Assembly (NCBI RefSeq): GCF_020539865.1
Contig: NZ_JAJBQV010000008.1
Location: 1-64,000 of the forward strand
DNA: 64,000 nt
Origin: Megasphaera elsdenii
GTDB taxonomy: Bacteria > Bacillota > Negativicutes > Veillonellales > Megasphaeraceae
Direction: 5' to 3'
This document shows, piece after piece, positions 1 through 64,000 of the stretch; the stretch's first letter is position 1, and each line of letters begins with the position of its first letter. The position numbers and the translations under genes were made by a program. Below the pieces are notes generated by a model. The model saw only the letters and a program-made list of their open reading frames with translations. It made no database searches and was not told where the DNA came from.

Positions 1-230
1 TAACTGATTGATAGAAACCTCAATTTAATTTGTACTCAAACTTGACATAGGACCAATACTGAATGGTTATTACTATCCAATTTCATAGTATAATCAATCC
101 TTTCTCATATACGACTGATTATACTACAGAACTATCTACAGAGTAATGGTATGGCTCAATGACTTACGTAAATTCGCCATACCCGCCTTCCTCCCCCACC
201 TAAGAGGGGGAGGACTTCTAGCGGATTAGG
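1..230 (-). mobile_element. IS200/IS605-family element, left end (continues off window)
   Basis: Reading the minus strand, PPK2 coding sequence stops abruptly and is followed by an AT-rich spacer, the motif CCGCTAGAAG and a GC-rich hairpin (190-212). This end matches the left end of the element at 52286-52323: same motif, a near-identical hairpin and the same 16-base distance from a TTTAA (231-235) or TTTAT (52281-52285) pentamer. Subterminal hairpins and insertion 3' of an AT-rich pentamer are known features of IS200/IS605 transposition. The element runs out of the window at base 1 and contains a tnpA-like start. Family assignment is good; exact boundary is inferred. Confidence 0.7.
36..86 (-). 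pseudogene. tnpA: tnpA remnant (Y1 transposase N-terminus)
   Basis: Inside the IS end, an AGAAAGGA ribosome site precedes an ATG whose translation starts MKLDSNNHSV, typical of the N-terminus of IS200/IS605 TnpA (Y1 HUH transposase). A TGA follows after 16 codons and no continuing frame to the window edge is clearly TnpA. The copy therefore looks decayed, though the rest lies outside the window. The match rests on about ten residues, so confidence is moderate. Confidence 0.5.
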
Positions 231-595
231 TTAAAGATGCCAATTGCTCCCCGGCCGGGCAGGGCCTTATTGATACGCCACATATAGTCGTGATCCAATT
301 CTTCCGAACTCGGTTTCTTGAAACTATGCACTTTGACGCCAACCGGATTGAGATGAGCAAAGACGTGTTTGACCGTACCATCTTTCCCGGCCGCATCCAT
401 GGCCTGTAAGACAATAATCAGGCCATAGTGATTGTCGGCATAGAGTTTTTCCTGTAAATCCTGCATTTCCACAATCGTCTGGTCCAGCAGTTCTTCTTTT
501 ACTTTCTTTTTGTCTATGTCTACATCGCAAGCCGTCGGCCATTGGGACAAATCGATTTTTTCGCCTTCTTTAGCTAAATAGCGTGAAATATCCAT
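218..595 (-). pseudogene. Polyphosphate kinase 2 (PPK2) family, truncated by IS insertion
   Basis: PPK2 enzymes transfer phosphate between polyphosphate and nucleotides. The frame starts at ATG 595 behind GGAG with eight-base spacing. It contains the Walker A segment AMDAAGKDGT and the following HLNP..VKVHSFKKPS region typical of the family. Family members are about 260-300 residues; this frame has 125. It ends just after GIFN, where intact proteins continue with the RSYYED segment, then reads three foreign codons into the IS end and stops. The lid and Walker B half is missing, so the product should be inactive. The remainder may lie beyond the IS, outside the window. Confidence 0.8.
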
Positions 596-624
596 GATGA
601 AAACTCCTTTCTCTATCATTGATG

Positions 625-1968
625 TCATGAAACCGGTTGAGGCCCATTCTTTCCCCAACGGCTCCGCTTGCCGTTCTTATAATGAATATTGATGGGCCCT
701 AATTTGACTTTGCCCTGGACGATAGAAAAGGCATCCGTCGATACGTCGCCAAAGAACATGGAAATGACGACATCCCGGAAGGTCAAGGTCTTCCCGCCCT
801 GGGCAAAAGAGCCAGAAATGCCACGGAATGGTACGTTATGATAGCGCCCCGGACCAGACTGGAAATCACCATAAATCGCTTTCGTACCAGCTGACTTATT
901 TTCTTCCATGTGCAGGTCCAAGTCGACGTTGCAGCGCAGGAAGAGGTCATGAGCGGCAATACCGCCTTTGAGCTGAGAGCCGGTCATGTCGGCCGTATAC
1001 GACTTATCATCCAGATTCACTTGTCCATGCCCTTTCATGGAACCGCCAAAGACGCTGGCTGTGACTTCGGCCACATCGAGGAGACCCTGTTCATAGTGGA
1101 CCTGTCCTACGACATCCGTAAAGACCAGGGCCGTAATATCCAGGCGGTCCATCTTCAAGGTACCGTCGATGATCGGAGCATATAAGGGACCGCGGATGTC
1201 GGCTGAAACCGTCGCCGGGTCGTCGATATCGAGTCCTGCCCCGAGGGAACGGGGATTACAATCGCTCAGCAACAGGGACAAATTATACTGCGGTGTTTCC
1301 GGTTTGAAATCCAGGCTCCCGCGGATACGAAGGGACTGTGCGTCGAGGGTGCCGGAAAAGTGACCGGCTCGTAAGTCGATAGTCGTCTCGCCCTTGGTGT
1401 GAATATCCGAAGAAAACTCGACGTCGCCGATTTTAAAATGGCGTCCTGGCGCTTCGGCTTCGATAGATCCCTGATGCAGGGCGACATGGCAATTAAAAGG
1501 ACGGTTACTCTTAGGGCCTGTGACCTTGATGAAATCCTTCGGATGGCTGCTCTGATGGTCACCGGCCTTCTTGATATGTTGTAACTCCATTTTATCATTA
1601 AAAATCAAATGAATATAGGCCTGGTTCAAAGTCACATCTTCAATAGTCTGCGTGCCAATATGACCGGTCAGGATATCCCTTACTTTGACAGTAAATTGGC
1701 CTTCTGGAATCTGGACTAGCCTATGGCCGTCCTCATCGTTCCATACCAGGCTCTCAAAGGACACCGTTCCGCCCGGCGTCGCCGTCAGCCGTTCTACAGT
1801 GACCGTACCGGGAAAGAGCTGGCGCTCAGCGACGACTTGGTTGAAAATGTCCGCTGCCTTATAACTCATGTAAAAGCAGAGGCCATAAAGGGCAACAGCG
1901 ACGCAGAGGAATAAGACTGCTATTTTCTTGAGTTTCCCTTTATGAAGACGATACCAATTATTCCACAT
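625..1968 (-). CDS. AsmA-like membrane-anchored protein
   Basis: A 447-residue protein with a short cytoplasmic N-terminus, one membrane segment (about 20-40) and a long periplasmic part. That part is rich in beta strands with repeated G-x-(V/L)-x-(F/L) patterns such as GTLKMDRLDI and GQVHYEQGLLDV, as in AsmA/TamB-like bridge proteins. Such proteins are thought to support lipid or envelope traffic between membranes in diderms, which suits an outer-membrane Negativicute. The start at 1968 is chosen for its GGGAG site; it overlaps the stop of the upstream zinc-ribbon gene by 11 bases, so the two are probably translationally coupled. Function is inferred from architecture only. Confidence 0.55.
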   Translation of the reverse strand: MWNNWYRLHKGKLKKIAVLFLCVAVALYGLCFYMSYKAADIFNQVVAERQLFPGTVTVERLTATPGGTVSFESLVWNDEDGHRLVQIPEGQFTVKVRDILTGHIGTQTIEDVTLNQAYIHLIFNDKMELQHIKKAGDHQSSHPKDFIKVTGPKSNRPFNCHVALHQGSIEAEAPGRHFKIGDVEFSSDIHTKGETTIDLRAGHFSGTLDAQSLRIRGSLDFKPETPQYNLSLLLSDCNPRSLGAGLDIDDPATVSADIRGPLYAPIIDGTLKMDRLDITALVFTDVVGQVHYEQGLLDVAEVTASVFGGSMKGHGQVNLDDKSYTADMTGSQLKGGIAAHDLFLRCNVDLDLHMEENKSAGTKAIYGDFQSGPGRYHNVPFRGISGSFAQGGKTLTFRDVVISMFFGDVSTDAFSIVQGKVKLGPINIHYKNGKRSRWGKNGPQPVS

Positions 1969-3994
1969 GTTCTCCCGTCTTCTTGGCACTCATATCACTG
2001 ATTTTCCAGGTATCTCCCTCTTTGACCATTGTCACCTGACCGTTGAAATACTGCACTTTGACTTTACTACTGCCTGGGATGCGGTCCCGCGCTTTCAAAG
2101 TGAAAGAAAACATCGTCTTATCGCCGCCAGATGAGACTTTGCGGATATTGGAAACGTCACTGGACAAGGTATTGGCATAGCCCGGAGCGTAACCATCATA
2201 ACTACCGACGGAAGTTTGGAAATCCGGTGTCAGCAACTGGAAGGCCTCTTGCAGGTGATGCCCGGAAATCGCCTTGTGATAAGCCAGGAAAGCCTGTTTG
2301 GCGCCATCCGTCTGTTCATCGGTCAGGCGGACGCTGATGTATTCGACAGTCTGGCTGTTCTTGCTGACGGCAAAGCGCAGGATCCCCGGTTTCCCGTCAT
2401 CGGTCTTAAAAGTATATTCGTAATGAATCTGGGCTCCATATTCCGAAGCCTGATAGTCATCGCCATAAGCATTGACGACGTCATCGAAAGAGCTTCCCTG
2501 ATGGATGCCCCGCTTACTCTGGGCTGCCGGCGACGACGACGTCAACATGATGACTTTGTTGTCTTTGACGACGACGTCCATATCAGTAAACTTGTGGTGA
2601 ACGGCCCCGTCCTTACTGTCGGAAGTACTGAGTTCCCGTCCCAGATTATCTTTGGCTTCATCCCAGCTTTGACCCAGGTAAACGCCGTTTAAAGAAAGTT
2701 CAGAATCAGCCGTCTTAACAGGCTGCGACGATACGGCATTTTCCTTGGCCGGGACGGCTTTTTGTTCATGGGCGTACCAGACGCCGCCGGCAATGGCTAC
2801 GGCAAGGACACAGGCCAAGGCAATGATGAGGTTGCCATGAGCCTGGAGCTGCACCTTTAAGGGCAGCTCTTTTTTCTGCGGCGAAAGGATAGGGGGCGTC
2901 ACAGGATTCATTTCGGGCTGAGCCGATTTTTCCTCTGACTGTACCGCTTTCATAGAACCATACTGAGCTTCCGGAACCTGCAGCTGGGCTCCGCAGGACG
3001 GGCAGAATTTTGCCGACGGGTCGACGGGCTGGTGGCATTTTGGGCACATATGGACGGGTTTGCCGCAATGGCTGCAAAAGACCGCATCAGCCGCCAGGGG
3101 ACGGCCGCAATGAGGGCAGTATTTTTCATTTACCCTGTTTACACTTTGTGTTGACATATAGCCTTTCCTATTTCCAAGATTGGCTTGGTTATCGCCTGTA
3201 TCGTCAAAGTCAAACGATGTAAACATGTTTTCACCGCTAATCGTTCCGATAGAAGCCAGCGACGAAATCCCGAAGATAAAGAAGACTGCCGTCCAAGGAA
3301 CGGTGTTCATAAGGCGGAAGGCTTGGTAAAAGGAAGTTCCCATCCTTTCTTCCCGGCGATAGATATAATGCTGACAGAAAACAGGAATCATCCAGACCAG
3401 GACCAGGAGGACGGCATAGCCGATAAAAGTCCCGTAACCGCCACGGGTCATGCCAAACATGAGCTGGGTCATACTATAAACGATGTGGCCGACGACAGCC
3501 GCCGTACAAAGGGCACTGATAAGCCAGCTTAGGACAACGTAGTAAATATAGCGGCGGTATTTACTGATATAATGCCAACGTCTGCGATTCACATAAATAG
3601 TAGCGATGATACCCAGAATACAGAGAAGGGCAGCAACAGTCCCACTGAAAATGTCAGCAATCAAAATCAATAAAAGGTCTACGACGAAATACCCCAGGAC
3701 CATCTTGAGCAGGTAAACTAAAGCTCGCGTCTTATAGAGCAGATAAAGCATGATGACCAAAAGGGCCAGCGAAACCAGCGTATTGAGCCCGCTGAAAAAG
3801 GTCAGGACATCCATGGTCCGCCGTATCCCAACAGGACCTCCGAACAAACCGATCATAGCCAGTCCCCGCAGGGCAAATTCAAATAAAATGCCCAGTACCG
3901 TCGTCACGACACCAACATACATCATGGCGATGATAGCAGTATACTTCTTATGTTCTGTCGGGAACCACTTGCCAAAATAACCTAAAGAATCCAT
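1958..3994 (-). CDS. Polytopic membrane protein with double zinc ribbon
   Basis: A 678-residue protein of unknown function. The first ~260 residues hold about six hydrophobic segments. Next come two consecutive zinc ribbons of CPxCG...CxxCG type (CPHCGRPL, FCSHCG, CPKCHQ, FCPSCG; about 295-345), a linker, one more membrane segment (about 390-410) and a ~260-residue soluble C-terminus. The C-terminus contains a segment reminiscent of small secreted repeat domains (LNGVYLGQSWDEAKDNLG) and an NTF2-like stretch. It starts after GGAGGTG and is followed without a gap by the AsmA-like gene. The pair may form an envelope module; no pathway can be assigned. Confidence 0.6.
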   Translation of the reverse strand: MDSLGYFGKWFPTEHKKYTAIIAMMYVGVVTTVLGILFEFALRGLAMIGLFGGPVGIRRTMDVLTFFSGLNTLVSLALLVIMLYLLYKTRALVYLLKMVLGYFVVDLLLILIADIFSGTVAALLCILGIIATIYVNRRRWHYISKYRRYIYYVVLSWLISALCTAAVVGHIVYSMTQLMFGMTRGGYGTFIGYAVLLVLVWMIPVFCQHYIYRREERMGTSFYQAFRLMNTVPWTAVFFIFGISSLASIGTISGENMFTSFDFDDTGDNQANLGNRKGYMSTQSVNRVNEKYCPHCGRPLAADAVFCSHCGKPVHMCPKCHQPVDPSAKFCPSCGAQLQVPEAQYGSMKAVQSEEKSAQPEMNPVTPPILSPQKKELPLKVQLQAHGNLIIALACVLAVAIAGGVWYAHEQKAVPAKENAVSSQPVKTADSELSLNGVYLGQSWDEAKDNLGRELSTSDSKDGAVHHKFTDMDVVVKDNKVIMLTSSSPAAQSKRGIHQGSSFDDVVNAYGDDYQASEYGAQIHYEYTFKTDDGKPGILRFAVSKNSQTVEYISVRLTDEQTDGAKQAFLAYHKAISGHHLQEAFQLLTPDFQTSVGSYDGYAPGYANTLSSDVSNIRKVSSGGDKTMFSFTLKARDRIPGSSKVKVQYFNGQVTMVKEGDTWKISDMSAKKTGEHVE

Positions 3995-4058
3995 AGAAAC
4001 ACCTCCATGCCAATAAGGGGAATTATAATTTCATGTTACACCTATTTGGCAAAAAGGA

Positions 4059-4090
4059 AAAGAGGTTGTCACATGAGACAGCCTCTTTTC
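4059..4090. terminator. GCTGTC-type hairpin between divergent genes
   Basis: Stem AAGAGGTTGTC / GACAGCCTCTT with a six-base loop and T tract. It lies between two divergently transcribed genes, so it ends neither; it looks like a displaced member of the repeat-like terminator family. Confidence 0.55.
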
Positions 4091-4182
4091 TACAAACTAT
4101 AATTTCCTTGATTTTTCACAGCTTTTTCTTTATATTAAAAGTAACGACTCCATATGCGAGGTGTTTTATGGATAGACAGTAA

Positions 4183-4902
4183 ATGACGCGCCCGGAGTGG
4201 ATATGGGCACAGCTCACGACTTGGCAGATGATTTACATAATGCTCGCCTTTTCCTTCATCGCCGGTGGGCTCTGTGTCATGTTCCCCTCTTTGGCGCCAG
4301 TGGCTTTCATCATCATGATTGTCCTCTTCGTCGCCCTCATCGCCTTCGTCTTCCAGCTCTTATTGTACTGGCTCTATCGGAATGGCTACTCCTCATCAGG
4401 CGCTTTGAATATCATGGTCATCATCGCCCTGATCCTGCCCTTTCTGAAAGCAGCTGCAGGTGGCGTCATCGACGGCGGCATGGCCGACGGCTTCGATCAC
4501 GACTGCGCCTTTGCGCATGACGGCGCAGTCAGCCACGAAGGCTTAGTCAAAGCGCCTTCTGGGTACCATCATGTAAACGGCTATACCCGCATCGCCCCAG
4601 ACGGCCATACAGAATACGTCCACGACTACATCCGCTCCACTCCGGACGGTATCCTTGAAAACAACTTGTCCTATCACGGGAATCATCCCATCGTCGAAGG
4701 CACATACCAGGCGATTCCAGGAGAAGGCGGTCACGTCCCAGCTAATACAGGCCAGCCCCTGTACGTCATGCTGGCCGGCAGCATAAAAAGCGGCATCTAT
4801 ACCATTACCGGCATAAGCCGTCATACCCTGGTCATGCTCTTCCTCATTTATACCGCCGTCTTCCTCGTAACCAGTGTGATCGTTTACATTGTATATCGGT
4901 AA
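4183..4902 (+). CDS. Membrane protein with PDG-repeat ectodomain, unknown function
   Basis: 239 residues: three hydrophobic segments near the N-terminus (about 15-100), a polar middle part, and one C-terminal membrane segment (about 215-237). The middle has two related motifs, GYTRIAPDG and DYIRSTPDG, spaced about 17 residues, plus a His-rich run (DHDCAFAHDG). The GAGGTG site upstream best serves a four-codon frame (MDRQ, stop) whose TAA abuts this ATG at TAAATG. Either the gene is translated by reinitiation or the ancestral start was lost. No family recognised. Confidence 0.55.
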   Translation: MTRPEWIWAQLTTWQMIYIMLAFSFIAGGLCVMFPSLAPVAFIIMIVLFVALIAFVFQLLLYWLYRNGYSSSGALNIMVIIALILPFLKAAAGGVIDGGMADGFDHDCAFAHDGAVSHEGLVKAPSGYHHVNGYTRIAPDGHTEYVHDYIRSTPDGILENNLSYHGNHPIVEGTYQAIPGEGGHVPANTGQPLYVMLAGSIKSGIYTITGISRHTLVMLFLIYTAVFLVTSVIVYIVYR

Positions 4903-4907
4903 AAAAC

Positions 4908-5076
4908 TGGGGCTGTCGCATGAAGCTTTTTGTCATCATGTAAGGCCCTTTTTCTTTAATGTTTGAGGCTTAATGTATGATATTTGAGGCGATTGCTTTA
5001 AATTTAAAAGCATCCACTTCAAACTTTCCATTTCAAACTCAAAAAGGGGCTGTCTTCGTGCGACAGCCCCTTTTAG
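4908..5076. repeat. MITE-like ~160-bp repeat, copy 1
   Basis: This stretch begins with GGGGCTGTCGCATGAAGC and ends in a hairpin, GGGGCTGTC..GACAGCCCC (5045-5070). Its interior (TTTAATGTTTGAGGC, GATTGCTTTAAATTTAAAA, TTCAAACTC) recurs in inverted orientation at 21306-21465. Ends are inverted copies of each other. It sits between two convergent genes and supplies terminator hairpins for both. Together with the hairpin, palindrome and heptads that follow, it fills the gap 4903-5247. Confidence 0.7.
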
Positions 5077-5097
5077 GTGGCTAGTGGATATTTATAA

Positions 5098-5119
5098 GGG
5101 CCGTCCCAAAGGACGGCCC
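5098..5119. terminator. Bidirectional hairpin
   Basis: Perfect nine-base stem GGGCCGTCC / GGACGGCCC with a CAAA loop, between convergent genes. It lacks a long T run, so it is either a weak terminator or a structural repeat. Confidence 0.45.
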
Positions 5120-5157
5120 GTCATATCTTGGGATGATTCTCTGGTCAACCAGGTTAA

Positions 5158-5206
5158 GAAATCACACATATATTGAAGCGGCCTCGCCACGTGCGAACTC
5201 CTACGG
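5158..5206. repeat. CCACGTG palindromic repeat (REP-like), copy 1
   Basis: Contains GAAATCACACATAT, then CTCGCCACGTGCGAACTCCTAC. The same two blocks occur at 21486-21533 and in variant forms at 18991, 29445 and 62320. Always intergenic. Confidence 0.65.
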
Positions 5207-5250
5207 ATTACGAACCACAAATCACTAACAACGAACTACTAAAGACACTA
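5207..5250. repeat. Degenerate heptanucleotide tandem repeat
   Basis: About six 7-base units of pattern AnnACnA (for example ACCACAA, ATCACTA, ACAACGA, ACTACTA) run up to the stop codon of the next gene. Comparable period-7 arrays follow other copies of the palindromic repeat. Confidence 0.5.
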
Positions 5251-6408
5251 ATACCACTCGTTGATCCAGTTCTTTTCGGTCGGGAACAAGTCCTGCAGGG
5301 TTTGCAAGGCCTTATCATTTCCCTGGAGTTTTTCATTGAAAACCAGGTCGTTTACATCCATGGCACCGAAGGCTAATAAAGCCAAGGTTCCGATGGGCAT
5401 AGTGACCCCTGCCTGTTTGCTCGTTTCTCGGGTAACCACGGGTTTACCGTTGTTTACTACCAAGGTAAAGGTCCCGCAGTTCCACTCTGCCAAGGGATCT
5501 TCCGTATGGAAGGTAACCGTACCGTCGGTTTGGTAAGGAAGCTGTTCCAAGGCCCCTTTGACATCAACGATGCGGCCTGTCATAAAGGGCATCGTTTCAT
5601 GGCCCTGTTTTCCATCGGGATAAAAACGATAGGACTGGTCATGGAGGCCTTCATTCCACTGGAATGCATCGCCTTGGGAACGGTGGTTGTACATATAGCC
5701 TAAAAGTCCCCGTTTCCCTTTGCGGCAGGTGTAAACGAATTCACCACTGATGATAGTCGGTTCTCCTAGCTGATAGAAGGCATAGCCAATAGGTTCCTCA
5801 CCATCGAAGCAGACGGCGATATTGCCTTCTGCCAGTTGGGCTTCGATATGGCTCCGCCAGCTCTTTTCATCGCGCAGAGCATAACCGGACAAGTCTTTCG
5901 TATAACCTTCATAGACAGCAGCCAAATAGGGCCATTGATCCGGGCTGTTGACAAAGGCATAGCGTACAGTCCGGTCCGTCAGCGGCCGCAGGGCTTCCAG
6001 TAGCATCGTTTCCTTCCACTGATGGCAATAGAGTTCGTAACCATAGGGCTGATAGAACCCGGCCTTGCTGGGCATGAGGATGTGAATATAATGACCGCGG
6101 CGTTTCATTTCCTCCAAAGCAGCTGTCAACAGTTTTCCGCCTACACCGCTGCGCCGAGCTGCAGGATGCGTTGCCAAGCCGACGATATACGATGTGTCGA
6201 TGGCTTTGCCACGCAGGCACAACGTATACGGGTTGAGATGGGTCAAGCAGGCCATATCATCGCCTTCAAAGCCCATGAGGACGTTTTCAGGCTGATAAAA
6301 ATGATTGAAATACCACTGGAAAAATGGATCTTCCCGGTGTTCAAAACAATAGTCCCAAAGGCTTTCGACGAGGCCCCGGTCCAATTCAGTCGCTAAGCGG
6401 AAGTGCAT
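5248..6408 (-). CDS. Eis-family GNAT N-acetyltransferase
   Basis: 386 residues with Eis architecture: an N-terminal GNAT fold, a second acetyltransferase-like half and a sterol-carrier-like C-terminus. The acetyl-CoA loop is visible as VGLATHPAARRSGVGGKLL, followed by HILMPSKAGFYQPYGYE, a hallmark of the family. Relatives acetylate aminoglycosides or other amines using acetyl-CoA in the cytosol; the substrate here cannot be read from sequence. The gene follows the DUF2156 gene by 12 bases and probably shares its transcript. It ends in the repeat-rich gap to its right on the map (4903-5247). Confidence 0.85.
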   Translation of the reverse strand: MHFRLATELDRGLVESLWDYCFEHREDPFFQWYFNHFYQPENVLMGFEGDDMACLTHLNPYTLCLRGKAIDTSYIVGLATHPAARRSGVGGKLLTAALEEMKRRGHYIHILMPSKAGFYQPYGYELYCHQWKETMLLEALRPLTDRTVRYAFVNSPDQWPYLAAVYEGYTKDLSGYALRDEKSWRSHIEAQLAEGNIAVCFDGEEPIGYAFYQLGEPTIISGEFVYTCRKGKRGLLGYMYNHRSQGDAFQWNEGLHDQSYRFYPDGKQGHETMPFMTGRIVDVKGALEQLPYQTDGTVTFHTEDPLAEWNCGTFTLVVNNGKPVVTRETSKQAGVTMPIGTLALLAFGAMDVNDLVFNEKLQGNDKALQTLQDLFPTEKNWINEWY

Positions 6409-6420
6409 ACAAAAGCCTCC

Positions 6421-7329
6421 TTATTTCTGGCGTAGTGTAACATCATATTTTTCGACGAAATGATCCGGGTTATATGATTCCTTTGAGTGGCGCAGGCCGG
6501 GAATCCCCATATCTTCTTCACGGTTGATATATGTCGTATGTGGCCAGGCATGGACGACGAATTCATGATTGATGACCTGGTAGAGGCCGCGAATCGTCGG
6601 GTCGCTCTTTTCAAAGTGGATGATGGCCGTATCATCGTTGAGCATTTCACCGATAGAGAATGCAACGATTTTATTGTACATGCGGATGGCACCGCCTGTC
6701 GGCTGGAGGACTTCCCAATTATCGAAGACCGTTTCAATAGCATGGCGTTCGCCTAAGAGTTCATCATCTTCGTCACCGGCCTCGTGCTGGTCGTACCAGG
6801 ATTTTTCCGCAGCCAGACATTCATCGAAGATATCTTCCGTAATAGGGACGTATTCCCAGTTGCCGAAATACTGATTACGGAAGTGATTGAGGTTATTCTT
6901 CTTCTGTCGATATTTCTTGCCGGACAAGTTGATCAAGCTCTGGGTCAGATAAACGTATTCATAATTGTCCCGGTCCGGCGTGAAGTCATAACAGTCTTCA
7001 CAGAGGGCCTTGATCCGTTCGACAGCCTCTAGCGTAACCCCTTTCATCAAGAAAGGATAACCATGTTCATCGAACCATTCGTGCATACGCAGGACGCCTT
7101 TGACGAAACTGCCATCTTTGCGGGCAAATGGCGGAATCCAGAACTGTTTCTTGCCGCGGCCTGAGCGGATATAGAGGACATTGTCTTCTTCAGCCCATTG
7201 GATTTCATACGGTTTCTGCCAGGCAAAGAGCGTCATGAACGTAGCGTCGGCCTGTTCATATCTTTTCTGATGAAAATAGTCATCTATGAGTGGTTTATCT
7301 TCTAAGCGAAATTCTCTAAATTCAATAAT
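6421..7329 (-). CDS. DUF2156 (lysyl-tRNA/PG transferase-like) protein, probable ATT start
   Basis: Homologues carry the C-terminal domain of phosphatidylglycerol lysyltransferases (GNAT-like fold) and lack the membrane part; their substrate is unknown. Diagnostic segments are DNYEYVYLTQSLINLSGKKYRQKKNNLNHFR and GLYQVINHEFVVHAWP (given in part). The first in-frame ATG (7236) would remove about 30 conserved residues: upstream codons read IEFREFRLEDKPLIDDYFHQ, as in family N-termini. Between the upstream TAG (7342-7344) and that segment there is no ATG, GTG or TTG. Two ATT codons (7324-7329) lie 5-8 bases after GGGGGAGA. I therefore place the start at ATT 7329, as in infC; a point mutation or sequencing error is the alternative. 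Confidence 0.75.
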   Translation of the reverse strand: MIEFREFRLEDKPLIDDYFHQKRYEQADATFMTLFAWQKPYEIQWAEEDNVLYIRSGRGKKQFWIPPFARKDGSFVKGVLRMHEWFDEHGYPFLMKGVTLEAVERIKALCEDCYDFTPDRDNYEYVYLTQSLINLSGKKYRQKKNNLNHFRNQYFGNWEYVPITEDIFDECLAAEKSWYDQHEAGDEDDELLGERHAIETVFDNWEVLQPTGGAIRMYNKIVAFSIGEMLNDDTAIIHFEKSDPTIRGLYQVINHEFVVHAWPHTTYINREEDMGIPGLRHSKESYNPDHFVEKYDVTLRQK

Positions 7330-7350
7330 AGTAATCTCCCCCTAAAATAT

Positions 7351-7959
7351 TCACACCTTGGATACATAAGGATTGTCTTGAATATAAAAACGCCAGGGAA
7401 AATATTTCCCATGTACAGCGTAATCGATATGGATACGCGGCGAAACGGCAACAGTAAAAGGGACCTCTTCTTCCGGATGAGCCAGATATAGCCGGGAAGC
7501 TGTCAACTCTAAGGCGTTTTCATCCCGCGTAATGGCCATGGCCTGACAGAGCTTGCCCGGTCCATTGGTCAGATTCTTACCAACTTTTTTTAATTTCCGC
7601 CGCACTACCATGAGGTCCCTCCCACATACGGGTTCAATGGCCCGTATGAGCACGGCCTGGCCTTCACCTTCTGGACCGGCGACGACATTGAAGCAGCAGT
7701 ACATGCCATAAATCAAGTAGACATAGCTGATACCACCGGCATGGAACATCGGTGCCGTCCGCTTTGTCAGACCGCGAAAACTATGGGCCCCATCGTCGGG
7801 AAAACCGTTGTAACAGCCTCCATAGGCTTCGGTTTCGACAATGCGGCCGCTGCATAATCCCTGTGGCGTTTCATGAATAAGATATTGGCCCAACAGGCGT
7901 GGTGCCAGCTGACTGGCATCGATACAAAACTCGTCAGCCGTCCATCTGCGGCAGGTCAT
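7351..7959 (-). CDS. DNA-3-methyladenine glycosylase (AAG/MPG family)
   Basis: 202 residues, the usual length for the bacterial MPG-type glycosylase that excises alkylated purines and hypoxanthine in base-excision repair. Visible family signatures are LLGQYLIHE, GRIVETEAYGG (catalytic Glu), DGAHSFRGLTKRTAPMF and GISYVYLIYGMYCCFNVV, then NLTNGPGKLCQAM. Its ATG overlaps the stop of the IclR gene (ATGA), indicating coupled translation. Any functional link between regulator and repair enzyme is not evident. Confidence 0.93.
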   Translation of the reverse strand: MTCRRWTADEFCIDASQLAPRLLGQYLIHETPQGLCSGRIVETEAYGGCYNGFPDDGAHSFRGLTKRTAPMFHAGGISYVYLIYGMYCCFNVVAGPEGEGQAVLIRAIEPVCGRDLMVVRRKLKKVGKNLTNGPGKLCQAMAITRDENALELTASRLYLAHPEEEVPFTVAVSPRIHIDYAVHGKYFPWRFYIQDNPYVSKV

Positions 7960-8705
7960 TCTTTCTTTCGATAGCCTAAGGAATGGGAAATTTCATAGGC
8001 ATACTGGCTCATAGTAAACAACATCTTCTGCCGAATGGAATCATAAAAGCGCATAGACGGCCCGGCAATCGTCAAGGAGGCGATGACCTGACCTTCAAAA
8101 TTAAAAATAGGCACAGACAAGGCGAACAGTCCATGTTCGCTTTCATCCTGAGTAATGGCATAGCCATTATGGCGAATAGTAGCAAATTCCTCTTCGGAAA
8201 TATTGCCATATTTCTCAATATAGCGCTGGCGTTCATCATCACTCGTCCAGGCTAGCAGGACCCGGCCGGCAGCGCCCTTATAGAGGGGCAGCGACTCGCC
8301 GATGGGAATAACCCGACGCAGAGAATGGGTACTTTCGATGTGATCGAGGCAAATACGACAATCCCCTTCGGCGATGTAAATGCTGACCGTTTCATTAAAC
8401 AACTGCTGTAAACGCCGTAAATATGGTTTGGCCAAGGTGATGACATTCTCCGTCCAATGAGATGAATAGCCCAGTGCCAGGGCCCGCGGCCCCAGGCGGT
8501 ACTGCTTGGATGTATCATTGCGGGTCAAATACTGGCGCCGTTCCAACGTGTTTACAATGCGGAAAGCCGTCGACGTATTTAAATGGGTATGCTCAGCGAT
8601 TTCCTTCAAAGTCATGCCCGTGTTACATTCGACGAAGAGGTCGAGGACGTCAAGGCTCTTTTCCAAGGATTTCAATAAACTGCTGTGATGCTCTTCTTTT
8701 ACCAA
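7956..8705 (-). CDS. IclR-family transcriptional regulator
   Basis: 249 residues: a winged helix-turn-helix (about 9-75, with MTLKEIAEHTHLNTSTAFRIVNTL) and the IclR effector domain (about 85-245, with GAAGRVLLAWTSDDERQRYIEKYG and ALSVPIFNFEGQVIASLTIAGP). Such regulators respond to small carboxylates or aromatic acids. Start is a TTG at 8705, eight bases after GGAAGGG. It overlaps the glycosylase gene downstream and follows the adaptor-lipoprotein gene by 22 bases. Its target is not obvious. Confidence 0.9.
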   Translation of the reverse strand: MVKEEHHSSLLKSLEKSLDVLDLFVECNTGMTLKEIAEHTHLNTSTAFRIVNTLERRQYLTRNDTSKQYRLGPRALALGYSSHWTENVITLAKPYLRRLQQLFNETVSIYIAEGDCRICLDHIESTHSLRRVIPIGESLPLYKGAAGRVLLAWTSDDERQRYIEKYGNISEEEFATIRHNGYAITQDESEHGLFALSVPIFNFEGQVIASLTIAGPSMRFYDSIRQKMLFTMSQYAYEISHSLGYRKKE

Positions 8706-8727
8706 TGGCTTTCACCCTTCCTTGGAA

Positions 8728-9903
8728 TTACGATTTAACCTTCATGCCGATTTCCAGCGAATCCGGCGGATCAGCGACGACGATATCTCCTTCGTCGAGG
8801 CCATCGAGGATGACGACGCGGCCGTCTTCTTCATCGCCAGTCAGGACAGAACGGGCATCAGCGAGGCCGCTGTCATTGACGATGTAAACGAAGTCACCGC
8901 TGTCTTTCGTACGGACTGCCGTCTTGGGAACGGTAATCTGTGAGACTTCTTTCGGCGTGGCAATACGGACGTGATAGAATTCACCGGGAACGAAAAGGTT
9001 CTTGGCGTTATTGAAAGTGACCTTGGCCATGTAAGAGCCAGTGGACGGATCTTTTTCCGTCGCCAAATAGGTCAGTTCTCCCGTTTCCGTTTCGCCCGAA
9101 GCGGCGATGATGGATACTTGCAGGCTGCCGTCTTTTTTTGCATCCTGTAAGGCTTGGATATACATTTCAGGGACAGCAAAGGTAGCGACTAAGGGAGACA
9201 TTTGCTGAATCGTAGCCAATACATTGCCGGCAACGGCAACGGACGGATTATCGGCGACTGCCGTGACCCTGCCGTCAAGAGGCGAATAAATCGTCGTATT
9301 CCCCATCATATCGCGGGCTGCCTGGACAGCCTGCTGCAACTGGGCGATTTTTTCGTGATCTACAGCCGGGGCTTCCTGGACCTGAACGGTCTGTGTCGTT
9401 TCTCCCTGCCCCTGTGAAGACGAACCGCCGGAATCGGCCATCATCTGATTATATTCTACTTTCGATAAGGCTCCCATATTATACCAGGCCTTCAATTCGG
9501 CACGGTGGCCGCTGTTATCGCCGCCACCACCGCCACCACTGCTGGCAGCCGGTACGGTAACCGTCTTGTACGTCGGCGTCGACGCCGACGAAGCAGCGAC
9601 CAGTTCAGCTTCAGCCTGATTGACGCTCTGCTGATATGGTGCAGAATCGACTTGGACGACGACTTCACCGGCTTTGACTTCTTGGCCTACGGCCAGCGGT
9701 GTCGACACGAGTTTCCCCGATAATTTCGGCACGATATTGGTCATATGTAAAGCCGTAATATTGGCATCCAACGTCAGGGCCACCGGGTGGTCCGACTTGG
9801 AAACCGTTTCAGTTTTAGTAGACACGCTGTTGCCGCAGCCCGAAAGGACTGATACAGCAAAGGCAGCCGTACAGGCAAGGACGGCCCATTTCTTTAAATT
9901 CAC
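8728..9903 (-). CDS. RND-type periplasmic adaptor lipoprotein (HlyD/MFP family), orphan
   Basis: 391 residues with a lipoprotein signal (LSGC, Cys23), a biotinyl-lipoyl half motif (KLVSTPLAVGQEVKAGEVVVQVDSA region), an alpha-hairpin, the second lipoyl half (TIYSPLDGRVTAVADNPSV) and beta-barrel/MP domains (VPGEFYHVRIAT, VPKTAVRTKDSGDFVYIV). These adaptors bridge an inner-membrane pump and an outer-membrane channel. No RND or ABC pump gene is next to it. The hairpin carries a glycine/serine-rich low-complexity insert (about 124-133). Start is GTG after GAGGGG. Confidence 0.85.
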   Translation of the reverse strand: MNLKKWAVLACTAAFAVSVLSGCGNSVSTKTETVSKSDHPVALTLDANITALHMTNIVPKLSGKLVSTPLAVGQEVKAGEVVVQVDSAPYQQSVNQAEAELVAASSASTPTYKTVTVPAASSGGGGGGDNSGHRAELKAWYNMGALSKVEYNQMMADSGGSSSQGQGETTQTVQVQEAPAVDHEKIAQLQQAVQAARDMMGNTTIYSPLDGRVTAVADNPSVAVAGNVLATIQQMSPLVATFAVPEMYIQALQDAKKDGSLQVSIIAASGETETGELTYLATEKDPSTGSYMAKVTFNNAKNLFVPGEFYHVRIATPKEVSQITVPKTAVRTKDSGDFVYIVNDSGLADARSVLTGDEEDGRVVILDGLDEGDIVVADPPDSLEIGMKVKS

Positions 9904-9924
9904 GATATCCCCTCTTCGCGTAGG

Positions 9925-10170
9925 TTAAAAAAACGTGTAATACAAGGTTACCAGTATGACCCCGGGCAAGCCGAACAGGCCGATGATAAGGCCTGTACCT
10001 ACCGTAATCGGGACGTGCTGGAACCCAAAAAGATAGCCAAAATGATTGACGCCGTAAAGGACAATGAGTCCGACAACGATGTTGACCACTAAATGGCGCA
10101 TAGGCGCTAAGAGGAGCTTATGCACTAAAAACAGGACGAAAACGCCTGCGGCTATCCATAGATATTCCAT
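9925..10170 (-). CDS. BofA-family membrane protein
   Basis: 81 residues, two to three hydrophobic segments and the family ending GLFGLPGVILVTLYYTF. In spore formers BofA restrains pro-sigma-K processing. The ATG at 10170 is preferred over the adjacent ATG because GAGGG then sits six bases upstream. The recR-bofA order is the classical Firmicute one; here the genes are seven bases apart. No sporulation gene is visible in the window, so its role may be different. Confidence 0.8.
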   Translation of the reverse strand: MEYLWIAAGVFVLFLVHKLLLAPMRHLVVNIVVGLIVLYGVNHFGYLFGFQHVPITVGTGLIIGLFGLPGVILVTLYYTFF

Positions 10171-10177
10171 CATACCC

Positions 10178-10768
10178 TCACATTTCCTGCCGATTGGCAA
10201 CGGCACCAGCCAAGGTTGCTTCATCAGCATACTCAATATCGCCGCCCATGGGAAGCCCGCGGGCAATACGGGTCACGCGGATGCCAGCCGTCTTGATGAG
10301 GCGGGCCAGATATAAAGCAGTAGCTTCGCCTTCTACGTCGGGATCCGTCGCCAAGATGACTTCCTTAACTGTCGTATTCCCCAGACGCTGCAGGAGTTCA
10401 CGGATGCGCAAGTCTTCGACATTGACCCCATCCAGGGGCGACAAGGCCCCGTGCAGGACATGGTACAGCCCATGATAATCGCCGCTGCGTTCAATAGCCT
10501 GGACATCCTGCGGCGTTTCGACGACACAAATGGTCGAGCGGTCGCGGCTGATATCACTGCAAATTGGGCAGGGGTCTTGAGACGATAAGTTGAAGCAGAC
10601 CGAGCAAAAATGCATGTTTTTTTTCGCATCGCAGATGGCATCAACGAATTCATCGACACGGCTGTTGGGCTGCTGAACAATGTAATAGGCCAGTTTGCGA
10701 GCCGTTTTGACGCCAATACCGGGAAGGCGGCGGAACTGCTCAGTCAGCTTATCTAATGGCGTATCCAT
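10178..10768 (-). CDS. recR: Recombination mediator RecR
   Basis: 196 residues. Acts with RecF/RecO to load RecA on gapped DNA. Visible: helix-hairpin-helix RRLPGIGVKTARKLAYY (about 13-30), zinc finger CSVCFNLSSQDPCPIC (about 55-70), and a Toprim domain (ICVVETPQDVQAIERS, VILATDPDVEGEATALYLARLI). The start overlaps the ybaB stop as TAATG, so translation is coupled in the conserved dnaX-ybaB-recR order. Confidence 0.97.
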   Translation of the reverse strand: MDTPLDKLTEQFRRLPGIGVKTARKLAYYIVQQPNSRVDEFVDAICDAKKNMHFCSVCFNLSSQDPCPICSDISRDRSTICVVETPQDVQAIERSGDYHGLYHVLHGALSPLDGVNVEDLRIRELLQRLGNTTVKEVILATDPDVEGEATALYLARLIKTAGIRVTRIARGLPMGGDIEYADEATLAGAVANRQEM

Positions 10769-11085
10769 TAAAACATGCCCGGCAGGTGCATGCCGCCTGT
10801 AATTTTGCTCATTTCCTGGGCCATCATGTCGTCGACTTTTTTATTGGCTTCATTGACAGCGGCGACCATGAGGTCTTCCAGCATTTCTGCATCTTCCGGG
10901 TCGATGATGCTCGGGTCGATGTGGACGCTTTCGACGTTCTTTTCACCATTCATGACAATAGTCAGGACGCCGCCGCCAACCGTAGCTTCTACAGTGCGCT
11001 TCTTCAAATCATCCTGGAGTTTCTTCATTTCTTTCTGCATTTTCTGTACTTTCTTCATCATACCTTGCATATTTCCACCAAACAT
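10768..11085 (-). CDS. YbaB/EbfC nucleoid-associated protein
   Basis: 105 residues, family length. Small dimeric DNA-binding protein with the typical MQGMMKKVQKMQKEMKKLQDDL coiled start (in part) and VEATVGGGVLTIVMNGEKNVESV core. Lies between dnaX and recR; AGGAGG precedes the ATG. It has one more methionine/glycine-rich N-terminal turn (MFGGNMQGM), common in Firmicutes. Confidence 0.95.
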   Translation of the reverse strand: MFGGNMQGMMKKVQKMQKEMKKLQDDLKKRTVEATVGGGVLTIVMNGEKNVESVHIDPSIIDPEDAEMLEDLMVAAVNEANKKVDDMMAQEMSKITGGMHLPGMF

Positions 11086-11113
11086 GTGCGTTCCTCCTAA
11101 TTTTCGCGTAAAC

Positions 11114-13042
11114 TTATTTTTTATTTTCTATATATATATTACAGTCTCCTACGTTTTTAAGCAATGGTTCCAAGGCGGCTCTTTCCGCTTCATCCATATC
11201 GTCTAGCGAAGCTGGCTGCCATGCCGTTTCATCGCCTGGTTCGCCTACTTCCTGAGCTGGCGCAGGGACTGGAATATCTTCTGGTTGTACCGATGCCGGT
11301 TCTACGGCCTTTACTGGGGGCAAATCACTCTTTTTTTTTTCGTATTCCGAGAGTTCGGCATCGCCCTCCAAAAAGCCTTGCATATGATACGTACTGCCCA
11401 AAATCTGGGATAAAGCGGCATCGGTGAATTTAAAGTAGTCTTCCCGATTGGCCCGTTTCACCATGAAGGCCGTCTTAAAGGCGACGATGACCTGGCCTTC
11501 GCCGATGTAAACGACGCGGCCATTGCGAATACAGGACAAGACAGCTTTCTTCTTTTCTTTATCGAGAATAGCGCACATCTTTTTCCAGACGTCCTGATAG
11601 GCCGCCGACTCGACAGGCCGTGCTGCAGGAGCCGGTGTGGCCGGCGCCTTATGATGAGCAGGAACGGCAGCCTTTACGACAGGTGCCGCTGGAGCTGGAG
11701 CCGCTGGCTTAACCAGAGGTAGCGGCCGTGAGACTGGCGCAGCCGCTTCCTGCGCTGCCGGCTGGACTGCGGCGGCAGGTCCTGAAGAGGAAAACTCATC
11801 TTCCGGGAAAGGAACGGCTTCTTCCACGCCATAACCTCCGCTGTAATCGTCTTCTTCTGGAACCGGGACGACTTCCGGCTTTTCTGCTGCAGCGGACTTA
11901 ACTGCTTTTGCCGGAACCTTAGCCGCAGAAGGCGCTACGACAACAGCTGGCGGCTGATTAAGCTGCCGCGCTGCCATGAGCAGCCCCATTTCAACGGCAA
12001 TGCGCGGGACCGGTGAGGTCTTGGCCGTCAGCAAGGCCTGCTGTAAAATCGTCAGGACCTGGAAAACCGCTTCTGGCGTCCATTCACCGGCCTGTTTACG
12101 AAGTTCGTCCAGACAATCGTCGTAAGCCGAAAGGGTATCGGATGATGACGCAGCCTGACAGAGCATGACCGCCCGTAAATGAACCAGCAATTCCGTCAAG
12201 ATGACCCGCGGCTCCTTGCCCATGTGGATGACGTCATCGACGGCCTTGATAATGACATCGCCTTTCCCATCGAAAATAGCCTGAGCCAGGGAAAACAGCC
12301 AATCTTTGCCGATAAGTCCTAATAAATCGCGGACGATACCTTCGTCGATGGTACCACTCGTGTTGCTGACGCACTGATCGAGCATACTCAAGGCATCGCG
12401 CATACCACCGTCGGCCTGGACGGCTAGGATATGGGCAGCGCCTTTGGTCAGATCGATCTGTTCCTGACCTGCGACATAGAGCAAGCGTTTGGCAATATCA
12501 TCGCTAGTAATGCGCCGGAACTCATAGCGCTGACACCGCGACAAGATAGTCATAGGAATCCGTTCCGGTTCGGTTGTCGCTAAGATAAAGATGACATGAG
12601 CCGGCGGTTCTTCTAAAGTCTTCAGCAAGGCATTGAAGGCTTCCGTCGTCAGCATATGCACTTCATCGATGATGTAAATCTTCTTATGGCCTTCAGCTGG
12701 CATGAATTTAATCGTTTCCCGCAGCGTTCGGATATCTTCGATGCTGCGGTTGGAAGCGGCGTCGATTTCAACGACATCCAGGGATTCTCCGCTCATGATA
12801 TGGCGACAAACTTCACATTCGTTACACGGGTGAGACGTCGGCCCGTGGACACAGTTCATGGCCCGGGCAAAAATTTTAGCCGTACTCGTCTTGCCCGTCC
12901 CGCGGGGACCGGAAAACAAGTAAGCATGAGCTACTTTGTCCGTATCTATCGCTTTTTGCAAGGTTTCCGTAATATGGGACTGGCCGACGACATCTTCAAA
13001 ATTCTTAGGCCTCCACTTACGGTATAACGCAATATATGCCAT
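11114..13042 (-). CDS. dnaX: DNA polymerase III subunits gamma and tau
   Basis: 642 residues from ATG 13042 (MAYIALYRKWRP), the conserved start; an upstream ATG at 13096 would add 18 non-conserved residues. AAA+ clamp loader: Walker A GPRGTGKTSTAK (45-56), a four-Cys zinc module (CVHGP..CNECEVC), Walker B IDEVHML and sensor-1 ILATTEPERI. After residue ~375 a Pro/Ala-rich linker leads to the tau-specific C-terminus (VWKKMCAILDKEKKKAVLSC). A run of ten A bases (11330-11339 on the minus strand, EKKKSDLP region) could allow slippage giving a short product; that is a guess. SRP RNA lies upstream as in many Firmicutes. Confidence 0.97.
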   Translation of the reverse strand: MAYIALYRKWRPKNFEDVVGQSHITETLQKAIDTDKVAHAYLFSGPRGTGKTSTAKIFARAMNCVHGPTSHPCNECEVCRHIMSGESLDVVEIDAASNRSIEDIRTLRETIKFMPAEGHKKIYIIDEVHMLTTEAFNALLKTLEEPPAHVIFILATTEPERIPMTILSRCQRYEFRRITSDDIAKRLLYVAGQEQIDLTKGAAHILAVQADGGMRDALSMLDQCVSNTSGTIDEGIVRDLLGLIGKDWLFSLAQAIFDGKGDVIIKAVDDVIHMGKEPRVILTELLVHLRAVMLCQAASSSDTLSAYDDCLDELRKQAGEWTPEAVFQVLTILQQALLTAKTSPVPRIAVEMGLLMAARQLNQPPAVVVAPSAAKVPAKAVKSAAAEKPEVVPVPEEDDYSGGYGVEEAVPFPEDEFSSSGPAAAVQPAAQEAAAPVSRPLPLVKPAAPAPAAPVVKAAVPAHHKAPATPAPAARPVESAAYQDVWKKMCAILDKEKKKAVLSCIRNGRVVYIGEGQVIVAFKTAFMVKRANREDYFKFTDAALSQILGSTYHMQGFLEGDAELSEYEKKKSDLPPVKAVEPASVQPEDIPVPAPAQEVGEPGDETAWQPASLDDMDEAERAALEPLLKNVGDCNIYIENKK

Positions 13043-13065
13043 GAGTCCTTTTCCTTCCGTATACG

Positions 13066-13091
13066 AAAAAAAGCAGCTAACCGCTGCTTTT
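13066..13091 (-). terminator. Rho-independent terminator of SRP RNA
   Basis: On the minus strand AAAGCAGCGGTTAGCTGCTTT followed by a T run, about 25 bases after the SRP RNA stem closes and just before dnaX. Confidence 0.75.
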
Positions 13092-13116
13092 ACCAACTGA
13101 AAAGTACTCGTGTATG

Positions 13117-13226
13117 ATAACCCGCCAGGTTTCCTCGTGGCACATGGAAATATCTACTTATTGCTGCTTCCTCTCGGACCTGACAAGGTTCATAGGTTCC
13201 CATTGCACAAGCCCCGGCGGATTACC
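13117..13226 (-). ncRNA. ffs: Signal recognition particle RNA (small bacterial type)
   Basis: The minus strand contains the conserved SRP apical domain: TTGTCAGGTCCG, GAGAGGAAGCAGC and the following TAA. The two ends, TAATCCGCC and GGCGGGTTA, pair to close a ~110-base hairpin. Length and lack of an Alu domain fit the 4.5S-like form that binds Ffh for co-translational targeting. Position upstream of dnaX is conserved in Firmicutes. Confidence 0.93.
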
Positions 13227-13259
13227 ACACACCAGTACTTTTATTAAGTTAGCTACATT

Positions 13260-13288
13260 ATTATATCGTGAAACAGCAAGTTTGGCAA
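13260..13288 (-). promoter_or_regulatory. Sigma-A-type promoter of SRP RNA
   Basis: Minus strand TTGCCA, 17-base spacer, TATAAT. Transcription would begin about 30 bases before the closing stem, so 5' processing is expected. Confidence 0.75.
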
Positions 13289-13309
13289 GGATAAATTCCC
13301 TTTTTGAGG

Positions 13310-13400
13310 GATTTTCTGGTTTGAAGTTTGATGTATGATGTTTGAAGCGATGGCTTTTAAATTTTGCTCCATCTACATCAAACGTCAAACATCTCACATC
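13310..13400. repeat. Partial/decayed MITE-like repeat, copy 3
   Basis: Contains TTTGAAGTTTGATGTATGATGTTTG, GGCTTTTAAATTTTGC and CATCAAACGTCAAAC (each given in part), matching the core of copies 1 and 2, but the GCTGTC terminal hairpins are absent. Lies between ffs and ompA. Confidence 0.5.
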
Positions 13401-13404
13401 AAAC

Positions 13405-13440
13405 AAAAAAACAGGCTATCATAAAGATAGCCTGTTTTTT
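13405..13440 (-). terminator. Terminator of the ompA gene
   Basis: Symmetric hairpin AAACAGGCTATC / GATAGCCTGTTT with A and T runs, 20 bases after the ompA stop. Stem has GGCTATC instead of the GGCTGTC common elsewhere in the window. Short heptad-like units (CCACGAG, CCACTAA) lie between it and the stop. Confidence 0.8.
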
Positions 13441-13460
13441 CTAGCCACGAGCCACTAAAC

Positions 13461-14564
13461 TTAGTGATTCTGCCAGATATCTACGCGGCGGTTGTCAGCG
13501 CGGCCCTGATCGGTGTCGTTCGTGCTGACGGGATCCGTCTTGCCTTTGTAGTCGAGCTGCATCTGCGATGCCGGGATACCCTGGCTTTCAGCATAAGCGG
13601 CAACGTTACCTACGCGGCGTTTGGAAAGGTCATCGTTATAAGCATCGCTGCCTTTCGCATCGGTGTTGCCGACGAGTTTGAACGTGTCGTTCGGGTTAGC
13701 TTTAGCAACCTGGACGAAGTGGTCCATCTTAGCGCGTTCGGAAGCGAGCGGCTGGTCTTCGTCGAAGCCGAAGTGAACGCTTTCAACATAGTAGTCGTTT
13801 TTCGGAGCCGGCGTTTCAACAACTGGTGCCGGAGTCGGTTCCGGCGTGTAAACCGGTTCCGGAGCCGGAGCTTCTTTGTGGCCGCCGCCGAAGCGATAGG
13901 AGAGGCCAGCAATGAAGCCTTTGTAGGAGATGTTAGCGTCGTCTTTGTTACCAAAGGTGGAATCGCCGCCATCAGCCAACTTGGTGTTCAAGTAACGATA
14001 GCCAGCGCTGATGTCGAGGTCCGGCGTGATGCTGTAGCCGAGGCCAGCTTCCCACATAGTCGTCTTCTTGGTACCGACAGCGCCTTTAGCGTAGAAGTCG
14101 AGGTTCTTAGCCAGCGGAGCTTTGGCGATCAAGCCGATCTGAGCAACGTTATTCGTGTTGCTCACATTTTCACTTTCATTTTTAATGCGGTTCCAGCCAG
14201 CAAAGGCAGCGAAGTTCTTGTTGATGGAGTAAACGAGGTTTACTTCGTGTTCATCGCCATCGGTTTTGTAGTTGTCATGGTCACCATTGTGCTTAGTTTT
14301 GAGGCCATAGTAGTTGTACTGTAAGCCCCATTTGTCAGTAAGGCCATAGCTCAAGCCACCCTGGAAGTTCCATTTAGAGTCCGTTTTTTCCTGGAAATCG
14401 CTCCCTTTCCAGTTACTGGAGTCAATTTCAGCTTTCGGATTCCAAGCACCTAAATCGAGCTGCCACTGTCCCTGGTTCCACTGTGTCTGCGGCGTAGCGA
14501 AAGCAAAGGAAGTAGCGCAGACTGCCATAACTGCAGCCAATACTAAAGATTTCTTTTTCATCAT
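13461..14564 (-). CDS. OmpA-family outer membrane protein
   Basis: 367 residues from ATG 14564 behind AGGAGG. Signal peptide (about 1-23, ending FAFA), an eight-strand-type beta-barrel (about 25-235, e.g. LQYNYYGLKTKH, LDISAGYRYLNT), a Pro/Glu hinge (PEPVYTPEPTPAPVVE), then the OmpA peptidoglycan-binding domain (about 260-367). That domain has the expected Asp (NTDAKG) and Arg (RADNRRVDIW) for diaminopimelate. It tethers outer membrane to wall and is direct evidence for a diderm envelope. Monocistronic with its own terminator. Confidence 0.93.
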   Translation of the reverse strand: MMKKKSLVLAAVMAVCATSFAFATPQTQWNQGQWQLDLGAWNPKAEIDSSNWKGSDFQEKTDSKWNFQGGLSYGLTDKWGLQYNYYGLKTKHNGDHDNYKTDGDEHEVNLVYSINKNFAAFAGWNRIKNESENVSNTNNVAQIGLIAKAPLAKNLDFYAKGAVGTKKTTMWEAGLGYSITPDLDISAGYRYLNTKLADGGDSTFGNKDDANISYKGFIAGLSYRFGGGHKEAPAPEPVYTPEPTPAPVVETPAPKNDYYVESVHFGFDEDQPLASERAKMDHFVQVAKANPNDTFKLVGNTDAKGSDAYNDDLSKRRVGNVAAYAESQGIPASQMQLDYKGKTDPVSTNDTDQGRADNRRVDIWQNH

Positions 14565-14698
14565 AAATCCCAGCCTCCTATTGATATTTAATAGTGCCAC
14601 CTATGACATTATTATGTTCTAGTATATCATATCATTGTCACAAATGGGTTACATTATTTCATGCTTTTTAGTAATGCCTTGACCGACCATCATACATT

Positions 14699-16243
14699 TT
14701 ATAATTCAGCCTGGCCGACGTAAGAAATGATGGTATCGAGGATATGCGGCAATTTCCGGGTCACGCTGTCGATATGGACGCGTTCCGTCCGTTCATGAAG
14801 GTCCTTGCCCCACGGTCCCAAGAGGAGGAAGGGAATCTGCAATTTTTTCAAACTGTCCAAGTCGAAAGGATAGGCCTTGCCCCAGAGGAGCAAGTTCTTT
14901 TCGACCAGGCCTTCGTCAAAATCTGGGTCGACACAGCAGTAACTGCAATCGGAAACGCCGTTGAAATAGCGTTCAAAGCGGACATCCATCATCGAGGAAA
15001 TCTTTTCCAGCAAGCCTGTAAAGGCCGGCGTCGGGAAAGACAGGCTGTCGGCTGCCGGATAGTAAGGCGGCGCAAAAGCAACAATGGCCATAGGAGCTGT
15101 CATTCCCGTGAAATCGAGGATCTGCTCCAAGAGATGTATCGTTTCTTCCACATACGTACTCCGCCCGTCTTGCAAGGCGACAAAAGAAGCTTGTTTAGCC
15201 GCTTCATAGAAGACATCGAAGCCAGGATAGGACGCAGCTTGTTGCAAGAGCTCATCAGCACTGCAGACGGAAACAGGCAAGTCACTGCCCATGGTCTGCT
15301 GTAAATCGTGGACAGCTCGCCGCGTTTCTTCCAACAAGACGTACATGACGTCATCTGGCGTCTTGTCGTAAGTCAGCAGATTCAAAGCCGCTGCCACACG
15401 CTGGGGCAAAGTCACGTCGTAGCGTTCCTTGCGGTCCCGCAGATAAACCCAGGCCGGTGGTGGCGTCTGTTCGCCATCACAGCAGTCTGTCAGCTCCTGG
15501 CTGCCTTCTGTCGCCGCGATGAGGTGAGCCAGGACGCCGACGGGATTGATGCCTTTATCATAACAGCCGATGTGGACAGGCTTGCCCTGGACCAGGACGA
15601 CAGGCTGTATCTTTCCGACAGAACCGGTGTAAGCGACGAGTTTTCCCTGTTCCTTATGGTTCGGCTCGCTGTCGATGAGGATATCGTAGGTCAGTCCATA
15701 AGAAGACCGCAAGTCATTGAGCAAGGTAATGGCCGTCCGCATGCCAGCTGAATACGTTTCTTCATCAGGCAGGGATAAGTAAAGTAAGCTGGCCTGTGCC
15801 GGATGGAACGAATAGTCCTCAAAGACGGCTAGTTGCGCAGCTGCGCCGCCCTTCATGTCACAGGCACCGCGGCCAAAGAGCCATTCACCGCTTTCCCAGT
15901 CACGGCGCACTTCGTCACTGAGCGGAGCCCGTTCCAGTGCCTTATAGAGCCCTTGCGGATCAAAGGCCTGATTCCGCAGATAGCCATATGTTTCCACATC
16001 GACGACATCATGATGATTCATGAAAATGACGGTATGAGCCGTACTGCCGCGGACGAGGCCATAGACGACAGACCGCTGGCAGGTATCGTCGGGCACATGG
16101 ATGAGGCCGCTGACGACGCCGTCGAGATGAGAGAGGAAGTGTTGCAGATAGCTTTCCATCTGCCTTTCCTTAGGGGTATTCGTTTCACTGTCAATATGAA
16201 CCATATCCTGTAAAATTTCCATAATCCGCGCTGCTCGTGCCAT
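14699..16243 (-). CDS. M20-family metallopeptidase, RocB-like
   Basis: 514 residues. Metal-site motifs of M20 enzymes are visible: FMNHHDVVDV, GRGACDMKGGAAAQL and DSEPNHKE. Overall layout resembles RocB (arginine-utilisation protein) more than dipeptidases, but RocB is longer (about 560). Probably an amidohydrolase on a small amide or peptide in the cytosol. Start is the ATG after AGGGGGTATC. The GtrA gene lies 12 bases upstream; the pairing has no obvious sense. Confidence 0.8.
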   Translation of the reverse strand: MARAARIMEILQDMVHIDSETNTPKERQMESYLQHFLSHLDGVVSGLIHVPDDTCQRSVVYGLVRGSTAHTVIFMNHHDVVDVETYGYLRNQAFDPQGLYKALERAPLSDEVRRDWESGEWLFGRGACDMKGGAAAQLAVFEDYSFHPAQASLLYLSLPDEETYSAGMRTAITLLNDLRSSYGLTYDILIDSEPNHKEQGKLVAYTGSVGKIQPVVLVQGKPVHIGCYDKGINPVGVLAHLIAATEGSQELTDCCDGEQTPPPAWVYLRDRKERYDVTLPQRVAAALNLLTYDKTPDDVMYVLLEETRRAVHDLQQTMGSDLPVSVCSADELLQQAASYPGFDVFYEAAKQASFVALQDGRSTYVEETIHLLEQILDFTGMTAPMAIVAFAPPYYPAADSLSFPTPAFTGLLEKISSMMDVRFERYFNGVSDCSYCCVDPDFDEGLVEKNLLLWGKAYPFDLDSLKKLQIPFLLLGPWGKDLHERTERVHIDSVTRKLPHILDTIISYVGQAEL

Positions 16244-16255
16244 AAAGATACCCCC

Positions 16256-16705
16256 TTAGTTAAAAATCCATTTTTTACGAGATACATAATTCCAAACAGT
16301 AACGATAGCACTGGCCATGATTTTTGACGCCATCGGATTCAGACCTAAAATAACAGGTGAGGTAAACAACCACATGAGCAGGAGATTCCAGCCCAGGCCG
16401 ATGGTACTGACCAGGAAGACCAGGGACACTTCCGTGCCGCGGTGATAACGGCTGCCGCTGTCGAAGACGAAGCGGTTACAAAGTACATAATGATACAGCG
16501 TCGACATGGCAAAAGCCAATGTCGTCGCAGCTAAGACGGTCTGCGTCTGCATCGAAAACACAGCGCCCGCTGATAACAGCCGGAAGAAAATATAAAAAAG
16601 CGACCATTCCAATAAAGCCGCTGATCCGCCGACAAGGAGATACATGAATATTTTCATGTACTCGTTATGAGTATAATCGAAGCCAAAAATTTGCTTGCGT
16701 TTCAT
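16256..16705 (-). CDS. GtrA-family membrane protein
   Basis: 149 residues with four membrane segments and the family pattern MKIFMYLLVGGSAALLEWSLFYIFF at the first helix (given in full family form, about 20-44) and WNYVSRKKWIF at the end. GtrA proteins are linked to flipping or supplying polyprenyl-linked sugars for surface polysaccharides. The ATG at 16705 has AAGGAAGG upstream; the earlier ATG at 16738 has no site. Confidence 0.85.
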   Translation of the reverse strand: MKRKQIFGFDYTHNEYMKIFMYLLVGGSAALLEWSLFYIFFRLLSAGAVFSMQTQTVLAATTLAFAMSTLYHYVLCNRFVFDSGSRYHRGTEVSLVFLVSTIGLGWNLLLMWLFTSPVILGLNPMASKIMASAIVTVWNYVSRKKWIFN

Positions 16706-16882
16706 AGTATGCCTTCCTTTTTCTGTTTTCCTATCCATTATACGGCACTTGACAGGGAATTACCACATACGGCCTCTTTTTCTTGCATTTCCTAAAAAGG
16801 CAATAGATATATATACGAAAATATGATAAAATATATAGTAATTGGTAATACGAAATATTGTCAGAAGGAAGGCAGATATCCT

Positions 16883-17323
16883 GTGGATTACACGAGATGC
16901 ATTAATTTTTTGCTAACCATTTCACAACACGAAGTTTTTTTGATTTTCTCTGAGAACTTGTCAGAATTCGGCATCACTCCCGGTCAGTACGGCGTCTTAG
17001 CCTGTCTCTGGAAAGATGAAACACTGACGCCAAAGGAAATCGCCAACATCTTGCGCGTCGAAAATTCCACCATTTCCGGCGTCCTCGACCGGATGCAGAA
17101 GCGCGGCCTCATCGACCGCATCCTCGACCCCAATAACCGCCGCAGCATCCGCGTCAAACCGACGGCTGCCGGCATGGCCATCAAAGAACCGGTCCAGAAG
17201 CGTATCGAAGAACTGAACGACATGGTCTTTAAAGATTTTAAGCCAGAAGAGCGAGAGGAACTACTGAACCTGCTCACACGCATCGGAAAAGTCTGTGCCG
17301 ATGATTTGAAAGAAGGAAACTAA
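16883..17323 (+). CDS. MarR-family transcriptional regulator
   Basis: 146 residues from GTG 16883, ten bases after GGAAGG. Winged-helix core: ITPGQYGVLACLW, LTPKEIANILRVENSTISGVLDRMQKRGLI (recognition helix region, shown in part), then the wing DPNNRRSIRVKPT. MarR dimers usually repress a nearby gene and are released by phenolic or oxidising ligands. It is convergent with the GntP permease and stands alone between terminators, so its target is not apparent. Confidence 0.9.
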   Translation: MDYTRCINFLLTISQHEVFLIFSENLSEFGITPGQYGVLACLWKDETLTPKEIANILRVENSTISGVLDRMQKRGLIDRILDPNNRRSIRVKPTAAGMAIKEPVQKRIEELNDMVFKDFKPEEREELLNLLTRIGKVCADDLKEGN

Positions 17324-17357
17324 AAAAGGCGCTGTCCTCGAAGACAGCGCCTTTTTT
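17323..17357. terminator. Bidirectional GCTGTC-type terminator
   Basis: AAAAAAGGCGCTGTC / GACAGCGCCTTTTTT starting inside the MarR stop codon; it can end both MarR (+) and the GntP permease (-). Followed by a decayed scrap of the MITE-like repeat (TTTGAAGTTGAA ... TTCGTGCGACA). Confidence 0.85.
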
Positions 17358-17414
17358 AGTTTGAAGTTGAAAGGAACCACACATGATGGTAGAAACCTTC
17401 GTGCGACAACCTCT

Positions 17415-18812
17415 TTAAACAATACCAGTGAGCATGTAGAAGAATACGCCGAAGAAGGCAACGACTACTTTCAAGAGAGTAATAGCAAACATATCCTTAT
17501 AGGCTTCGCGATGAGTCAGGCCGCAAATAGCCAAGGTCGTGATGACAGCGCCGTTATGGGGCAGACTGTCCATACCGCCGGAAGCCATGGCAGCAATACG
17601 ATGGACGACTTCAGCCGGAATGCCGACGGCAGCTGTTTCAGCCAAGAAGTGCTGACCAAAGATATCAAGGGCGATACTCAAACCACCGGAAGCAGAACCA
17701 GTGATACCTGCCAAGATATTGACCATCAAAGCGACGTTGAACAGCGGCATCCCCTGACCGATACCGAGGAGAGCATCAGCTACTTCCAGGAAGCCCGGCA
17801 AGGACGAAATGACGTTGCCGTAACCGACTTCTGATGCCGTATTCATGATAGCCAACAGGGATCCTAAAGCGCCGGCATTGAGAGCAGCTTTGACACTGGT
17901 GTTCTTGGACATGAACTTGCGGCCCGTTGCAGCGGCGATGATGATAGCAGCCAAGAGGCCGAGGACTAAGGCCCAAATAGCGACGACGTTGTGGACGCCT
18001 TTGGCCAACAGAGGCACGTTCATAGCGCGGAACGGTTCCAACAAAGCATCATCCCACTGGAAAATCATGGAGAAGTAGAAGTTCAAAACCAAGACGACGA
18101 TGAGCGGGATGATAGACAACTGCCAGGGCGGAAGGGAAGCTTCCGGATCGATGACCGTTTCATTGAGGGTATGGTTGCCATAACCTTCGCCGGAACGAGC
18201 CATCTGTTTGCGGCGGAATTCAAGGTAAATAAAGCAGAGGACGATTAACAACGTACCACAAATCAAGCCCAAGACAGGAGCGGCAAAGGTCGTCGTTCCC
18301 AAATAAATCGTCGGGATGATGTTCTGGATCTGCGGCGAACCAGGATAGCAGTCCATGGTAGCCGTGAAGACGCCAGCGACAAAACAAGCCGGAATCAAGC
18401 GTTTGGGAATATCAGCTTCGCGGAACAGCGCAGCAGCGAAAGGATAGACAGCGAAAGCACAGACGAACATGGAAATACCGCCGTAGCAGAGAATCATGCA
18501 GGCAAAGACGACGGCGAAGACAGCCTTGTCTTTCCCGATGAGCTTGATTGTTTCCATAGCGATACTGCGGGCCATGCCCGTTTCTTCCATGACCTTGCCG
18601 AAGACGGCACCGAGGAGGAAGACCGGGAAGAAGGACTTGATATAAGTAACGGCCTTAGCCATGAACAATTCCGTATACCCCGGTAAAATCGGCAGCCCCG
18701 AAAAGCTGGCAGCAAAGAGGGCGAAAATCGGCGCGAATAAAATGACCGAAAAGCCACGATAAGCAAAAGTAACTAATAAAAATAAACTTAGGACGATAGC
18801 AACAATATCCAT
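17415..18812 (-). CDS. GntP/CitM-like permease
   Basis: 465 residues, about 12 membrane segments, start ATG 18812 after AGGAG. Recognisable GntP-type features: GAVFGKVMEETGMARSIA in the first half, TMDCYPGSPQIQNIIPT, and the repeated GITGSASGGLSIALDIFG and ASGGMDSLPHNGAVITTL loops in the second half. Relatives carry gluconate, citrate or other small hydroxy-acids with protons. Substrate cannot be told. It stands alone, with the convergent MarR gene next to it. Confidence 0.85.
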   Translation of the reverse strand: MDIVAIVLSLFLLVTFAYRGFSVILFAPIFALFAASFSGLPILPGYTELFMAKAVTYIKSFFPVFLLGAVFGKVMEETGMARSIAMETIKLIGKDKAVFAVVFACMILCYGGISMFVCAFAVYPFAAALFREADIPKRLIPACFVAGVFTATMDCYPGSPQIQNIIPTIYLGTTTFAAPVLGLICGTLLIVLCFIYLEFRRKQMARSGEGYGNHTLNETVIDPEASLPPWQLSIIPLIVVLVLNFYFSMIFQWDDALLEPFRAMNVPLLAKGVHNVVAIWALVLGLLAAIIIAAATGRKFMSKNTSVKAALNAGALGSLLAIMNTASEVGYGNVISSLPGFLEVADALLGIGQGMPLFNVALMVNILAGITGSASGGLSIALDIFGQHFLAETAAVGIPAEVVHRIAAMASGGMDSLPHNGAVITTLAICGLTHREAYKDMFAITLLKVVVAFFGVFFYMLTGIV

Positions 18813-18952
18813 TATACTTAGTTCTCCTTTTCTTTTGATTTCCGAATGACTCATTTCGTACCCTTATCATACGTGAGAGCCAATGAGAATAAAAGATAAC
18901 GCCCTAAGACAACCTTTGCGCTTTTTGCCCACTTTGGAAATTCCATGAATGC

Positions 18953-18987
18953 AAAAACGGAGCTGTCCCAAAAGACAACTCCGTTTT
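18953..18987 (-). terminator. GCTGTC-type terminator of ompH
   Basis: Hairpin AAACGGAGCTGTC / GACAACTCCGTTT with an AT-rich loop, on the 3' side of ompH. Confidence 0.75.
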
Positions 18988-18990
18988 ATA

Positions 18991-19022
18991 CCGCAGGGGT
19001 CGCCACGTACAAGCCCCTACAG
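18991..19022. repeat. CCACGTG palindromic repeat, copy 2 (short)
   Basis: CAGGGGTCGCCACGTACAAGCCCCTAC in shortened form: the palindrome core without the GAAATCACACATAT block, between the ompH stop and its terminator. Confidence 0.6.
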
Positions 19023-19038
19023 ACACCAATCTCGAAGA

Positions 19039-19461
19039 TTATTTCAATTTAGCAGCGACGTCTTTAGTGATATCCTGAGCCTGGCCGATGACAACGGAGC
19101 CCGTGAGGACGACGTAGTCCAAGCCTTTTTCTTTCTGGACAGCCTGGGTCTTAGCGAGGATATCTTTTTCCAGCGGCGAGAACAGCGCAATACGCTGCTG
19201 GTTCAGTTTGTTGTTGTATTTCTGTACCAGTGCTTGCTGAGCGGCTTTGTCGCTGGTCTTTTTCAATTCTTTCTGGAAATCCTGCTGAGCCGATTTGACA
19301 TCGGACTGCCAGGAAGCCATGGTCTTGGCGTACTGCGGATGCTGCTGCAAGAGGGCGGCGGCATTGATTGTGCCCAAGCCCGATGCGAAGGATGCGCCAG
19401 CAGCGCTGAGGGTCAGTATGGCTGCGGCTACGGTGGTCATCATCATTTTACGTAATTTCAT
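19039..19461 (-). CDS. OmpH/Skp-family periplasmic chaperone
   Basis: 140 residues: signal peptide (about 1-26, ending SFAS), the short beta start LGTINAAALLQQHPQY, a long coiled-coil region (about 45-105, charged heptads) and the closing GLDYVVLTGSVVIGQAQDITKDVAAKL. Skp trimers hold unfolded outer-membrane proteins, which agrees with the OmpA porin 5 kb away. AGGAGG precedes the ATG. It follows the HD hydrolase gene by 16 bases. Confidence 0.88.
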   Translation of the reverse strand: MKLRKMMMTTVAAAILTLSAAGASFASGLGTINAAALLQQHPQYAKTMASWQSDVKSAQQDFQKELKKTSDKAAQQALVQKYNNKLNQQRIALFSPLEKDILAKTQAVQKEKGLDYVVLTGSVVIGQAQDITKDVAAKLK

Positions 19462-19477
19462 AGTAGTTTCCTCCTAA

Positions 19478-20065
19478 TTATTCTTCTACGCCTGTCAGTT
19501 CCAGACATTCCTTACGGACGCCGTCTTCACAGGAGCGCATAGCTAAAATCGTCTTTTCAAAGAGGTCGTTCAGGTCCCATCCGAGGTTTTCTGCCCCTTT
19601 ATTGATGACATCACGGGAACAGCCAGCGGCGAAGCGCTTGTCTTTGAACTTCTTCTTCAGGCTCTTGACTTCCATGTCCTTTGTACTCTTAGACGGACGC
19701 ATTTTAGCAGCCGCCCAGATGAGGCCCGTCAATTCGTCGGCTGCATAGAGGACTTTTTCCATCAAGTGTTCCGGTGCGACATCGACACAGATGCCATAGC
19801 CATGACAGACGACGGCGTGGATAAAAGCGTCGTCAGCATCGATTTCTTTCAATAATTCCGGTGCTTTTTTGCAGTGCTGATCCGGATATTTTTCAAAGTC
19901 CACATCGTGGAGCAGGCCGACGAGTCCCCAAAAATCAACAGCGTCACCGTAGCCCAGTTTCTGGGCATACCAGCGCATGACGCCTTCGACGGTCAAGGCA
20001 TGCATGATGTGAAATGGTTCCTGATTATATTTTTGCAATAAAGCCAGTGCTCGTGAGCGTTCCAT
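19478..20065 (-). CDS. HD-domain hydrolase
   Basis: 195 residues from ATG 20065, seven bases after GGGGGAGA. HD signature: HIMHALTVEGVMRWYA, LLHDVDFEKYP (metal HD), then AVVCHGYG and the Asp in LYAADELTGLI. These proteins are uncharacterised hydrolases widely called HDIG phosphohydrolases. Ends with a Cys-containing helical part. Probably co-transcribed with ompH. Confidence 0.85.
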   Translation of the reverse strand: MERSRALALLQKYNQEPFHIMHALTVEGVMRWYAQKLGYGDAVDFWGLVGLLHDVDFEKYPDQHCKKAPELLKEIDADDAFIHAVVCHGYGICVDVAPEHLMEKVLYAADELTGLIWAAAKMRPSKSTKDMEVKSLKKKFKDKRFAAGCSRDVINKGAENLGWDLNDLFEKTILAMRSCEDGVRKECLELTGVEE

Positions 20066-20137
20066 GTCTTTATCTCCCCCTAGCAAATTTCGATTTACCC
20101 CATTATAGCATAAAAAACGAGCCTGACTAATCTTTTT

Positions 20138-21289
20138 TCACCAAAGTGCATTATCTGTCATCAACGAAGCCAGGCGGTTCATGCGGAAGTCTTCGACGAC
20201 CTTGATGAAGGGCCGGTAATGGATGGGGTTTTCTGTAAAACCAAAGAGATGGGACGAGCACATGCAGTCCGTGCAGCCAAAGCCTTTTATAGACCAGTCA
20301 GAAACGCTGCCGACAGCCTGGGCCAACTCGTGTTCCAAATCATCGGCAGTCCGGATAGGCAAGGCGGCGATGACGTCTGCTTCCTGCCGCAGGTAATCAA
20401 TATGCCAGTGCATCTTTTTGCGCTTACGGCTGTGCCGGGCCAGGCGGGATGCCAAGTTCTTCCGGGCCGACCCGGTATAGACATAGTATCCGGCTGGGAA
20501 AGGCAAGCTCCCTTGGGAGCCGATGACGATATCCTTCGTGTCGGCCAGATACAGGATGAATAAATAATCACCGCCGTCGTGATTCTCCCGTTCTAGGACG
20601 CCCTGCGGATATGCTAATACACCGGCTACGCCGGGACGGGAAAAAGAGCCATCCCAGTGCAGGGCCAAGGCTTTCCAATCCAAGTGCGGTGCCGCTTCAT
20701 AAAAGGCCTGGGCAAAAGCCGGATCCGTATGGTAATCAGGCAAGAACCAGCGGGCCCGGTCCCAATGGACTAGGAACAAGACGCCCGTATGGATGCCCTG
20801 ACAACTCATGGCTGCTAATTCCAGGATATGCTTGCGCCCTCGCTCGGTGACGGCATCAGGGAACATAGCGCCATTGCGGCTGAAGAGCGTGCACGATTTC
20901 ACTTCGACAAAAAAACGCTCTTCTCCCCGGCCTAGGAGCAGATCGAAACGACTGTCGCCGACGGTGACTTCTCGGCGGACAAGGTCCCAATCTTCCCAGC
21001 CGGGAATGAGGTGTTCCTGGACCAGCCAGGCCGCCGTATCATTGTTGTACTGCGTGTCGAGCAGAATAGGGACGCCGTCGCGCTCGATGCCGACGACGTC
21101 GTAAGCCGTCCGCCGCTTGGGATTAGTCGCCGGCCGGACATAGACCGTGACGCCGGGAAAGAGCAATTCCCACATTCGCCCTGGATTGGGCATATGACAA
21201 GTTGCGATGTCGCCATCGAGAGAAACATGGGCGATAAAACGATTCGGCCTGTCGACAAAAGCTCCCTTGCGAATAGAAAACATGTTCAT
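20138..21289 (-). CDS. sfsA: SfsA fused to a C-terminal GIY-YIG-like (DUF123) domain
   Basis: 383 residues against about 235 for SfsA. Residues 1-225 are SfsA (FIAHVSLDGDIATCHMPNPGRMWELL, LLGRGEERFFVEVKSCTLF, FPDAVTERGRKHILELA in part), a putative nuclease fold with a DNA-binding N-terminus. From ~235 a DUF123 unit follows: GDYLFILYLAD, FPAGYYVYTGSARKNLASRLARH (GIY-YIG-like YYVYTGSA), KKMHWHIDYL and GCTDCMCSSHLFGF with clustered Cys. A single uninterrupted frame joins both. Start is the first ATG after CAGGAG. Both halves suggest nucleic-acid work, but neither has an established substrate. Confidence 0.85.
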   Translation of the reverse strand: MNMFSIRKGAFVDRPNRFIAHVSLDGDIATCHMPNPGRMWELLFPGVTVYVRPATNPKRRTAYDVVGIERDGVPILLDTQYNNDTAAWLVQEHLIPGWEDWDLVRREVTVGDSRFDLLLGRGEERFFVEVKSCTLFSRNGAMFPDAVTERGRKHILELAAMSCQGIHTGVLFLVHWDRARWFLPDYHTDPAFAQAFYEAAPHLDWKALALHWDGSFSRPGVAGVLAYPQGVLERENHDGGDYLFILYLADTKDIVIGSQGSLPFPAGYYVYTGSARKNLASRLARHSRKRKKMHWHIDYLRQEADVIAALPIRTADDLEHELAQAVGSVSDWSIKGFGCTDCMCSSHLFGFTENPIHYRPFIKVVEDFRMNRLASLMTDNALW

Positions 21290-21305
21290 TTTTTCTCCTG
21301 TCTGT

Positions 21306-21465
21306 GAAAAAGAGGCTGTCGCATATGAGACAGCCCCTTTGGGAGTTTGAAGTTGAACGTTCGATGTTTGATGTGGATGTTTTTAAATTTAAAGCAATCG
21401 CCTCAAACATTAAAGAGAAAGGGCCTTGCATGACGGCAAAAAGCTTCATGCGACAGCCTCTTTTA
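21306..21465. repeat. MITE-like ~160-bp repeat, copy 2
   Basis: Inverted relative to copy 1 at 4908-5076. Shared blocks include the right end GCTTCATGCGACAGCC, GGGCCTTGCATGA, GCCTCAAACATTAAAGA and TTTTTAAATTTAAAGCAATC. The left end is a full hairpin GAGGCTGTC..GACAGCCCC (21311-21336) and can terminate dapF. It makes up most of the 351-base gap 21290-21640. Confidence 0.75.
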
Positions 21466-21485
21466 AGTGGTTAGCAACAAGTAGG

Positions 21486-21533
21486 GAAATCACACATATC
21501 CTGAAGTGGGCTCGCCACGTGCGAGCCCCTACA
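21486..21533. repeat. CCACGTG palindromic repeat, copy 3
   Basis: GAAATCACACATATCCTGAAG followed by GGGCTCGCCACGTGCGAGCCC, an almost perfect palindrome. Nearest relative of copy 1. Confidence 0.7.
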
Positions 21534-21641
21534 GATTTGAACCACGAGCCCCTGTTAACGGCTAACGTCAGGATGCCCGCTGTCTCTACGAACGGCTAAC
21601 TGCTGACGGCTAGCTGCTAACAGCGGGCCGCCCCGCGGCCC
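21534..21641. repeat. Degenerate heptanucleotide repeats and GC hairpin
   Basis: Units ACGGCTA, ACTGCTG, ACGGCTA, GCTGCTA, ACAGCGG follow each other with a period of seven (about 21592-21626), preceded by less regular units. A GC hairpin GGGCCGC/GCGGCCC (21625-21641) closes against the dapF stop codon. Confidence 0.5.
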
Positions 21642-22480
21642 TAATCCCCCAGCCAATCGCCAGTGAAGGTGACAGCAGCCGGGCCAGTCATATAGACGTT
21701 ACCGTCTTTTTCATTGTATTCGATGTGCAGCGTGCCTAAGTAGAGCTGAACGTCGACACTGCGGCCAGTGAAGCCATTTAAGAAGGAGCCGACGGCGCAG
21801 GCGCAGGAACCGGTACCGCAGGCCAGGGTAGCACCGGCACCGCGTTCCCACGTATGGACTTTGATAGTGTGGTCGTCGATGACCTGGACAAAGTTCATAT
21901 TCGTCTTGCGCGGGAAGGCTTTATACGTTTCAAATTTCGGTCCCAATTCATGGAGATTGACGGCGTCGACGTCTTTAACGTACGTCATGGTATGAGGGAC
22001 CCCCATGAGCAGGCTGGTAATGTTATAGGTCTTGCCGTCGATTTCGATGGGTTCATCAATGACCGGACCTGACGGCCCTTCCATAGGGATCTGGGCGCGA
22101 TCCGTAAAGGGCTTGCCCATGTTGATGGTAACCAAGCTGACTTTTCCGTCGTCGCCGACAGTGACTTTCGGCTTCATGATACCCGCCAAGGTTTCAACAG
22201 CAAATTCTTTCTTGTCGATGATGCCGTTGTCGTAGACGTATTTGGCAAAGCAGCGGATGCCGTTGCCGCACATTTCCGCTTCACTGCCATCGGCATTGAT
22301 GATGCGCATGCGGACGTCAGCTTTATCGCTCGGCACAATGACGATAATGCCGTCGGCACCGATACCCGTATGAGGGGCGCACATCTTAACGGCCAGCTGG
22401 GAAAAATCCTTGTCCGCACCGTTCTTATCTTCTAAAAAGACAAAGTCATTGCCTAAGCCGTGCATTTTTACGAATTTCAT
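21641..22480 (-). CDS. dapF: Diaminopimelate epimerase
   Basis: 279 residues from ATG 22480 after GGAGGAC. Converts LL- to meso-diaminopimelate for lysine and peptidoglycan. Both catalytic cysteines are visible, in AEMCGNGIRCFAKYV and in GAGATLACGTGSCACAV, with MHGLGNDFVF and HTGIGADGIIVI at the N-terminus. meso-DAP production agrees with the DAP-binding OmpA domain encoded at 13461-14564. Divergent from the AraC gene; downstream region is repeat-rich. Confidence 0.97.
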   Translation of the reverse strand: MKFVKMHGLGNDFVFLEDKNGADKDFSQLAVKMCAPHTGIGADGIIVIVPSDKADVRMRIINADGSEAEMCGNGIRCFAKYVYDNGIIDKKEFAVETLAGIMKPKVTVGDDGKVSLVTINMGKPFTDRAQIPMEGPSGPVIDEPIEIDGKTYNITSLLMGVPHTMTYVKDVDAVNLHELGPKFETYKAFPRKTNMNFVQVIDDHTIKVHTWERGAGATLACGTGSCACAVGSFLNGFTGRSVDVQLYLGTLHIEYNEKDGNVYMTGPAAVTFTGDWLGD

Positions 22481-22640
22481 AGTTGAGTCCTCCATAAAAA
22501 AATATCTATTTTTAATTTCATTGCTTACTTGAATCCTTACAGTTGTTATTATACAATAGCTGAAAGTGGCAAATATATGAAAATAATGCTATTTATATTG
22601 CAAATCCTGTTACAAGCATATCCAGTGAGGTGAAGCAATC

Positions 22641-23483
22641 ATGGCTCAAAAGACAGGCTATTTAGCAGAAAAACTGAAACTCTTCCATCTCTCGGATAAG
22701 CGGCAGTGGACCTGCCCTTATCACTACCACGATTTCGACAAAATCACCCTTTTTTTCCGAGGCCATGTAGCGTATGACGTGGAAGGGGCGGCTTACGACC
22801 TGAAGCCCTTCGATATCGTCGTCATCCCGGCCGGCAGGATCCACCGCCCCATCATTTATGATGACGCCGTCTACGAACGCATCATTGCCTATATTTCCCC
22901 GTCTTATTTACAGGAATACGAACGCCGCGGCTGTCCGGCCAGGCAGATATTCACACGGGAAAACGCACCGATTCTGCGCCAGCCCCAGGAAGTGGACAAT
23001 TTATACAATGTATCATGCCGCCTGCGTCGAGCTTGGGCCGACATAGGGCCAGAAAGCTCGCTCTTGCAGGAAACGCTGTTTACAGAGTTCATGATTCATT
23101 TGACGCGAGCCTTGCAGAAAGACAAGCTCCGCGTCGTCCAAAAAGGCCATCAGAATGAGAAGATACGACGCATCCTGGCCTATATCGAAGCCAACCTGAG
23201 TGGTGACTTGTTCATTTCCAGCCTGGCTGCTGCCTTTTTTATGAGCCCTGATTACCTCATGCATCTCTTCAAGGCCGAAACAGGCATGACTGCTGCCAGC
23301 TACATCACGACGAAACGGCTGCAAAAAGCCCGCCACCTCATGCAGGAGGGACGGGCTTTAACAGAAATCTGCTATGACTGCGGATTCACGAATTATTCGA
23401 CGTTCTACCGGGCCTGGAAAAATCATTACCACACGTCACCCAAAGAAGGAATCCGTGCTTTTCCCGACAGTTTCGATGAATGA
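22641..23483 (+). CDS. AraC-family transcriptional regulator
   Basis: 280 residues: cupin-like sensor (CPYHYHDFDKITLFFRGHV, LKPFDIVVIPAGRIHRPI) and a double helix-turn-helix (about 175-275: FISSLAAAFFMSPDYLMHLFK, LTEICYDCGFTNYSTFYRAWKNHY in part). AraC proteins with this layout typically activate metabolic genes on binding a small ligand. It ends one base before the stop of the convergent aconitase-like gene, leaving no terminator room, so the two transcripts overlap. Target unknown; the tricarboxylate genes are the nearest candidates. Confidence 0.9.
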   Translation: MAQKTGYLAEKLKLFHLSDKRQWTCPYHYHDFDKITLFFRGHVAYDVEGAAYDLKPFDIVVIPAGRIHRPIIYDDAVYERIIAYISPSYLQEYERRGCPARQIFTRENAPILRQPQEVDNLYNVSCRLRRAWADIGPESSLLQETLFTEFMIHLTRALQKDKLRVVQKGHQNEKIRRILAYIEANLSGDLFISSLAAAFFMSPDYLMHLFKAETGMTAASYITTKRLQKARHLMQEGRALTEICYDCGFTNYSTFYRAWKNHYHTSPKEGIRAFPDSFDE

Positions 23484-23484
23484 A

Positions 23485-25767
23485 TCAGCGGTTTTTATTA
23501 TAATTGATGAGGCAGCCGGCTTTGACAATCTTCTTTTCATCGTCCGTCATGGGAGCGATGTACAGCGATAATTCGCGCAAGTCCTTGCCGACAACATAAG
23601 CCTTGATGGCTTTCATGTCACCGTCAAGGGCTTTTTTGACATTCGGTACGTAGATGTAATCGCCGATTTCAAAGTCCGGTTCGCCTTCCATCTGGAAGGG
23701 CAGCATGCCCCAGTTGATGACGTTGGAACGATAGCGCTTAGTCGCGTATTCCTGACAGATGTTGGCCAAGCCGCCGAGGACACGCTGGCAGCTGGCAGCC
23801 TGTTCACGGGCTGAACCATCGCCAGGTTTGATGCAATAAATCATGCTACCAATTTCTACGTCCTTCATAAAAACGTCGCCGAAATGAGCGCGCAAGACGG
23901 CAAAGACATCTTTCAAGGCTGGATCAACACCGGCCGGGCATTCACCGGCCAGGCGGGCCCGTTCTACTTTGTCGACGGCTTTGGCCCGGCCGACGTATTC
24001 CGGATCGCGGCGGGACAAGGTGAATTCAGCCAGGCCCAAGGGATTGGATCGATACGACGACGTTTCGCCTGACGGAATGAGTTCGTCTGTCGTCGTGACT
24101 GGATCGAGGATTTTCGAGCAGACCTTAAGCAAGACCGAATCAGCCAAAGGTTCCATGCCCGGCCAATCTTTGATGTTCGGGCCATAGACCAAGGATGCGC
24201 CTTCATCGGCCTGACCGAAGCCCTGGTAGACGCGGGTAGCATAAGGCTGGTCATCGTAATCGTAAGGCTTTTCGACGTAGTCGTCCATATAGCCTTCGGC
24301 CGAAGTCAAGACGCCGCCGTTGGCTGCTGTCGCGGCGATGGAACGGGCATCCATGAGAGCGACAGAAGCAAATTGGCCGTTACCCGGCTTGGAACCTTCG
24401 CGATTCGGGAAGTTACGCGTCGTATGGCGGATACTGAAAGCGTTGTTGGCCGGCGTATCACCTGCGCCGAAGCAGGGGCCGCAGAACGCCGTCTTGAAGA
24501 TGGCACCGGCTTCCAAGAGGGAAGCGACAGCGCCTTTGCGGACCAGGTCGAGGTAGACCGGCTGCGACGACGGATAGACATCAAGGGTAAAGTTGCCATT
24601 GCCGCAGGAAGCCTGTTTCAGGATGTGCGCAGCAGCCATGACATTGCTGTAGTTGCCGCCAGCACAGCCGGCGATGACACCTTGCTGGACCTGGAGTTTA
24701 CCGTTCTTGATTTTATCAGTCAAGCTGTATTTCAAATCCTTGTTGCTCATGCGGCCGTTGATGGCCTCTTCTGTTTCATGGAGGATATCTTCCAGGTTGT
24801 CATTGAGTTCATCAATAGTAAAGGCATTGCTGGGATGCATGGGCATGGCAATCATCGGCTTAATCGTACTCAAGTCGATGTAAATCATACCGTCGTAATA
24901 GGCTACATCGGCCGGATTCAATTCTTTATAAGCATCGCCGCGGCCGTGCTGAGTCAGATAGGCCTTCGTGTCGTCATCGGTACGCCATACGGACGACAAG
25001 CACGTCGTTTCCGTCGTCATGACATCGACGCTGTTGCGGTAATCCGTCGTCATCGAGGCGACACCGGGACCGACGAATTCCATGACCTTGTTCTTGACAT
25101 AGCCGTTCTTGAAGACGGCTCCGACGATAGCGATGGCAATGTCATGAGGGCCCACAGCCGGGCTCGGTTTACCCGTCAGGTAGACGCCGACGACGCCAGG
25201 GTAGGCGATATCATAGGTATCGCACAAAAGCTGCTTGACCAGTTCACCGCCGCCTTCGCCGACAGCCATGGTCCCTAAGGCGCCATACCGGGTATGACTG
25301 TCGGAACCAATGATCATGCGGCCACAGCCGGCCATCTTTTCACGCATGTACTGATGAATGACGGCGACATGGGGCGGTACGAAGATGCCACCGTATTTCT
25401 TAGCTGCTGACAAACCGAAGACGTGGTCATCTTCATTGATGGTACCGCCGACGGCACAAAGTGAATTATGACAATTCGTCAACACGTAGGGCAGAGGAAA
25501 TTTTTCCATTCCCGATGCCTTAGCCGTCTGAATGATGCCGACAAAGGTAATGTCATGAGAAGCCATGGCATCGAACTTGATTTTCAAGTGTTCCATGGAC
25601 TCTGATGTATTGTGATTTTTCAAGATAGAATAGGCGATAGTCCCTTTCCGCCCTTCTGCTTTCGAAATAGTCTTGCCTGTGAGCTGTCTGAGTTTGGCTG
25701 TATCCTGTTCCGGCACGATGTCCGTCCCGTTGACAAGATATGCACCTCCATCATATAACTGAATCAT
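23485..25767 (-). CDS. Aconitase-superfamily hydratase (YbhJ-like)
   Basis: 760 residues from ATG 25767 after GGAGGG; an earlier ATG at 25866 adds a non-conserved tail. Iron-sulfur dehydratase: [20 protein letters not shown], cluster cysteines in [13 protein letters not shown] and [20 protein letters not shown], and the swivel domain with [15 protein letters not shown]. Sequence is of the YbhJ-like group rather than classical AcnA/B. With citrate synthase and isocitrate dehydrogenase transcribed divergently, it most likely supplies the citrate-to-isocitrate step, giving an oxidative half-cycle to 2-oxoglutarate. Confidence 0.88.
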
Positions 25768-25813
25768 TCCAAGCCCTCCTTTGTCATCGCCAGCCTGGGC
25801 GATGGCTTTTCTC

Positions 25814-25920
25814 ATTGTGAAAATATAGTAATTCGTTTTCACAATATAAAATTTTAAGCGTTTCAATAAATATTATATCATAATTAAAACGCCTATGGCT
25901 ACCCTTAAAACGTTTTACAA
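25814..25920. promoter_or_regulatory. Candidate operators in the acn-citZ divergent region
   Basis: Three symmetric elements: ATTGTGAAAA (25814-25823) with TTTTCACAAT (25836-25845); GCGTTT (25858-25863) with AAACGC (25887-25892); and the palindrome AAAACGTTTT (about 25907-25916). The last is cre-like but does not match the CcpA consensus at both ends. They lie between the two start codons and could serve both directions. Confidence 0.45.
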
Positions 25921-25936
25921 TTTACGCGATTTTTAT

Positions 25937-25964
25937 TTTACTTTCTCCATAATTATGCTATAAT
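25937..25964 (+). promoter_or_regulatory. Probable citrate synthase promoter
   Basis: TATAAT at 25959 with a weak TTTACT 16 bases upstream; the poor -35 suggests activation. Leaves a ~120-base leader in which I see no clear hairpin. Confidence 0.5.
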
Positions 25965-26090
25965 AATTTATACTTTGCAGGAATACACTAAAAATTATTC
26001 TCAAAATAAAATTTATGAATATTCATGGATAACCGATATTTTATAAGTTATTCTTCCATATTCATACTTGCAGGAAAGAGAGGGATCACA

Positions 26091-27434
26091 TTGGACAAAA
26101 ATATTTACTTAGCCCAGTTTTACGGCAAGTCACAAAACTACACACAGATTCCCCGCGAATGGTTCTCCAAGTACGGCGTAAAGCGCGGCCTGCGCAATGA
26201 AGACCACACCGGCGTCCTCGTCGGCCTGACCCGCATTGCCGATGTCGTCGGTTACCAGCGTGACGAAAAAGGCCAAAAAGTCGATTGCGACGGCGTCTTG
26301 TACTATCGCGGCATCGACATTCGTGAGCTGGCCAAAGTCGAAAACTATCAAGGTTACTTATACGAAGAAGCCAGCTTTCTCCTCCTCTTCGGCTACTTGC
26401 CGACAGAAGATGAATTGAATGCCTTCTGCAAGGTCTTACAAAACGGCTATGATCTGCCCGATGATTTTTTGGAAATGAACCTCCTGCGTCTGCCTGGCAA
26501 GAACTTGATGAATAAATTGCAGCACGCCTTGCTGACGCTCTATAATTACGACCCTGACCCGGACAATACCGATGTCTATCAGACCCTGCGCAAGGGCCTG
26601 AATATCATGAGCAAGCTGCCGTCCATCGCCGTCTATGCCTATATGTCCAAGGTCCATTATTACAATCGCAAGAGCCTGGTCATCCACTATCCCCGCAAGG
26701 ATTATTCGACGGCAGAGAATATCCTTTCCATGCTGCGGCCGGATAGTAAATTCACGCCGCAAGAAGCACAACTACTAGACCTTCTCTTGTTCCTCCATGC
26801 CGACCACGGCGGCGGCACGAACTCGACGTTCACCAATATTGTCGTCTCGTCTACGGATACGGACCTCTATTCCAGCATGGCCAGCTCTGTCGGCGCCCTC
26901 AAGGGGCCGCGCCACGGCGGCGCCAATATCCGCGTCTCCTTGATGATGGAACAAATCATCGACGCCATCGGCATCAAGGCTACGGATGAACAAATCGTCG
27001 ACGTCATCCACCAGATACTCAATAAGAAATTTAAAGGCTGTCACGATGGCCTGGTCTACGGCTTCGGCCACGCCGTCTACACCTTGTCGGACCCGCGCGC
27101 TGAAATCATGCGCCATTACTGCGGCATCCTGGCTAGGGAAAAAGGCATGACCGACGTCTTCCGCTTCTACAACCGCTTTGAAAAGCTGGCCATGAAGACC
27201 TTGAAAGAAGAAAAGGGCGTCAATATGTGCAGCAACGTCGATTATTACAGCGGCTTCGCCTATAACATGCTGGGTATTCCGCGCGACCTCTACACGCCGC
27301 TCTTCGTCATCAGCCGTATGATCGGCTGGCTGGCCCATAACATTGAACACAAACTGTACGACAACCGCATCGTCCGTCCGGCAGCAAAATACGTCGGCGA
27401 CCTGATGGATTATATTCCCAGAAAGGACAGATAA
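26091..27434 (+). CDS. Citrate synthase
   Basis: 447 residues from TTG 26091, seven bases after GAGAGGGA; an upstream ATG at 26025 has no ribosome site. Condenses acetyl-CoA with oxaloacetate. Active-site blocks are visible: LFLHADHGGGTNSTF, SVGALKGPRHGGAN, and GFGHAVYTLSDPRAEI (His in both GPRHGG and GFGH). The GHAVYT variant instead of GHRVYK is typical of the long clostridial type. First gene of citZ-icd-gpsA; start of the glutamate-forming branch. Confidence 0.93.
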   Translation: MDKNIYLAQFYGKSQNYTQIPREWFSKYGVKRGLRNEDHTGVLVGLTRIADVVGYQRDEKGQKVDCDGVLYYRGIDIRELAKVENYQGYLYEEASFLLLFGYLPTEDELNAFCKVLQNGYDLPDDFLEMNLLRLPGKNLMNKLQHALLTLYNYDPDPDNTDVYQTLRKGLNIMSKLPSIAVYAYMSKVHYYNRKSLVIHYPRKDYSTAENILSMLRPDSKFTPQEAQLLDLLLFLHADHGGGTNSTFTNIVVSSTDTDLYSSMASSVGALKGPRHGGANIRVSLMMEQIIDAIGIKATDEQIVDVIHQILNKKFKGCHDGLVYGFGHAVYTLSDPRAEIMRHYCGILAREKGMTDVFRFYNRFEKLAMKTLKEEKGVNMCSNVDYYSGFAYNMLGIPRDLYTPLFVISRMIGWLAHNIEHKLYDNRIVRPAAKYVGDLMDYIPRKDR

Positions 27435-27437
27435 ATC

Positions 27438-28433
27438 ATGAAGACAATTACTGTATTCAAAGGCGATGGCATCGGCCCGGAAATCACCGACGCTGTCCTG
27501 CAAATCCTCGACGCTGCCAAAGCGCCCCTTTCCTATGAATGTTTCAACGTCGGCGCTGCTGAATATGAACGTCACGGCGCCCTTATCCCGGATGACGCCT
27601 TTGCTTCTTTTGAAAAGACCCATCTCCTGCTGAAATCGCCAATCACCACGCCTATCGGCAAGGGGTTCCGTTCGCTCAACGTCACGCTGCGCAAAAAATA
27701 CGACCTCTATGCCAATATCCGTCCGGCCAAATCGAATACAGCTGTCAAGACGCCTTTCCCGAACGTCGATATCGTCACCTTCCGGGAAAACACAGAAGAC
27801 CTGTACATCGGCGTCGAATACAAGATGAATGAAGATACGGTACACGCCATCAAACTCATTACCCGGAAAGCCAGTGAACGCATTATCCGTGCTGCTTTCG
27901 ACTATGCCATAGCCCATGGCCGCAAAAAAGTCACTTGTGTCCACAAGGCCAACATCCTCAAGATGAGCGACGGCTTGTTCCTCGACATCTTCCACACTAT
28001 CGCCAAGGACTATCCGCAAATCGAAAGTGATGACAAAATCGTCGACAACACATGCATGCAAATGGTCATGCGGCCTGAACAGTTCGATATCATCGTCACG
28101 CCCAACCTCTACGGCGATATCTTATCCGACTTGACCAGCGGCCTCATTGGCGGCCTGGGCCTGCTTCCATCCATGAACGTCGGCGACGACTATGCCATGT
28201 TTGAAGCTGTCCACGGCAGTGCTCCGGATATTGCCGGCAAACACATCGCCAATCCGACGGCCCTTTTGTGGTCGGCTTGCATGCTCCTAGAGTACATCGG
28301 CGAAACGGCTATTGCCGCCAAAATCCACAAAGCCGTCGACGAAGTCTTAGCAGAAAAACAGCACTTGACACCTGACCTTGGCGGCAGTGCTACGACGGAA
28401 GAATATCGCGACGCCGTCATTGCCAAACTGTAA
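27438..28433 (+). CDS. icd: Isocitrate dehydrogenase (NAD-type, short)
   Basis: 331 residues, decarboxylating dehydrogenase family. Visible: FKGDGIGPEITDAV, substrate loop RSLNVTLRKKYDLYANIRP, FRENTEDLYIGVEY, the metal aspartates in NLYGDILSDLTSGLIGG, and GSAPDIAGKHIANPTALLW. The last block and the short length point to the NAD-dependent group, but isopropylmalate and homoisocitrate enzymes are close; the citrate synthase three bases upstream decides for isocitrate. Produces 2-oxoglutarate. Confidence 0.9.
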   Translation: MKTITVFKGDGIGPEITDAVLQILDAAKAPLSYECFNVGAAEYERHGALIPDDAFASFEKTHLLLKSPITTPIGKGFRSLNVTLRKKYDLYANIRPAKSNTAVKTPFPNVDIVTFRENTEDLYIGVEYKMNEDTVHAIKLITRKASERIIRAAFDYAIAHGRKKVTCVHKANILKMSDGLFLDIFHTIAKDYPQIESDDKIVDNTCMQMVMRPEQFDIIVTPNLYGDILSDLTSGLIGGLGLLPSMNVGDDYAMFEAVHGSAPDIAGKHIANPTALLWSACMLLEYIGETAIAAKIHKAVDEVLAEKQHLTPDLGGSATTEEYRDAVIAKL

Positions 28434-28451
28434 GCTCAAGGGAGATATTCT

Positions 28452-29408
28452 ATGAAGATTACCGTCTTAGGTTGCGGACGCTGGGGCAGTTTCCACGCCT
28501 GGTACGCCGACCACATCGGCCATGACGTTACCTTGTGGGGCCGTCCCGATTCACAGCACTTGCAGGAACTTTTAGAGACCCGGAAGAACGAATACCTGAG
28601 CCTGCCCGCTTCGGTGACCTTGACTTCGGACCTGAAGGCCGCCCTAGCCGCTGCCGATATCTGCATCATCTCCATCAGCGCCCAGCAGTTGCGCTCCTTT
28701 GCCCGTCAACTGAAAGCCGCCTTTGATACGTCGCTGCCTTTTGTCCTGGCCATGAAAGGCCTGGAAGAAGGGAGCGGCAAACGCTTGACAACGGTCATGG
28801 CCGAAGAACTCGGACCGGCTGTACGCACAGCCGTCTGGGTCGGTCCGGGCCACGTCCAAGATTTCATCAGTGGCATGCCTAACTGCATGGTCATCGCTTC
28901 GGCCGATGAAGGACTGACCCATTTCTTAGTCGACACCTTCACGAGTCCCCTTATCCGCTTCTACTATGGCCAGGACCTGTTAGGCATCGAAATCGGCGCT
29001 GCCGCCAAAAACGTCATGGGCATTGCCGCCGGTATGCTCGACGGCGCCCATCTGACCAGCTTGAAAGGGGCTCTCATGGCCCGCGGCGCCCACGAACTAT
29101 CGGTCTTAGTTTCCGCCATGGGCGGACAGGCCATGACTGTCTACGGCCTGAGTCACCTCGGCGACTATGAAGCGACCCTCTTTTCCCTGCACAGCAATAA
29201 TCGCCGTTTTGGCCAGGACTTCATCGAAGGCAGGCCTTTCAAAAAACTGGCCGAAGGCGTCAGTACGACAGAGGCTCTCCTCGACTTATCGCGAAAATAC
29301 GGCGTAGAACTGCCTATTACCTCAGCCGTCCATGCCATCATCAAAGAAAAAAAGGACCCTCATGAGGTCCTGAAAAATCTCTTTCTCCGCTCCACGAAGA
29401 GCGAGTAA
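28452..29408 (+). CDS. gpsA: NAD(P)-dependent glycerol-3-phosphate dehydrogenase
   Basis: 318 residues. Reduces dihydroxyacetone phosphate for phospholipid synthesis. Rossmann start ITVLGCGRWGSFHAW, then AMKGLEEGSGKRLTTV, GPGHVQDFISGMPN (usual GPSxAxE replaced), catalytic Lys in EIGAAAKNVMGIAAGML and SHLGDYEATLFSLHSNNRRFG. The substitution of the GPSFA.E motif makes it a divergent GpsA; another related dehydrogenase remains possible. AGGGAG site, 18 bases after icd; ends in a strong terminator. Confidence 0.8.
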   Translation: MKITVLGCGRWGSFHAWYADHIGHDVTLWGRPDSQHLQELLETRKNEYLSLPASVTLTSDLKAALAAADICIISISAQQLRSFARQLKAAFDTSLPFVLAMKGLEEGSGKRLTTVMAEELGPAVRTAVWVGPGHVQDFISGMPNCMVIASADEGLTHFLVDTFTSPLIRFYYGQDLLGIEIGAAAKNVMGIAAGMLDGAHLTSLKGALMARGAHELSVLVSAMGGQAMTVYGLSHLGDYEATLFSLHSNNRRFGQDFIEGRPFKKLAEGVSTTEALLDLSRKYGVELPITSAVHAIIKEKKDPHEVLKNLFLRSTKSE

Positions 29409-29441
29409 AAAGAGGCTGTCTAATGCGGCAGCCTCTTTTTT
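29407..29441 (+). terminator. GCTGTC-type terminator of citZ-icd-gpsA
   Basis: AAAAAGAGGCTGTC / GGCAGCCTCTTTTTT starting in the gpsA stop codon. Confidence 0.88.
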
Positions 29442-29444
29442 ACG

Positions 29445-29522
29445 CTGTAGGGGCTGCCACATGGACACCCCGTTGGAAATCACACATATTCCGAAGCGGG
29501 CGCCCCACGTGGTCGCCCTACA
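29445..29522. repeat. CCACGTG palindromic repeat, copy 4 (paired form)
   Basis: Two palindrome arms, CTGTAGGGGCTGCCACATGG and CGCCCCACGTGGTCGCCCTA, flank one GAAATCACACATAT block. The outer ends CTGTAGGG/CCCTACAG are inverted repeats, so this copy looks like the most complete unit. Confidence 0.65.
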
Positions 29523-29530
29523 GGTACCAA

Positions 29531-30262
29531 TTATTTTCCCTGTTCGATCTGTTTGATTTCTTCCTGCGAAGCAGCCGTCAAATCTCCCCGTTCAAACTGC
29601 TCGTTATGAGGCATGTCGAGGATAAAACGGTCTGCCTTGTTGAAGATGACCTTACCCGTTTCCAATTCCAGGTCAAAGACGTGACCGCCTTTTTTCCGGT
29701 CCGCTGAAATAAAGTGAGAATGCCAGCCCGACGTATTGACGCCGCTCAAATAGTCGGGAATGTAAATTCCGATGAGGCTGCCGTCAATATTTTCAAAGGT
29801 AAACCGGCGTTCATCCGTTTCCAGGACTTTGGCAAAAGGCTTATAAGGCTCTTGCTGCTCTAGTTCGGTCCGGGCCGACACGCGGCAGAAATGACCGTCG
29901 ATGCGGACGATATAGACGTCGTTAATGCCTAGTCGGTGGACATGTTCCGTCATGATTTCTTTCAAAGCTTCAATCGAAGGCTGGCGTTTTAGCAAGACCG
30001 GTTTCTGTCCCCGCAGCCACGTCACCGTCGCAAAAGGCGTCGTATCCGTCATGGCCGCTTCCATTGCCGAACCATCGCCTAAGACGCGGTAAGCGTGGCC
30101 GTCGATGACGATGAGTTCACCCCCTACAGCATGAAAGGTCCCCAGCCCTGTATCGCCATGAGTCAACAGGGTTTCCATATCTGTACTGCCGTAATAGTTG
30201 CCACGGGCCAAGGCCGGCAGCGTAGATACCTGGTAAATTGCCTGGCGTTCTCCCAATTCCAT
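29531..30262 (-). CDS. budA: Alpha-acetolactate decarboxylase
   Basis: 243 residues. Converts acetolactate to acetoin and drains surplus pyruvate or branched-chain precursor. Family blocks: YQVSTLPALARGNYYGS, LLTHGDTGLGTFHAVGGELIVIDG and the zinc histidines in GWHSHFISADRKKGGHVFD. GGAAGAG precedes the ATG. It lies 26 bases after the CNNM gene and may share its transcript. No acetolactate synthase is adjacent. Confidence 0.95.
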   Translation of the reverse strand: MELGERQAIYQVSTLPALARGNYYGSTDMETLLTHGDTGLGTFHAVGGELIVIDGHAYRVLGDGSAMEAAMTDTTPFATVTWLRGQKPVLLKRQPSIEALKEIMTEHVHRLGINDVYIVRIDGHFCRVSARTELEQQEPYKPFAKVLETDERRFTFENIDGSLIGIYIPDYLSGVNTSGWHSHFISADRKKGGHVFDLELETGKVIFNKADRFILDMPHNEQFERGDLTAASQEEIKQIEQGK

Positions 30263-30288
30263 TCACTCTTCCTTTCTCAAAGACCTAA

Positions 30289-31668
30289 TTATCTATCGGC
30301 ACCTTTATCCGCATTTTCTTCGGTATCCGGTGTTTCTTTGCGAGTCACGAGTATCTTATCGACCCGCAGGTTATCCATATCCATGACTTCAAATGTGAAA
30401 TTTTCCCACTCGTACGTATCGGTTTCCCGCGGGATACGGCCGACACCATAGGTAATGAGGCCACCCAGGGTTTTATACAGATCTTCGTCTTCTTCTGGCA
30501 AATCATCTTCGATATTGAAGAAATCTTTGAACTCTTCGATCGTCAGCAGGCCTTCCATGAGCCATTCGTTAGGGCCGCGCTGAATGATGCGGTTTGCTTC
30601 TTCTTTCTTTTCTTCTTCGCCAGCCGGCATGATACCGACCAGTTCTTCCAGGATATCGTGCAAGGTCAGGATACCACTGAAATTACCATATTCATCGAGG
30701 ACAGCGACTTCGTGGACGCTGTGTTCACGGAAAACGTGAACGACTTTCATGATGTCCATCGATTCGGGAATATAAATCGGTTTGTGGACGCTCTCTTCGA
30801 CGATAGACGTTAAGGAAACGGCCTTGTCTTTCCGGACAGCCGCATAGTATTTCTGGAATATTTCGCTGACAGAAATCATGCCGATGAAATCGTCCAGCGA
30901 TCCCCGACCGACAGGCAGGGTATTATGGTTAAAAGCTACCAGTTCCTTCATCATCGTTTCTTCCGGATCTTCGACATCGATCCAATCGACCTGGGTCCGA
31001 TTGGTCATGATATCGCCGACATCCATGTCAGCCAGGCGGAAGACGCGGTCTACCAGTTCCGGTTCCTCTTTTTCAAAGGCACCCAGTTCGACACCCTGTT
31101 CCAGGAGCAGCTTGATTTCATCTTCCGTAACAGGCAGGACTTCCGGTTTATTAACACCCATGATTTTCGTGACGGCTGCCGTCGACCAAGACAAAATCCA
31201 TACGACAGGCGTACAGAGGATAGAAAAGTAGAGCATTGGCCGAGCCAGGAGGCAAGAGATTTTTTCCGGTTTATCGATGGCAATGCGCTTAGGCACAATT
31301 TCACCGAGGATAATCGTCAAATAAGTAATGAAGGCGACGATTCCTGTCAGGCTGATCGTATAGGCATAGTTTTCCAATCCCGGAATCTTGGCGACGTATT
31401 TCGACAAGGGACCTGCCATTTCCGTGCCCCCGTAGACACCAGTGAGCAGACTGACCAAGGTAATGCCGAACTGGACCATGGAAAACATCTTATTCGGATT
31501 TTCACGAAGTTTCAGGACAATCGCCGCTGACTTGCTGCCTTCATCGGCCAAAGCTTCCAGCCGTGATTGATGACAGCTGACGATGGCCATTTCCAAAAGG
31601 GAAAAAACACCGTTACCAAAAATCAACAAAATAATGACGAGAAATTGTTTTCCTAAGGAAAACTCCAC
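30289..31668 (-). CDS. CNNM/HlyC-CorC family CBS-domain membrane protein
   Basis: 459 residues: N-terminal DUF21 membrane domain with four segments (about 1-200; signature GEIVPKRIAIDKPEKIS), two CBS domains (about 215-345; IMTNRTQVDWIDVEDPEET, HEVAVLDEYGNFSGILTLHDILEELVG in part) and a CorC/HlyC transporter-associated domain ending VGRIPRETDTYEWENFTFEVMD. Homologues export magnesium or act as ion-responsive regulators, despite the old name haemolysin. Confidence 0.92.
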   Translation of the reverse strand: MEFSLGKQFLVIILLIFGNGVFSLLEMAIVSCHQSRLEALADEGSKSAAIVLKLRENPNKMFSMVQFGITLVSLLTGVYGGTEMAGPLSKYVAKIPGLENYAYTISLTGIVAFITYLTIILGEIVPKRIAIDKPEKISCLLARPMLYFSILCTPVVWILSWSTAAVTKIMGVNKPEVLPVTEDEIKLLLEQGVELGAFEKEEPELVDRVFRLADMDVGDIMTNRTQVDWIDVEDPEETMMKELVAFNHNTLPVGRGSLDDFIGMISVSEIFQKYYAAVRKDKAVSLTSIVEESVHKPIYIPESMDIMKVVHVFREHSVHEVAVLDEYGNFSGILTLHDILEELVGIMPAGEEEKKEEANRIIQRGPNEWLMEGLLTIEEFKDFFNIEDDLPEEDEDLYKTLGGLITYGVGRIPRETDTYEWENFTFEVMDMDNLRVDKILVTRKETPDTEENADKGADR

Positions 31669-31693
31669 AATAAATACACTCTCCTTTTAAGGG

Positions 31694-32482
31694 TTACCAC
31701 CAAGGGCCGACGCCAATACCGATACCACCGCCGTGATGGTGCCAGCTGCCGCCCCAGCCAATGCCGATACCTACGCCGACATTGGGACCGCTATGGGACG
31801 GTTCACTCTTATGAGAATCGGCTTCATCGACAATCGTAATCGACTTGGTTACAGTTCGCACAGTATCACCGATTTTTATGTCGATGACTAAGTCCGTTTT
31901 GCCAGCTTGCATAGGATGAATATTCATTTTTTCCGTAATATCCGCGACTTTGGTATTCAAACTCGTCGCTTTGACATCATAAGGAATCATGCCCGGTACA
32001 TGGACGCGGATGATGCCGTAACTGCCCAGGGGAATCTTCTTAGGATAGACGACGACTTCGACCTTATCCATGAGCTTTTCCGTATTGCCATAAATCAAGG
32101 ACGCATCGTCACCGGCCTGCAGTTTCCAAGCACAGCTTTCATCTTTGGCGACGAAATAATTGCCTATAAGGACGTGGGATACCGTATCATAGGCCTTGAC
32201 ATGATAAAAGTAATCGCCGACGAGGTTCTTGTCGACGCGGAAATAGTAGCTGCCAACGAGGCCTGTCGTCTGGGACGGCAGATTTTGCAAAAGTCCCGTC
32301 ACTTTATCATAAGTACTCCCTTTCAGGATATAAAAATCGTCTAAGTTCTTGACGTTGACTGTCGGGTCCGTCAGGACGATAGCCGCTGCCGGCTCTGCAT
32401 GGGCTGGCCCCTCAGCAGCTAATGCTGTCAGACTCGATACACTGATACAAAGTACGCCTAAGAGAATCTGCCACTTTTTCAT
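31694..32482 (-). CDS. Exported protein with Gly/His/Trp-rich tail, unknown function
   Basis: 262 residues behind GGGAGGG. Signal peptide (about 1-22, ending ALAA). The middle shows repeated strand-like blocks ending in the phrases VGSYYFRVD, VGDYFYHVKAY and IGNYFVAKD, then an Ig-like half (VADITEKMNIHPMQAGKTDLVIDIK). The last ~30 residues are a low-complexity tail, GVGIGIGWGGSWHHHGGG followed by GIGVGPWW. No family recognised. It sits between the aminotransferase and CNNM genes, same strand, probably cell-surface or periplasmic. Confidence 0.6.
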   Translation of the reverse strand: MKKWQILLGVLCISVSSLTALAAEGPAHAEPAAAIVLTDPTVNVKNLDDFYILKGSTYDKVTGLLQNLPSQTTGLVGSYYFRVDKNLVGDYFYHVKAYDTVSHVLIGNYFVAKDESCAWKLQAGDDASLIYGNTEKLMDKVEVVVYPKKIPLGSYGIIRVHVPGMIPYDVKATSLNTKVADITEKMNIHPMQAGKTDLVIDIKIGDTVRTVTKSITIVDEADSHKSEPSHSGPNVGVGIGIGWGGSWHHHGGGIGIGVGPWW

Positions 32483-32514
32483 CGAAATCCCTCCCCCTGG
32501 TTGCCATAGGCAAC

Positions 32515-33675
32515 TTACTTTTTCAATATAGAAATACGTTCCAATCGTTCCATCGCCGTTTTCAACGTGTCATCGCGGACGGCAAATTGCAGCCGCGCCA
32601 GGTGATGGACCGGTTCGATGAAGAACGTCGAAGCCGGCACCAAGGCGACGCCGACTTTTTCCGCCAAATCCCGGCAGAAGGCCTCATCGTCGTCATAGCC
32701 ATAGCCGCCAATATCGACGAGCATATAGAAAGCCCCTTGCGGCACATTATGGCCGATTCCGATTTCATCGAGACGCTTCATGACGAAATCCCGCTTGCGC
32801 GTATATATAGCCCGCAGGCCGTCATAATAGTCACGGCCGAAGCGCAGCCCCGTCACGGCCGCTTCCTGCAGCGGGCTTGGTGCGCTGATAGTCAGGTAGA
32901 CGTGGAGCTTCTTGACGGCATCAATCAGAGCTGGTGATGCGAGAATATACCCCAAGCGCCAGCCCGTGATGGAATAGGTCTTGGACAGAGAGCCACAGCA
33001 GAGCGTCCGCTCATACATACCGGGCAGCGTAGAAAAATACGTGTACTGTGTCGGTTCATAAATGATGTGTTCATAAACTTCATCGACGACGACGAAGGTA
33101 TCGTACTTTTCAACGAGTCCCGCAATGGTCATCAGCTCTTCCCGAGAGAAAACCTTGCCGCACGGATTAGACGGATTGCAGAGGAAAATCGCTTTCGGAT
33201 GCTGCTGAAAAGCCGCTTCTAGTTCATCGGCATCAAAGGTATAATCCGGTTCTCTGAGCGATACATAGATAGGTTCCGCCCCACAAAGCAAGGCGTCCGT
33301 ACTGTAGGCTTCATAAAAAGGCGAAAAGAGAATGATTTTATCACCCGGGTCGACAATGGTCATCATGGCCGCCATGAGGGCCTCCGTCCCGCCACAGGTA
33401 ACGACAACTTCCCGTTCGGGATCGATGGTCTGGCCCGTGAACATCTGGCGGCAGTCGGCCATGGCCTGGCGCAGATTAGCTGCGCCATTATCCATGCTGT
33501 ATTGATGCGGTCCGGCCTGAGCCACTTCGCTGAGACGATCCCGCATAGCCTGGGGCGGTGGAAAGTCGGGAAAGCCTTCGGCCAAATTGATGGCGCCACA
33601 GGCTTCTGCCACTTTCGACATGCGGGCGATGACAGAATCAGTGAATAAATCTATCTTTCGGGAAATATCCGGCAT
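32515..33675 (-). CDS. Class I/II PLP aminotransferase
   Basis: 386 residues, fold-type I. Visible: NLAEGFPDFPPPQAM, VVTCGGTEALMAAMMT, FLCNPSNPCGKVFSREEL, VVDEVYEHIIYE, and the PLP lysine in GSLSKTYSITGWRLGYI. Closest in pattern to the PatA / kynurenine-glutamine transaminase group that handles aromatic, methionine or branched amino acids; substrate unresolved. It lies 11 bases downstream of gyrB on the same strand. Confidence 0.9.
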   Translation of the reverse strand: MPDISRKIDLFTDSVIARMSKVAEACGAINLAEGFPDFPPPQAMRDRLSEVAQAGPHQYSMDNGAANLRQAMADCRQMFTGQTIDPEREVVVTCGGTEALMAAMMTIVDPGDKIILFSPFYEAYSTDALLCGAEPIYVSLREPDYTFDADELEAAFQQHPKAIFLCNPSNPCGKVFSREELMTIAGLVEKYDTFVVVDEVYEHIIYEPTQYTYFSTLPGMYERTLCCGSLSKTYSITGWRLGYILASPALIDAVKKLHVYLTISAPSPLQEAAVTGLRFGRDYYDGLRAIYTRKRDFVMKRLDEIGIGHNVPQGAFYMLVDIGGYGYDDDEAFCRDLAEKVGVALVPASTFFIEPVHHLARLQFAVRDDTLKTAMERLERISILKK

Positions 33676-33686
33676 AGGCCCTCCTA

Positions 33687-35636
<1,950 letters not shown>

Positions 35637-35681
35637 TTAATGATTTATTTAGGCAATCTAACACTTTATTATACCGTAAAA

Positions 35682-35945
35682 TCAAACATTTTTGAATACA
35701 TACCTTGCCGGATGCAGGCACTTCTGATAGCGCCGGACCAGGGTCTCACTGGTAACCGGCAGGGCAAAGACGCGCTGGCCTGTGACGACCAGGCACCGCC
35801 AGGCCCTTTCCGGTATCCCATCGACAGCGACCAAAGGCAGGTCGAAATGCTGGCAGACCGAGCGTCCCTGATGGCCTGACAGGTTGACGATGGCTACGAC
35901 ATCACCGGCATAGATAGAAAGACTACGGCTCAGATGAAGATACAT
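35682..35945 (-). CDS. remB: RemB-like (DUF370-type) regulator
   Basis: 87 residues beginning MYLHLSRSLSIYAGDVVAIVNL, the hallmark of the small RemA/RemB family encoded between recF and gyrB in Firmicutes. In Bacillus, RemA/RemB form DNA-binding rings that activate matrix genes. The chosen start (35945) overlaps the end of the DUF721 gene; a longer in-frame start would read through that gene and is not conserved. Confidence 0.8.
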   Translation of the reverse strand: MYLHLSRSLSIYAGDVVAIVNLSGHQGRSVCQHFDLPLVAVDGIPERAWRCLVVTGQRVFALPVTSETLVRRYQKCLHPARYVFKNV

Positions 35946-36825
35946 TGTCGTCCTTCTTCCTGTATTTAGCAATGAGGTTTTCAATAAATTTCGGCGGAAT
36001 ATCGCCGGGAACACGGCGGGTGATGAGCATGGCCAGGATGAAATCATCGGCTTCCGTATCGTACTCGTAGTATACTTTTTCAATATAGGTATAGATGAGG
36101 TTGCGGCGGACCTCATTATAAGCCTGTTCTTCAGCAGCCGCCGTCACCTCAGCCTTCAGATAGCTGGCCACGGCTTCCCACGACAGCCAGGGCATATCGT
36201 CGAGATAAGCGCGTATCTGCCGCTTCAAGGCCTGCCGGGCCTCGCTGTGACAAAAGAGGCATTCCTTTTCGCCAGGCGCCATCCATCGGCCGCAGCGGGG
36301 ACAAGAAACGAAGCCTTCCAGCTGATAGGCCTTTTTCCTCTTGGCCTGGGCAAAACGAAGCTGGACCACTTTTTCCCGCAACCCCTCTGCCAGATGAGCC
36401 GTTTCCTGACGGATATGAGCTACTGTATCATCATCGAGACGCACCTGGCGGATAGTCTCTTTAGGAAAGACATTTTCCACTTCGCCCTGCAAGGTTTCAT
36501 AAACCGTCCTCACCGGTTTTTTCCCCTTTTTGACAAAACGGACATCGGCAATGGCCCGATGCCCTACATAAGAATTAATTTCCTCTATTATTTTATTTTT
36601 ATACATAAATAAATAATTCATATATACGGGATTCATGACGGCGATAATAGCCTGTTTATCCTTAAAATCTAATATATATGAATATTTAGCAATCTGTTCA
36701 CCAGCAATCTGTTTCCAATCCCGTTTGGCCTGGTATAAGTGATAAGGCAAAAGGAGCCGGTTTTTCTCCAATACTTTCGGTATGGCTAAACCGGCTTTTT
36801 TCAATTCAAGATTGCGTTCCTCCAT
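35923..36825 (-). CDS. DUF721/DciA-like protein with zinc ribbon
   Basis: 300 residues from ATG 36825 after GGGAGGG, overlapping recF by 20 bases. Residues ~15-105 are a DUF721 domain (LLLPYHLYQAKRDWKQIAGEQIAKYS; VMNPVYMNYLFMYKNKIIEEIN in part). DUF721 includes DciA, the ancestral partner that helps load the replicative helicase. A zinc ribbon follows (FVSCPRCGRWMAPGEKECLFC, about 193-212) and then a helical C-terminus of ~85 residues not seen in DciA. Replication-linked work at the origin is a fair inference, the exact role is not. Confidence 0.7.
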   Translation of the reverse strand: MEERNLELKKAGLAIPKVLEKNRLLLPYHLYQAKRDWKQIAGEQIAKYSYILDFKDKQAIIAVMNPVYMNYLFMYKNKIIEEINSYVGHRAIADVRFVKKGKKPVRTVYETLQGEVENVFPKETIRQVRLDDDTVAHIRQETAHLAEGLREKVVQLRFAQAKRKKAYQLEGFVSCPRCGRWMAPGEKECLFCHSEARQALKRQIRAYLDDMPWLSWEAVASYLKAEVTAAAEEQAYNEVRRNLIYTYIEKVYYEYDTEADDFILAMLITRRVPGDIPPKFIENLIAKYRKKDDNVSSSEP

Positions 36826-37918
36826 GAGACAGGACCCTCCCTTTTTCAATACAAATGGGATGACACCCGGCCATACCGGCAAAGATTCCCGGTTCTGTCG
36901 TCGTAATGAATGTCTGGATGCGATCGCGGACGAAATCGAGCAGGGCCTGCCGACGTTCTGGGTCCAGCTCGCTCATGACATCGTCCAGGAGCAGGACAGG
37001 ATATTCGCCCGTCTCGGACTTGACGTACTCCAGCTCCGATAATTTCAAGGCCAGGACGGCTGTTCGCTGCTGCCCTTGGGAGCCATATTTCCGCAAATCT
37101 GCCGCCCCAACGGAAAAGACCAGGTCATCCCGGTGAGGGCCGACCGATGTCGCCTGGCGGCGCACATCATCTTCCAGATGGCGCTGCAAGAGGTCATAAT
37201 ACCATTCCGGGTCAGTCTGGTGCTCCCTGTCCCCGCCGCCATAGGGCTGAACATATGTTAGGTTCAGCATTTCAGTCCCCCGGCTCAGGCGCTTGTGAAG
37301 GACGCCGGCCAAAAAGGATAATTTGTGCATGGCTTCGAGCCGCTTAGCGACTAGCGAAGCTGCAAAGCCTGCAATCTGGCGATCCCATTCATCGAGGGGA
37401 TGGATGCCTTCATATTTCATTTTTTTCAACAAGAGATTGCGTTGAGAAATGGCCCGGTTATACTGAAGCAGCTCCCGGTAATACGGCCGGCTGACCTGGG
37501 ATATTTCCATGTCGATGAAACGGCGCCGCAGCGACGGGCTGCCCTTGATGAGCTGCAAGTCGTCCGGCGAGAACAGGACTTCGTTGAGAGTCCCAACCAG
37601 TTCCTTTTGGGGAACTTTTGTTTCATTGACCCAGAGTTCTTTCTTGGTCATCCTAGATAAGATGATCTTTAACTGCTGCTGCGTATCATTGCGCTGAAAC
37701 TGGATGATGATACTGGCCTGGTCCTGGTTCCAGTGGATAAGGTCTGCATCGGTGATACCCCGGTAGGACTTGCCGATGCCCCCCATATATAATGATTCCA
37801 ATAGATTCGTCTTGCCCTGGCCATTCTTCCCATAGAGGAGGATGATGGCTTTGGGAAAGGTAATCATTTCATCATCATAATTACGGAAACCGTGGAGCCG
37901 GACCGATTCAATCATCAT
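36806..37918 (-). CDS. recF: DNA replication and repair protein RecF
   Basis: 370 residues. SMC-like ATPase of gap repair. Walker A YGKNGQGKTNLLESLYM, the ABC signature region KYGSQGQQRTAVLALKLSE and Walker B YPVLLLDDVMSELDPERR are all present. Two ATG codons open the frame after AGGTGAAT; either is possible. Overlaps the DUF721 start and follows the S4 gene by two bases. Confidence 0.97.
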   Translation of the reverse strand: MMIESVRLHGFRNYDDEMITFPKAIILLYGKNGQGKTNLLESLYMGGIGKSYRGITDADLIHWNQDQASIIIQFQRNDTQQQLKIILSRMTKKELWVNETKVPQKELVGTLNEVLFSPDDLQLIKGSPSLRRRFIDMEISQVSRPYYRELLQYNRAISQRNLLLKKMKYEGIHPLDEWDRQIAGFAASLVAKRLEAMHKLSFLAGVLHKRLSRGTEMLNLTYVQPYGGGDREHQTDPEWYYDLLQRHLEDDVRRQATSVGPHRDDLVFSVGAADLRKYGSQGQQRTAVLALKLSELEYVKSETGEYPVLLLDDVMSELDPERRQALLDFVRDRIQTFITTTEPGIFAGMAGCHPICIEKGRVLSHGGTQS

Positions 37919-37920
37919 AA

Positions 37921-38136
37921 TTATTCACCTTTAATCAAATACGTACCGATACCTTTAATTTCAACTTTGTCTCCAGGATAGAGTTTTTTGCGTTTAGCAG
38001 TGCATAAAATTCCATTTACAAAAATCTTTTTTTCTTCCAGCAGAAAGCGGATTTCGCCGCCGCTCTGTAAAATACTGGCCCATTTCAAGAATTGGTCGAG
38101 CTGGATCATCGGTGTCGTAATGTTTACTGTTTCCAT
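37921..38136 (-). CDS. S4-domain RNA-binding protein (YaaA type)
   Basis: 71 residues from ATG 38136, sharing TAATG with the dnaN stop. Almost entirely an S4 domain: IQLDQFLKWASILQSGGEIRFLLEEKKIFVNG (in part) and KLYPGDKVEIKG. The dnaN-S4-recF order is standard in Firmicutes; the B. subtilis counterpart assists ribosome maturation. Confidence 0.93.
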   Translation of the reverse strand: METVNITTPMIQLDQFLKWASILQSGGEIRFLLEEKKIFVNGILCTAKRKKLYPGDKVEIKGIGTYLIKGE

Positions 38137-39251
38137 TATTTTGTCCTCATAGGCGTTACAACAAATACACAAGAAGCATCTTCTTTATCCTGGACCAGCA
38201 TGGGGCTGTTTTCCTTGGATTTCAAGATGACTTCCGAATCATGACAATGCTTCAAGATATCGAGGATGAATTTCCCATTAAAGGAAATATCCAGCCCCTG
38301 GCCTTCCAAATGGCAGGGAACGTAATCTTCGACGGTACCGTAATCAGGATGCTGACTCATGAGCTTGATCTGGTCATCGCTGACGATGAAGTTGATGACA
38401 TTGTACTGAGCATCTTTGGCCACGATAGAAGCGCGTTCCACAGCCCCTGTAAATTCGGCCCGGTCTACCGTGACGATGCACTTGAAGTCACTCGGGATGA
38501 CGCGCCGGTAATTGGGAAATTCCCCTTCAATGAGCCGCGTCCGGATGTAGACATTACCGAACTGAATGGCCAGGTAATTCCGAACTGCCGTAATTTCTAC
38601 CGTTTCTGGGATATCCGTCGGCAACTGACGGGAAATCTCTGATAACAAGCGGCTGGGGATAACTGCCTGTAAAGGATTATCCACAGGTGCATCCAGAATA
38701 GCTGTCTTCAAGGCCAGGCGGTGCGTATCCGTGGCAACCATAGTCATCTGGTCATCGCGGACGTCCAGGAAGGTCCCCATAAAAATGGGCCGGGCTACAT
38801 CGGTAGCGCAGGCATAGGACGTATTGTCGATGAGGTCCTTCATGACGACGCTCGTCGTCGTAAAACTGGCATAACCATTTTCAACAATTTCGACTTCTGT
38901 AAAATCATCGGGATTCATGGTCAGGCATTCAAATTTGAGTTTGCCACCTTTGATGAGCAGCTGTGTATCAGCATCTTCTTTGATAATTTCGATTTCATCG
39001 CTAGGCAGACGACGGGTCAATTCCATTAAATAAGGATTGGCAATAAAGGCTTCGCCGTCTTCTTCAATAATACCGGGTACGGTGATCTTGATTCCCATAT
39101 CGTAGTCATTGGCCTGGAATTCGATGATACCATGGAGAGCTTTGATAAGCAAGCCATTTTCAGAAGATATATTGTTACTTTTGTTCTGAGCGACTTTTTG
39201 AACCGCTTGCAGGCCTTTGTTTAGATCTTCTTTTTTTAATTTTAGTCTCAA
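38136..39251 (-). CDS. dnaN: DNA polymerase III beta sliding clamp
   Basis: 371 residues, three clamp repeats. Visible: LKKEDLNKGLQAVQKVAQNK, VATDTHRLALKTA, FNGKFILDILKH and the C-terminal VVTPMRTK, corresponding to the usual MPMR peptide region. Second gene from the origin; the 225-base gap to dnaA contains DnaA boxes. Confidence 0.97.
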   Translation of the reverse strand: MRLKLKKEDLNKGLQAVQKVAQNKSNNISSENGLLIKALHGIIEFQANDYDMGIKITVPGIIEEDGEAFIANPYLMELTRRLPSDEIEIIKEDADTQLLIKGGKLKFECLTMNPDDFTEVEIVENGYASFTTTSVVMKDLIDNTSYACATDVARPIFMGTFLDVRDDQMTMVATDTHRLALKTAILDAPVDNPLQAVIPSRLLSEISRQLPTDIPETVEITAVRNYLAIQFGNVYIRTRLIEGEFPNYRRVIPSDFKCIVTVDRAEFTGAVERASIVAKDAQYNVINFIVSDDQIKLMSQHPDYGTVEDYVPCHLEGQGLDISFNGKFILDILKHCHDSEVILKSKENSPMLVQDKEDASCVFVVTPMRTK

Positions 39252-39300
39252 TGGAGTATCCTCTTTTCTGCGCTGAATAAATTAATTAAATGTGAATTAA

Positions 39301-39489
39301 AAAATAGTAGTCTTAGTAATAGAGGCTGTGAATTTGTGGATAAGTGGAAAAAGTCGGCTATTTTAAGCTATCCACACCTGTGGATAGCCTGTGGATAAAT
39401 CGTTGTTTTTTATCCACATTTCCACTGTGGATTTCTTTTTTTGACTTATCCACAATGTATGTACAATTTTATCCGCCTAGTTATCCACA
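39301..39489. other. oriC part 1: DnaA-box cluster between dnaA and dnaN
   Basis: TTATCCACA or its complement at 39335-39343, 39390-39398, 39410-39418, 39446-39454 and 39481-39489 (the last overlapping the dnaA 3' end), with one-mismatch boxes at 39368-39376 and 39379-39387 and a weaker one at 39426-39434. The flanking sequence is AT-rich (39252-39330), suitable for unwinding. Confidence 0.85.
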
Positions 39490-41003
39490 CCACGGATTTC
39501 ATTCATCATCTTTTCCAAATGTTCTTTAAAATGGCTATCTTTGTCTATTTTTTTCCGTATCTGCGAACAAGCATGCATGACTGTCGTATGATCGCGACCG
39601 TTGAAAGCCGTTCCGATATGGGGATACGTATTTCCTGTCAGCTCACGGCACATGTACATGGCAATTTGCCGCGGCAAGGCGATATCCTTCGTTTTTTTCT
39701 TGCCCATGAGCTCTTTATAATTAATGTTATAGTGCTGACAGATGTAGGTCGTGATTTCATCGATAGTAATATATTTCTTTTCATCTTGTGCATCTGTAAT
39801 ATAGTGAATAGCATGTTTTACCAAAGGCAACGTGACATTACTTTTAGACTGAGAAGCTTCTAGAAGAACACGGATGAAGGCGCCGTGCAGTTTTCGGATA
39901 TTTTCGCTTACGTTGGCAGCAATGTAATTGAGGGCATCTAAGTCGCAGGTAATGTTTTCTTTTTCTGCCCAAGCCCGGAGGATGGCCGTACGTGTTTCTA
40001 AATCAGGCGGCTCGATCTGCGTGACCATGCCGTTTTCAAAGCGTGAACGCAGGCGTTCTTCGAGTTTCTTGATGTCCCGAGGCGGACGGTCGCTGGTGAA
40101 GACCATCTGCTTTTTATCCTGATAGAGTTTGTTGAAGGTGTGGAAGAATTCTTCTTTGGAACTTTCTTTGTCCCCGCGGCCCAGGAACTGGATGTCGTCT
40201 ACGAAGAGGACATCAACATTGCGGTAGCGGCGGCGGAAACTTTCTGTGTTCTTGTCCTGGATACACTGGATGAATTCATTGACGAAGTCTTCGCTAGTGA
40301 TACATAAAAGGCGCATGTTGGGGAAGTTTTTTAGCAACTCGTGGCCGATAGCGTGCATTAAATGGGTTTTGCCCAGGCCGCTGCCGCCGTAGATGTAGAA
40401 GGGGTTCCATTTCTGTGCCGGTGCCGCTGCAATGGACTTGGCGACGGCTGTGGCGACGCGGTTGCTGTTGCCGACGATGAAGTTATCAAAGGTATAATCT
40501 TTATTTAAATTATTATTATAAGGAATGTTATCAGGCGTGACGGAAAGGGCCTCTTTGACGACAGGCATTGAGGAAGCTGATGTTTCGCTAATCGGCAATT
40601 CAGGCTGGACCCATTCGGTCTGTCCTGACGGGATGGACTGTACATCTTCAATCGGATTGGCTGCTGGTACGGGAGGCGTGGTTGTCTTCGGTGGCAGGGT
40701 AATCGTTTCAGCGACGGCTTCAGGCTGGCTTTCGGAAGATGGTTTCTTTTCCTGGCTCGTAATCAGCTGGACCTTTGTCGGGCGGCCAATAGCGTCTTGG
40801 GCGACGGTTTCCAGGATATCCGTATATTTTTTGCTGACGTAGTCGCGGAGAAAATTCGTCATCGTGTCCAATATGAGGAGATTTTCTTCTTCAGAATAAG
40901 AGTAGGGAATGATGTTGCCTTCAAACCAGTTGGTAAAAATTTCTTTCGGTAAGACTTGTTTCAGGTTAGCCAGCATTTTTTCCCATAAGCTGAGCAGGTC
41001 CAT
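39477..41003 (-). CDS. dnaA: Chromosomal replication initiator DnaA
   Basis: 508 residues. Domain I (about 1-85), a long Pro/Glu/Ser-rich domain II (about 90-165), the AAA+ domain with Walker A GGSGLGKTHLMHAIG and Walker B VDVLFVDDIQFLGRGDKES (in part), and domain IV with the box-binding signature GTAFNGRDHTTVMHACSQI. The linker is longer than in Bacillus. DnaA boxes on both sides of the gene suggest autoregulation as well as initiation. Confidence 0.98.
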   Translation of the reverse strand: MDLLSLWEKMLANLKQVLPKEIFTNWFEGNIIPYSYSEEENLLILDTMTNFLRDYVSKKYTDILETVAQDAIGRPTKVQLITSQEKKPSSESQPEAVAETITLPPKTTTPPVPAANPIEDVQSIPSGQTEWVQPELPISETSASSMPVVKEALSVTPDNIPYNNNLNKDYTFDNFIVGNSNRVATAVAKSIAAAPAQKWNPFYIYGGSGLGKTHLMHAIGHELLKNFPNMRLLCITSEDFVNEFIQCIQDKNTESFRRRYRNVDVLFVDDIQFLGRGDKESSKEEFFHTFNKLYQDKKQMVFTSDRPPRDIKKLEERLRSRFENGMVTQIEPPDLETRTAILRAWAEKENITCDLDALNYIAANVSENIRKLHGAFIRVLLEASQSKSNVTLPLVKHAIHYITDAQDEKKYITIDEITTYICQHYNINYKELMGKKKTKDIALPRQIAMYMCRELTGNTYPHIGTAFNGRDHTTVMHACSQIRKKIDKDSHFKEHLEKMMNEIRGVDN

Positions 41004-41083
41004 AATAATCCTTCCAATCTGTGCGTAAAATTGTGCGAGACATAGAGTGTATCACATAAAGTGTATATGTGTATAGCCTGAAT

Positions 41084-41207
41084 TGTGGATAACGTGGATA
41101 AAGCAGACACAAAAAGGCGGAAAGACGATAATCATCGAATTTCCGGTTCTTTTCCACTTATCCACAAAATGTGGATAGATTGTTGACAACTTATTTATCT
41201 ATCCACA
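41084..41207. other. oriC part 2: DnaA-box cluster upstream of dnaA
   Basis: Boxes at 41084-41092 (TGTGGATAA), 41093-41101 (one mismatch), 41158-41166 (TTATCCACA), 41170-41178 and 41199-41207 (one mismatch each). Lies in the 383-base gap 41004-41386 between dnaA and rpmH, which also has AT-rich flanks and holds the divergent promoters. Confidence 0.82.
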
Positions 41208-41386
41208 TTTTACAACAAAACCGAAATTAAGGGAAGAAAATTTTATGGAATACTTATACATAGGGTATGCGCAAACGGCATAATACTTGGAAAATAAGGC
41301 TTGACAGCCAGTGTTCCGCTTACTATAATTAACCTGTTATGGTGTAAATTCATTTACTGTCAATGACGACAAAGGAGGTGTCTAGC

Positions 41387-41521
41387 TTGAAACAGACATA
41401 TCAGCCGAATACATTGTGGAGAAAGAGAACTCACGGCTTCCGCGAAAGAATGAAGACGAAAGGCGGCCGCATGGTTTTGAAAAAACGCCGCATGAAAGGC
41501 AGAAAGAAACTTTCTGCTTAA
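41387..41521 (+). CDS. rpmH: 50S ribosomal protein L34
   Basis: 44 residues from TTG 41387, six bases after AAAGGAGGTG: starts [20 protein letters not shown] and ends [10 protein letters not shown], the whole L34 consensus. TTG start is unusual but forced, as no ATG lies upstream. First gene of the rpmH-rnpA-yidD-yidC-jag cluster. Confidence 0.97.
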
Positions 41522-41597
41522 TTATTACGAGATAAACAGAAAAGTTCCGGTTGGCGGAATTTTTCTGTTTTTCTGGCATTTTTAGGACAATTTACGT

Positions 41598-41951
41598 ATG
41601 TATGAACTAACAAAAGAACAACGGCTGTGCAAAAATCGTGAGTATCAGCTCGTATACCGTCGCGGCAAGTCGTATGTCAATCGCCGCGTTGTCTTGTACG
41701 TCCTGCCGCGCTCACCGAAACAACCGACCCGGATTGGTTTCGTAACGGGAAAAAAAATCGGCTGCGCCGTCGAACGCAACCGCTGCCGCCGCTTGATGAA
41801 GGAAGTCTATCGCCTGCACCAATTTGACTTGCGCAATGGATTCGACTTGGTCCTCATCGGCCGCAGCAGTTTAAAATACGCCGGATACAAAGAAGCAGAA
41901 CAAAGCATCCTGCAATTATTCCGGCATGCCAGGGTATTGAAAAAGAAGTGA
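41598..41951 (+). CDS. rnpA: Ribonuclease P protein component
   Basis: 117 residues. Protein subunit for tRNA 5' maturation. RNR motif visible as CAVERNRCRRLMKEVYR, with RVVLYVLPRSPKQPTRIGFVTGKK before it and GFDLVLIGR after. The RNase P RNA gene itself is not in the window. Confidence 0.96.
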   Translation: MYELTKEQRLCKNREYQLVYRRGKSYVNRRVVLYVLPRSPKQPTRIGFVTGKKIGCAVERNRCRRLMKEVYRLHQFDLRNGFDLVLIGRSSLKYAGYKEAEQSILQLFRHARVLKKK

Positions 41952-41957
41952 TGACAC

Positions 41958-42167
41958 ATGAAACGGTGTTTCATAGCCCTTATCCGGTTTTACCAGTTGT
42001 TCATATCGCCTCTTCACCGGCCGTGCTGCCGGTTTTATCCGACTTGTTCTGCTTATGCTATTGAGGCTTTGCAGAAGTACGGTGTTGTCAAAGGGAGTTA
42101 TTTGGCACTAAGGCGCATTTTAAAATGCCATCCCTTTCACAAAGGCGGATATGATCCGGTGCCGTAG
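41958..42167 (+). CDS. yidD: Membrane protein insertion efficiency factor YidD
   Basis: 69 residues, seven bases after rnpA. Family blocks [31 protein letters not shown] (in part) and [18 protein letters not shown] with its conserved cysteines. A short amphipathic membrane-associated helper of YidC. Confidence 0.95.
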
Positions 42168-42203
42168 ATCCCTATTTTTACAACTGAACAGGAGTTGAGA
42201 GTA

Positions 42204-42893
42204 TTGGGCTTTTTCAGTGGAATAATGGATGTCCTCAGCGGTATTATGACGACATTCATGAATTACTGTTATGCATTTACCCAGAATGTAGGCTATCCGA
42301 GCTATGGCGTTGCCATTATCATGCTCACCTTGATTATTAAATTGGTTCTGGCTCCGCTTACGGCTAAACAGATCCGTTCCATGGAAGGCATGCAGACCCT
42401 GCAGCCTAAGATTAAAGAATTACAGAAGAAATATAAGGGCAATCAGAAAAAGATGCAGGAAGAAATGACCAAACTGTACCGGGAAATGGGCGTCAACCCC
42501 TTGTCGGGATGTCTGCCGATCCTTATTCAGATGCCATTCCTCATTTCTATTTTCTATGCTCTTCGGGAATATCCCTATGACCCGGCCTTTGAAAGCTTCT
42601 TATGGCTTCCCAGCCTGGGCCAGCCGGACCCCACATATATCATGCCGGTGCTGTCGGCTGTTTCGACTTACTTCATTCAGAACCAGATGTCTGGTACGCA
42701 GGTAGCGGCTTCGGATGCACAGGCTAAACAGCAGAAAATCATGAAGATCGTCATGCCATTGTTCATCGGCTGGATCAGCTTGAATTTCCCTAGCGGCCTG
42801 GTCATTTACTGGGTTGTTTCTAACGTATTCCAGTGGGCACAGCAGTTCCTCATGACCCACCTCAAGAAAAAAGGAGCACGATCAGAAGCATGA
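42204..42893 (+). CDS. yidC: YidC/Oxa1 membrane insertase
   Basis: 229 residues from TTG 42204 (nine bases after AGGAG; an earlier in-frame TTG touches the site). The short form without the large periplasmic domain. Five segments; YGVAIIMLTLIIKLVLAPLTAKQ, a cytoplasmic charged hairpin (KKYKGNQKKMQEEMTKLYRE), GCLPILIQMPFLISIFYALR and FPSGLVIYWVVSNVFQWAQQF. No lipoprotein signal, unlike SpoIIIJ of Bacillus. Its stop overlaps the jag start. Confidence 0.95.
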   Translation: MGFFSGIMDVLSGIMTTFMNYCYAFTQNVGYPSYGVAIIMLTLIIKLVLAPLTAKQIRSMEGMQTLQPKIKELQKKYKGNQKKMQEEMTKLYREMGVNPLSGCLPILIQMPFLISIFYALREYPYDPAFESFLWLPSLGQPDPTYIMPVLSAVSTYFIQNQMSGTQVAASDAQAKQQKIMKIVMPLFIGWISLNFPSGLVIYWVVSNVFQWAQQFLMTHLKKKGARSEA

Positions 42894-43660
42894 GTACCAT
42901 CGAAACTACAGGAAAAACGATCGAAGATGCCGTTCGTTCCGGTCTGGTCCGTCTCGGCAGAATGAAAGAAGAAGTCGACATCGAAGTCTTGGAAGAACCG
43001 AAGAGCGGTTTCTTTGGATTCGGCAGCAAGCCGGCAAAAGTGCGCATTACCGAAAAAGAAGGCGTACCGTCTGTTCCGACTCTCGAAAGCCAGCCAGCTG
43101 AAACAGAACCGGCCGCCGCTCCGTCAGCTGAACCGGTTGCCGACGCAGCTAAAGAAGTATCTCCCCAGGTGGAAACGGCTGAAGCAGAAACGGACGATGA
43201 TTTTACAGCTGAAGAAGCCGCTGCCAAGGCCAAGGCTTTCCTTCAGGAAGTGCTCAAGAACATGGGCATTGACGTCGTTATCGAAAAGATGATTAAGTCC
43301 GATAAAGTCTTGCTTCACCTGCATGGCAAGAATCTGGGAATCCTTATCGGCAAGCATGGACAGACCTTGGATGCTCTCCAGTACCTGACCAACTTGACGA
43401 CGAATCAAGGCGAAACGACGCGCCATTTCATTATGCTCGATGTTGAAAATTACCGTCATCGCCGGGAAGAAACGCTGAAACAGCTGGCTATCCGTCTGGC
43501 GAACCGCGTCAAGAAGAACGGCGACCGCGTCGTCTTGGAACCGATGAACGGGTATGAACGCAAAATCATCCATGTGACTTTGCAGGACGACCCGCAAGTC
43601 CGTACGGAAAGTGAAGGCCAGGACCCGTACCGCCATGTTGTCATTTATTATCAAGAATAA
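42890..43660 (+). CDS. jag: Jag/KhpB RNA-binding protein
   Basis: 256 residues, ATG overlapping the yidC stop (ATGA). Jag N-terminal domain (TGKTIEDAVRSGLVRLGRMK; EVLEEPKSGFFGFGSKPAKV), an acidic Ala/Glu/Pro linker (about 60-115), a KH domain (LLHLHGKNLGILIGKHGQTLDALQYLT in part) and an R3H domain (RHFIMLDVENYRHRREE, R..H motif). Binds RNA together with KhpA in other Firmicutes. Confidence 0.94.
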   Translation: MSTIETTGKTIEDAVRSGLVRLGRMKEEVDIEVLEEPKSGFFGFGSKPAKVRITEKEGVPSVPTLESQPAETEPAAAPSAEPVADAAKEVSPQVETAEAETDDDFTAEEAAAKAKAFLQEVLKNMGIDVVIEKMIKSDKVLLHLHGKNLGILIGKHGQTLDALQYLTNLTTNQGETTRHFIMLDVENYRHRREETLKQLAIRLANRVKKNGDRVVLEPMNGYERKIIHVTLQDDPQVRTESEGQDPYRHVVIYYQE

Positions 43661-43688
43661 TTTTTAGTTTGAAGTATGAAGTTTTCAC

Positions 43689-43720
43689 AAAGGAGCTGTC
43701 ACATCGAGGCAGCTCCTTTT
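43689..43720 (+). terminator. GCTGTC-type terminator after jag
   Basis: AAAGGAGCTGTC / GGCAGCTCCTTTT, preceded by TTTGAAGTATGAAG, a scrap of the MITE-like repeat. mnmE begins 25 bases later. Confidence 0.82.
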
Positions 43721-43744
43721 AGACTATGAAAGGAGTAGTGCCAT

Positions 43745-45121
43745 ATGTACGATACGACCGATACGATTGCTGCCATTGCCACCCCGTTGGGGGAAAGCGG
43801 CATCGGCGTCATCCGTATCAGCGGCAGCCATGCCTATGAAGTCGGCGATGCCATTTTCCGCAGCCCTTCTGGAAAGCCCTTGGCTCAGCGCCGGGATCGT
43901 TCCATCCAGCATGGACTCGTCGTCGCCGATGACGGCCGTCCTGTCGATGAAGTGCTCCTGCTCATCATGAAGGGGCCGCACTCCTATACGGCTGAAGACG
44001 TACTGGAAATCCAGTGCCACGGAGGCCGCAAGGCTTTGGAAGAAATCCTCGGCCTAGTCTTGTCCCACGGCGCCCGCATGGCTAATCCCGGAGAATTTAC
44101 GCAGCGGGCCTTCGTCAATGGCCGCATCGATCTGGCTCAGGCTGAGGCCGTCATGGATGTTATCCAGGCTAAGAGCCGCCAAGGCCTGACCAGTGCCGTC
44201 AACCAGCTCGAAGGCCGTCTGTCCAAGGTCATCGGCGCTATGCGCCATGATTTGACGGACTTCATTACCCGCTTGGAAGTCACCATTGATTATCCTGAAG
44301 AAGACCTAGAAGACATTACCGTCCCTGACGTAGCTGGAGCTATCCGCAAACAACTGACGGCCTTGGACGATATGTTGGAGGCTTCTCATGATGGCCGCAT
44401 CATCCGCGACGGCGTCATGGCTGCTATTGCCGGTACGCCAAATGCCGGCAAGTCGAGCCTGCTCAACCGCCTGCTCCAGGAAGACCGGGCCATCGTTACA
44501 GACGTGCCGGGGACGACACGGGACGTCCTGGAAGAATGGATTTCCCTCAAAGGCGTCCCGGTATGCCTCGTCGATACGGCGGGAATCAGGGAAACAGACG
44601 ATACGGTCGAGAAAATCGGCGTCACCAAGGCCAAGGCCTATATGGATAAAGCCGATATCATCCTGGTCGTCATCGACCGTTCCCGGCCCTTGTCCGATGA
44701 AGATGTGGCCATCTTGGAAGACACAAAGGATAAGAACGTCCTGGCCATCCTCAATAAGACCGACCTGCCACCCGTCGTTACGAAAAAAGACTTGGAAGGC
44801 TATGGTCATCCCGTCCTCTCTTTGTCGGCTGATATGGGCGATGGCCTGGATGCCTTGAAAGATAAATTGTTATCCCTGGCCTTATCCCATGCCGATACGG
44901 CAGGTAGCGCACTGCTCACCAACACGCGCCACATCGAACTGGTGCGCCAGAGCCGGCAAGCCCTGCAGCGTGCCCTTGATTCCATTGAAGCGGGGATGCC
45001 CGTCGACTGTGCTGTCGTCGACCTGCGCGAAGCTTGGGAGCTTTTAGGCTCGATTACGGGGGATACCGTCCACGACGATATGGTCGAAGAAATATTCAGC
45101 CGATTCTGTTTAGGTAAATAA
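43745..45121 (+). CDS. mnmE: tRNA modification GTPase MnmE
   Basis: 458 residues. With MnmG it places the 5-carboxymethylaminomethyl group on U34. Folate-binding N-domain (TIAAIATPLGESGIGVIRISG in part; GPHSYTAEDVLEIQCHGG), G domain inserted in a helical domain (AGTPNAGKSSLLNRLL, DVPGTTRDVLEE, DTAGIRET, NKTD) and the functional C-terminal Cys in RFCLGK. AAAGGAG precedes the ATG. Confidence 0.97.
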   Translation: MYDTTDTIAAIATPLGESGIGVIRISGSHAYEVGDAIFRSPSGKPLAQRRDRSIQHGLVVADDGRPVDEVLLLIMKGPHSYTAEDVLEIQCHGGRKALEEILGLVLSHGARMANPGEFTQRAFVNGRIDLAQAEAVMDVIQAKSRQGLTSAVNQLEGRLSKVIGAMRHDLTDFITRLEVTIDYPEEDLEDITVPDVAGAIRKQLTALDDMLEASHDGRIIRDGVMAAIAGTPNAGKSSLLNRLLQEDRAIVTDVPGTTRDVLEEWISLKGVPVCLVDTAGIRETDDTVEKIGVTKAKAYMDKADIILVVIDRSRPLSDEDVAILEDTKDKNVLAILNKTDLPPVVTKKDLEGYGHPVLSLSADMGDGLDALKDKLLSLALSHADTAGSALLTNTRHIELVRQSRQALQRALDSIEAGMPVDCAVVDLREAWELLGSITGDTVHDDMVEEIFSRFCLGK

Positions 45122-45133
45122 AGGGGTGTAACC

Positions 45134-46993
45134 ATGTTTGTAGTCGATACATACGATGTCATCGTCATCGGTGCCGGCCATGCCGGCTGTGAAGCGGCCT
45201 TGGCCAGTGCCCGCCTGGGCGCCAAGACCCTGATGGCGACGTTGAACTTAGATAATATTGCCCTCATGCCCTGCAATCCCGCTGTCGGCGGACCGGGCAA
45301 GAGCCATCTTGTTCGGGAAATCGACGCCCTGGGTGGCGAAATGGGTATCAATACCGATAAGACCTGTCTCCAGATGCGGATGCTCAATACCGGCAAGGGA
45401 CCGGCCGTCTATTCGCTTCGGGCCCAATCCGATAAGAAGATGTACCAGCTGGCCATGACCAAGACCTTGGAAAATCAGGAAAACCTCGATGTCAAACAGC
45501 TCATGATTACGGACCTTTTCGTCGAAGACGGTGCCGTTACCGGTGTCCGGACGGAATTGGATGAAGTCTATAAAGCCAAGTGCGTTATTCTGGCAACAGG
45601 GACCTATCTCAAAGGGAAAATCATCATCGGCACCTGTACCTATTCTGGCGGTCCTATCGGCCAGCGTTCAGCTGAAGACCTGTCGGGTTCGCTCCTTAAG
45701 GCAGGCCTCAAGCTCATGCGCTTCAAGACAGGGACGCCAGCCCGCGTCGACCGCCGTACTTTACGGACTGATGAAATGGCCAAGCAGGAAGGCGATAAAG
45801 ACGGTCATGCTTTTTCCTTCCTATCGGAACGGAAAGACCGCAATAAAGAATGTTGCTGGCTGACTTTCACCAATGAAGAAACGCATAAGATTATCCGCGA
45901 TAATCTCGACCGGGCGCCGATGTGTAACGGTATCATCACCGGCATCGGCCCGCGTTACTGCCCGTCCATTGAATCGAAAATCGTCCGCTTTGCCGATAAG
46001 AAGCGTCATCAGCTGTTCATCGAACCGGAAGGCGAATCGACAGAAGAAATGTATGTCCAGGGCATGAGCACCAGTATGCCTGCTGACGTCCAGTATGCCT
46101 TTCTGCGCACCATTCCGGGCTTAGAAGATGTCAAGATCATGCGTCCAGGCTATGCCATCGAATACGATTGCCTGGACCCGACACAGCTCACGCCGTGGTT
46201 GGAAACGAAAAAGATTTCCGGCCTCTTTTCAGCTGGCCAGGCCAATGGCACTAGCGGTTACGAAGAAGCGGCTGCTCAGGGACTCATGGCTGGTATCAAC
46301 GCGGCCTTGAAGGTTCAAGGAAAAGAACCGTTCATCCTGACCCGTTCTGAAGCCTATATCGGCGTCCTCATCGACGACCTGGTCACCAAGGGGACGAATG
46401 AACCGTACCGAATCATGACCAGCCGCAGCGAATACCGTCTCATCCTGCGCCAGGACAATGCTGACCTGCGCCTGACCCAGAAAGGCTATGACCTGGGCTT
46501 GGTCACACAAGAACGGTATGACCGCTTTACGGCTAAAAAAGCCGCTATCGAACAGGGCATTGCCGCTTTGAAAGATATTTCTGTCACGCCGTCTAAGGCA
46601 AATCTGGAAAAATTGGAACGCCTGGGTACGGCACCCATCCATACGGCCATCACGGCCTATGACCTCCTGCGCCGCAACGATGTCGATTATGAAGTCTTGC
46701 GAACGGTCTTTGACCTGCCGGAACTGGCTGCCGACGTAGAAGAAGAAATCGAAATCATGATTAAGTACGAAGGCTATATCAGCCGCCAGATGGAACAAGT
46801 CGAAAAGATGAACCGTCTGGAACAGAAGAAGATGCCTGCTGACATCGTTTATGCTGATATCGATACCTTGTCGGCTGAAGCCCGGCAGAAACTCGATGAA
46901 ATCCGCCCCTTGTCCCTGGGCCAGGCCAGTCGTATTTCCGGTGTTTCGCCAGCGGATATTACGGCCTTGCTCATCGTACTGGAACAACACAGC
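45134..46993 (+). CDS. mnmG: tRNA uridine-5-carboxymethylaminomethyl modification enzyme MnmG (to the stop at 47023)
   Basis: The coding frame runs to the stop at 47021-47023 (629 residues); the last bases overlap rsmG. FAD site [40 protein letters not shown], the catalytic cysteine region [24 protein letters not shown], and [18 protein letters not shown], with the helical C-terminus that contacts MnmE. Partner gene mnmE lies 12 bases upstream, the normal arrangement. Confidence 0.96.
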
Positions 46994-47009
46994 CGGGAGG
47001 AAAAGCATC

Positions 47010-47720
47010 ATGTTTCGCAGTGAATTAGAACAGGCCCTGAAGGCCATGGACCTTACTGTGACAGACGGGCAGCTTTCCCAGTTCTGCACTTTTCATGAAA
47101 AACTCGTAGAAACGAACAAAGTCATGAACCTGACGGCCATTACCGATCCGAAAGGCGTCGCCATCAAGCATATGGCTGACAGCCTGTCCTGTTATGATCC
47201 GGCATATTTTAAAGATGATGCGGCTGTCCTCGACTTGGGGACCGGGGCTGGCTTCCCCGGTCTGCCCCTGCTCATCTACCGGCCGGATCTGCACGTGACT
47301 TTCTTTGATTCCCTGCAAAAGCGTCTGACCTTCTTGGAAAACACGGTCCGTGATTTAGGACTGACAGCGTCGTTCCTTCACGGCAGGGCGGAAGAAATGG
47401 CCCATAAGCCGGAATACCGCAGTGCTTTCGATATTGTCACCAGCCGGGCTGTCGCCCGCCTGAATATCCTGGCCGAATGGGCCTTGCCTTACGTGAAGAC
47501 GGGAGGCTATTTCATTTCCCTCAAAGGGGCCCAGTATGAAGAAGAACTGGCAGAAGGCGAAAAAGCCTTGCAGATCCTGGGTGGGAAAGTTGCCGAAGTC
47601 CGGCCGGTCCGCCTGCCGGGACTCGATGACGTCCGCGCTGTCCTCTACATCGAGAAAGTGAAAGAAAGTCCCAAGAAGTATCCCCGCAAGCCCAAGATGG
47701 CTGCGAAAAATCCCTTATAG
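47010..47720 (+). CDS. rsmG: 16S rRNA (guanine-N7) methyltransferase RsmG
   Basis: 236 residues from ATG 47010 after GGGAGGAAAAG, overlapping the mnmG end by 14 bases. Methylates G527 of 16S rRNA with SAM. Visible: [23 protein letters not shown] (in part), the SAM loop [32 protein letters not shown] and the [18 protein letters not shown] motif. In many Firmicutes parA/parB follow; here a D,D-carboxypeptidase gene does. Confidence 0.96.
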
Positions 47721-47737
47721 AGAAAGAAGTGTACACT

Positions 47738-48799
47738 ATGTCTTTGAAAAAAATCTTCTGTCTGGCCGCAGCTGCCTGCCTGACTGTATCGGCGGCTGTC
47801 TTTGCCGATACGCCGCAGCCGCCTGAAATCAGTGCTCATGCTGCCTATGTCATGGATGCCGATACCGGTGACACACTCTATACGAAAAATGCCGATGACC
47901 GGGCTTATCCTGGCAGTACGACGAAAATCATGACGGGTATCCTCGGCGTTGAATTAGGCAAGGCCCAGGGGAAAATGGACCAGCCCCTTAACATCACTAG
48001 CGACGTCTACAACATCGAAAGCGATGCGTCTGTTCTGGGCATCGATCCCGGAGACCAGATCACCTTGCGCCATGCCCTGACAGGCATGATGACGGTATCC
48101 GGCTGTGATGCGGCCATTGCTGTGGCAAAAACGGTTACGCCGACTCAGACCGATTTCGTCGCCAAGATGAATGAAAAGGCTGCCGCTTTGGGCTGCACGA
48201 ATACCCATTTTGCCAATCCCCATGGCTTGCCGGACAGTAATCACTACTCGACAGCCCGCGATATGGCCGTCATCGCGGCATATGGCATGAAAATGCCGGA
48301 ATTCCGCGACATGGTCAGCCATAGTGAGTACGACATGCCCTATATTAATGGCGGGTCCAAGCACTGCACGACGACGAATTATTTCCTAACCAGCGGTTTC
48401 CCTGGTGCCAATGGTATCAAGACCGGCACGACTAATGCCGGCGGCCCTTGCCTGGTTGCATCGGCTACGCAGAATGGCCGGACCGTTATCGCAGCTATCA
48501 TGAATTCGGACGACCGTTTCGGTGATGCCCAGAAATTGATGACTTATGGCTTTTCCGTATTGAAACCGGTCGAACCGGCAGAAAATGTCTATATCCTGCG
48601 CCAGGCACCGGCAGGACAGACCTTGTCGGATATCAAGGAAAAGCAGGCCCAGGCTGCTGAATTGGCATCACAGCAGAAGCAGGAAACAGCCACGGCTGCA
48701 GCTTCTACAGTTGGGGCCAAAGCATCTGCTAAAACGGCTGCCAAAGCCGATACGGCTAAAGCCAGCCAGCCGTACGTTCCCTTTTCGCCGGCTGCTTAA
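47738..48799 (+). CDS. D-alanyl-D-alanine carboxypeptidase (PBP5/DacF type)
   Basis: 353 residues from ATG 47738, signal peptide (about 1-24, ending VFA). Peptidase S11: catalytic SxxK in AYPGSTTKIMTG and KTG in NGIKTGTTNAGGPC. The second motif, usually SxN (SGN/SAN), reads SGC in MMTVSGCDAAIAVAK, so its Asn is replaced by Cys. A short C-terminal region has an Ala/Lys/Gln-rich tail. Trims peptidoglycan pentapeptides in the periplasm. Lies 17 bases after rsmG. Confidence 0.9.
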   Translation: MSLKKIFCLAAAACLTVSAAVFADTPQPPEISAHAAYVMDADTGDTLYTKNADDRAYPGSTTKIMTGILGVELGKAQGKMDQPLNITSDVYNIESDASVLGIDPGDQITLRHALTGMMTVSGCDAAIAVAKTVTPTQTDFVAKMNEKAAALGCTNTHFANPHGLPDSNHYSTARDMAVIAAYGMKMPEFRDMVSHSEYDMPYINGGSKHCTTTNYFLTSGFPGANGIKTGTTNAGGPCLVASATQNGRTVIAAIMNSDDRFGDAQKLMTYGFSVLKPVEPAENVYILRQAPAGQTLSDIKEKQAQAAELASQQKQETATAAASTVGAKASAKTAAKADTAKASQPYVPFSPAA

Positions 48800-48807
48800 A
48801 AAAGATA

Positions 48808-48836
48808 TTGAAAATTGCCGTCCCTGTCCGTATAAT
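48808..48836 (+). promoter_or_regulatory. Strong sigma-A-type promoter
   Basis: TTGAAA, exactly 17 bases, TATAAT. Directs transcription into the leader hairpin and then the transporter gene. Confidence 0.75.
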
Positions 48837-48881
48837 TTCAAGTGGAGTAACCACGTGAACTGTACGGAGCTTTTCATGCCG

Positions 48882-48945
48882 ACTGTCTGGGCAAGAGTAT
48901 GCTACATATTCTTGAGCCAGGCGGCCGGTATTTTTTTTCGCCAGC
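48882..48945 (+). terminator. Long intrinsic terminator in the transporter leader (possible attenuator)
   Basis: GCCGACTGTCTGGGCAAGAG pairs over about 25 positions with TTCTTGAGCCAGGCGGCCGG across a short loop and is followed by eight T. It sits ~40 bases downstream of the promoter's expected start and 27 before the gene, so most transcripts would end at ~48945. An alternative pairing, GAGCCAGGC with GCCTGGCTC (about 48945-48955), exists. Could be a riboswitch expression platform or the end of a ~100-base small RNA. Confidence 0.6.
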
Positions 48946-48972
48946 CTGGCTCCTCACAAGGAGTGTTGTCTA

Positions 48973-50204
48973 ATGAAACGAAATCGCTGGCTCATCGCCC
49001 TGTCTGCCATGGGGCTCCACCTCTGCATTGGCAGTGTTTATGCTTGGAGCGTCCTTACGAAGCCCATTATGGAATCTATGGGATTTACCCTCAAAGAAAC
49101 GACGTGGACCTTTTCCCTGGCCATCCTCTTCCTCGGCCTGTCAGCCGGCTTCCTGGGCAGTTTTGTCCCCCAAATCGGTCCTCGCAAGTCCGGTCTCTTA
49201 TCCATGATCTGCTTCGTTACGGCTATGTTCGGTACGGCAGCGGCGCTCTATGTACACAGCCTGCCCATGCTCTACGCCTTCTATGGCGTCATCGGCGGTG
49301 TCGGTCTGGGAACTATATCACGCCGGTATCGACACTGGTCAAATGGTTCCCGGAAAACCGGGGCTTCGCTACGGGCCTGGCTATTATGGGCTTTGGTTTT
49401 GCCAGCCTCATCGCCGGTCCGGCTATGCAGCTCTTGGTCCAGCACTTTGGCTTAGTGGCTAACTTCATCATCCTCGGTTGCGTCTATCTGGTTGTCATGA
49501 CGGCGTCGTCGCTCTACTTGGCTCCGCCGGCAGTAGGGGACGTTCCAGCCAAGGCTGAAAAAGAAGCATCTGTCGAATACGCCGACGCCCAGCCTCAGTT
49601 CACTGTCCGCCAGGCTATGAAGACTTGGCAGTTCTATGCTATTTGGTGGCTCTTCTTTACCAATATTACTTGTGGTATCGCCCTTCTGTCCGTCGCATCT
49701 CCTATGGCACAGGATGTCGTCGGCATGTCGCCTATGGCGGCCGCTTCGATGGTCGGCTTCATCGGTCTCATGAACGGCGCTGGCCGTATTGCTTGGGCGA
49801 CTATATCCGACTACCTTGGCCGCTCGGCTACTTATGTCCTCTTCTTTATCATTGAAATCCTGGCCTTCTGGCAGCTGGCCGGCGTTACGGGTGCCTTCAG
49901 TTTCCAGGTCCTGGTCCTTCTCATCATTTCCTGCTATGGCGGCGGCTTCTCGTGTATGCCGGCCTATCTCAGCGACCTCTTCGGTACGAAATACCTCAGT
50001 GCCATCCACGGCCGCATCCTTACGGCTTGGGGCGCTGCCGGCGTCGCCGGTCCCTTGGTCCTGTCGCTCATTAAAGAAAATACCAATAGTTATACCGTTA
50101 CTTTGTACTTCTTTGTCGGCGCCTTTACTGTTGCCCTGGCCTTGATGCTCTTCCTTAAATACCGCACCCGTCATGGCATCGCCTGTGTCGCAGAAGCACG
50201 GTGA
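48973..50204 (+). pseudogene. MFS transporter, oxalate/formate antiporter (OFA) family, frameshifted
   Basis: The first frame (from ATG 48973 after AAGGAG) gives the OFA N-terminus: LHLCIGSVYAWSVLTKPIM and YAFYGVIGGVGLG. At about 49308-49312 one base appears to be missing. The family motif continues in the next frame as YITPVSTLVKWFPENRGFATGL and runs through the remaining segments (WQFYAIWWLFFTNITCG, GRIAWATISDYLGR) to a stop at 50204. Intact proteins are ~400 residues, matching the joined length. Either a true frameshift mutation or a base-calling error. Substrate would be a small carboxylate. Confidence 0.82.
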
Positions 50205-50228
50205 TGATTATCGTTCATCATCAAACTT

Positions 50229-50261
50229 AAAAAGCTGTCGCTCATGCGGCAGCTTTTTTTT
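50229..50261 (+). terminator. GCTGTC-type terminator
   Basis: AAAAAGCTGTCGC / GCGGCAGCTTTTT with eight T, 24 bases after the transporter stop. Confidence 0.88.
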
Positions 50262-50347
50262 CGATGAACGACGAACGTATTGCCATAGGCGATGATTCAC
50301 ACAGCCCGCGACCGGCGTTCTTTTTGGACTCAAATGCGGTATGGTTT

Positions 50348-50396
50348 TGCGACCGGCGGCCTGCGAAATGCGACCTGCAAATCGCGAATAGTGATT
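50348..50396. repeat. Degenerate heptanucleotide tandem repeat
   Basis: Seven consecutive 7-base units resembling TGCGACC (TGCGACC, GGCGGCC, TGCGAAA, TGCGACC, TGCAAAT, CGCGAAT, AGTGATT). It occupies the middle of the 395-base gap 50205-50599. The rest of that gap is a terminator on the left and operator/promoter DNA on the right. Confidence 0.5.
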
Positions 50397-50494
50397 TCGA
50401 CAAGCCGTATTTCGCGGGATTCCCACAACAGACCGTCCTTTGGGATGACCCTTACATATGTGAACAAAATCACTTAATGAGCTGGACGCATAGG

Positions 50495-50552
50495 TGAATG
50501 AAAATGATTGCTTTTTGATTATAATGAATGAATTTGATTGAAAGTGATTGAA
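50495..50552. promoter_or_regulatory. FruR operator array, decamer direct repeats
   Basis: TGAATGAA (50495), TGATTGCT (50505), TGAATGAA (50525), TGATTGAA (50535) and TGATTGAA (50545) lie on one 10-base register; a shifted TGATTATA (50516) fills the gap. Direct repeats of this size are the usual operators of DeoR-family regulators. The last two units overlap the -35 box. Confidence 0.65.
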
Positions 50553-50566
50553 TATAACGGTATAAT
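50538..50566 (+). promoter_or_regulatory. Promoter of the fruR operon
   Basis: TTGAAA, 17 bases, TATAAT; the -35 lies within the operator repeats, so occupancy should block polymerase. Confidence 0.75.
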
Positions 50567-50599
50567 GAGGCCAAAGGAGGATAAAAGGGAAGTGATACG

Positions 50600-51361
50600 A
50601 TGTTGACCGAAGAAAGACATGAAAAAATCATGCGTCTTGTCAATACGAGTGGGGCCGTTTCTGTCCAGGACTTAGTAAGTTTTCTGAACATTTCCGAATC
50701 GACAGTCCGCCGGGATTTACTCACGCTGGATCGGGAAGGCCGTCTGCGCCGTGTCCATGGCGGCGCTACGACGCTGCGCGATGATTCTTCATATGAAGCG
50801 GATATGGAAAACCTGCAGGACAAGTATTCCATTCATATGAGCGATAAGCGCCGCATTGCTCAATATGCGGCCAGCTTGATCAAGAAAGATGATTTTGTTT
50901 ATCTCGACGCCGGTTCGACGACGGAACAGATGGCAGATTTCTTGGCTGGTTCTGAAGCGACCTTTGTGACGAACAGCATCCCGCTGGCTCAGAAATTAGG
51001 GCGCAGCGGCAGCCGCATCTATATCCTGCCCGGACGGATCAAAGGCGATACGGAAGCCATTGTCGGCAGCGAAATGCGGGATATGATCAGCCGCTATCAT
51101 TTCACTAAGGGTTTCTTTGGAGCCAATGGGATTGCTCCCCATTCTGGCTGTACAACGCCTGATGATGAAGAAGCTGTCTGTAAGCGCGCTGCTGTAGGCC
51201 AGTGCCTGGACCGCTTCGTCCTGGCCGATTCCAGTAAATTCGGTTTATCTTCACACATTACATTTGCAGACTTATCAATGGTTACGCTGATTACGGCTAA
51301 AGATGAAGAACACGTCGATTACCGGCCTTATCAGCAGATTACGGAGGTGCATATCCTGTGA
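50600..51361 (+). CDS. fruR: DeoR-family fructose regulator
   Basis: 253 residues. DeoR helix-turn-helix (ERHEKIMRLVNTSGAVSVQDL; NISESTVRRDLLTLDREGRLRRVHGGA in part) and a sugar-phosphate sensor domain (KKDDFVYLDAGSTTEQMA, GIAPHSGCTTPDDEEAVCK). Homologues repress the fru operon until fructose-1-phosphate binds. Its stop overlaps the fruK start (GTGA), and a decamer operator array precedes it, pointing to autoregulation of the whole unit. Confidence 0.93.
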   Translation: MLTEERHEKIMRLVNTSGAVSVQDLVSFLNISESTVRRDLLTLDREGRLRRVHGGATTLRDDSSYEADMENLQDKYSIHMSDKRRIAQYAASLIKKDDFVYLDAGSTTEQMADFLAGSEATFVTNSIPLAQKLGRSGSRIYILPGRIKGDTEAIVGSEMRDMISRYHFTKGFFGANGIAPHSGCTTPDDEEAVCKRAAVGQCLDRFVLADSSKFGLSSHITFADLSMVTLITAKDEEHVDYRPYQQITEVHIL

Positions 51362-52263
51362 TTTATACAGTTACGTTTAATCCATCATTAGACTATGTCG
51401 TCCATATGAAGACCTTTACGGCTGGTGACATCAACCGGGCAGAACAGGAAATGATTTACCCTGGCGGAAAAGGTATCAACGTATCCCTCGTCTTGGGAAA
51501 CCTTCATATTTCGTCCAAGATGCTCGGCTTCATCGCCGGTTTTACGGGCCGGGAAATCGAACGGCTGGCGAAAGCTAATGGCGGCGATACGGATTTCATT
51601 ACTCTCGACGAAGGCTACTCACGGATCAACCTCAAAGTCAGCGCCGACGATGAAACGGCTGTCAACGGCATGGGACCGCACATTCCGGAAGAAAAACTGC
51701 AGGCCCTGCTGACCCAAATCGATGCCCTCAAAGCCGGTGACACGCTGGTCCTGGCCGGCAGTATCCCCAGCGATATCCCCGATGATATTTATGAACAGAT
51801 TCTCAAACGCCTTCAGGGCCGCGATATCCGCGTCGTCGTCGATGCCACCGGCGACCTTTTGAAGAATGTCATCAAATATAAACCGTTCCTCATCAAACCG
51901 AATAACTTTGAATTAGGCGAATTGTTCAGTGTCAATCTCCATACAGATGAAGAAATCGTCGTCTGCGCCAAACAGCTTCAGGCCATGGGGGCCCGCAACG
52001 TCCTCGTATCCCTCGGCGGTGACGGCGCCCTGCTCCTCGGCGAAGACGGCCAGGTATACCGCCGCCAGTCCCCGAAAGGCACGCTGGTCAACTCCGTCGG
52101 TGCTGGCGACAGCATGGTCGCTGGTTTCCTGGCCGGTTTTGAAGCGTCTAAGGGCGACCTTCAAGAAGCTTTAAAAATGGGTATCAGTGCCGGCAGTGCT
52201 TCGGCATTCCATGAATGGCTGGCTACGGAAGACGATATCAAAGAAGTATATGCTACCTTATAA
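51358..52263 (+). CDS. fruK: 1-phosphofructokinase
   Basis: 301 residues from GTG 51358. PfkB family: TVTFNPSLDYVVHMKTF, GGKGINVSLVLGNL, VDATGDLLKNVIKYKPFLIKPN (in part) and the catalytic GAGDSMVAGFLAGF. Phosphorylates fructose-1-phosphate delivered by the PTS to fructose-1,6-bisphosphate. The order fruR-fruK-fruA is the classical operon, here separated from fruA by an inserted miniature element. Confidence 0.95.
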   Translation: MIYTVTFNPSLDYVVHMKTFTAGDINRAEQEMIYPGGKGINVSLVLGNLHISSKMLGFIAGFTGREIERLAKANGGDTDFITLDEGYSRINLKVSADDETAVNGMGPHIPEEKLQALLTQIDALKAGDTLVLAGSIPSDIPDDIYEQILKRLQGRDIRVVVDATGDLLKNVIKYKPFLIKPNNFELGELFSVNLHTDEEIVVCAKQLQAMGARNVLVSLGGDGALLLGEDGQVYRRQSPKGTLVNSVGAGDSMVAGFLAGFEASKGDLQEALKMGISAGSASAFHEWLATEDDIKEVYATL

Positions 52264-52285
52264 AACGATGAACACGCATTTTTAT

Positions 52286-52672
52286 CTTTTCCCGCCAGAA
52301 GACTCCCACCTCTTAGGTGGGGGATGAATGGCGAGCTTATGGTATCATATTAATAGCAGTTAGAACTTCTGCGAGAACAAAAAAGTATTTTCAATAAACG
52401 GTCTTTAAGTCGTTTTCGGAGGAGCACTCCCCCCCCTTTGCCGCAGCACGACGCAATAGGCGAATCGCGACGGGTAGAAAAGAAGTGCAAAATGTGTATC
52501 TACTCAAGTAAGCAGAACTTCGATTTCGAGGGACTGTGTAAGGGGCTTTTGGATAGCCCTTTGAGAATAAGGATATCCTGACAGCTAACTCCTTTGGGAT
52601 AGGTTGTCAGGCGTTAGTCCATGTATCAAACTTCTCAAGAATCTCCCGCTTCTATAAGCGGGAGAGGTTCAA
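52286..52672 (+). mobile_element. Miniature IS200/IS605 derivative between fruK and fruA
   Basis: Left end CCGCCAGAAG plus hairpin CCCACCTCTTAGGTGGG (52304-52320) matches the IS end at 190-230. Right end is the hairpin CTCCCGCTTCTATAAGCGGGAG (52643-52664, given in part) followed by AGGTTCAA, the typical IS605 right-end structure. Inserted after TTTAT (52281-52285). Only ~387 bases long and without a transposase or TnpB frame, so non-autonomous. It fills the 440-base gap between two operon genes, apart from 31 bases holding the fruA ribosome site. Confidence 0.78.
52500..52672 (+). ncRNA. Candidate orphan omega RNA (reRNA-like)
   Basis: Three stacked hairpins: GGGCT/AGCCC (about 52538-52560), CCTGACA/TGTCAGG with an inner GCTA..CTCC/GGG..TAG stem (52577-52611), and the right-end hairpin (52643-52664), then GTTCAA at the element edge. 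This layout, scaffold hairpins ending exactly at the right end so that flanking DNA becomes the guide, is that of TnpB guide RNAs. Here the guide would be the sequence from 52673 toward fruA. No TnpB is encoded in the element. RNA identity is inferred from structure only. Confidence 0.5.
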
Positions 52673-52703
52673 ATATATAGTTGATAAGAGAAGGAGAGAA
52701 ATA

Positions 52704-54653
52704 ATGCGTATTGTAGATTTACTCAAGAAACAGAGCATCGACCTCAATGCGTCTGTAGCCGACAAGGCCGCTGCCATCGACCATCTGGTCGATCTCATGG
52801 CCGCTGGTGGCAACCTGAACGACAAAGAGCTGTACAAGCAGCGCGTCCTCGCTCGTGAACAAGAAGGCAGTACGGGCATCGGCGAAGGCATCGCTATTCC
52901 CCATGCTAAGACGGAAGCCGTCAACGAACCGGGTCTGGCTTCGATGATCGTCCGCGACGGCGTCGATTACGAAAGCCTTGACGACGAACCGGCTCACCTG
53001 TTTTTCCTCATCGCCGCTCCAGCTGGCGGTGCTAACGTCCACTTGGAAGTATTGAGCCGTTTGAGCCGTATGCTTATGGACGACGATTTCCGCGACAACC
53101 TGATGAAGGCCAAGACGCCGGAAGAATACCTGGCTATCATCGATAAGGCCGAATCGGAACAGGTCGCAGCAGAAGAAGCCGAAGCTGCCGCAGAAGCCGC
53201 TGCAGAAGAAGCACCGGCAGAACCGGAAAAGACAGCTCCGTCGGATCGTCCTTATGTCATCGGCGTTACAGCCTGCCCGACGGGCATTGCCCATACCTAC
53301 ATGGCGGCAGAAGCCTTGGAAAATAAGGCCGCTGCTATGGGCGTCGATATCAAAATAGAAACGAATGGTTCCGGCGGTGTTAAGAACCACCTGACCCAGG
53401 CTGATATCGACCGCGCTGTCGGCGTCATCGTCGCCTGCGATAAAGACGTACCGGTCCAGCGTTTTGCCGGCAAGCCGGTCATCTTTACGAAAGTCGCTAA
53501 CGGCATCAAGATTCCGGAAGAACTCATCCAAACTATCCTTGACGGTAAAGCCCCCATTTATCAGGGCAATGAATCGTCGTCGGAAGCCGTCGATGTCGAA
53601 AGTGCTGAAAAAGAAAGCATTGGCCGTCAGATTTATAAACACTTGATGAATGGTGTATCCCATATGCTGCCCTTCGTCATCGGCGGCGGGATCCTCATCG
53701 CCTTGGCTTTCCTCTGCGATATGGATAACGCCGGTACCGCTAACTTTGGCAGCGGTACACCGCTGGCTGCCTTCCTGAAGAACGTAGGCGGCCTGTCCTT
53801 TAGTATGATGATGCCTATTCTGGCAGGTTATATTGCCATGAGTATTGGCGAACGGCCGGCCCTCATGCCCGGTATCGTCGGCGGTTTCCTGGCAACGACA
53901 GGTGGTTCTGGTTTCTTCGGCGCCCTCTTTGCCGGCTTCATCGCAGGGTACCTCATCATTTTCCTGAAAAAAGCGCTGGCCCATTTGCCGGAAGCCTTGG
54001 ACGGCACGAAGTCCATCCTCTTCTATCCGGTCCTCGGTCTGGTCCTCATCGGCGTCATTATGACTTATATCATCAATCCGCCGACTTCTGTTTTTAATAC
54101 GTGGCTCTTCGATGTCCTCAATAGCATGACCACATCGAGCCGCATCGTTCTCGGTTTCATCCTGGGCGGCATGATGTCCATCGACTTCGGCGGTCCGATC
54201 AACAAAGCGGCTTACGTCTTTGGCACGGCCTCCCTCATGAGTGCCAGTGGTCAGGCTGTCAGCTCGGGTATCATGGCTTCGGTCATGGTCGGCGGCATGG
54301 TTCCGCCTTTGGCGATTGCCTTGGCTATGCTCATCTTTAAAGGTAAATTTACGCCGAAAGAACGGCAGTCGACGATTACCAACTTCATCATGGGCCTGTC
54401 CTTCATCACAGAAGGGGCCATTCCTTTCGCAGCATCGGACCCGATCCATGTCATCCCGCCCTGCGCTATTGGTGCAGCCGTTGCCGGTGCCCTTTCTATG
54501 CTCTTCAACTGCGCCCTTCCGGCTCCTCACGGTGGTATCTTCGTCTTTGGTGTCATTACCAATTGGCCGATGTACATTGTCGCCTTAGTGGTCGGCGTCA
54601 TCGTCGCAGCCATCCTGCTCGGTATTTTCCGCAAAAAACGTCCGCAAGATTGA
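52704..54653 (+). CDS. fruA: PTS fructose transporter EIIABC
   Basis: 649 residues. EIIA (about 1-150) with phospho-His67 in GIAIPHAKTE, an Ala/Glu linker, EIIB (about 183-280) with phospho-Cys191 in VTACPTGIAHTYMAAE, and the membrane EIIC (about 310-645) with GGPINKAAYVFG and FITEGAIPFAASDPIHVIP. Imports fructose as fructose-1-phosphate. AAGGAG precedes the ATG. All phosphorylation partners (HPr, EI) follow directly. Confidence 0.97.
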   Translation: MRIVDLLKKQSIDLNASVADKAAAIDHLVDLMAAGGNLNDKELYKQRVLAREQEGSTGIGEGIAIPHAKTEAVNEPGLASMIVRDGVDYESLDDEPAHLFFLIAAPAGGANVHLEVLSRLSRMLMDDDFRDNLMKAKTPEEYLAIIDKAESEQVAAEEAEAAAEAAAEEAPAEPEKTAPSDRPYVIGVTACPTGIAHTYMAAEALENKAAAMGVDIKIETNGSGGVKNHLTQADIDRAVGVIVACDKDVPVQRFAGKPVIFTKVANGIKIPEELIQTILDGKAPIYQGNESSSEAVDVESAEKESIGRQIYKHLMNGVSHMLPFVIGGGILIALAFLCDMDNAGTANFGSGTPLAAFLKNVGGLSFSMMMPILAGYIAMSIGERPALMPGIVGGFLATTGGSGFFGALFAGFIAGYLIIFLKKALAHLPEALDGTKSILFYPVLGLVLIGVIMTYIINPPTSVFNTWLFDVLNSMTTSSRIVLGFILGGMMSIDFGGPINKAAYVFGTASLMSASGQAVSSGIMASVMVGGMVPPLAIALAMLIFKGKFTPKERQSTITNFIMGLSFITEGAIPFAASDPIHVIPPCAIGAAVAGALSMLFNCALPAPHGGIFVFGVITNWPMYIVALVVGVIVAAILLGIFRKKRPQD

Positions 54654-54734
54654 TTGCGTTATGGCTATAAATCGTATACACTATATTTGTAGCTTTATCT
54701 CATATTCTATATTTCCTAAAAGGAGGAATTTATC

Positions 54735-54992
54735 ATGAAAGAATTCGAATTTGTTGTCACTGATCCCCAAGGTATCCACGCTCGTCCGGCCGGCCTTTTG
54801 GTCAAAGAAGCTAAAAAATTTGAATCCAATATTAGCGTATTCAAAGGCGCCCGCAAAGGCGATTTAAAGAAAATCTTCACCGTCATGGCTCTCGGCGTAA
54901 AACAGGGCGAAACGATTAAAGTACAGGTAGAAGGCGCAGACGAAGAACAGGCAGCTAGTGCTGTAGAAGCCTTCTTGAAAGAAAACTTCTAA
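54735..54992 (+). CDS. ptsH: Phosphocarrier HPr, Ser46 replaced by Lys
   Basis: 85 residues, complete HPr fold. His15 lies in GIHARPAG and accepts phosphate from EI. The regulatory site normally reads LKSIMGVMSLG; here it is LKKIFTVMALG, so residue 46 is Lys, not Ser. That position is the target of HPr kinase for CcpA-type catabolite control in Firmicutes, so this HPr cannot be used that way. Located between fruA and ptsI, within the fructose cluster. Confidence 0.96.
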   Translation: MKEFEFVVTDPQGIHARPAGLLVKEAKKFESNISVFKGARKGDLKKIFTVMALGVKQGETIKVQVEGADEEQAASAVEAFLKENF

Positions 54993-55012
54993 TTCTTTGA
55001 GGAGGAAAGTAC

Positions 55013-56644
55013 ATGCTGACGTTAAAAGGTAAAAGTGTCTTCTCCGGTATCAGCATCGGACCGCTGGCACTGTTCCATCGTAATACGATTTCTACGGCCG
55101 TACGGCCAATCGAAGACGTCGATGCCGAGATCGCGCGTTTCCAGAAAGCCCGCGAAGAAGCTATCGGCCAGCTCAAGGACTTGTATGTCAAGGCTGTAGA
55201 TAAAGTCGGTGAAGAACAAGCCGCTGTCTTTGAAGTCCATCAAATGATGCTTGATGACGATGACTATATCGAAGGTATTGAAACCAAGATTCGCGATGAA
55301 AAAATGAATGCTGAAGCCGCTGTCGACCAGACGGCTCAGGAATTTGCTGAAATGTTCCGTTCCATGGAAGATGCTTATATGCAGGCCCGCGCAGCTGATG
55401 TCCTCGACATCTCCCGCCGTGTAGAGCAGCAGCTCTGCGGCGGCCCGGGCATCGACTTCAGCAATTATGACCACGTTATCATCGCAGCTGATGATTTGGC
55501 TCCCAGCGAAACGTTACAGCTCGATACGGATAAGATTCTCGGCTTTGTTACGTCAGCAGGCAGCACGAACTCGCATACGGCCATCCTGGCCCGCACCCTG
55601 GGCATTGCTGCCGTCGTCAGCACGGGGACACAGCTCCATAACGACGTCGACAACATGACGGCCATCATCGATGGCACGACGGGTACGGTCTACATCAATC
55701 CAGATGAAGAAACCATGGCAGCTATGAAGAAGCAGCAGAAGGAAGAAGAACTTCGCGTTGCCGCCTTGGAACAGGTACGCGGTGTTCCGACGGTTACCCA
55801 AGATGGCAAGAAAATCAACCTCTATGCCAATATCGGGAATCCCGGCAATCTGCCGCAGGTCCTGGCCAACGATGCCGAAGGTATCGGCCTCTTCCGCAGT
55901 GAATTCCTGTATCTTGAAAGCAGTGACTATCCGACGGAAGACCAGCAGTTCGAAGCCTATAAACAGGCTGCCGAAGCTTTGCAGGGCAAGACCGTCGTCA
56001 TCCGCACGCTGGATATCGGTGCCGACAAGAAAGTCGACTACTTCCAGCTCGACCCGGAAGAAAATCCGGCCATGGGCATGCGGGCTATCCGCATCTGCCT
56101 GACCCGTGTCGACCTCTTTAAGACACAGCTCCGGGCTCTCCTGCGCGCTTCGGCTTATGGCAAGATTGCTATTATGTTCCCGATGATTATTTCCGTCTGG
56201 GAAGTACAGCGGTGCAAAGAAATCCTCAACGAAGTCCGTAAGGAATTGGATGAAAAAGGCATTTCCTACGATAAGGATATGGAAGTCGGCATCATGGTCG
56301 AAACGCCGGCTGCTGCCGTCATGAGCGAAGAACTGGCTAAGGAAGTCGACTTCTTCAGCATCGGTTCCAACGACTTGACCCAGTATACCCTGGCTATCGA
56401 CCGCCAGCAGACCAAGCTCGATGCCTTCTTCGATCCCCATCATCCGGCTGTCCTCAAGCTCATCCAGATGACTATCGAAAACGGCCATAAAGCTGGCATC
56501 TGGGTCGGCATCTGCGGCGAACTCGGTGCAGACCTGACACTGACTGAAACGTTCCTGCGCATGGGCGTAGACGAACTCTCCGTCAGCCCGCCGTCGGTCC
56601 TGCCGCTCCGTGAAAAAGTACGCTCTCTTGATTTGAGCAAATAA
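55013..56644 (+). CDS. ptsI: PTS enzyme I
   Basis: 543 residues (usual ~570). Phospho-His188 in TSAGSTNSHTAILARTLG, PEP-binding barrel with IGLFRSEFLYL, IRTLDIGADKKVDYF, GSNDLTQYTLAIDRQ and the active Cys in GICGELGADLTLTETFL. Starts the phosphate chain PEP-EI-HPr-EIIA. GAGGAG precedes the ATG, 20 bases after ptsH. Confidence 0.97.
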   Translation: MLTLKGKSVFSGISIGPLALFHRNTISTAVRPIEDVDAEIARFQKAREEAIGQLKDLYVKAVDKVGEEQAAVFEVHQMMLDDDDYIEGIETKIRDEKMNAEAAVDQTAQEFAEMFRSMEDAYMQARAADVLDISRRVEQQLCGGPGIDFSNYDHVIIAADDLAPSETLQLDTDKILGFVTSAGSTNSHTAILARTLGIAAVVSTGTQLHNDVDNMTAIIDGTTGTVYINPDEETMAAMKKQQKEEELRVAALEQVRGVPTVTQDGKKINLYANIGNPGNLPQVLANDAEGIGLFRSEFLYLESSDYPTEDQQFEAYKQAAEALQGKTVVIRTLDIGADKKVDYFQLDPEENPAMGMRAIRICLTRVDLFKTQLRALLRASAYGKIAIMFPMIISVWEVQRCKEILNEVRKELDEKGISYDKDMEVGIMVETPAAAVMSEELAKEVDFFSIGSNDLTQYTLAIDRQQTKLDAFFDPHHPAVLKLIQMTIENGHKAGIWVGICGELGADLTLTETFLRMGVDELSVSPPSVLPLREKVRSLDLSK

Positions 56645-56700
56645 TAAAAAAGGCGCTGTCGCATGAAGCTGTTTTGGCTTCGTGCGGCAGCGCTTTTTTT
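56645..56700. terminator. Bidirectional GCTGTC-type terminator
   Basis: GGCGCTGTCGCATGAAGC / GCTTCGTGCGGCAGCGC with A and T runs on the two sides, exactly between ptsI and the convergent binding-protein gene. Its stem equals the end sequence of the MITE-like repeat, as if a solo terminal repeat. Confidence 0.9.
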
Positions 56701-57514
56701 ATTTCAACACTTCGTCCGAGCTGGTTGGGAGATTCGGCATATCCGTGTTGAACCATTTCTTGTAGATTTTCTGGAATTCGCCCGATTCTTTCAATTTTGC
56801 CATGGCGTCGTTGACTTGTTTCAACAATTCTTTGTTGTCTTTGTTGATGGCAAAGGCCAGGTATTCCGGCTTCGTATCGGGGATATTGATGACATCGAAC
56901 TTTCCTTTGCCGTCCTGGGTCAGGAAGTAATCGGCAACCGGTTTGTCGAGGATAGCTGCCGGCGAGCCGCCGACCTGGAGTTCCATAATGGCTTCGGAGT
57001 TGTTATCGAACTGTTTAATTGTATAGCCCTGTTCTTCAGCGTATTTAGCCCCTGTCGTGCCGACTTGGACGGCAATCTGCTTGCCCTGCAAGTCGGCTAC
57101 AGAATGGACACCGCTGTTTTTCGGCGTTAAGATGACCAGTTTCGATTCGTAGAACGGAGCGGCAAAGGCGACTTTCTGAGCTCGTTCCTTGGTCACCGTC
57201 ATACCCGTAGCGGCGATATCCATGTCACCTTGCTGGATGATGGGTATGATACCGGAAAAAGCGATGTTGTTAAATTCGATGTCCCGGCCCATTTCTTTGG
57301 CTACGGCACGGATCAAATCCATTTCAAAACCCTTGTATTCCGACGATTCGTCGCTGTCTTTGAATTCAAAAGGAACGAACGTCGCATTGGTAGCGACGCG
57401 AAGCGGCTTCTTCATGTCGTTGGCGCTATCTTTCTTATCACTGCCGCAGCCGGCCAGCATGGACGCAGCTAAGACGCCCGTAAGCAAAGTAGCACCTAAT
57501 TTTTTCGTATTCAT
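56699..57514 (-). CDS. Polar amino-acid binding lipoprotein (orphan)
   Basis: 271 residues: lipoprotein signal (MLAGC, Cys23) and a family-3 solute-binding fold: LRVATNATFVPFEFKD, GFEMDLIRAVAKEMG, MDIAATGMTVTKERAQKVAFAAPFY (in part), LKESGEFQKIYKKWF. Binds glutamine, arginine or similar ligands for an ABC importer. No permease or ATPase gene lies beside it; it must serve a transporter elsewhere. GGAGGG ribosome site. Confidence 0.92.
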   Translation of the reverse strand: MNTKKLGATLLTGVLAASMLAGCGSDKKDSANDMKKPLRVATNATFVPFEFKDSDESSEYKGFEMDLIRAVAKEMGRDIEFNNIAFSGIIPIIQQGDMDIAATGMTVTKERAQKVAFAAPFYESKLVILTPKNSGVHSVADLQGKQIAVQVGTTGAKYAEEQGYTIKQFDNNSEAIMELQVGGSPAAILDKPVADYFLTQDGKGKFDVINIPDTKPEYLAFAINKDNKELLKQVNDAMAKLKESGEFQKIYKKWFNTDMPNLPTSSDEVLK

Positions 57515-57584
57515 ACAATTCCCTCCAGAAATTGAATAAAAATAAATTTATGCTTATTATTATACCTATTTTATAGGAAAAAGT

Positions 57585-57614
57585 AAAGGGCTTGTCGCTG
57601 GCGACAAGCCCTTT
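57585..57614. terminator. Terminator of the Na+/solute symporter gene
   Basis: Perfect stem AAAGGGCTTGTCGC / GCGACAAGCCCTTT with a TG loop; GCTTGTC variant of the common stem. Confidence 0.85.
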
Positions 57615-57635
57615 ACCGTGATTCGTAGTTTGTGG

Positions 57636-59042
57636 CTACTTCTTCAATTCTGGCATCTTGATAGGCGTCTTATCTACGAGGCGGACGATGAGGAGGGTGA
57701 TGATGCAAATAATCCATTCAAAGTAGATGACGTGAGGCAGGATGCGAATCTGCGGGCAAAGCTGCCAGGCGAAGAGGCCGATGATGCCGACGAAGGTTGT
57801 CCAGAAAGCCGTGTTCTTGCGGCACAGGGTCGGGCAGAACATGGTGCACAAGAAGACTAACGTGAAAGCCGTTGTCAGGCTCAGTCCGATAAGCATGATT
57901 TTAACGATACCGACGGCATTGAAGGCCAGCCACAAGGTACCCGCACCGATAATGAGGATAATCAGGCGGTTGGCTTTGACATAGCTTCCTTCCGAAATAT
58001 CCGGCTTGATAAAACGTTTAAAAATGTCCTGAGAGATGAGTGTACCGGCGCCGAGGAGAATCGTGCAGGCCGTCGATACATCGGCTGCCCAGAGGGCAGC
58101 CAGGGTCATACCAGACGAAAAAGGGTCGAGGCTCATGATGATCTGAGGCAAGGCCATAGTCGGATTGATGCCCGGGAACTGGGCTTTGGCGGCCAGGCCG
58201 AGAATAGCCGATAAGAAACCGACCGGGAAGATAAGCACGCCGCCGAGGATAAAGCCTTTACGGGCGGCACTGGCGTTCTTAGCGCCGCAGGCAATCTGAA
58301 CCGGTCCTTGAGCCGTAATGGCCTGAGTCGTCATGACGATGATCCAGCCCATGAGGACGGCGAAAGACAGGCCGCCCATGGGGGAGAACCAGTTGAAGTC
58401 TGCTGCCGGCAGGGCGGCATTGATACCGCTAATGCCACCATCTCGGAGCAGGATACGGACGAGAGAGTAAAGGATGCCGAGATAAATGACAGTGACGCTG
58501 AGGATATTGGATAAACCGGAGGACCAGAGACCGCCAATGGCCGTGATGCCGATGAAGACGACGGCACTGGTAATCATGCCGGCGTGCATGGAGAAAATAT
58601 CTGGCATGAGGGCGTGTAAAATAGAACCGCCGGCGACATACTGCAAGGACGTGATGCAGATCATAATCAGGGACAAGCCGATGACGCTGATGATGCGGGC
58701 TTTTTTGTCGTAGCTCCGTTCAAAGAGTTCTGGAATGGTTGTGCAGTTCAAGGAACGATATTTGCCGGCCGCAACAAAGCCCATAACGATGGCGCCGATG
58801 GCCCAGGCTGCATTGTACCAGCCCGCAGCCAGACCGATTTTCGTCGCACTTTCGGCGACGCCGACTGTCGAAGCTGCGCCGACAGCCATGCCAGTGATGC
58901 TGACGGCGACCAGGCCTGTAGAAAACTGACGGCCTGCAAATAGATATTGTGTTGGGTTCTGACTGGCCCGGTGTTTGACGTAGAAAGAAATGGCAAATAA
59001 TAAAATGATGTATAAGATGACAATACATAATTGAATCGACAT
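57636..59042 (-). CDS. Sodium:solute symporter (SSS family)
   Basis: 468 residues from ATG 59042 after AGGAGGATAG. About 13 segments of the LeuT fold. Family-typical stretches: AGRQFSTGLVAVSITGMAVGAASTVGVAE (in part), ALWAADVSTACTILLGAGTLISQDIFKRF (in part; the SSS sodium-site Ser/Thr region) and the early GWYNAAWAIGAIVMGF. Relatives carry proline, pantothenate, acetate or other monocarboxylates. Given the pantothenate genes next door a PanF-like role is conceivable, but they are divergent and the motif match is not specific. Confidence 0.85.
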   Translation of the reverse strand: MSIQLCIVILYIILLFAISFYVKHRASQNPTQYLFAGRQFSTGLVAVSITGMAVGAASTVGVAESATKIGLAAGWYNAAWAIGAIVMGFVAAGKYRSLNCTTIPELFERSYDKKARIISVIGLSLIMICITSLQYVAGGSILHALMPDIFSMHAGMITSAVVFIGITAIGGLWSSGLSNILSVTVIYLGILYSLVRILLRDGGISGINAALPAADFNWFSPMGGLSFAVLMGWIIVMTTQAITAQGPVQIACGAKNASAARKGFILGGVLIFPVGFLSAILGLAAKAQFPGINPTMALPQIIMSLDPFSSGMTLAALWAADVSTACTILLGAGTLISQDIFKRFIKPDISEGSYVKANRLIILIIGAGTLWLAFNAVGIVKIMLIGLSLTTAFTLVFLCTMFCPTLCRKNTAFWTTFVGIIGLFAWQLCPQIRILPHVIYFEWIICIITLLIVRLVDKTPIKMPELKK

Positions 59043-59170
59043 TTTCTCTCTATCCTCCTTTAACTTATAAAATTTAATAATTGCAACGCTAGTTCCCGCT
59101 AAAGGAACGCGATACACCACAATTTAAAGACATTATAGGATAAAATAAAGAAAAATACAAGGAGAGACCG

Positions 59171-59199
59171 TTGCATCGAGTTCCTAAATATGGTATGAT
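59171..59199 (+). promoter_or_regulatory. Promoter of the BASS transporter-panC unit
   Basis: TTGCAT, 17 bases, TATGAT. Start point expected near 59206. Confidence 0.7.
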
Positions 59200-59205
59200 A
59201 CGGCC

Positions 59206-59397
59206 GAGGCAAAAGATAGCATCACCTGGTGTGAGTTATACTTTTTTCTGATATTTCGCAAGATGGTTTTGTCATCTGCTTGGATCTGATTCAGACCGAG
59301 ACAGAAAGGATTAGGTGGGATTGTTACAGATTTCACCTGCACTATGGATTTTTGTCGCTTAGACACCTTTCGGTCTGTGCCGGAAGGTGTTTTTTTG
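59206..59397 (+). promoter_or_regulatory. Structured leader with terminator (riboswitch/attenuator candidate)
   Basis: About 190 untranslated bases ending in terminator ACACCTTTCGG / CCGGAAGGTGT plus seven T (59363-59397), 24 bases before the ribosome site. Upstream hairpins: TCACCTGGTGTGA (59222-59234), GGATCTGATTCAGACC (59282-59297) and AGGTG..CACCT (about 59312-59337). CAGACCGA (about 59292-59299) is complementary to TCGGTCTG in the terminator's 5' arm and loop, so a competing antiterminator is possible. No known class was recognised with confidence; the 'pan' motif linked to pantothenate genes is the first to compare. It occupies most of the 392-base gap 59043-59434. Confidence 0.6.
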
Positions 59398-59434
59398 TTC
59401 TTTTGCCCCAGATTCCAATAGGGAGGTTTTTTGG

Positions 59435-60409
59435 TTGAAAAAGTGTTGTGATTTTCTGGTAAACAACATGGCCATTTTCGTCGTCCTCATCGGCATCGTC
59501 GGCGCTGTATGGCCGCAGACCCTACAGTGGGTCAAGCCTTATGTCGGCTGGCTACTGGGGATTGTCATGTTCGGTATGGGCATGACCTTGACCGTCCAAG
59601 ATTTCAAGACGGTCTTCAAACGGCCGTGGGAAGTCCTTATCGGCGTCGTCGCCCAGTTCGTCATCATGCCTTTCGTGGCCTGGGCCTTGGCCCGTCTCTT
59701 TGCCTTACCGCCGGAACTGGCTATTGGTGTCATCCTCGTCGGGACCTGCCCGGGCGGGACGGCGTCAAATGTCATTTCCTACCTGGCTAAAGGCGATGTA
59801 GCCCTGTCCGTGTCGATGACCATGTCGACGACGCTCTTGGCGCCCATTGTGACGCCGACGCTGACCTGGTTCTTGGCAGGCGCCTGGATTCATGTTTCTT
59901 TCGTATCCATGATGATTTCTATTGCGGAAATGGTCCTGGTACCGGTCCTTCTCGGTCTGGCAGTCCATCATTTCTTCGCTCGTGGTGTTGAAAAGGTCTT
60001 GCCGGCTATGCCTATCATTTCGGTAGTCACTATCATCATCCTCGTCGGCTGTGTCGTATCCCTTAGCGCATCGCGCCTGTTCGATGTCGGTCTGCTTATG
60101 GCGGCTATCGTCATCTTGCACAACGTCTTTGGCCTGGCTTTGGGTTACGGTATGGCCAAATTGTTCCGTCTCGATTCGCGTAAATCCCGGACGGTAGCCA
60201 TCGAAGTGGGGATGCAGAATTCTGGTATGGCTGCCTCCTTGGCTGTCTTATATTTCAACCCGGCAGCGGCGATTCCTGGTGCTATCTTCAGCGTATGGCA
60301 TAATATTTCCGGGTCCATTATTGCCAACTTCTTCTCGCGCCGCGATGAAAAAGCCGAAGAAAAGGCACGGGCCCTGTCTGTTGATAAATCGAGTGTTCCT
60401 ACTCATTAA
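59435..60409 (+). CDS. panS: BASS-family transporter, probable ketopantoate/pantoate transporter
   Basis: 324 residues from TTG 59435, after GGGAGG. About ten segments; bile acid:sodium symporter features GIVMFGMGMTLTVQDFKTV, LVGTCPGGTASNVISYLAKGD and VEVGMQNSGMAASLA. Salmonella PanS is a BASS protein that imports ketopantoate. The next gene, 27 bases on, is panC, and both lie behind one structured leader. The specific substrate is inferred from that context; other organic anions remain possible. Confidence 0.8.
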   Translation: MKKCCDFLVNNMAIFVVLIGIVGAVWPQTLQWVKPYVGWLLGIVMFGMGMTLTVQDFKTVFKRPWEVLIGVVAQFVIMPFVAWALARLFALPPELAIGVILVGTCPGGTASNVISYLAKGDVALSVSMTMSTTLLAPIVTPTLTWFLAGAWIHVSFVSMMISIAEMVLVPVLLGLAVHHFFARGVEKVLPAMPIISVVTIIILVGCVVSLSASRLFDVGLLMAAIVILHNVFGLALGYGMAKLFRLDSRKSRTVAIEVGMQNSGMAASLAVLYFNPAAAIPGAIFSVWHNISGSIIANFFSRRDEKAEEKARALSVDKSSVPTH

Positions 60410-60436
60410 TTTATATTCCAAAGGAGTCTTAATATC

Positions 60437-61282
60437 ATGAAAATTTTCCGTACTGTCAAAGAAATGCAGGCATTTGCTAGTGAACAGAAAAAAGCTGGTA
60501 AGATTATCGGTTTGGTCCCGACCATGGGTGCTCTCCACGAAGGTCATCTGACCTTGATGCGGGCGGCTAAAGCCAAATGCGACGTCGTCATCGCTTCGGT
60601 CTTCGTCAACCCGACCCAGTTCGGCCCGAACGAAGATTATGACGCTTATCCGCGCCGTTTTGATGAAGACTGCCGGAAGTTGGAAAGCGTCGGTGTCGAT
60701 GCCGTCTTCCATCCGGAACCGTCGGAAATGTATCCGGAAGGTTATTGCACGTATGTCAACGTCGACGGCGACATTACCCATAAACTCTGCGGGGCTCAGC
60801 GTCCTATCCATTTCCGCGGCGTCGCTACGGTCGTTACGAAATTGATGAACATCACTCGCGCCGATGAAGCCTTCTTTGGCCAGAAAGATGCTCAGCAGGT
60901 CGTCGTTGTCCGCCGTTTTGTCAGCGACCTCAACATCCCGGTCCACATCAATATGGTCCCCATCGTCCGTGAAGAAAGCGGTCTGGCCCGGAGCTCGCGA
61001 AATGCTTACCTTTCGCCGGAAGAAAAACAGGCAGCCCTGGTTTTGTCCCGTAGTCTGCGCAAAGCTAAGGCAGCTTATGAAGGCGGCGAAAAAGACGTAG
61101 AAACGCTGAAATCCATCGTTACCAAGGAAATCCAGGCTGAACCGATGGCTTCTATCGATTACGTCGACCTTTTCTCTTTCCCAGCTTTGAAACCGATCCA
61201 GACTGTCGATCAGGAAAGCCTCTTGGCCATTGCCGTCCGCATCGGCAAGACGCGCCTCATCGATAATGTCATCTTAGGCTAA
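60437..61282 (+). CDS. panC: Pantothenate synthetase
   Basis: 281 residues. Joins pantoate and beta-alanine with ATP. HIGH-type motif in VPTMGALHEGHLTLMR, FVNPTQFGPNEDYDAYPR, FGQKDAQQVVVVRRF, and the KMSKS-equivalent loop ARSSRNAYLSPEEK. AAAGGAG precedes the ATG. panB and panD are not nearby, consistent with a strain that imports or otherwise obtains pantoate. Confidence 0.97.
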   Translation: MKIFRTVKEMQAFASEQKKAGKIIGLVPTMGALHEGHLTLMRAAKAKCDVVIASVFVNPTQFGPNEDYDAYPRRFDEDCRKLESVGVDAVFHPEPSEMYPEGYCTYVNVDGDITHKLCGAQRPIHFRGVATVVTKLMNITRADEAFFGQKDAQQVVVVRRFVSDLNIPVHINMVPIVREESGLARSSRNAYLSPEEKQAALVLSRSLRKAKAAYEGGEKDVETLKSIVTKEIQAEPMASIDYVDLFSFPALKPIQTVDQESLLAIAVRIGKTRLIDNVILG

Positions 61283-61289
61283 GGGAATC

Positions 61290-61343
61290 TTCACATTTTC
61301 TTCACATTTCCTCCACATCTTTTTCGCACGTCTCTGGTATAGT
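61290..61343 (+). promoter_or_regulatory. Promoter with four 11-bp-spaced response-regulator half-sites
   Basis: TTCACA (61290), TTCACA (61301), TCCACA (61312) and TTCGCA (61323) sit on an exact 11-base register. A -10 box TATAGT lies at 61338-61343, with the last half-site in the -35 position. Direct 11-base repeats overlapping the -35 are the known binding layout for OmpR/PhoB-type activators. Such a regulator is encoded 1.3 kb downstream. Confidence 0.65.
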
Positions 61344-61381
61344 AAAAGCATAAACAGAGGGGTACTACAAAGGAGGTTTTC

Positions 61382-61681
61382 ATGATGAAGAAAAAAATCT
61401 TAGCCGGATTGGCGACACTCATCGTAATTGCCGGTTTTTCCGCCTTTGCAGCCACACCAGCTGCTTCAGAAGGTTCATCGTCAGGGACTTACGGCTCAGG
61501 TTATACGTGTTATGACAACAGTAACGGGTATTGCCGGGGACCACGGGCCTGCTATGATGACTACGATAACTGCTATACTGGAAATGGTTATTGCCAGGGA
61601 CCGCGCCGCGGCTGCCGGGCCGATGGCCAGCGCGGCTGTCAGGGCCGTCAAGATTGCCCTGCCTATAGCGAACAACAGTAA
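61382..61681 (+). CDS. Small Cys-rich exported protein
   Basis: 99 residues after AAAGGAGG. Signal peptide (about 1-23, ending AFAA), a Ser/Gly linker and a mature part with eight cysteines and many Tyr/Asp. It has an internal duplication, NGYCRGPRAC and NGYCQGPRRGC. No family recognised. Exported Cys-rich proteins of this size often bind metals or form disulfide scaffolds. First gene behind the half-site promoter; the Met/His-rich membrane gene follows 28 bases later. Confidence 0.7.
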   Translation: MMKKKILAGLATLIVIAGFSAFAATPAASEGSSSGTYGSGYTCYDNSNGYCRGPRACYDDYDNCYTGNGYCQGPRRGCRADGQRGCQGRQDCPAYSEQQ

Positions 61682-61709
61682 GCCGTTCTAATCAAAGGGG
61701 GAAAACAAT

Positions 61710-62279
61710 ATGGTAATGACTCACTACATGGAACTCTTATCGCTCCATGAACCTTGGTTCTTGATTTTCTTCATGCTCGTACCGATGGTATTGGCTGAAA
61801 CGATTTTAGCGTCTGGTGCTTTTTCCTTGCTCTACAAGGACAGCCGCAGTGAAAAATGGGACAGCCTGAGCCACGTCTGCGGACTCATCTTAGGCGTCTT
61901 CTTCATTGTAGCTACGGTATACATCGTCACATCCTATGTCCCGACTATCCAGTGGCGCGGCCCGATTGATTATATTTCTATTTGGGCTTATGTCTTAGGC
62001 GTTATCCCAGCCGTCCTCATCCTCTTGCAGGAATTGGGTATTATCTTTAAGAGCTCCGATTCGACGGCAAAGATCAAGAAACACATCGTCCTTATGATTC
62101 TCTTCGTCCTGTTCACGCATTTAGCCATGGTCTTCGGCATGGCTGACCCGCAGCTCGCAGGCTATGTCCCGCCGAAACAGAACATGCAGATGAATGGCAA
62201 TATGCCCATGGACCACAGTCAGATGAATCATGACCAGATGAATAACAACAAGGGTCAGATGGACCACAGTAAGATGTAG
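61710..62279 (+). CDS. Four-helix membrane protein with Met/His-rich tail
   Basis: 189 residues after AAAGGGGG. Four hydrophobic segments (about 15-40, 52-75, 88-110, 122-145; e.g. WFLIFFMLVPMVLAETILASGAF in part) and a soluble C-terminal tail of ~36 residues. The tail contains eight Met and three His in MxM, MNxNMPMDHS, MDHSKM spacings. Such tails bind Cu(I)/Ag(I) in known copper proteins. No catalytic family recognised; it could be a metal-binding or transport accessory. Probably co-transcribed with the Cys-rich gene. Confidence 0.65.
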   Translation: MVMTHYMELLSLHEPWFLIFFMLVPMVLAETILASGAFSLLYKDSRSEKWDSLSHVCGLILGVFFIVATVYIVTSYVPTIQWRGPIDYISIWAYVLGVIPAVLILLQELGIIFKSSDSTAKIKKHIVLMILFVLFTHLAMVFGMADPQLAGYVPPKQNMQMNGNMPMDHSQMNHDQMNNNKGQMDHSKM

Positions 62280-62280
62280 T

Positions 62281-62420
62281 TTCGTGGCTCGTGCTTCGTG
62301 GTTCATGTCTCGTGCCTTCGTAGGGGCTTGCACGTGGTAAGCCCGTTACAGGTTATGTTGGAATTTCTTAATTAGTTTTTTGAGAGAATTGTACACATCC
62401 CGGAGCGGGTGTCCCTACAG
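62281..62420. repeat. Heptad repeat plus CCACGTG-type palindromes, copy 5
   Basis: 62281-62315 holds five 7-base units (TTCGTGG, CTCGTGC, TTCGTGG, TTCATGT, CTCGTGC). Then GTAGGGGCTTGCACGTGG with GCCCGTTACAG (62320-62351), and a second arm GTACACATCCCGGAGCGGGT..CCCTACAG (62391-62420). Same organisation as the paired copy at 29445-29522, more diverged. Confidence 0.6.
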
Positions 62421-62456
62421 AAAAAGGCGCTGTCTTTATGCGACAGCGCCTTTTTT
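62421..62456 (+). terminator. GCTGTC-type terminator
   Basis: AAAAAGGCGCTGTC / GACAGCGCCTTTTTT. Separates the two-gene metal-type unit from the regulator genes. A TATAAT (62462-62467) follows at once and may start the regulator transcript. Confidence 0.85.
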
Positions 62457-62490
62457 CATGCTATAATTAAGGCAAAAAGGGGTGAACACG

Positions 62491-62667
62491 ATGAATTTAG
62501 CGCAGCCGATTTTAGAGGGAATCATCGCTTTGGCTAAACAGTACGATATTCAAAAGGTCATTCTTTTTGGCTCCCGTACCCGTGGCGATAACTGGGAGCG
62601 CAGTGATATTGATTTGGCTGTCTGCGGTGGAAATATCACGCAGTTTTATGAAAAATATGAGAATTGA
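62491..62667 (+). pseudogene. Truncated MNT-type nucleotidyltransferase
   Basis: 58 residues from ATG 62491 behind AAGGGGTG. Contains the polymerase-beta-like core KVILFGSRTRGDNWERSDIDLAVCGG (in part; GS and DxD motifs) but stops after about half the ~100-residue family length. No HEPN partner follows, though MNT-HEPN pairs are common toxin-antitoxin modules. The 3' part appears replaced by the response-regulator start region. Probably a remnant, though a short product with the active site could still be made. Confidence 0.65.
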
Positions 62668-62677
62668 GGTGGATTTT

Positions 62678-63385
62678 TTGCGAACGAATTCAATTTTAAT
62701 CGTCGATGATGATGAAAAACTTTGTGCTTTGTTAAAATCTTATTTTGAGCAGGAACAGTTCATCGTCTATATTGCTCACGATGGCATGACAGCATTGCAT
62801 ACGCTGCGCAACCAGAAACCGCAGATTATGCTCCTCGATTTGATGATGCCCGGCATGGATGGCTTCGAGGTCTGCCGCCGTATCCGCCAGTTCAGCGATA
62901 TTCCTATTATCTTCTTGTCAGCCAAGGACGATGAAACGGACCGCCTAGTCGGCCTCAATATGGGCGGCGACGATTATGTGACTAAGCCTTTTCACGTCAA
63001 AGAAGTCATTGCCCGTGTCTACAGCCTGCTGCGGCGGACTCGCGGCGAAGTACTGCAGCAGACGACGTCGTATACCATACGGGATTTGACCATCGACAAG
63101 GAAAAATTTACTGTCTTGAAAGGAAATCAGCCTGTACCCCTGACGCCGACGGAATTCAATCTCCTCGAAGTCCTGGCTTCGGCTCCGGACCGGGTGTTCA
63201 GCCGCATGCAGCTCATGGATAAAGTGCAGGGTGGCTATGGCTTTAAGGGTTATGAACGGACCATCGACACGCATATCCACAATTTGCGTAAAAAACTAGA
63301 ATCTGACCCGGCTCATCCGACGTATATCCTGACGGTATGTGGCATTGGTTATAAATTCGATGGAGGTCCTCATGAAGAAAGCTGA
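62678..63385 (+). CDS. OmpR-family response regulator
   Basis: 235 residues from TTG 62678, five bases after GAGGTGG. Receiver domain with acidic pair D10/D11, phospho-Asp54 in MLLDLMMPGMDG, Ser81 and Lys103 (TKPF). C-terminal winged helix (about 135-230: LTPTEFNLLEVLASAPDRVFSR, YERTIDTHIHNLRKKLESD). Such regulators bind 10-11-base direct repeats. It overlaps the kinase gene by 14 bases and is the obvious candidate to read the half-sites before the Cys-rich gene. Confidence 0.95.
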   Translation: MRTNSILIVDDDEKLCALLKSYFEQEQFIVYIAHDGMTALHTLRNQKPQIMLLDLMMPGMDGFEVCRRIRQFSDIPIIFLSAKDDETDRLVGLNMGGDDYVTKPFHVKEVIARVYSLLRRTRGEVLQQTTSYTIRDLTIDKEKFTVLKGNQPVPLTPTEFNLLEVLASAPDRVFSRMQLMDKVQGGYGFKGYERTIDTHIHNLRKKLESDPAHPTYILTVCGIGYKFDGGPHEES

Positions 63386-64000
63386 CAGTATCGTTATACG
63401 ACTGACAGGGATGGTCTTTATCTTGATTTTCCTGACCATCGCCATTTTGCTCATCTTGGTCAACAATCAGATGGATAGCCATTTCTCCCAGTATTTGAAT
63501 AACACGTCCCAAATGATGGGAAATGGGCACCAGGGAATGGGAATGATGCACGGCATGATGCATGGACCCGCGGAAATTACGTATATATCGGCTGTCCACC
63601 GGTCGCTGCTTTGGGTCGGCCTGGGCATGTTAGCCGTCAGTGTCACTATCAGTTACTTCATTGTTCGGGAAATCATGCGGCCTTTGTCGGCCCTGACCGA
63701 CGCAGTCCAACAAGTCAAAGCCGGGACGTATGGCCAGACCGTGCCCGTCGAACGTCGCGATGAAGTCGGGACCTTAACGGAAACTTTCAATGACATGTCC
63801 CAGGAATTGGCAAAAAACGATAAGATGCGGCGCCGTTTATTTGCGAATATCGCCCATGAACTGCGGACGCCACTGGCCATCTTGCAAGGCAATCTGGAAG
63901 GCATGATTGACGATGTCATTCCGACAGATAAAAAGGTTCTCTTATCCATGGAAGATGAAACACTGCGCATGGGGCGGCTTATCCAGGACTTGCGTGACTT
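63372..64000 (+). CDS. Sensor histidine kinase with Met/His-rich sensor loop (partial, runs off window)
   Basis: 209 residues visible, starting ATG 63372 after GGAGGTCC. First membrane segment about 12-31, extracytoplasmic loop 32-78, second segment about 79-97, HAMP (about 98-150: IMRPLSALTDAVQQVKAGTY) and the H box NIAHELRTPLAIL with His162. The ATPase domain lies beyond the window. The loop is short (~47 residues), and residues 48-64 hold seven Met and three His (MMGNGH, MGMMHGMMHG). This suggests direct Cu(I)/Ag(I) sensing, as inferred for CusS-like kinases. Confidence 0.92.
   Translation, partial: MKKADSIVIRLTGMVFILIFLTIAILLILVNNQMDSHFSQYLNNTSQMMGNGHQGMGMMHGMMHGPAEITYISAVHRSLLWVGLGMLAVSVTISYFIVREIMRPLSALTDAVQQVKAGTYGQTVPVERRDEVGTLTETFNDMSQELAKNDKMRRRLFANIAHELRTPLAILQGNLEGMIDDVIPTDKKVLLSMEDETLRMGRLIQDLRD

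Follow-up and report, generated by a model that had tools for sequence, protein, structure and literature searches.

The CusS kinase of Escherichia coli has a large periplasmic sensor domain, larger than the sensor loops described here. In Corynebacterium glutamicum, the loop of the kinase CopS contains His and Met, and the validated site of the regulator CopR is TGAAGATTTnnTGAAGATTT, according to the available text of the report (PMC3140484). We analyzed a window of 64,000 nucleotides from Megasphaera elsdenii (contig NZ_JAJBQV010000008.1), in which the predicted proteins of positions 61290..64000 were all confirmed at the places given by a previous sequence-only reading. That reading proposed a soft-metal stress circuit, and the proposal is upheld by the neighbouring copper genes, the predicted regulon, and the operator in relatives. 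A soft-metal system, predicted to respond most likely to copper or silver, is strongly supported. The best explanation is a periplasmic copper/silver stress locus, in which a sensor pair would control a secreted Cys-rich protein and a membrane protein of the DUF6803 family; we give this reading a probability of about 0.78.

Gene order and neighbouring copper genes

All features discussed here lie on the forward strand. The first gene (61382..61681) codes for a small exported protein of 99 aa with eight Cys, recognized from its sequence and homologues, and the second (61710..62279) for a DUF6803 (PF20617) membrane protein of 189 aa, recognized by a profile match. Further downstream are the genes for a CopR-like response regulator of the OmpR family (about 62678..63385, with a probable TTG start; PF00072 and PF00486) and a CopS-like sensor histidine kinase with a Met/His-rich loop (63372..64000; HAMP and HisKA), whose last part lies beyond the window. 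A strong hairpin ending in a T-run was found at 62420..62456 (-23.9 kcal/mol, z -6.5), after the membrane protein gene and ahead of the regulator gene, and its folding energy marks it as a probable intrinsic terminator. A terminator pattern scan of positions 61200-62800 listed none, this hairpin included, in our reading because its T-run is itself base-paired, to the A-run in the stem. A promoter scan of the same interval gave seven promoter-like sites, compared with a shuffle mean of 2.2. Behind the hairpin, a profile search revealed a truncated remnant (58 aa, 62491..62667) of an MNT-type nucleotidyltransferase, which is longer in the relatives L001 and L115 and gave no match in the relatives L002-L005. 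We read the remnant as an insertion that is probably no part of the predicted copper system. Because the hairpin and the remnant stand between the membrane protein and regulator genes, the four genes probably form two transcription blocks. The sequence-only reading had mentioned neither of these two elements.

The window ends inside the kinase gene, so the absence of CopA from it is an edge artefact. The earlier statement that CopA and all other known copper genes are missing was overturned by the relatives: of the 11 Megasphaera-family genomes that have the kinase, 9 carry copA-csoR less than 1 kb downstream of it (gaps of -28 to 915 bases; neighbours counted from a tblastn table). The lack of a known copper gene was rejected as support for a new system, being a window-edge effect. 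The CopA of L001 scored 585 bits against the copper cut-off of 397 of TIGR01511, and the CPC motif was present in all 10 Megasphaera-type copies, with one stop in the matched span of L132. The CsoR-type repressor of L001 scored over the PF02583 cut-off, and the score against NF052430, the model of the CsoR-family copper sensor RicR, stayed below cut-off (86.7 vs 175 bits). In the Megasphaera-type copies of the repressor, pattern matching found the first Cys in 10/10 and H-x3-C in 9/10, which gives the C-H-C pattern in 9 of 10. A candidate separate operator, TACCCC...GGGGGTA, was recognized by eye before csoR. Two genomes (G347 and G348) contain the kinase and DUF6803, with no copA in the stretch examined.

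Sensor pair, operator and predicted regulon

The regulator and kinase genes lie side by side, and the kinase C-terminus that is cut in the window is whole in L001. The extracytoplasmic loop is 39 residues long in the window kinase and 24-58 residues long across 39 loops, which leaves no large periplasmic sensor domain of the CusS type. Seven Met and three His fall within 17 residues of the window loop; the Cys, Met, and His counts reported earlier for the three proteins were all correct. The binomial chance was 2e-7 for 7 Met of 17 and 1e-9 for 10 Met/His of 17 in the loop, 4e-6 for 8 Met of 34 in the DUF6803 tail, and 2e-6 for 8 Cys of 75, under assumed frequencies of 0.028 (Met), 0.05 (Met+His), and 0.011 (Cys) and for stretches picked after the fact. 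The supposed conservation of Met/His in the kinase loop was not borne out, as Met ranges from 0 to 11 and fewer than three Met+His are found in 3 of the 39 loops. A PDB search with the kinase alignment matched kinase cores, and none of the 60 matches listed shed light on the sensor loop.

The membrane protein had been expected to co-occur with the regulators, and it does: DUF6803 lies near the regulator/kinase pair in 40 of the 75 genomes that have it, and in 27 more the kinase is found elsewhere in the genome. The kinase as an isolated curiosity was ruled out, since the DUF6803-regulator-kinase order recurs in several genera. Plasmid searches matched a related kinase, with multicopper oxidase genes alongside in two of the four regions examined, and gave no match to DUF6803 at E 1e-5.

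The putative operator consists of three direct repeats, TTCACA, TTCACA, and TCCACA, with 11-bp spacing (61290-61295, 61301-61306, and 61312-61317). Exactly 20 bases separate the last repeat from a predicted -10 box, TATAGT (61338..61343), which was not listed in a sigma-70 pattern scan. In the window, TTCAYANNNTCTTCAYA had one match with up to one mismatch (shuffle mean of 0.08; at least one match in 7 of 100 shuffles). The general form is TTCAYA-N5-TTCAYA, a direct repeat with an 11-bp period. With up to one mismatch, it was found upstream of DUF6803 at 61 of 66 loci in genomes that have the kinase and at 1 of 6 in genomes that lack it (Fisher p 1e-4, kinship ignored); the loci counted here had also served to refine the motif. 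The operator anticipated before the first gene is thus in place and is kept in relatives. Across 55 chosen genomes, the exact operator occurred 108 times, compared with 9 times for the reversed pattern; in the two closest genomes (G001 and G338) it occurs only at this locus. We conclude that the operator is real, as a predicted regulator site.

In relatives, the operator also lies upstream of genes for CusCBA, for a multicopper oxidase, and for secreted proteins rich in Met/His or Cys/His, and it precedes a CusA/CzcA-family RND operon in Pelosinus-type relatives. Of 52 sites examined away from DUF6803, 35 precede CusC-type genes, a multicopper oxidase, a Cu-ATPase, the genes of the regulator pair, or those of small proteins rich in Met, His, or Cys, named mostly by eye and in some cases by profile; of the remaining 17, 10 stand before genes of other kinds and 7 before no plausible gene. 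Against the copper model, four exact sites occur in five Megasphaera-family genomes that have neither the kinase nor DUF6803.

Profile scores of the pair were also considered. The regulator stayed below the cut-off of TIGR01387 (cztR_silR_copR; 151.6 vs 279.2 bits), and the kinase, truncated by the window end, scored 45.9 vs 292.55 bits for TIGR01386 (cztS_silS_copS). The best partial NCBIfam scores, all far below cut-off, were to BaeS for the kinase and to MtrA, BaeR, YycF, PhoB, and CreB for the regulator. They would suit a general envelope-stress pair of the BaeSR/CreBC kind, with metal genes in its regulon by chance. The cre/blr-tag, TTCACN6TTCAC, has the same spacing, and the 11-bp TTCAC repeat is also a CreB tag in the available part of the source (PMC3660660), so the operator alone does not prove copper. 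The gene neighbourhoods speak against this explanation: the 35 of 52 sites described above, copA-csoR next to the kinase in relatives, and related kinases adjoining copper genes in Rhodococcus and Mycolicibacterium. The CopR site of C. glutamicum also matches the operator, as far as the published text at hand describes it (PMC3140484). We therefore regard an envelope-stress pair as improbable. The regulator and kinase were assigned as a predicted CopRS-type pair from their adjacency, the 11-bp operator, and the copper regulon predicted from relatives.

The DUF6803 membrane protein and the exported Cys-rich protein

The window membrane protein is a full-length member of PF20617 (E 7e-58, 195.8 bits vs a cut-off of 27, model positions 1-161 of 162). 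Of 380 Negativicutes genomes, 75 contain a member of the family, which comprises 2334 proteins at E <= 1e-3. A protein search with the DUF6803 alignment matched mainly Megasphaera and added little diversity. In the open-access collection that was searched, DUF6803 or PF20617 is mentioned in no paper, and the earlier description of the membrane effector as undescribed stands, as the family has no assigned function. DUF6803 appears, from these predictions, to be a widespread membrane effector of the copper locus, without a described function. Met3, Met7, Met22, Glu30, His137, Met140, and Met144 are almost fully conserved (80-81 of 81 sequences), which confirms the suggested Met/His conservation in this protein. 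The tail of the window protein has eight Met and three His and is Met/His-rich in relatives as well. We infer a metal role for DUF6803. Four long helices were predicted, and the AlphaFold2 model had a mean pLDDT of 76.5. A Foldseek search of this model against PDB gave no match at E <= 0.001, which has no bearing on fold novelty, and a PDB sequence search gave a single chance match (E 0.36).

The direction of copper movement is open to a second interpretation, in which DUF6803 would import Cu(I), with a role like that of CopD/YcnJ, instead of detoxifying it. The two M-x3-M pairs, which are invariant and lie within or next to helices, are reminiscent of Ctr1. Copper import has also been suggested for CopD/PcoD and YcnJ, which are membrane proteins encoded in copper loci, in the available text of PMC7558416. 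Against import, the same operator stands before genes of the CusCBA, multicopper oxidase, and Cu-ATPase types and before those of exported proteins that look metal-binding, which is the company of efflux and sequestration. Moreover, a profile search up to E = 1 did not report the CopD domain (PF05425, which we take to be its accession) in the window protein. An importer is unlikely in our judgement.

DUF6803 might instead bind heme or quinone for electron transfer, with an indirect link to copper. His125 and His137 are kept in 80/81 and 81/81 sequences, and VIA-align matched the model to ordinary helical bundles, including designed di-heme bundles and STEAP. These matches are unspecific, at the level expected of any helical bundle, and both His lie on one predicted helix. 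In Campylobacter concisus, DUF6803 adjoins TorD-like and Cys-rich Fe-S-like genes (by eye), which would fit electron transfer and counts against the copper model, and the regulator pair was not found in the stretch examined. Also against the copper model, five Negativicutes genomes have DUF6803 with neither the kinase nor the operator. Heme or quinone binding would leave the conserved Met pairs and the tail rich in Met and His without explanation, and we consider it more doubtful still than an envelope-stress pair.

The exported protein has a signal-peptide-like N-terminus (by eye), with all eight Cys downstream of the signal. The protein is lineage-specific and fast-evolving, with 12 homologues found. 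The syntenic protein in three relatives has two Cys and several His, so the eight Cys are not conserved, which the earlier reading had named as evidence against its own proposal, and they were rejected as a functional signature. In G345/L131, the corresponding position after panC is taken by a Cys/His-rich secreted protein, likewise preceded by this operator; in other genomes with the kinase/DUF6803 system, no such Cys-rich gene was found. A search for bacterial metallothionein profiles gave only sub-cut-off matches to unrelated families.

According to the periplasmic copper/silver reading, the CopS-type kinase would detect extracytoplasmic Cu(I)/Ag(I) through its short outward loop and phosphorylate its OmpR-family partner. 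The regulator would then bind TTCAYA-N5-TTCAYA just upstream of the promoter and switch on the secreted protein and DUF6803. The latter is predicted to be a four-helix inner-membrane protein, with M3, M7, M22, H137, M140, M144, and the flexible tail at or near the outer face in the predicted topology, where it could bind Cu(I) and either retain it or pass it on. Metal outside may be soaked up by the Cys-rich protein. On the cytoplasmic side, the task would fall to copA-csoR, the operon that in relatives adjoins the locus past the point where the window stops. A more specific proposal, to which we give even odds, is that DUF6803 is a new Cu(I)/Ag(I) membrane chaperone or transporter, in which two M-x3-M pairs and His137 at the outer face, together with a disordered Met/His tail, connect the output of CopA with sequestration in the periplasm or with efflux by Cus. 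Its partners, across diderm Firmicutes, would be secreted Cys/His peptides that evolve fast and act as metal sponges in the periplasm.

Comparison with known systems

A literature search of titles and abstract starts found no such copper system in Megasphaera, Negativicutes, or Pelosinus. Copper is a common feed additive for the animals that host Megasphaera. The analysis suggests a periplasmic copper circuit in diderm Firmicutes (Megasphaera, Propionispira, and Pelosinus) like the actinobacterial one, offers a testable function for the membrane family DUF6803, and, with a readable operator, would make the copper regulon predictable for much of the class.

The operator of E. coli CusRS differs from the TTCAYA repeats. 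The loops of the kinases studied here are 24-58 residues long, and no CusCBA match was found in the Megasphaera-type stretches examined. The feature shared with CusRS-CusCFBA is the predicted periplasmic sensing of Cu/Ag by a two-component pair (PMC10100754, in its available part). CopRS of C. glutamicum has, like this locus, a direct-repeat operator with a TGAAGA (TCTTCA) core and an 11-bp period, a kinase loop with His and Met, and, in its regulon, P-type ATPase and multicopper oxidase genes; it is actinobacterial, and DUF6803 is not mentioned in the available text (PMC3140484). The CsoR-CopA operon, outside the window in Megasphaera-type genomes, would be a second, cytosolic circuit. As predicted from its sequence, the locus is of a known kind, CopRS together with CsoR-CopA, to which an undescribed effector has been added.

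Gene order in the window and beyond its end

Downstream of panC (60437-61282), the window encodes an exported protein of 99 aa with eight Cys (61382-61681, plus strand) and a membrane protein of 189 aa (61710-62279, plus strand), whose C-terminal tail contains eight Met and three His. The genes for an OmpR-family regulator (about 62678-63385, plus strand) and a sensor kinase (63372-64000, plus strand) follow; the latter is cut by the window end, and its product carries a loop with seven Met and three His within 17 residues. The residue-rich proteins are where the sequence-only reading, which proposed a soft-metal stress system, had placed them, and its counts of Cys, Met, and His match the sequence. 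Under assumed residue frequencies, the binomial chance of these runs is at most 4e-6.

Two features that were not mentioned in that reading lie between the membrane protein gene and the regulator gene. The first, at 62420-62456, is a strong hairpin (z -6.5) that carries a T-run; a terminator pattern scan reported none there. The second is a 58-aa remnant of a truncated MNT nucleotidyltransferase (62491-62667), which scored above the cut-offs of PF18765 and PF01909. A promoter-like TATAAT with extended TG (62462-62467; first hexamer at 62440), a consensus match only, stands directly behind the hairpin and precedes the remnant and the regulator gene. In two relatives (L001, 6849-7377; L115, 10238-10898), an MNT-type gene and then a HEPN-like gene (by eye) occupy this interval; no MNT match was found in L002-L005. 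In L115, the membrane protein gene and the MNT gene are separated by an inserted minus-strand gene (8346-9758) that looks, by eye, like a group II intron-type reverse transcriptase.

The earlier statement that CopA is missing proved to be an edge effect, because the window stops within the kinase gene and relatives have the genes for a copper ATPase (copA) and a CsoR-type repressor (csoR) next. Eleven Megasphaera-family genomes have a kinase orthologue that scores 200 bits or higher, and in nine of them (L107, L112, L114, L115, L117, L118, L120, L131, and L132) convergent copA, then csoR, was found less than 1 kb from the kinase gene. The kinase-copA gaps range from -28 to 915 bases, and L131 has one further gene in between. 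Neither gene was found in the stretches fetched around the locus in G347 and G348. The CopA of L001 scored 585 bits (copper cut-off of 397, TIGR01511), and CPC is present in all ten Megasphaera-type copies (the nine and L123), with one stop inside the matched span of L132. The L001 repressor matches PF02583 and scored below the RicR cut-off. Where alignable, the window DNA is 90-95% identical to genome G338 (L115) and 87-91% to G001 (L120). From these relatives, we infer that copA-csoR would also follow the kinase gene in the window's own genome.

The DUF6803 membrane protein and its kinase

In a profile search, the membrane protein matched PF20617 (DUF6803), a family of unknown function, with 195.8 bits (cut-off 27). 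A search of 380 Negativicutes genomes found the family in 75, and 14 control genomes gave no match; a profile built from ten diverse members matched 2334 proteins at E ≤ 1e-3. The window protein was aligned with those of 80 loci, one partial copy among them and four shorter partial copies excluded. Met3, Met7, Met22, and Glu30 are conserved in 80 of the 81 sequences (gap in one), and Asp87, His137, Met140, and Met144 in all of them; the pairs Met3/Met7 and Met140/Met144, both M-x3-M, are therefore essentially invariant. Position 5 is His in 54 sequences and Asn in 26. Past position 145, Met and His together average 26% (minimum 4%). In the AlphaFold2 model (mean pLDDT 76.5), four long helices are followed by an unstructured tail. 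Since Lys and Arg concentrate in loops 1 and 3 (means of 1.5 and 3.7, vs 1.1 in loop 2, 1.0 in the tail, and 0 in the N-terminus), the positive-inside rule would place the N-terminus, loop 2, and the tail on the outer side, which agrees with the outward-facing Met/His tail proposed earlier.

Very Met/His-rich tails were also seen in DUF6803 of Campylobacter concisus (L007, L009, and L017; about 3472-6633). These copies are preceded by a TorD-like protein and a Cys-rich protein of 563 aa (Fe-S-like), and no regulator pair was found beside them in the stretches fetched, which suggests a possible second use of the family.

Among 39 kinase loops, Met and His together number at least five in 28, three or four in eight, and fewer in three (Met alone, 0-11); three further kinases outside the loop pattern were excluded from this count. 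The motif SxHxSL stands directly ahead of helix 2 in 31 of 42 kinases. The 17 Megasphaera-family genomes comprise 10 with both DUF6803 and the kinase, one with the kinase only (G345), one with DUF6803 only (G342), and five with neither. The pair lies within about 4 kb of DUF6803 in 40 of the 75 genomes with the family (in G010, the regulator is split over two frames). A search of 33 further DUF6803 genomes, from which G173 with its 26-residue DUF6803 fragment was left out, found the kinase elsewhere with a score of 300 bits or higher in 26. Of the other seven, G082 gave a partial match of 230 bits only, and a kinase match was absent in six (G224, G177, G227, G018, G342, and G115), though G115 has a regulator match. 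In G006, which is additional to these 33, the kinase is on another contig.

The operator and its predicted regulon

The repeats TTCACA, TTCACA, and TCCACA stand at 11-bp spacing upstream of the Cys-rich gene (61290-61317), 20 bases ahead of TATAGT. The pattern TTCAYA-N5-TTCAYA occurs upstream of DUF6803 across Negativicutes and begins 62 to 146 bases 5′ of it where the Cys-rich gene is missing. With at most one mismatch of 12, it was found at 35 of 40 DUF6803 loci with the pair nearby, at all 26 whose kinase is elsewhere, and at one of six where no kinase was found, namely that of G115. The resulting 61/66 vs 1/6 (Fisher p = 1e-4, kinship ignored) refers to a motif that was found in the window, broadened after viewing relatives, and then counted on those same loci. 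These counts leave out five loci with a partial DUF6803 (L125-L129), L130, and G082, which has the operator but a doubtful kinase. Three of the five misses are M. massiliensis-type loci with two mismatches (shuffle p 0.045-0.06); G055 has an exact site further upstream, before the gene run that ends in DUF6803, and G091 has one about 460 bases 5′ of DUF6803.

Only 12 homologues of the Cys-rich protein were found. All eight Cys are retained in L001, three M. massiliensis-type homologues have two Cys and several His, and tblastn did not find the gene in other loci carrying the system. Its chemistry argues for membership of the regulon despite this residue drift, and the best evidence comes from G345 (L131). 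There, an operator after panC precedes a Cys/His-rich exported protein, the pair and copA-csoR are still downstream, and DUF6803 was not found by genome search. The exported protein gene is followed downstream by genes that look transposase-like by eye (L131, 1245-4473).

The exact form TTCAYANNNTCTTCAYA was searched in 55 chosen genomes, of which 50 carry DUF6803 or the kinase. It gave 108 sites, overlapping ones counted separately, vs nine for the reversed pattern. In G001, G338, and G005, the single exact site of the genome is at the DUF6803 locus. Background sites exist, as four in total were found in the five Megasphaera-family genomes that lack both genes. Genes behind the 52 sites not preceding DUF6803 were inspected, and most were named by eye. 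They comprise CusC-type genes (10), a multicopper oxidase (1), a Cu-ATPase with an interrupted frame (1), the regulator pair or its run (2), Met/His-rich small exported proteins (13), Cys/His exported proteins (3, one of them, in L097, by analogy with L093), small Cys/His/Met membrane proteins (5), and other genes (10; DedA-like, Lgt, TPM, RseC-like, HxlR-like, and others); seven sites have no plausible gene. Profile searches covered a subset of these proteins. In L013, the RND protein and the adaptor exceed the CusA/CzcA and RND-adaptor cut-offs, and the TolC-like protein falls below its own. The L135 oxidase exceeds all three Pfam multicopper oxidase cut-offs, the L134 Met-rich protein is a DUF2680, and one other target is a TPM protein.

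Sixteen exact sites were counted in G303 (L134-L136, L141-L144, and L160). Two of them precede TPM-domain-like proteins; further targets include Lgt, Met-rich proteins of the DUF2680 type, lipoproteins, and a multicopper oxidase. The set is possibly a large copper regulon.

Proposed mechanism and comparison with known systems

In the mechanism we propose, the pair would sense periplasmic Cu(I)/Ag(I) and switch on a membrane-bound binder (DUF6803) and a soluble one (the Cys-rich protein), and CsoR-CopA would remove copper from the cytosol. Copper import by DUF6803 stays a live rival to binding, because CopD/YcnJ-type proteins from copper loci are suggested to be importers (PMC7558416).

As for the regulator that would control the two binders, it scored below the heavy-metal model TIGR01387; by analogy, it is CopR-like in its working, yet outside that subfamily. 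The E. coli CreB tag, given as TTCACN6TTCAC (PMC3660660), shares the spacing, and the operator spacing alone is therefore not copper-specific. For C. glutamicum, the CopR binding site TGAAGATTTnnTGAAGATTT is described as demonstrated by mutation and gel shift, and the CopS loop as containing H39, H41, H56, M42, and M44 (PMC3140484). On the opposite strand, this site reads TCTTCA with an 11-base period, which is the core of the operator found here. The Propionispora kinase (L016) was searched against plasmids, and the top ten matches were all actinobacterial among the best 25 of at least 5000 considered. Four of the plasmid regions were inspected. In those of Rubrobacter and Cellulomonas, no copper pump or oxidase is annotated within 5 kb; genes for DUF305, CcdA, and Lgt occur in both, and one for a cation diffusion facilitator in that of Rubrobacter. 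The Rhodococcus kinase is surrounded by genes for a multicopper oxidase, a metal-sensitive regulator, and a P-type ATPase for heavy metals. The Mycolicibacterium kinase adjoins a multicopper oxidase, and an exact TCTTCA-N5-TCTTCA stands between oxidase and regulator.
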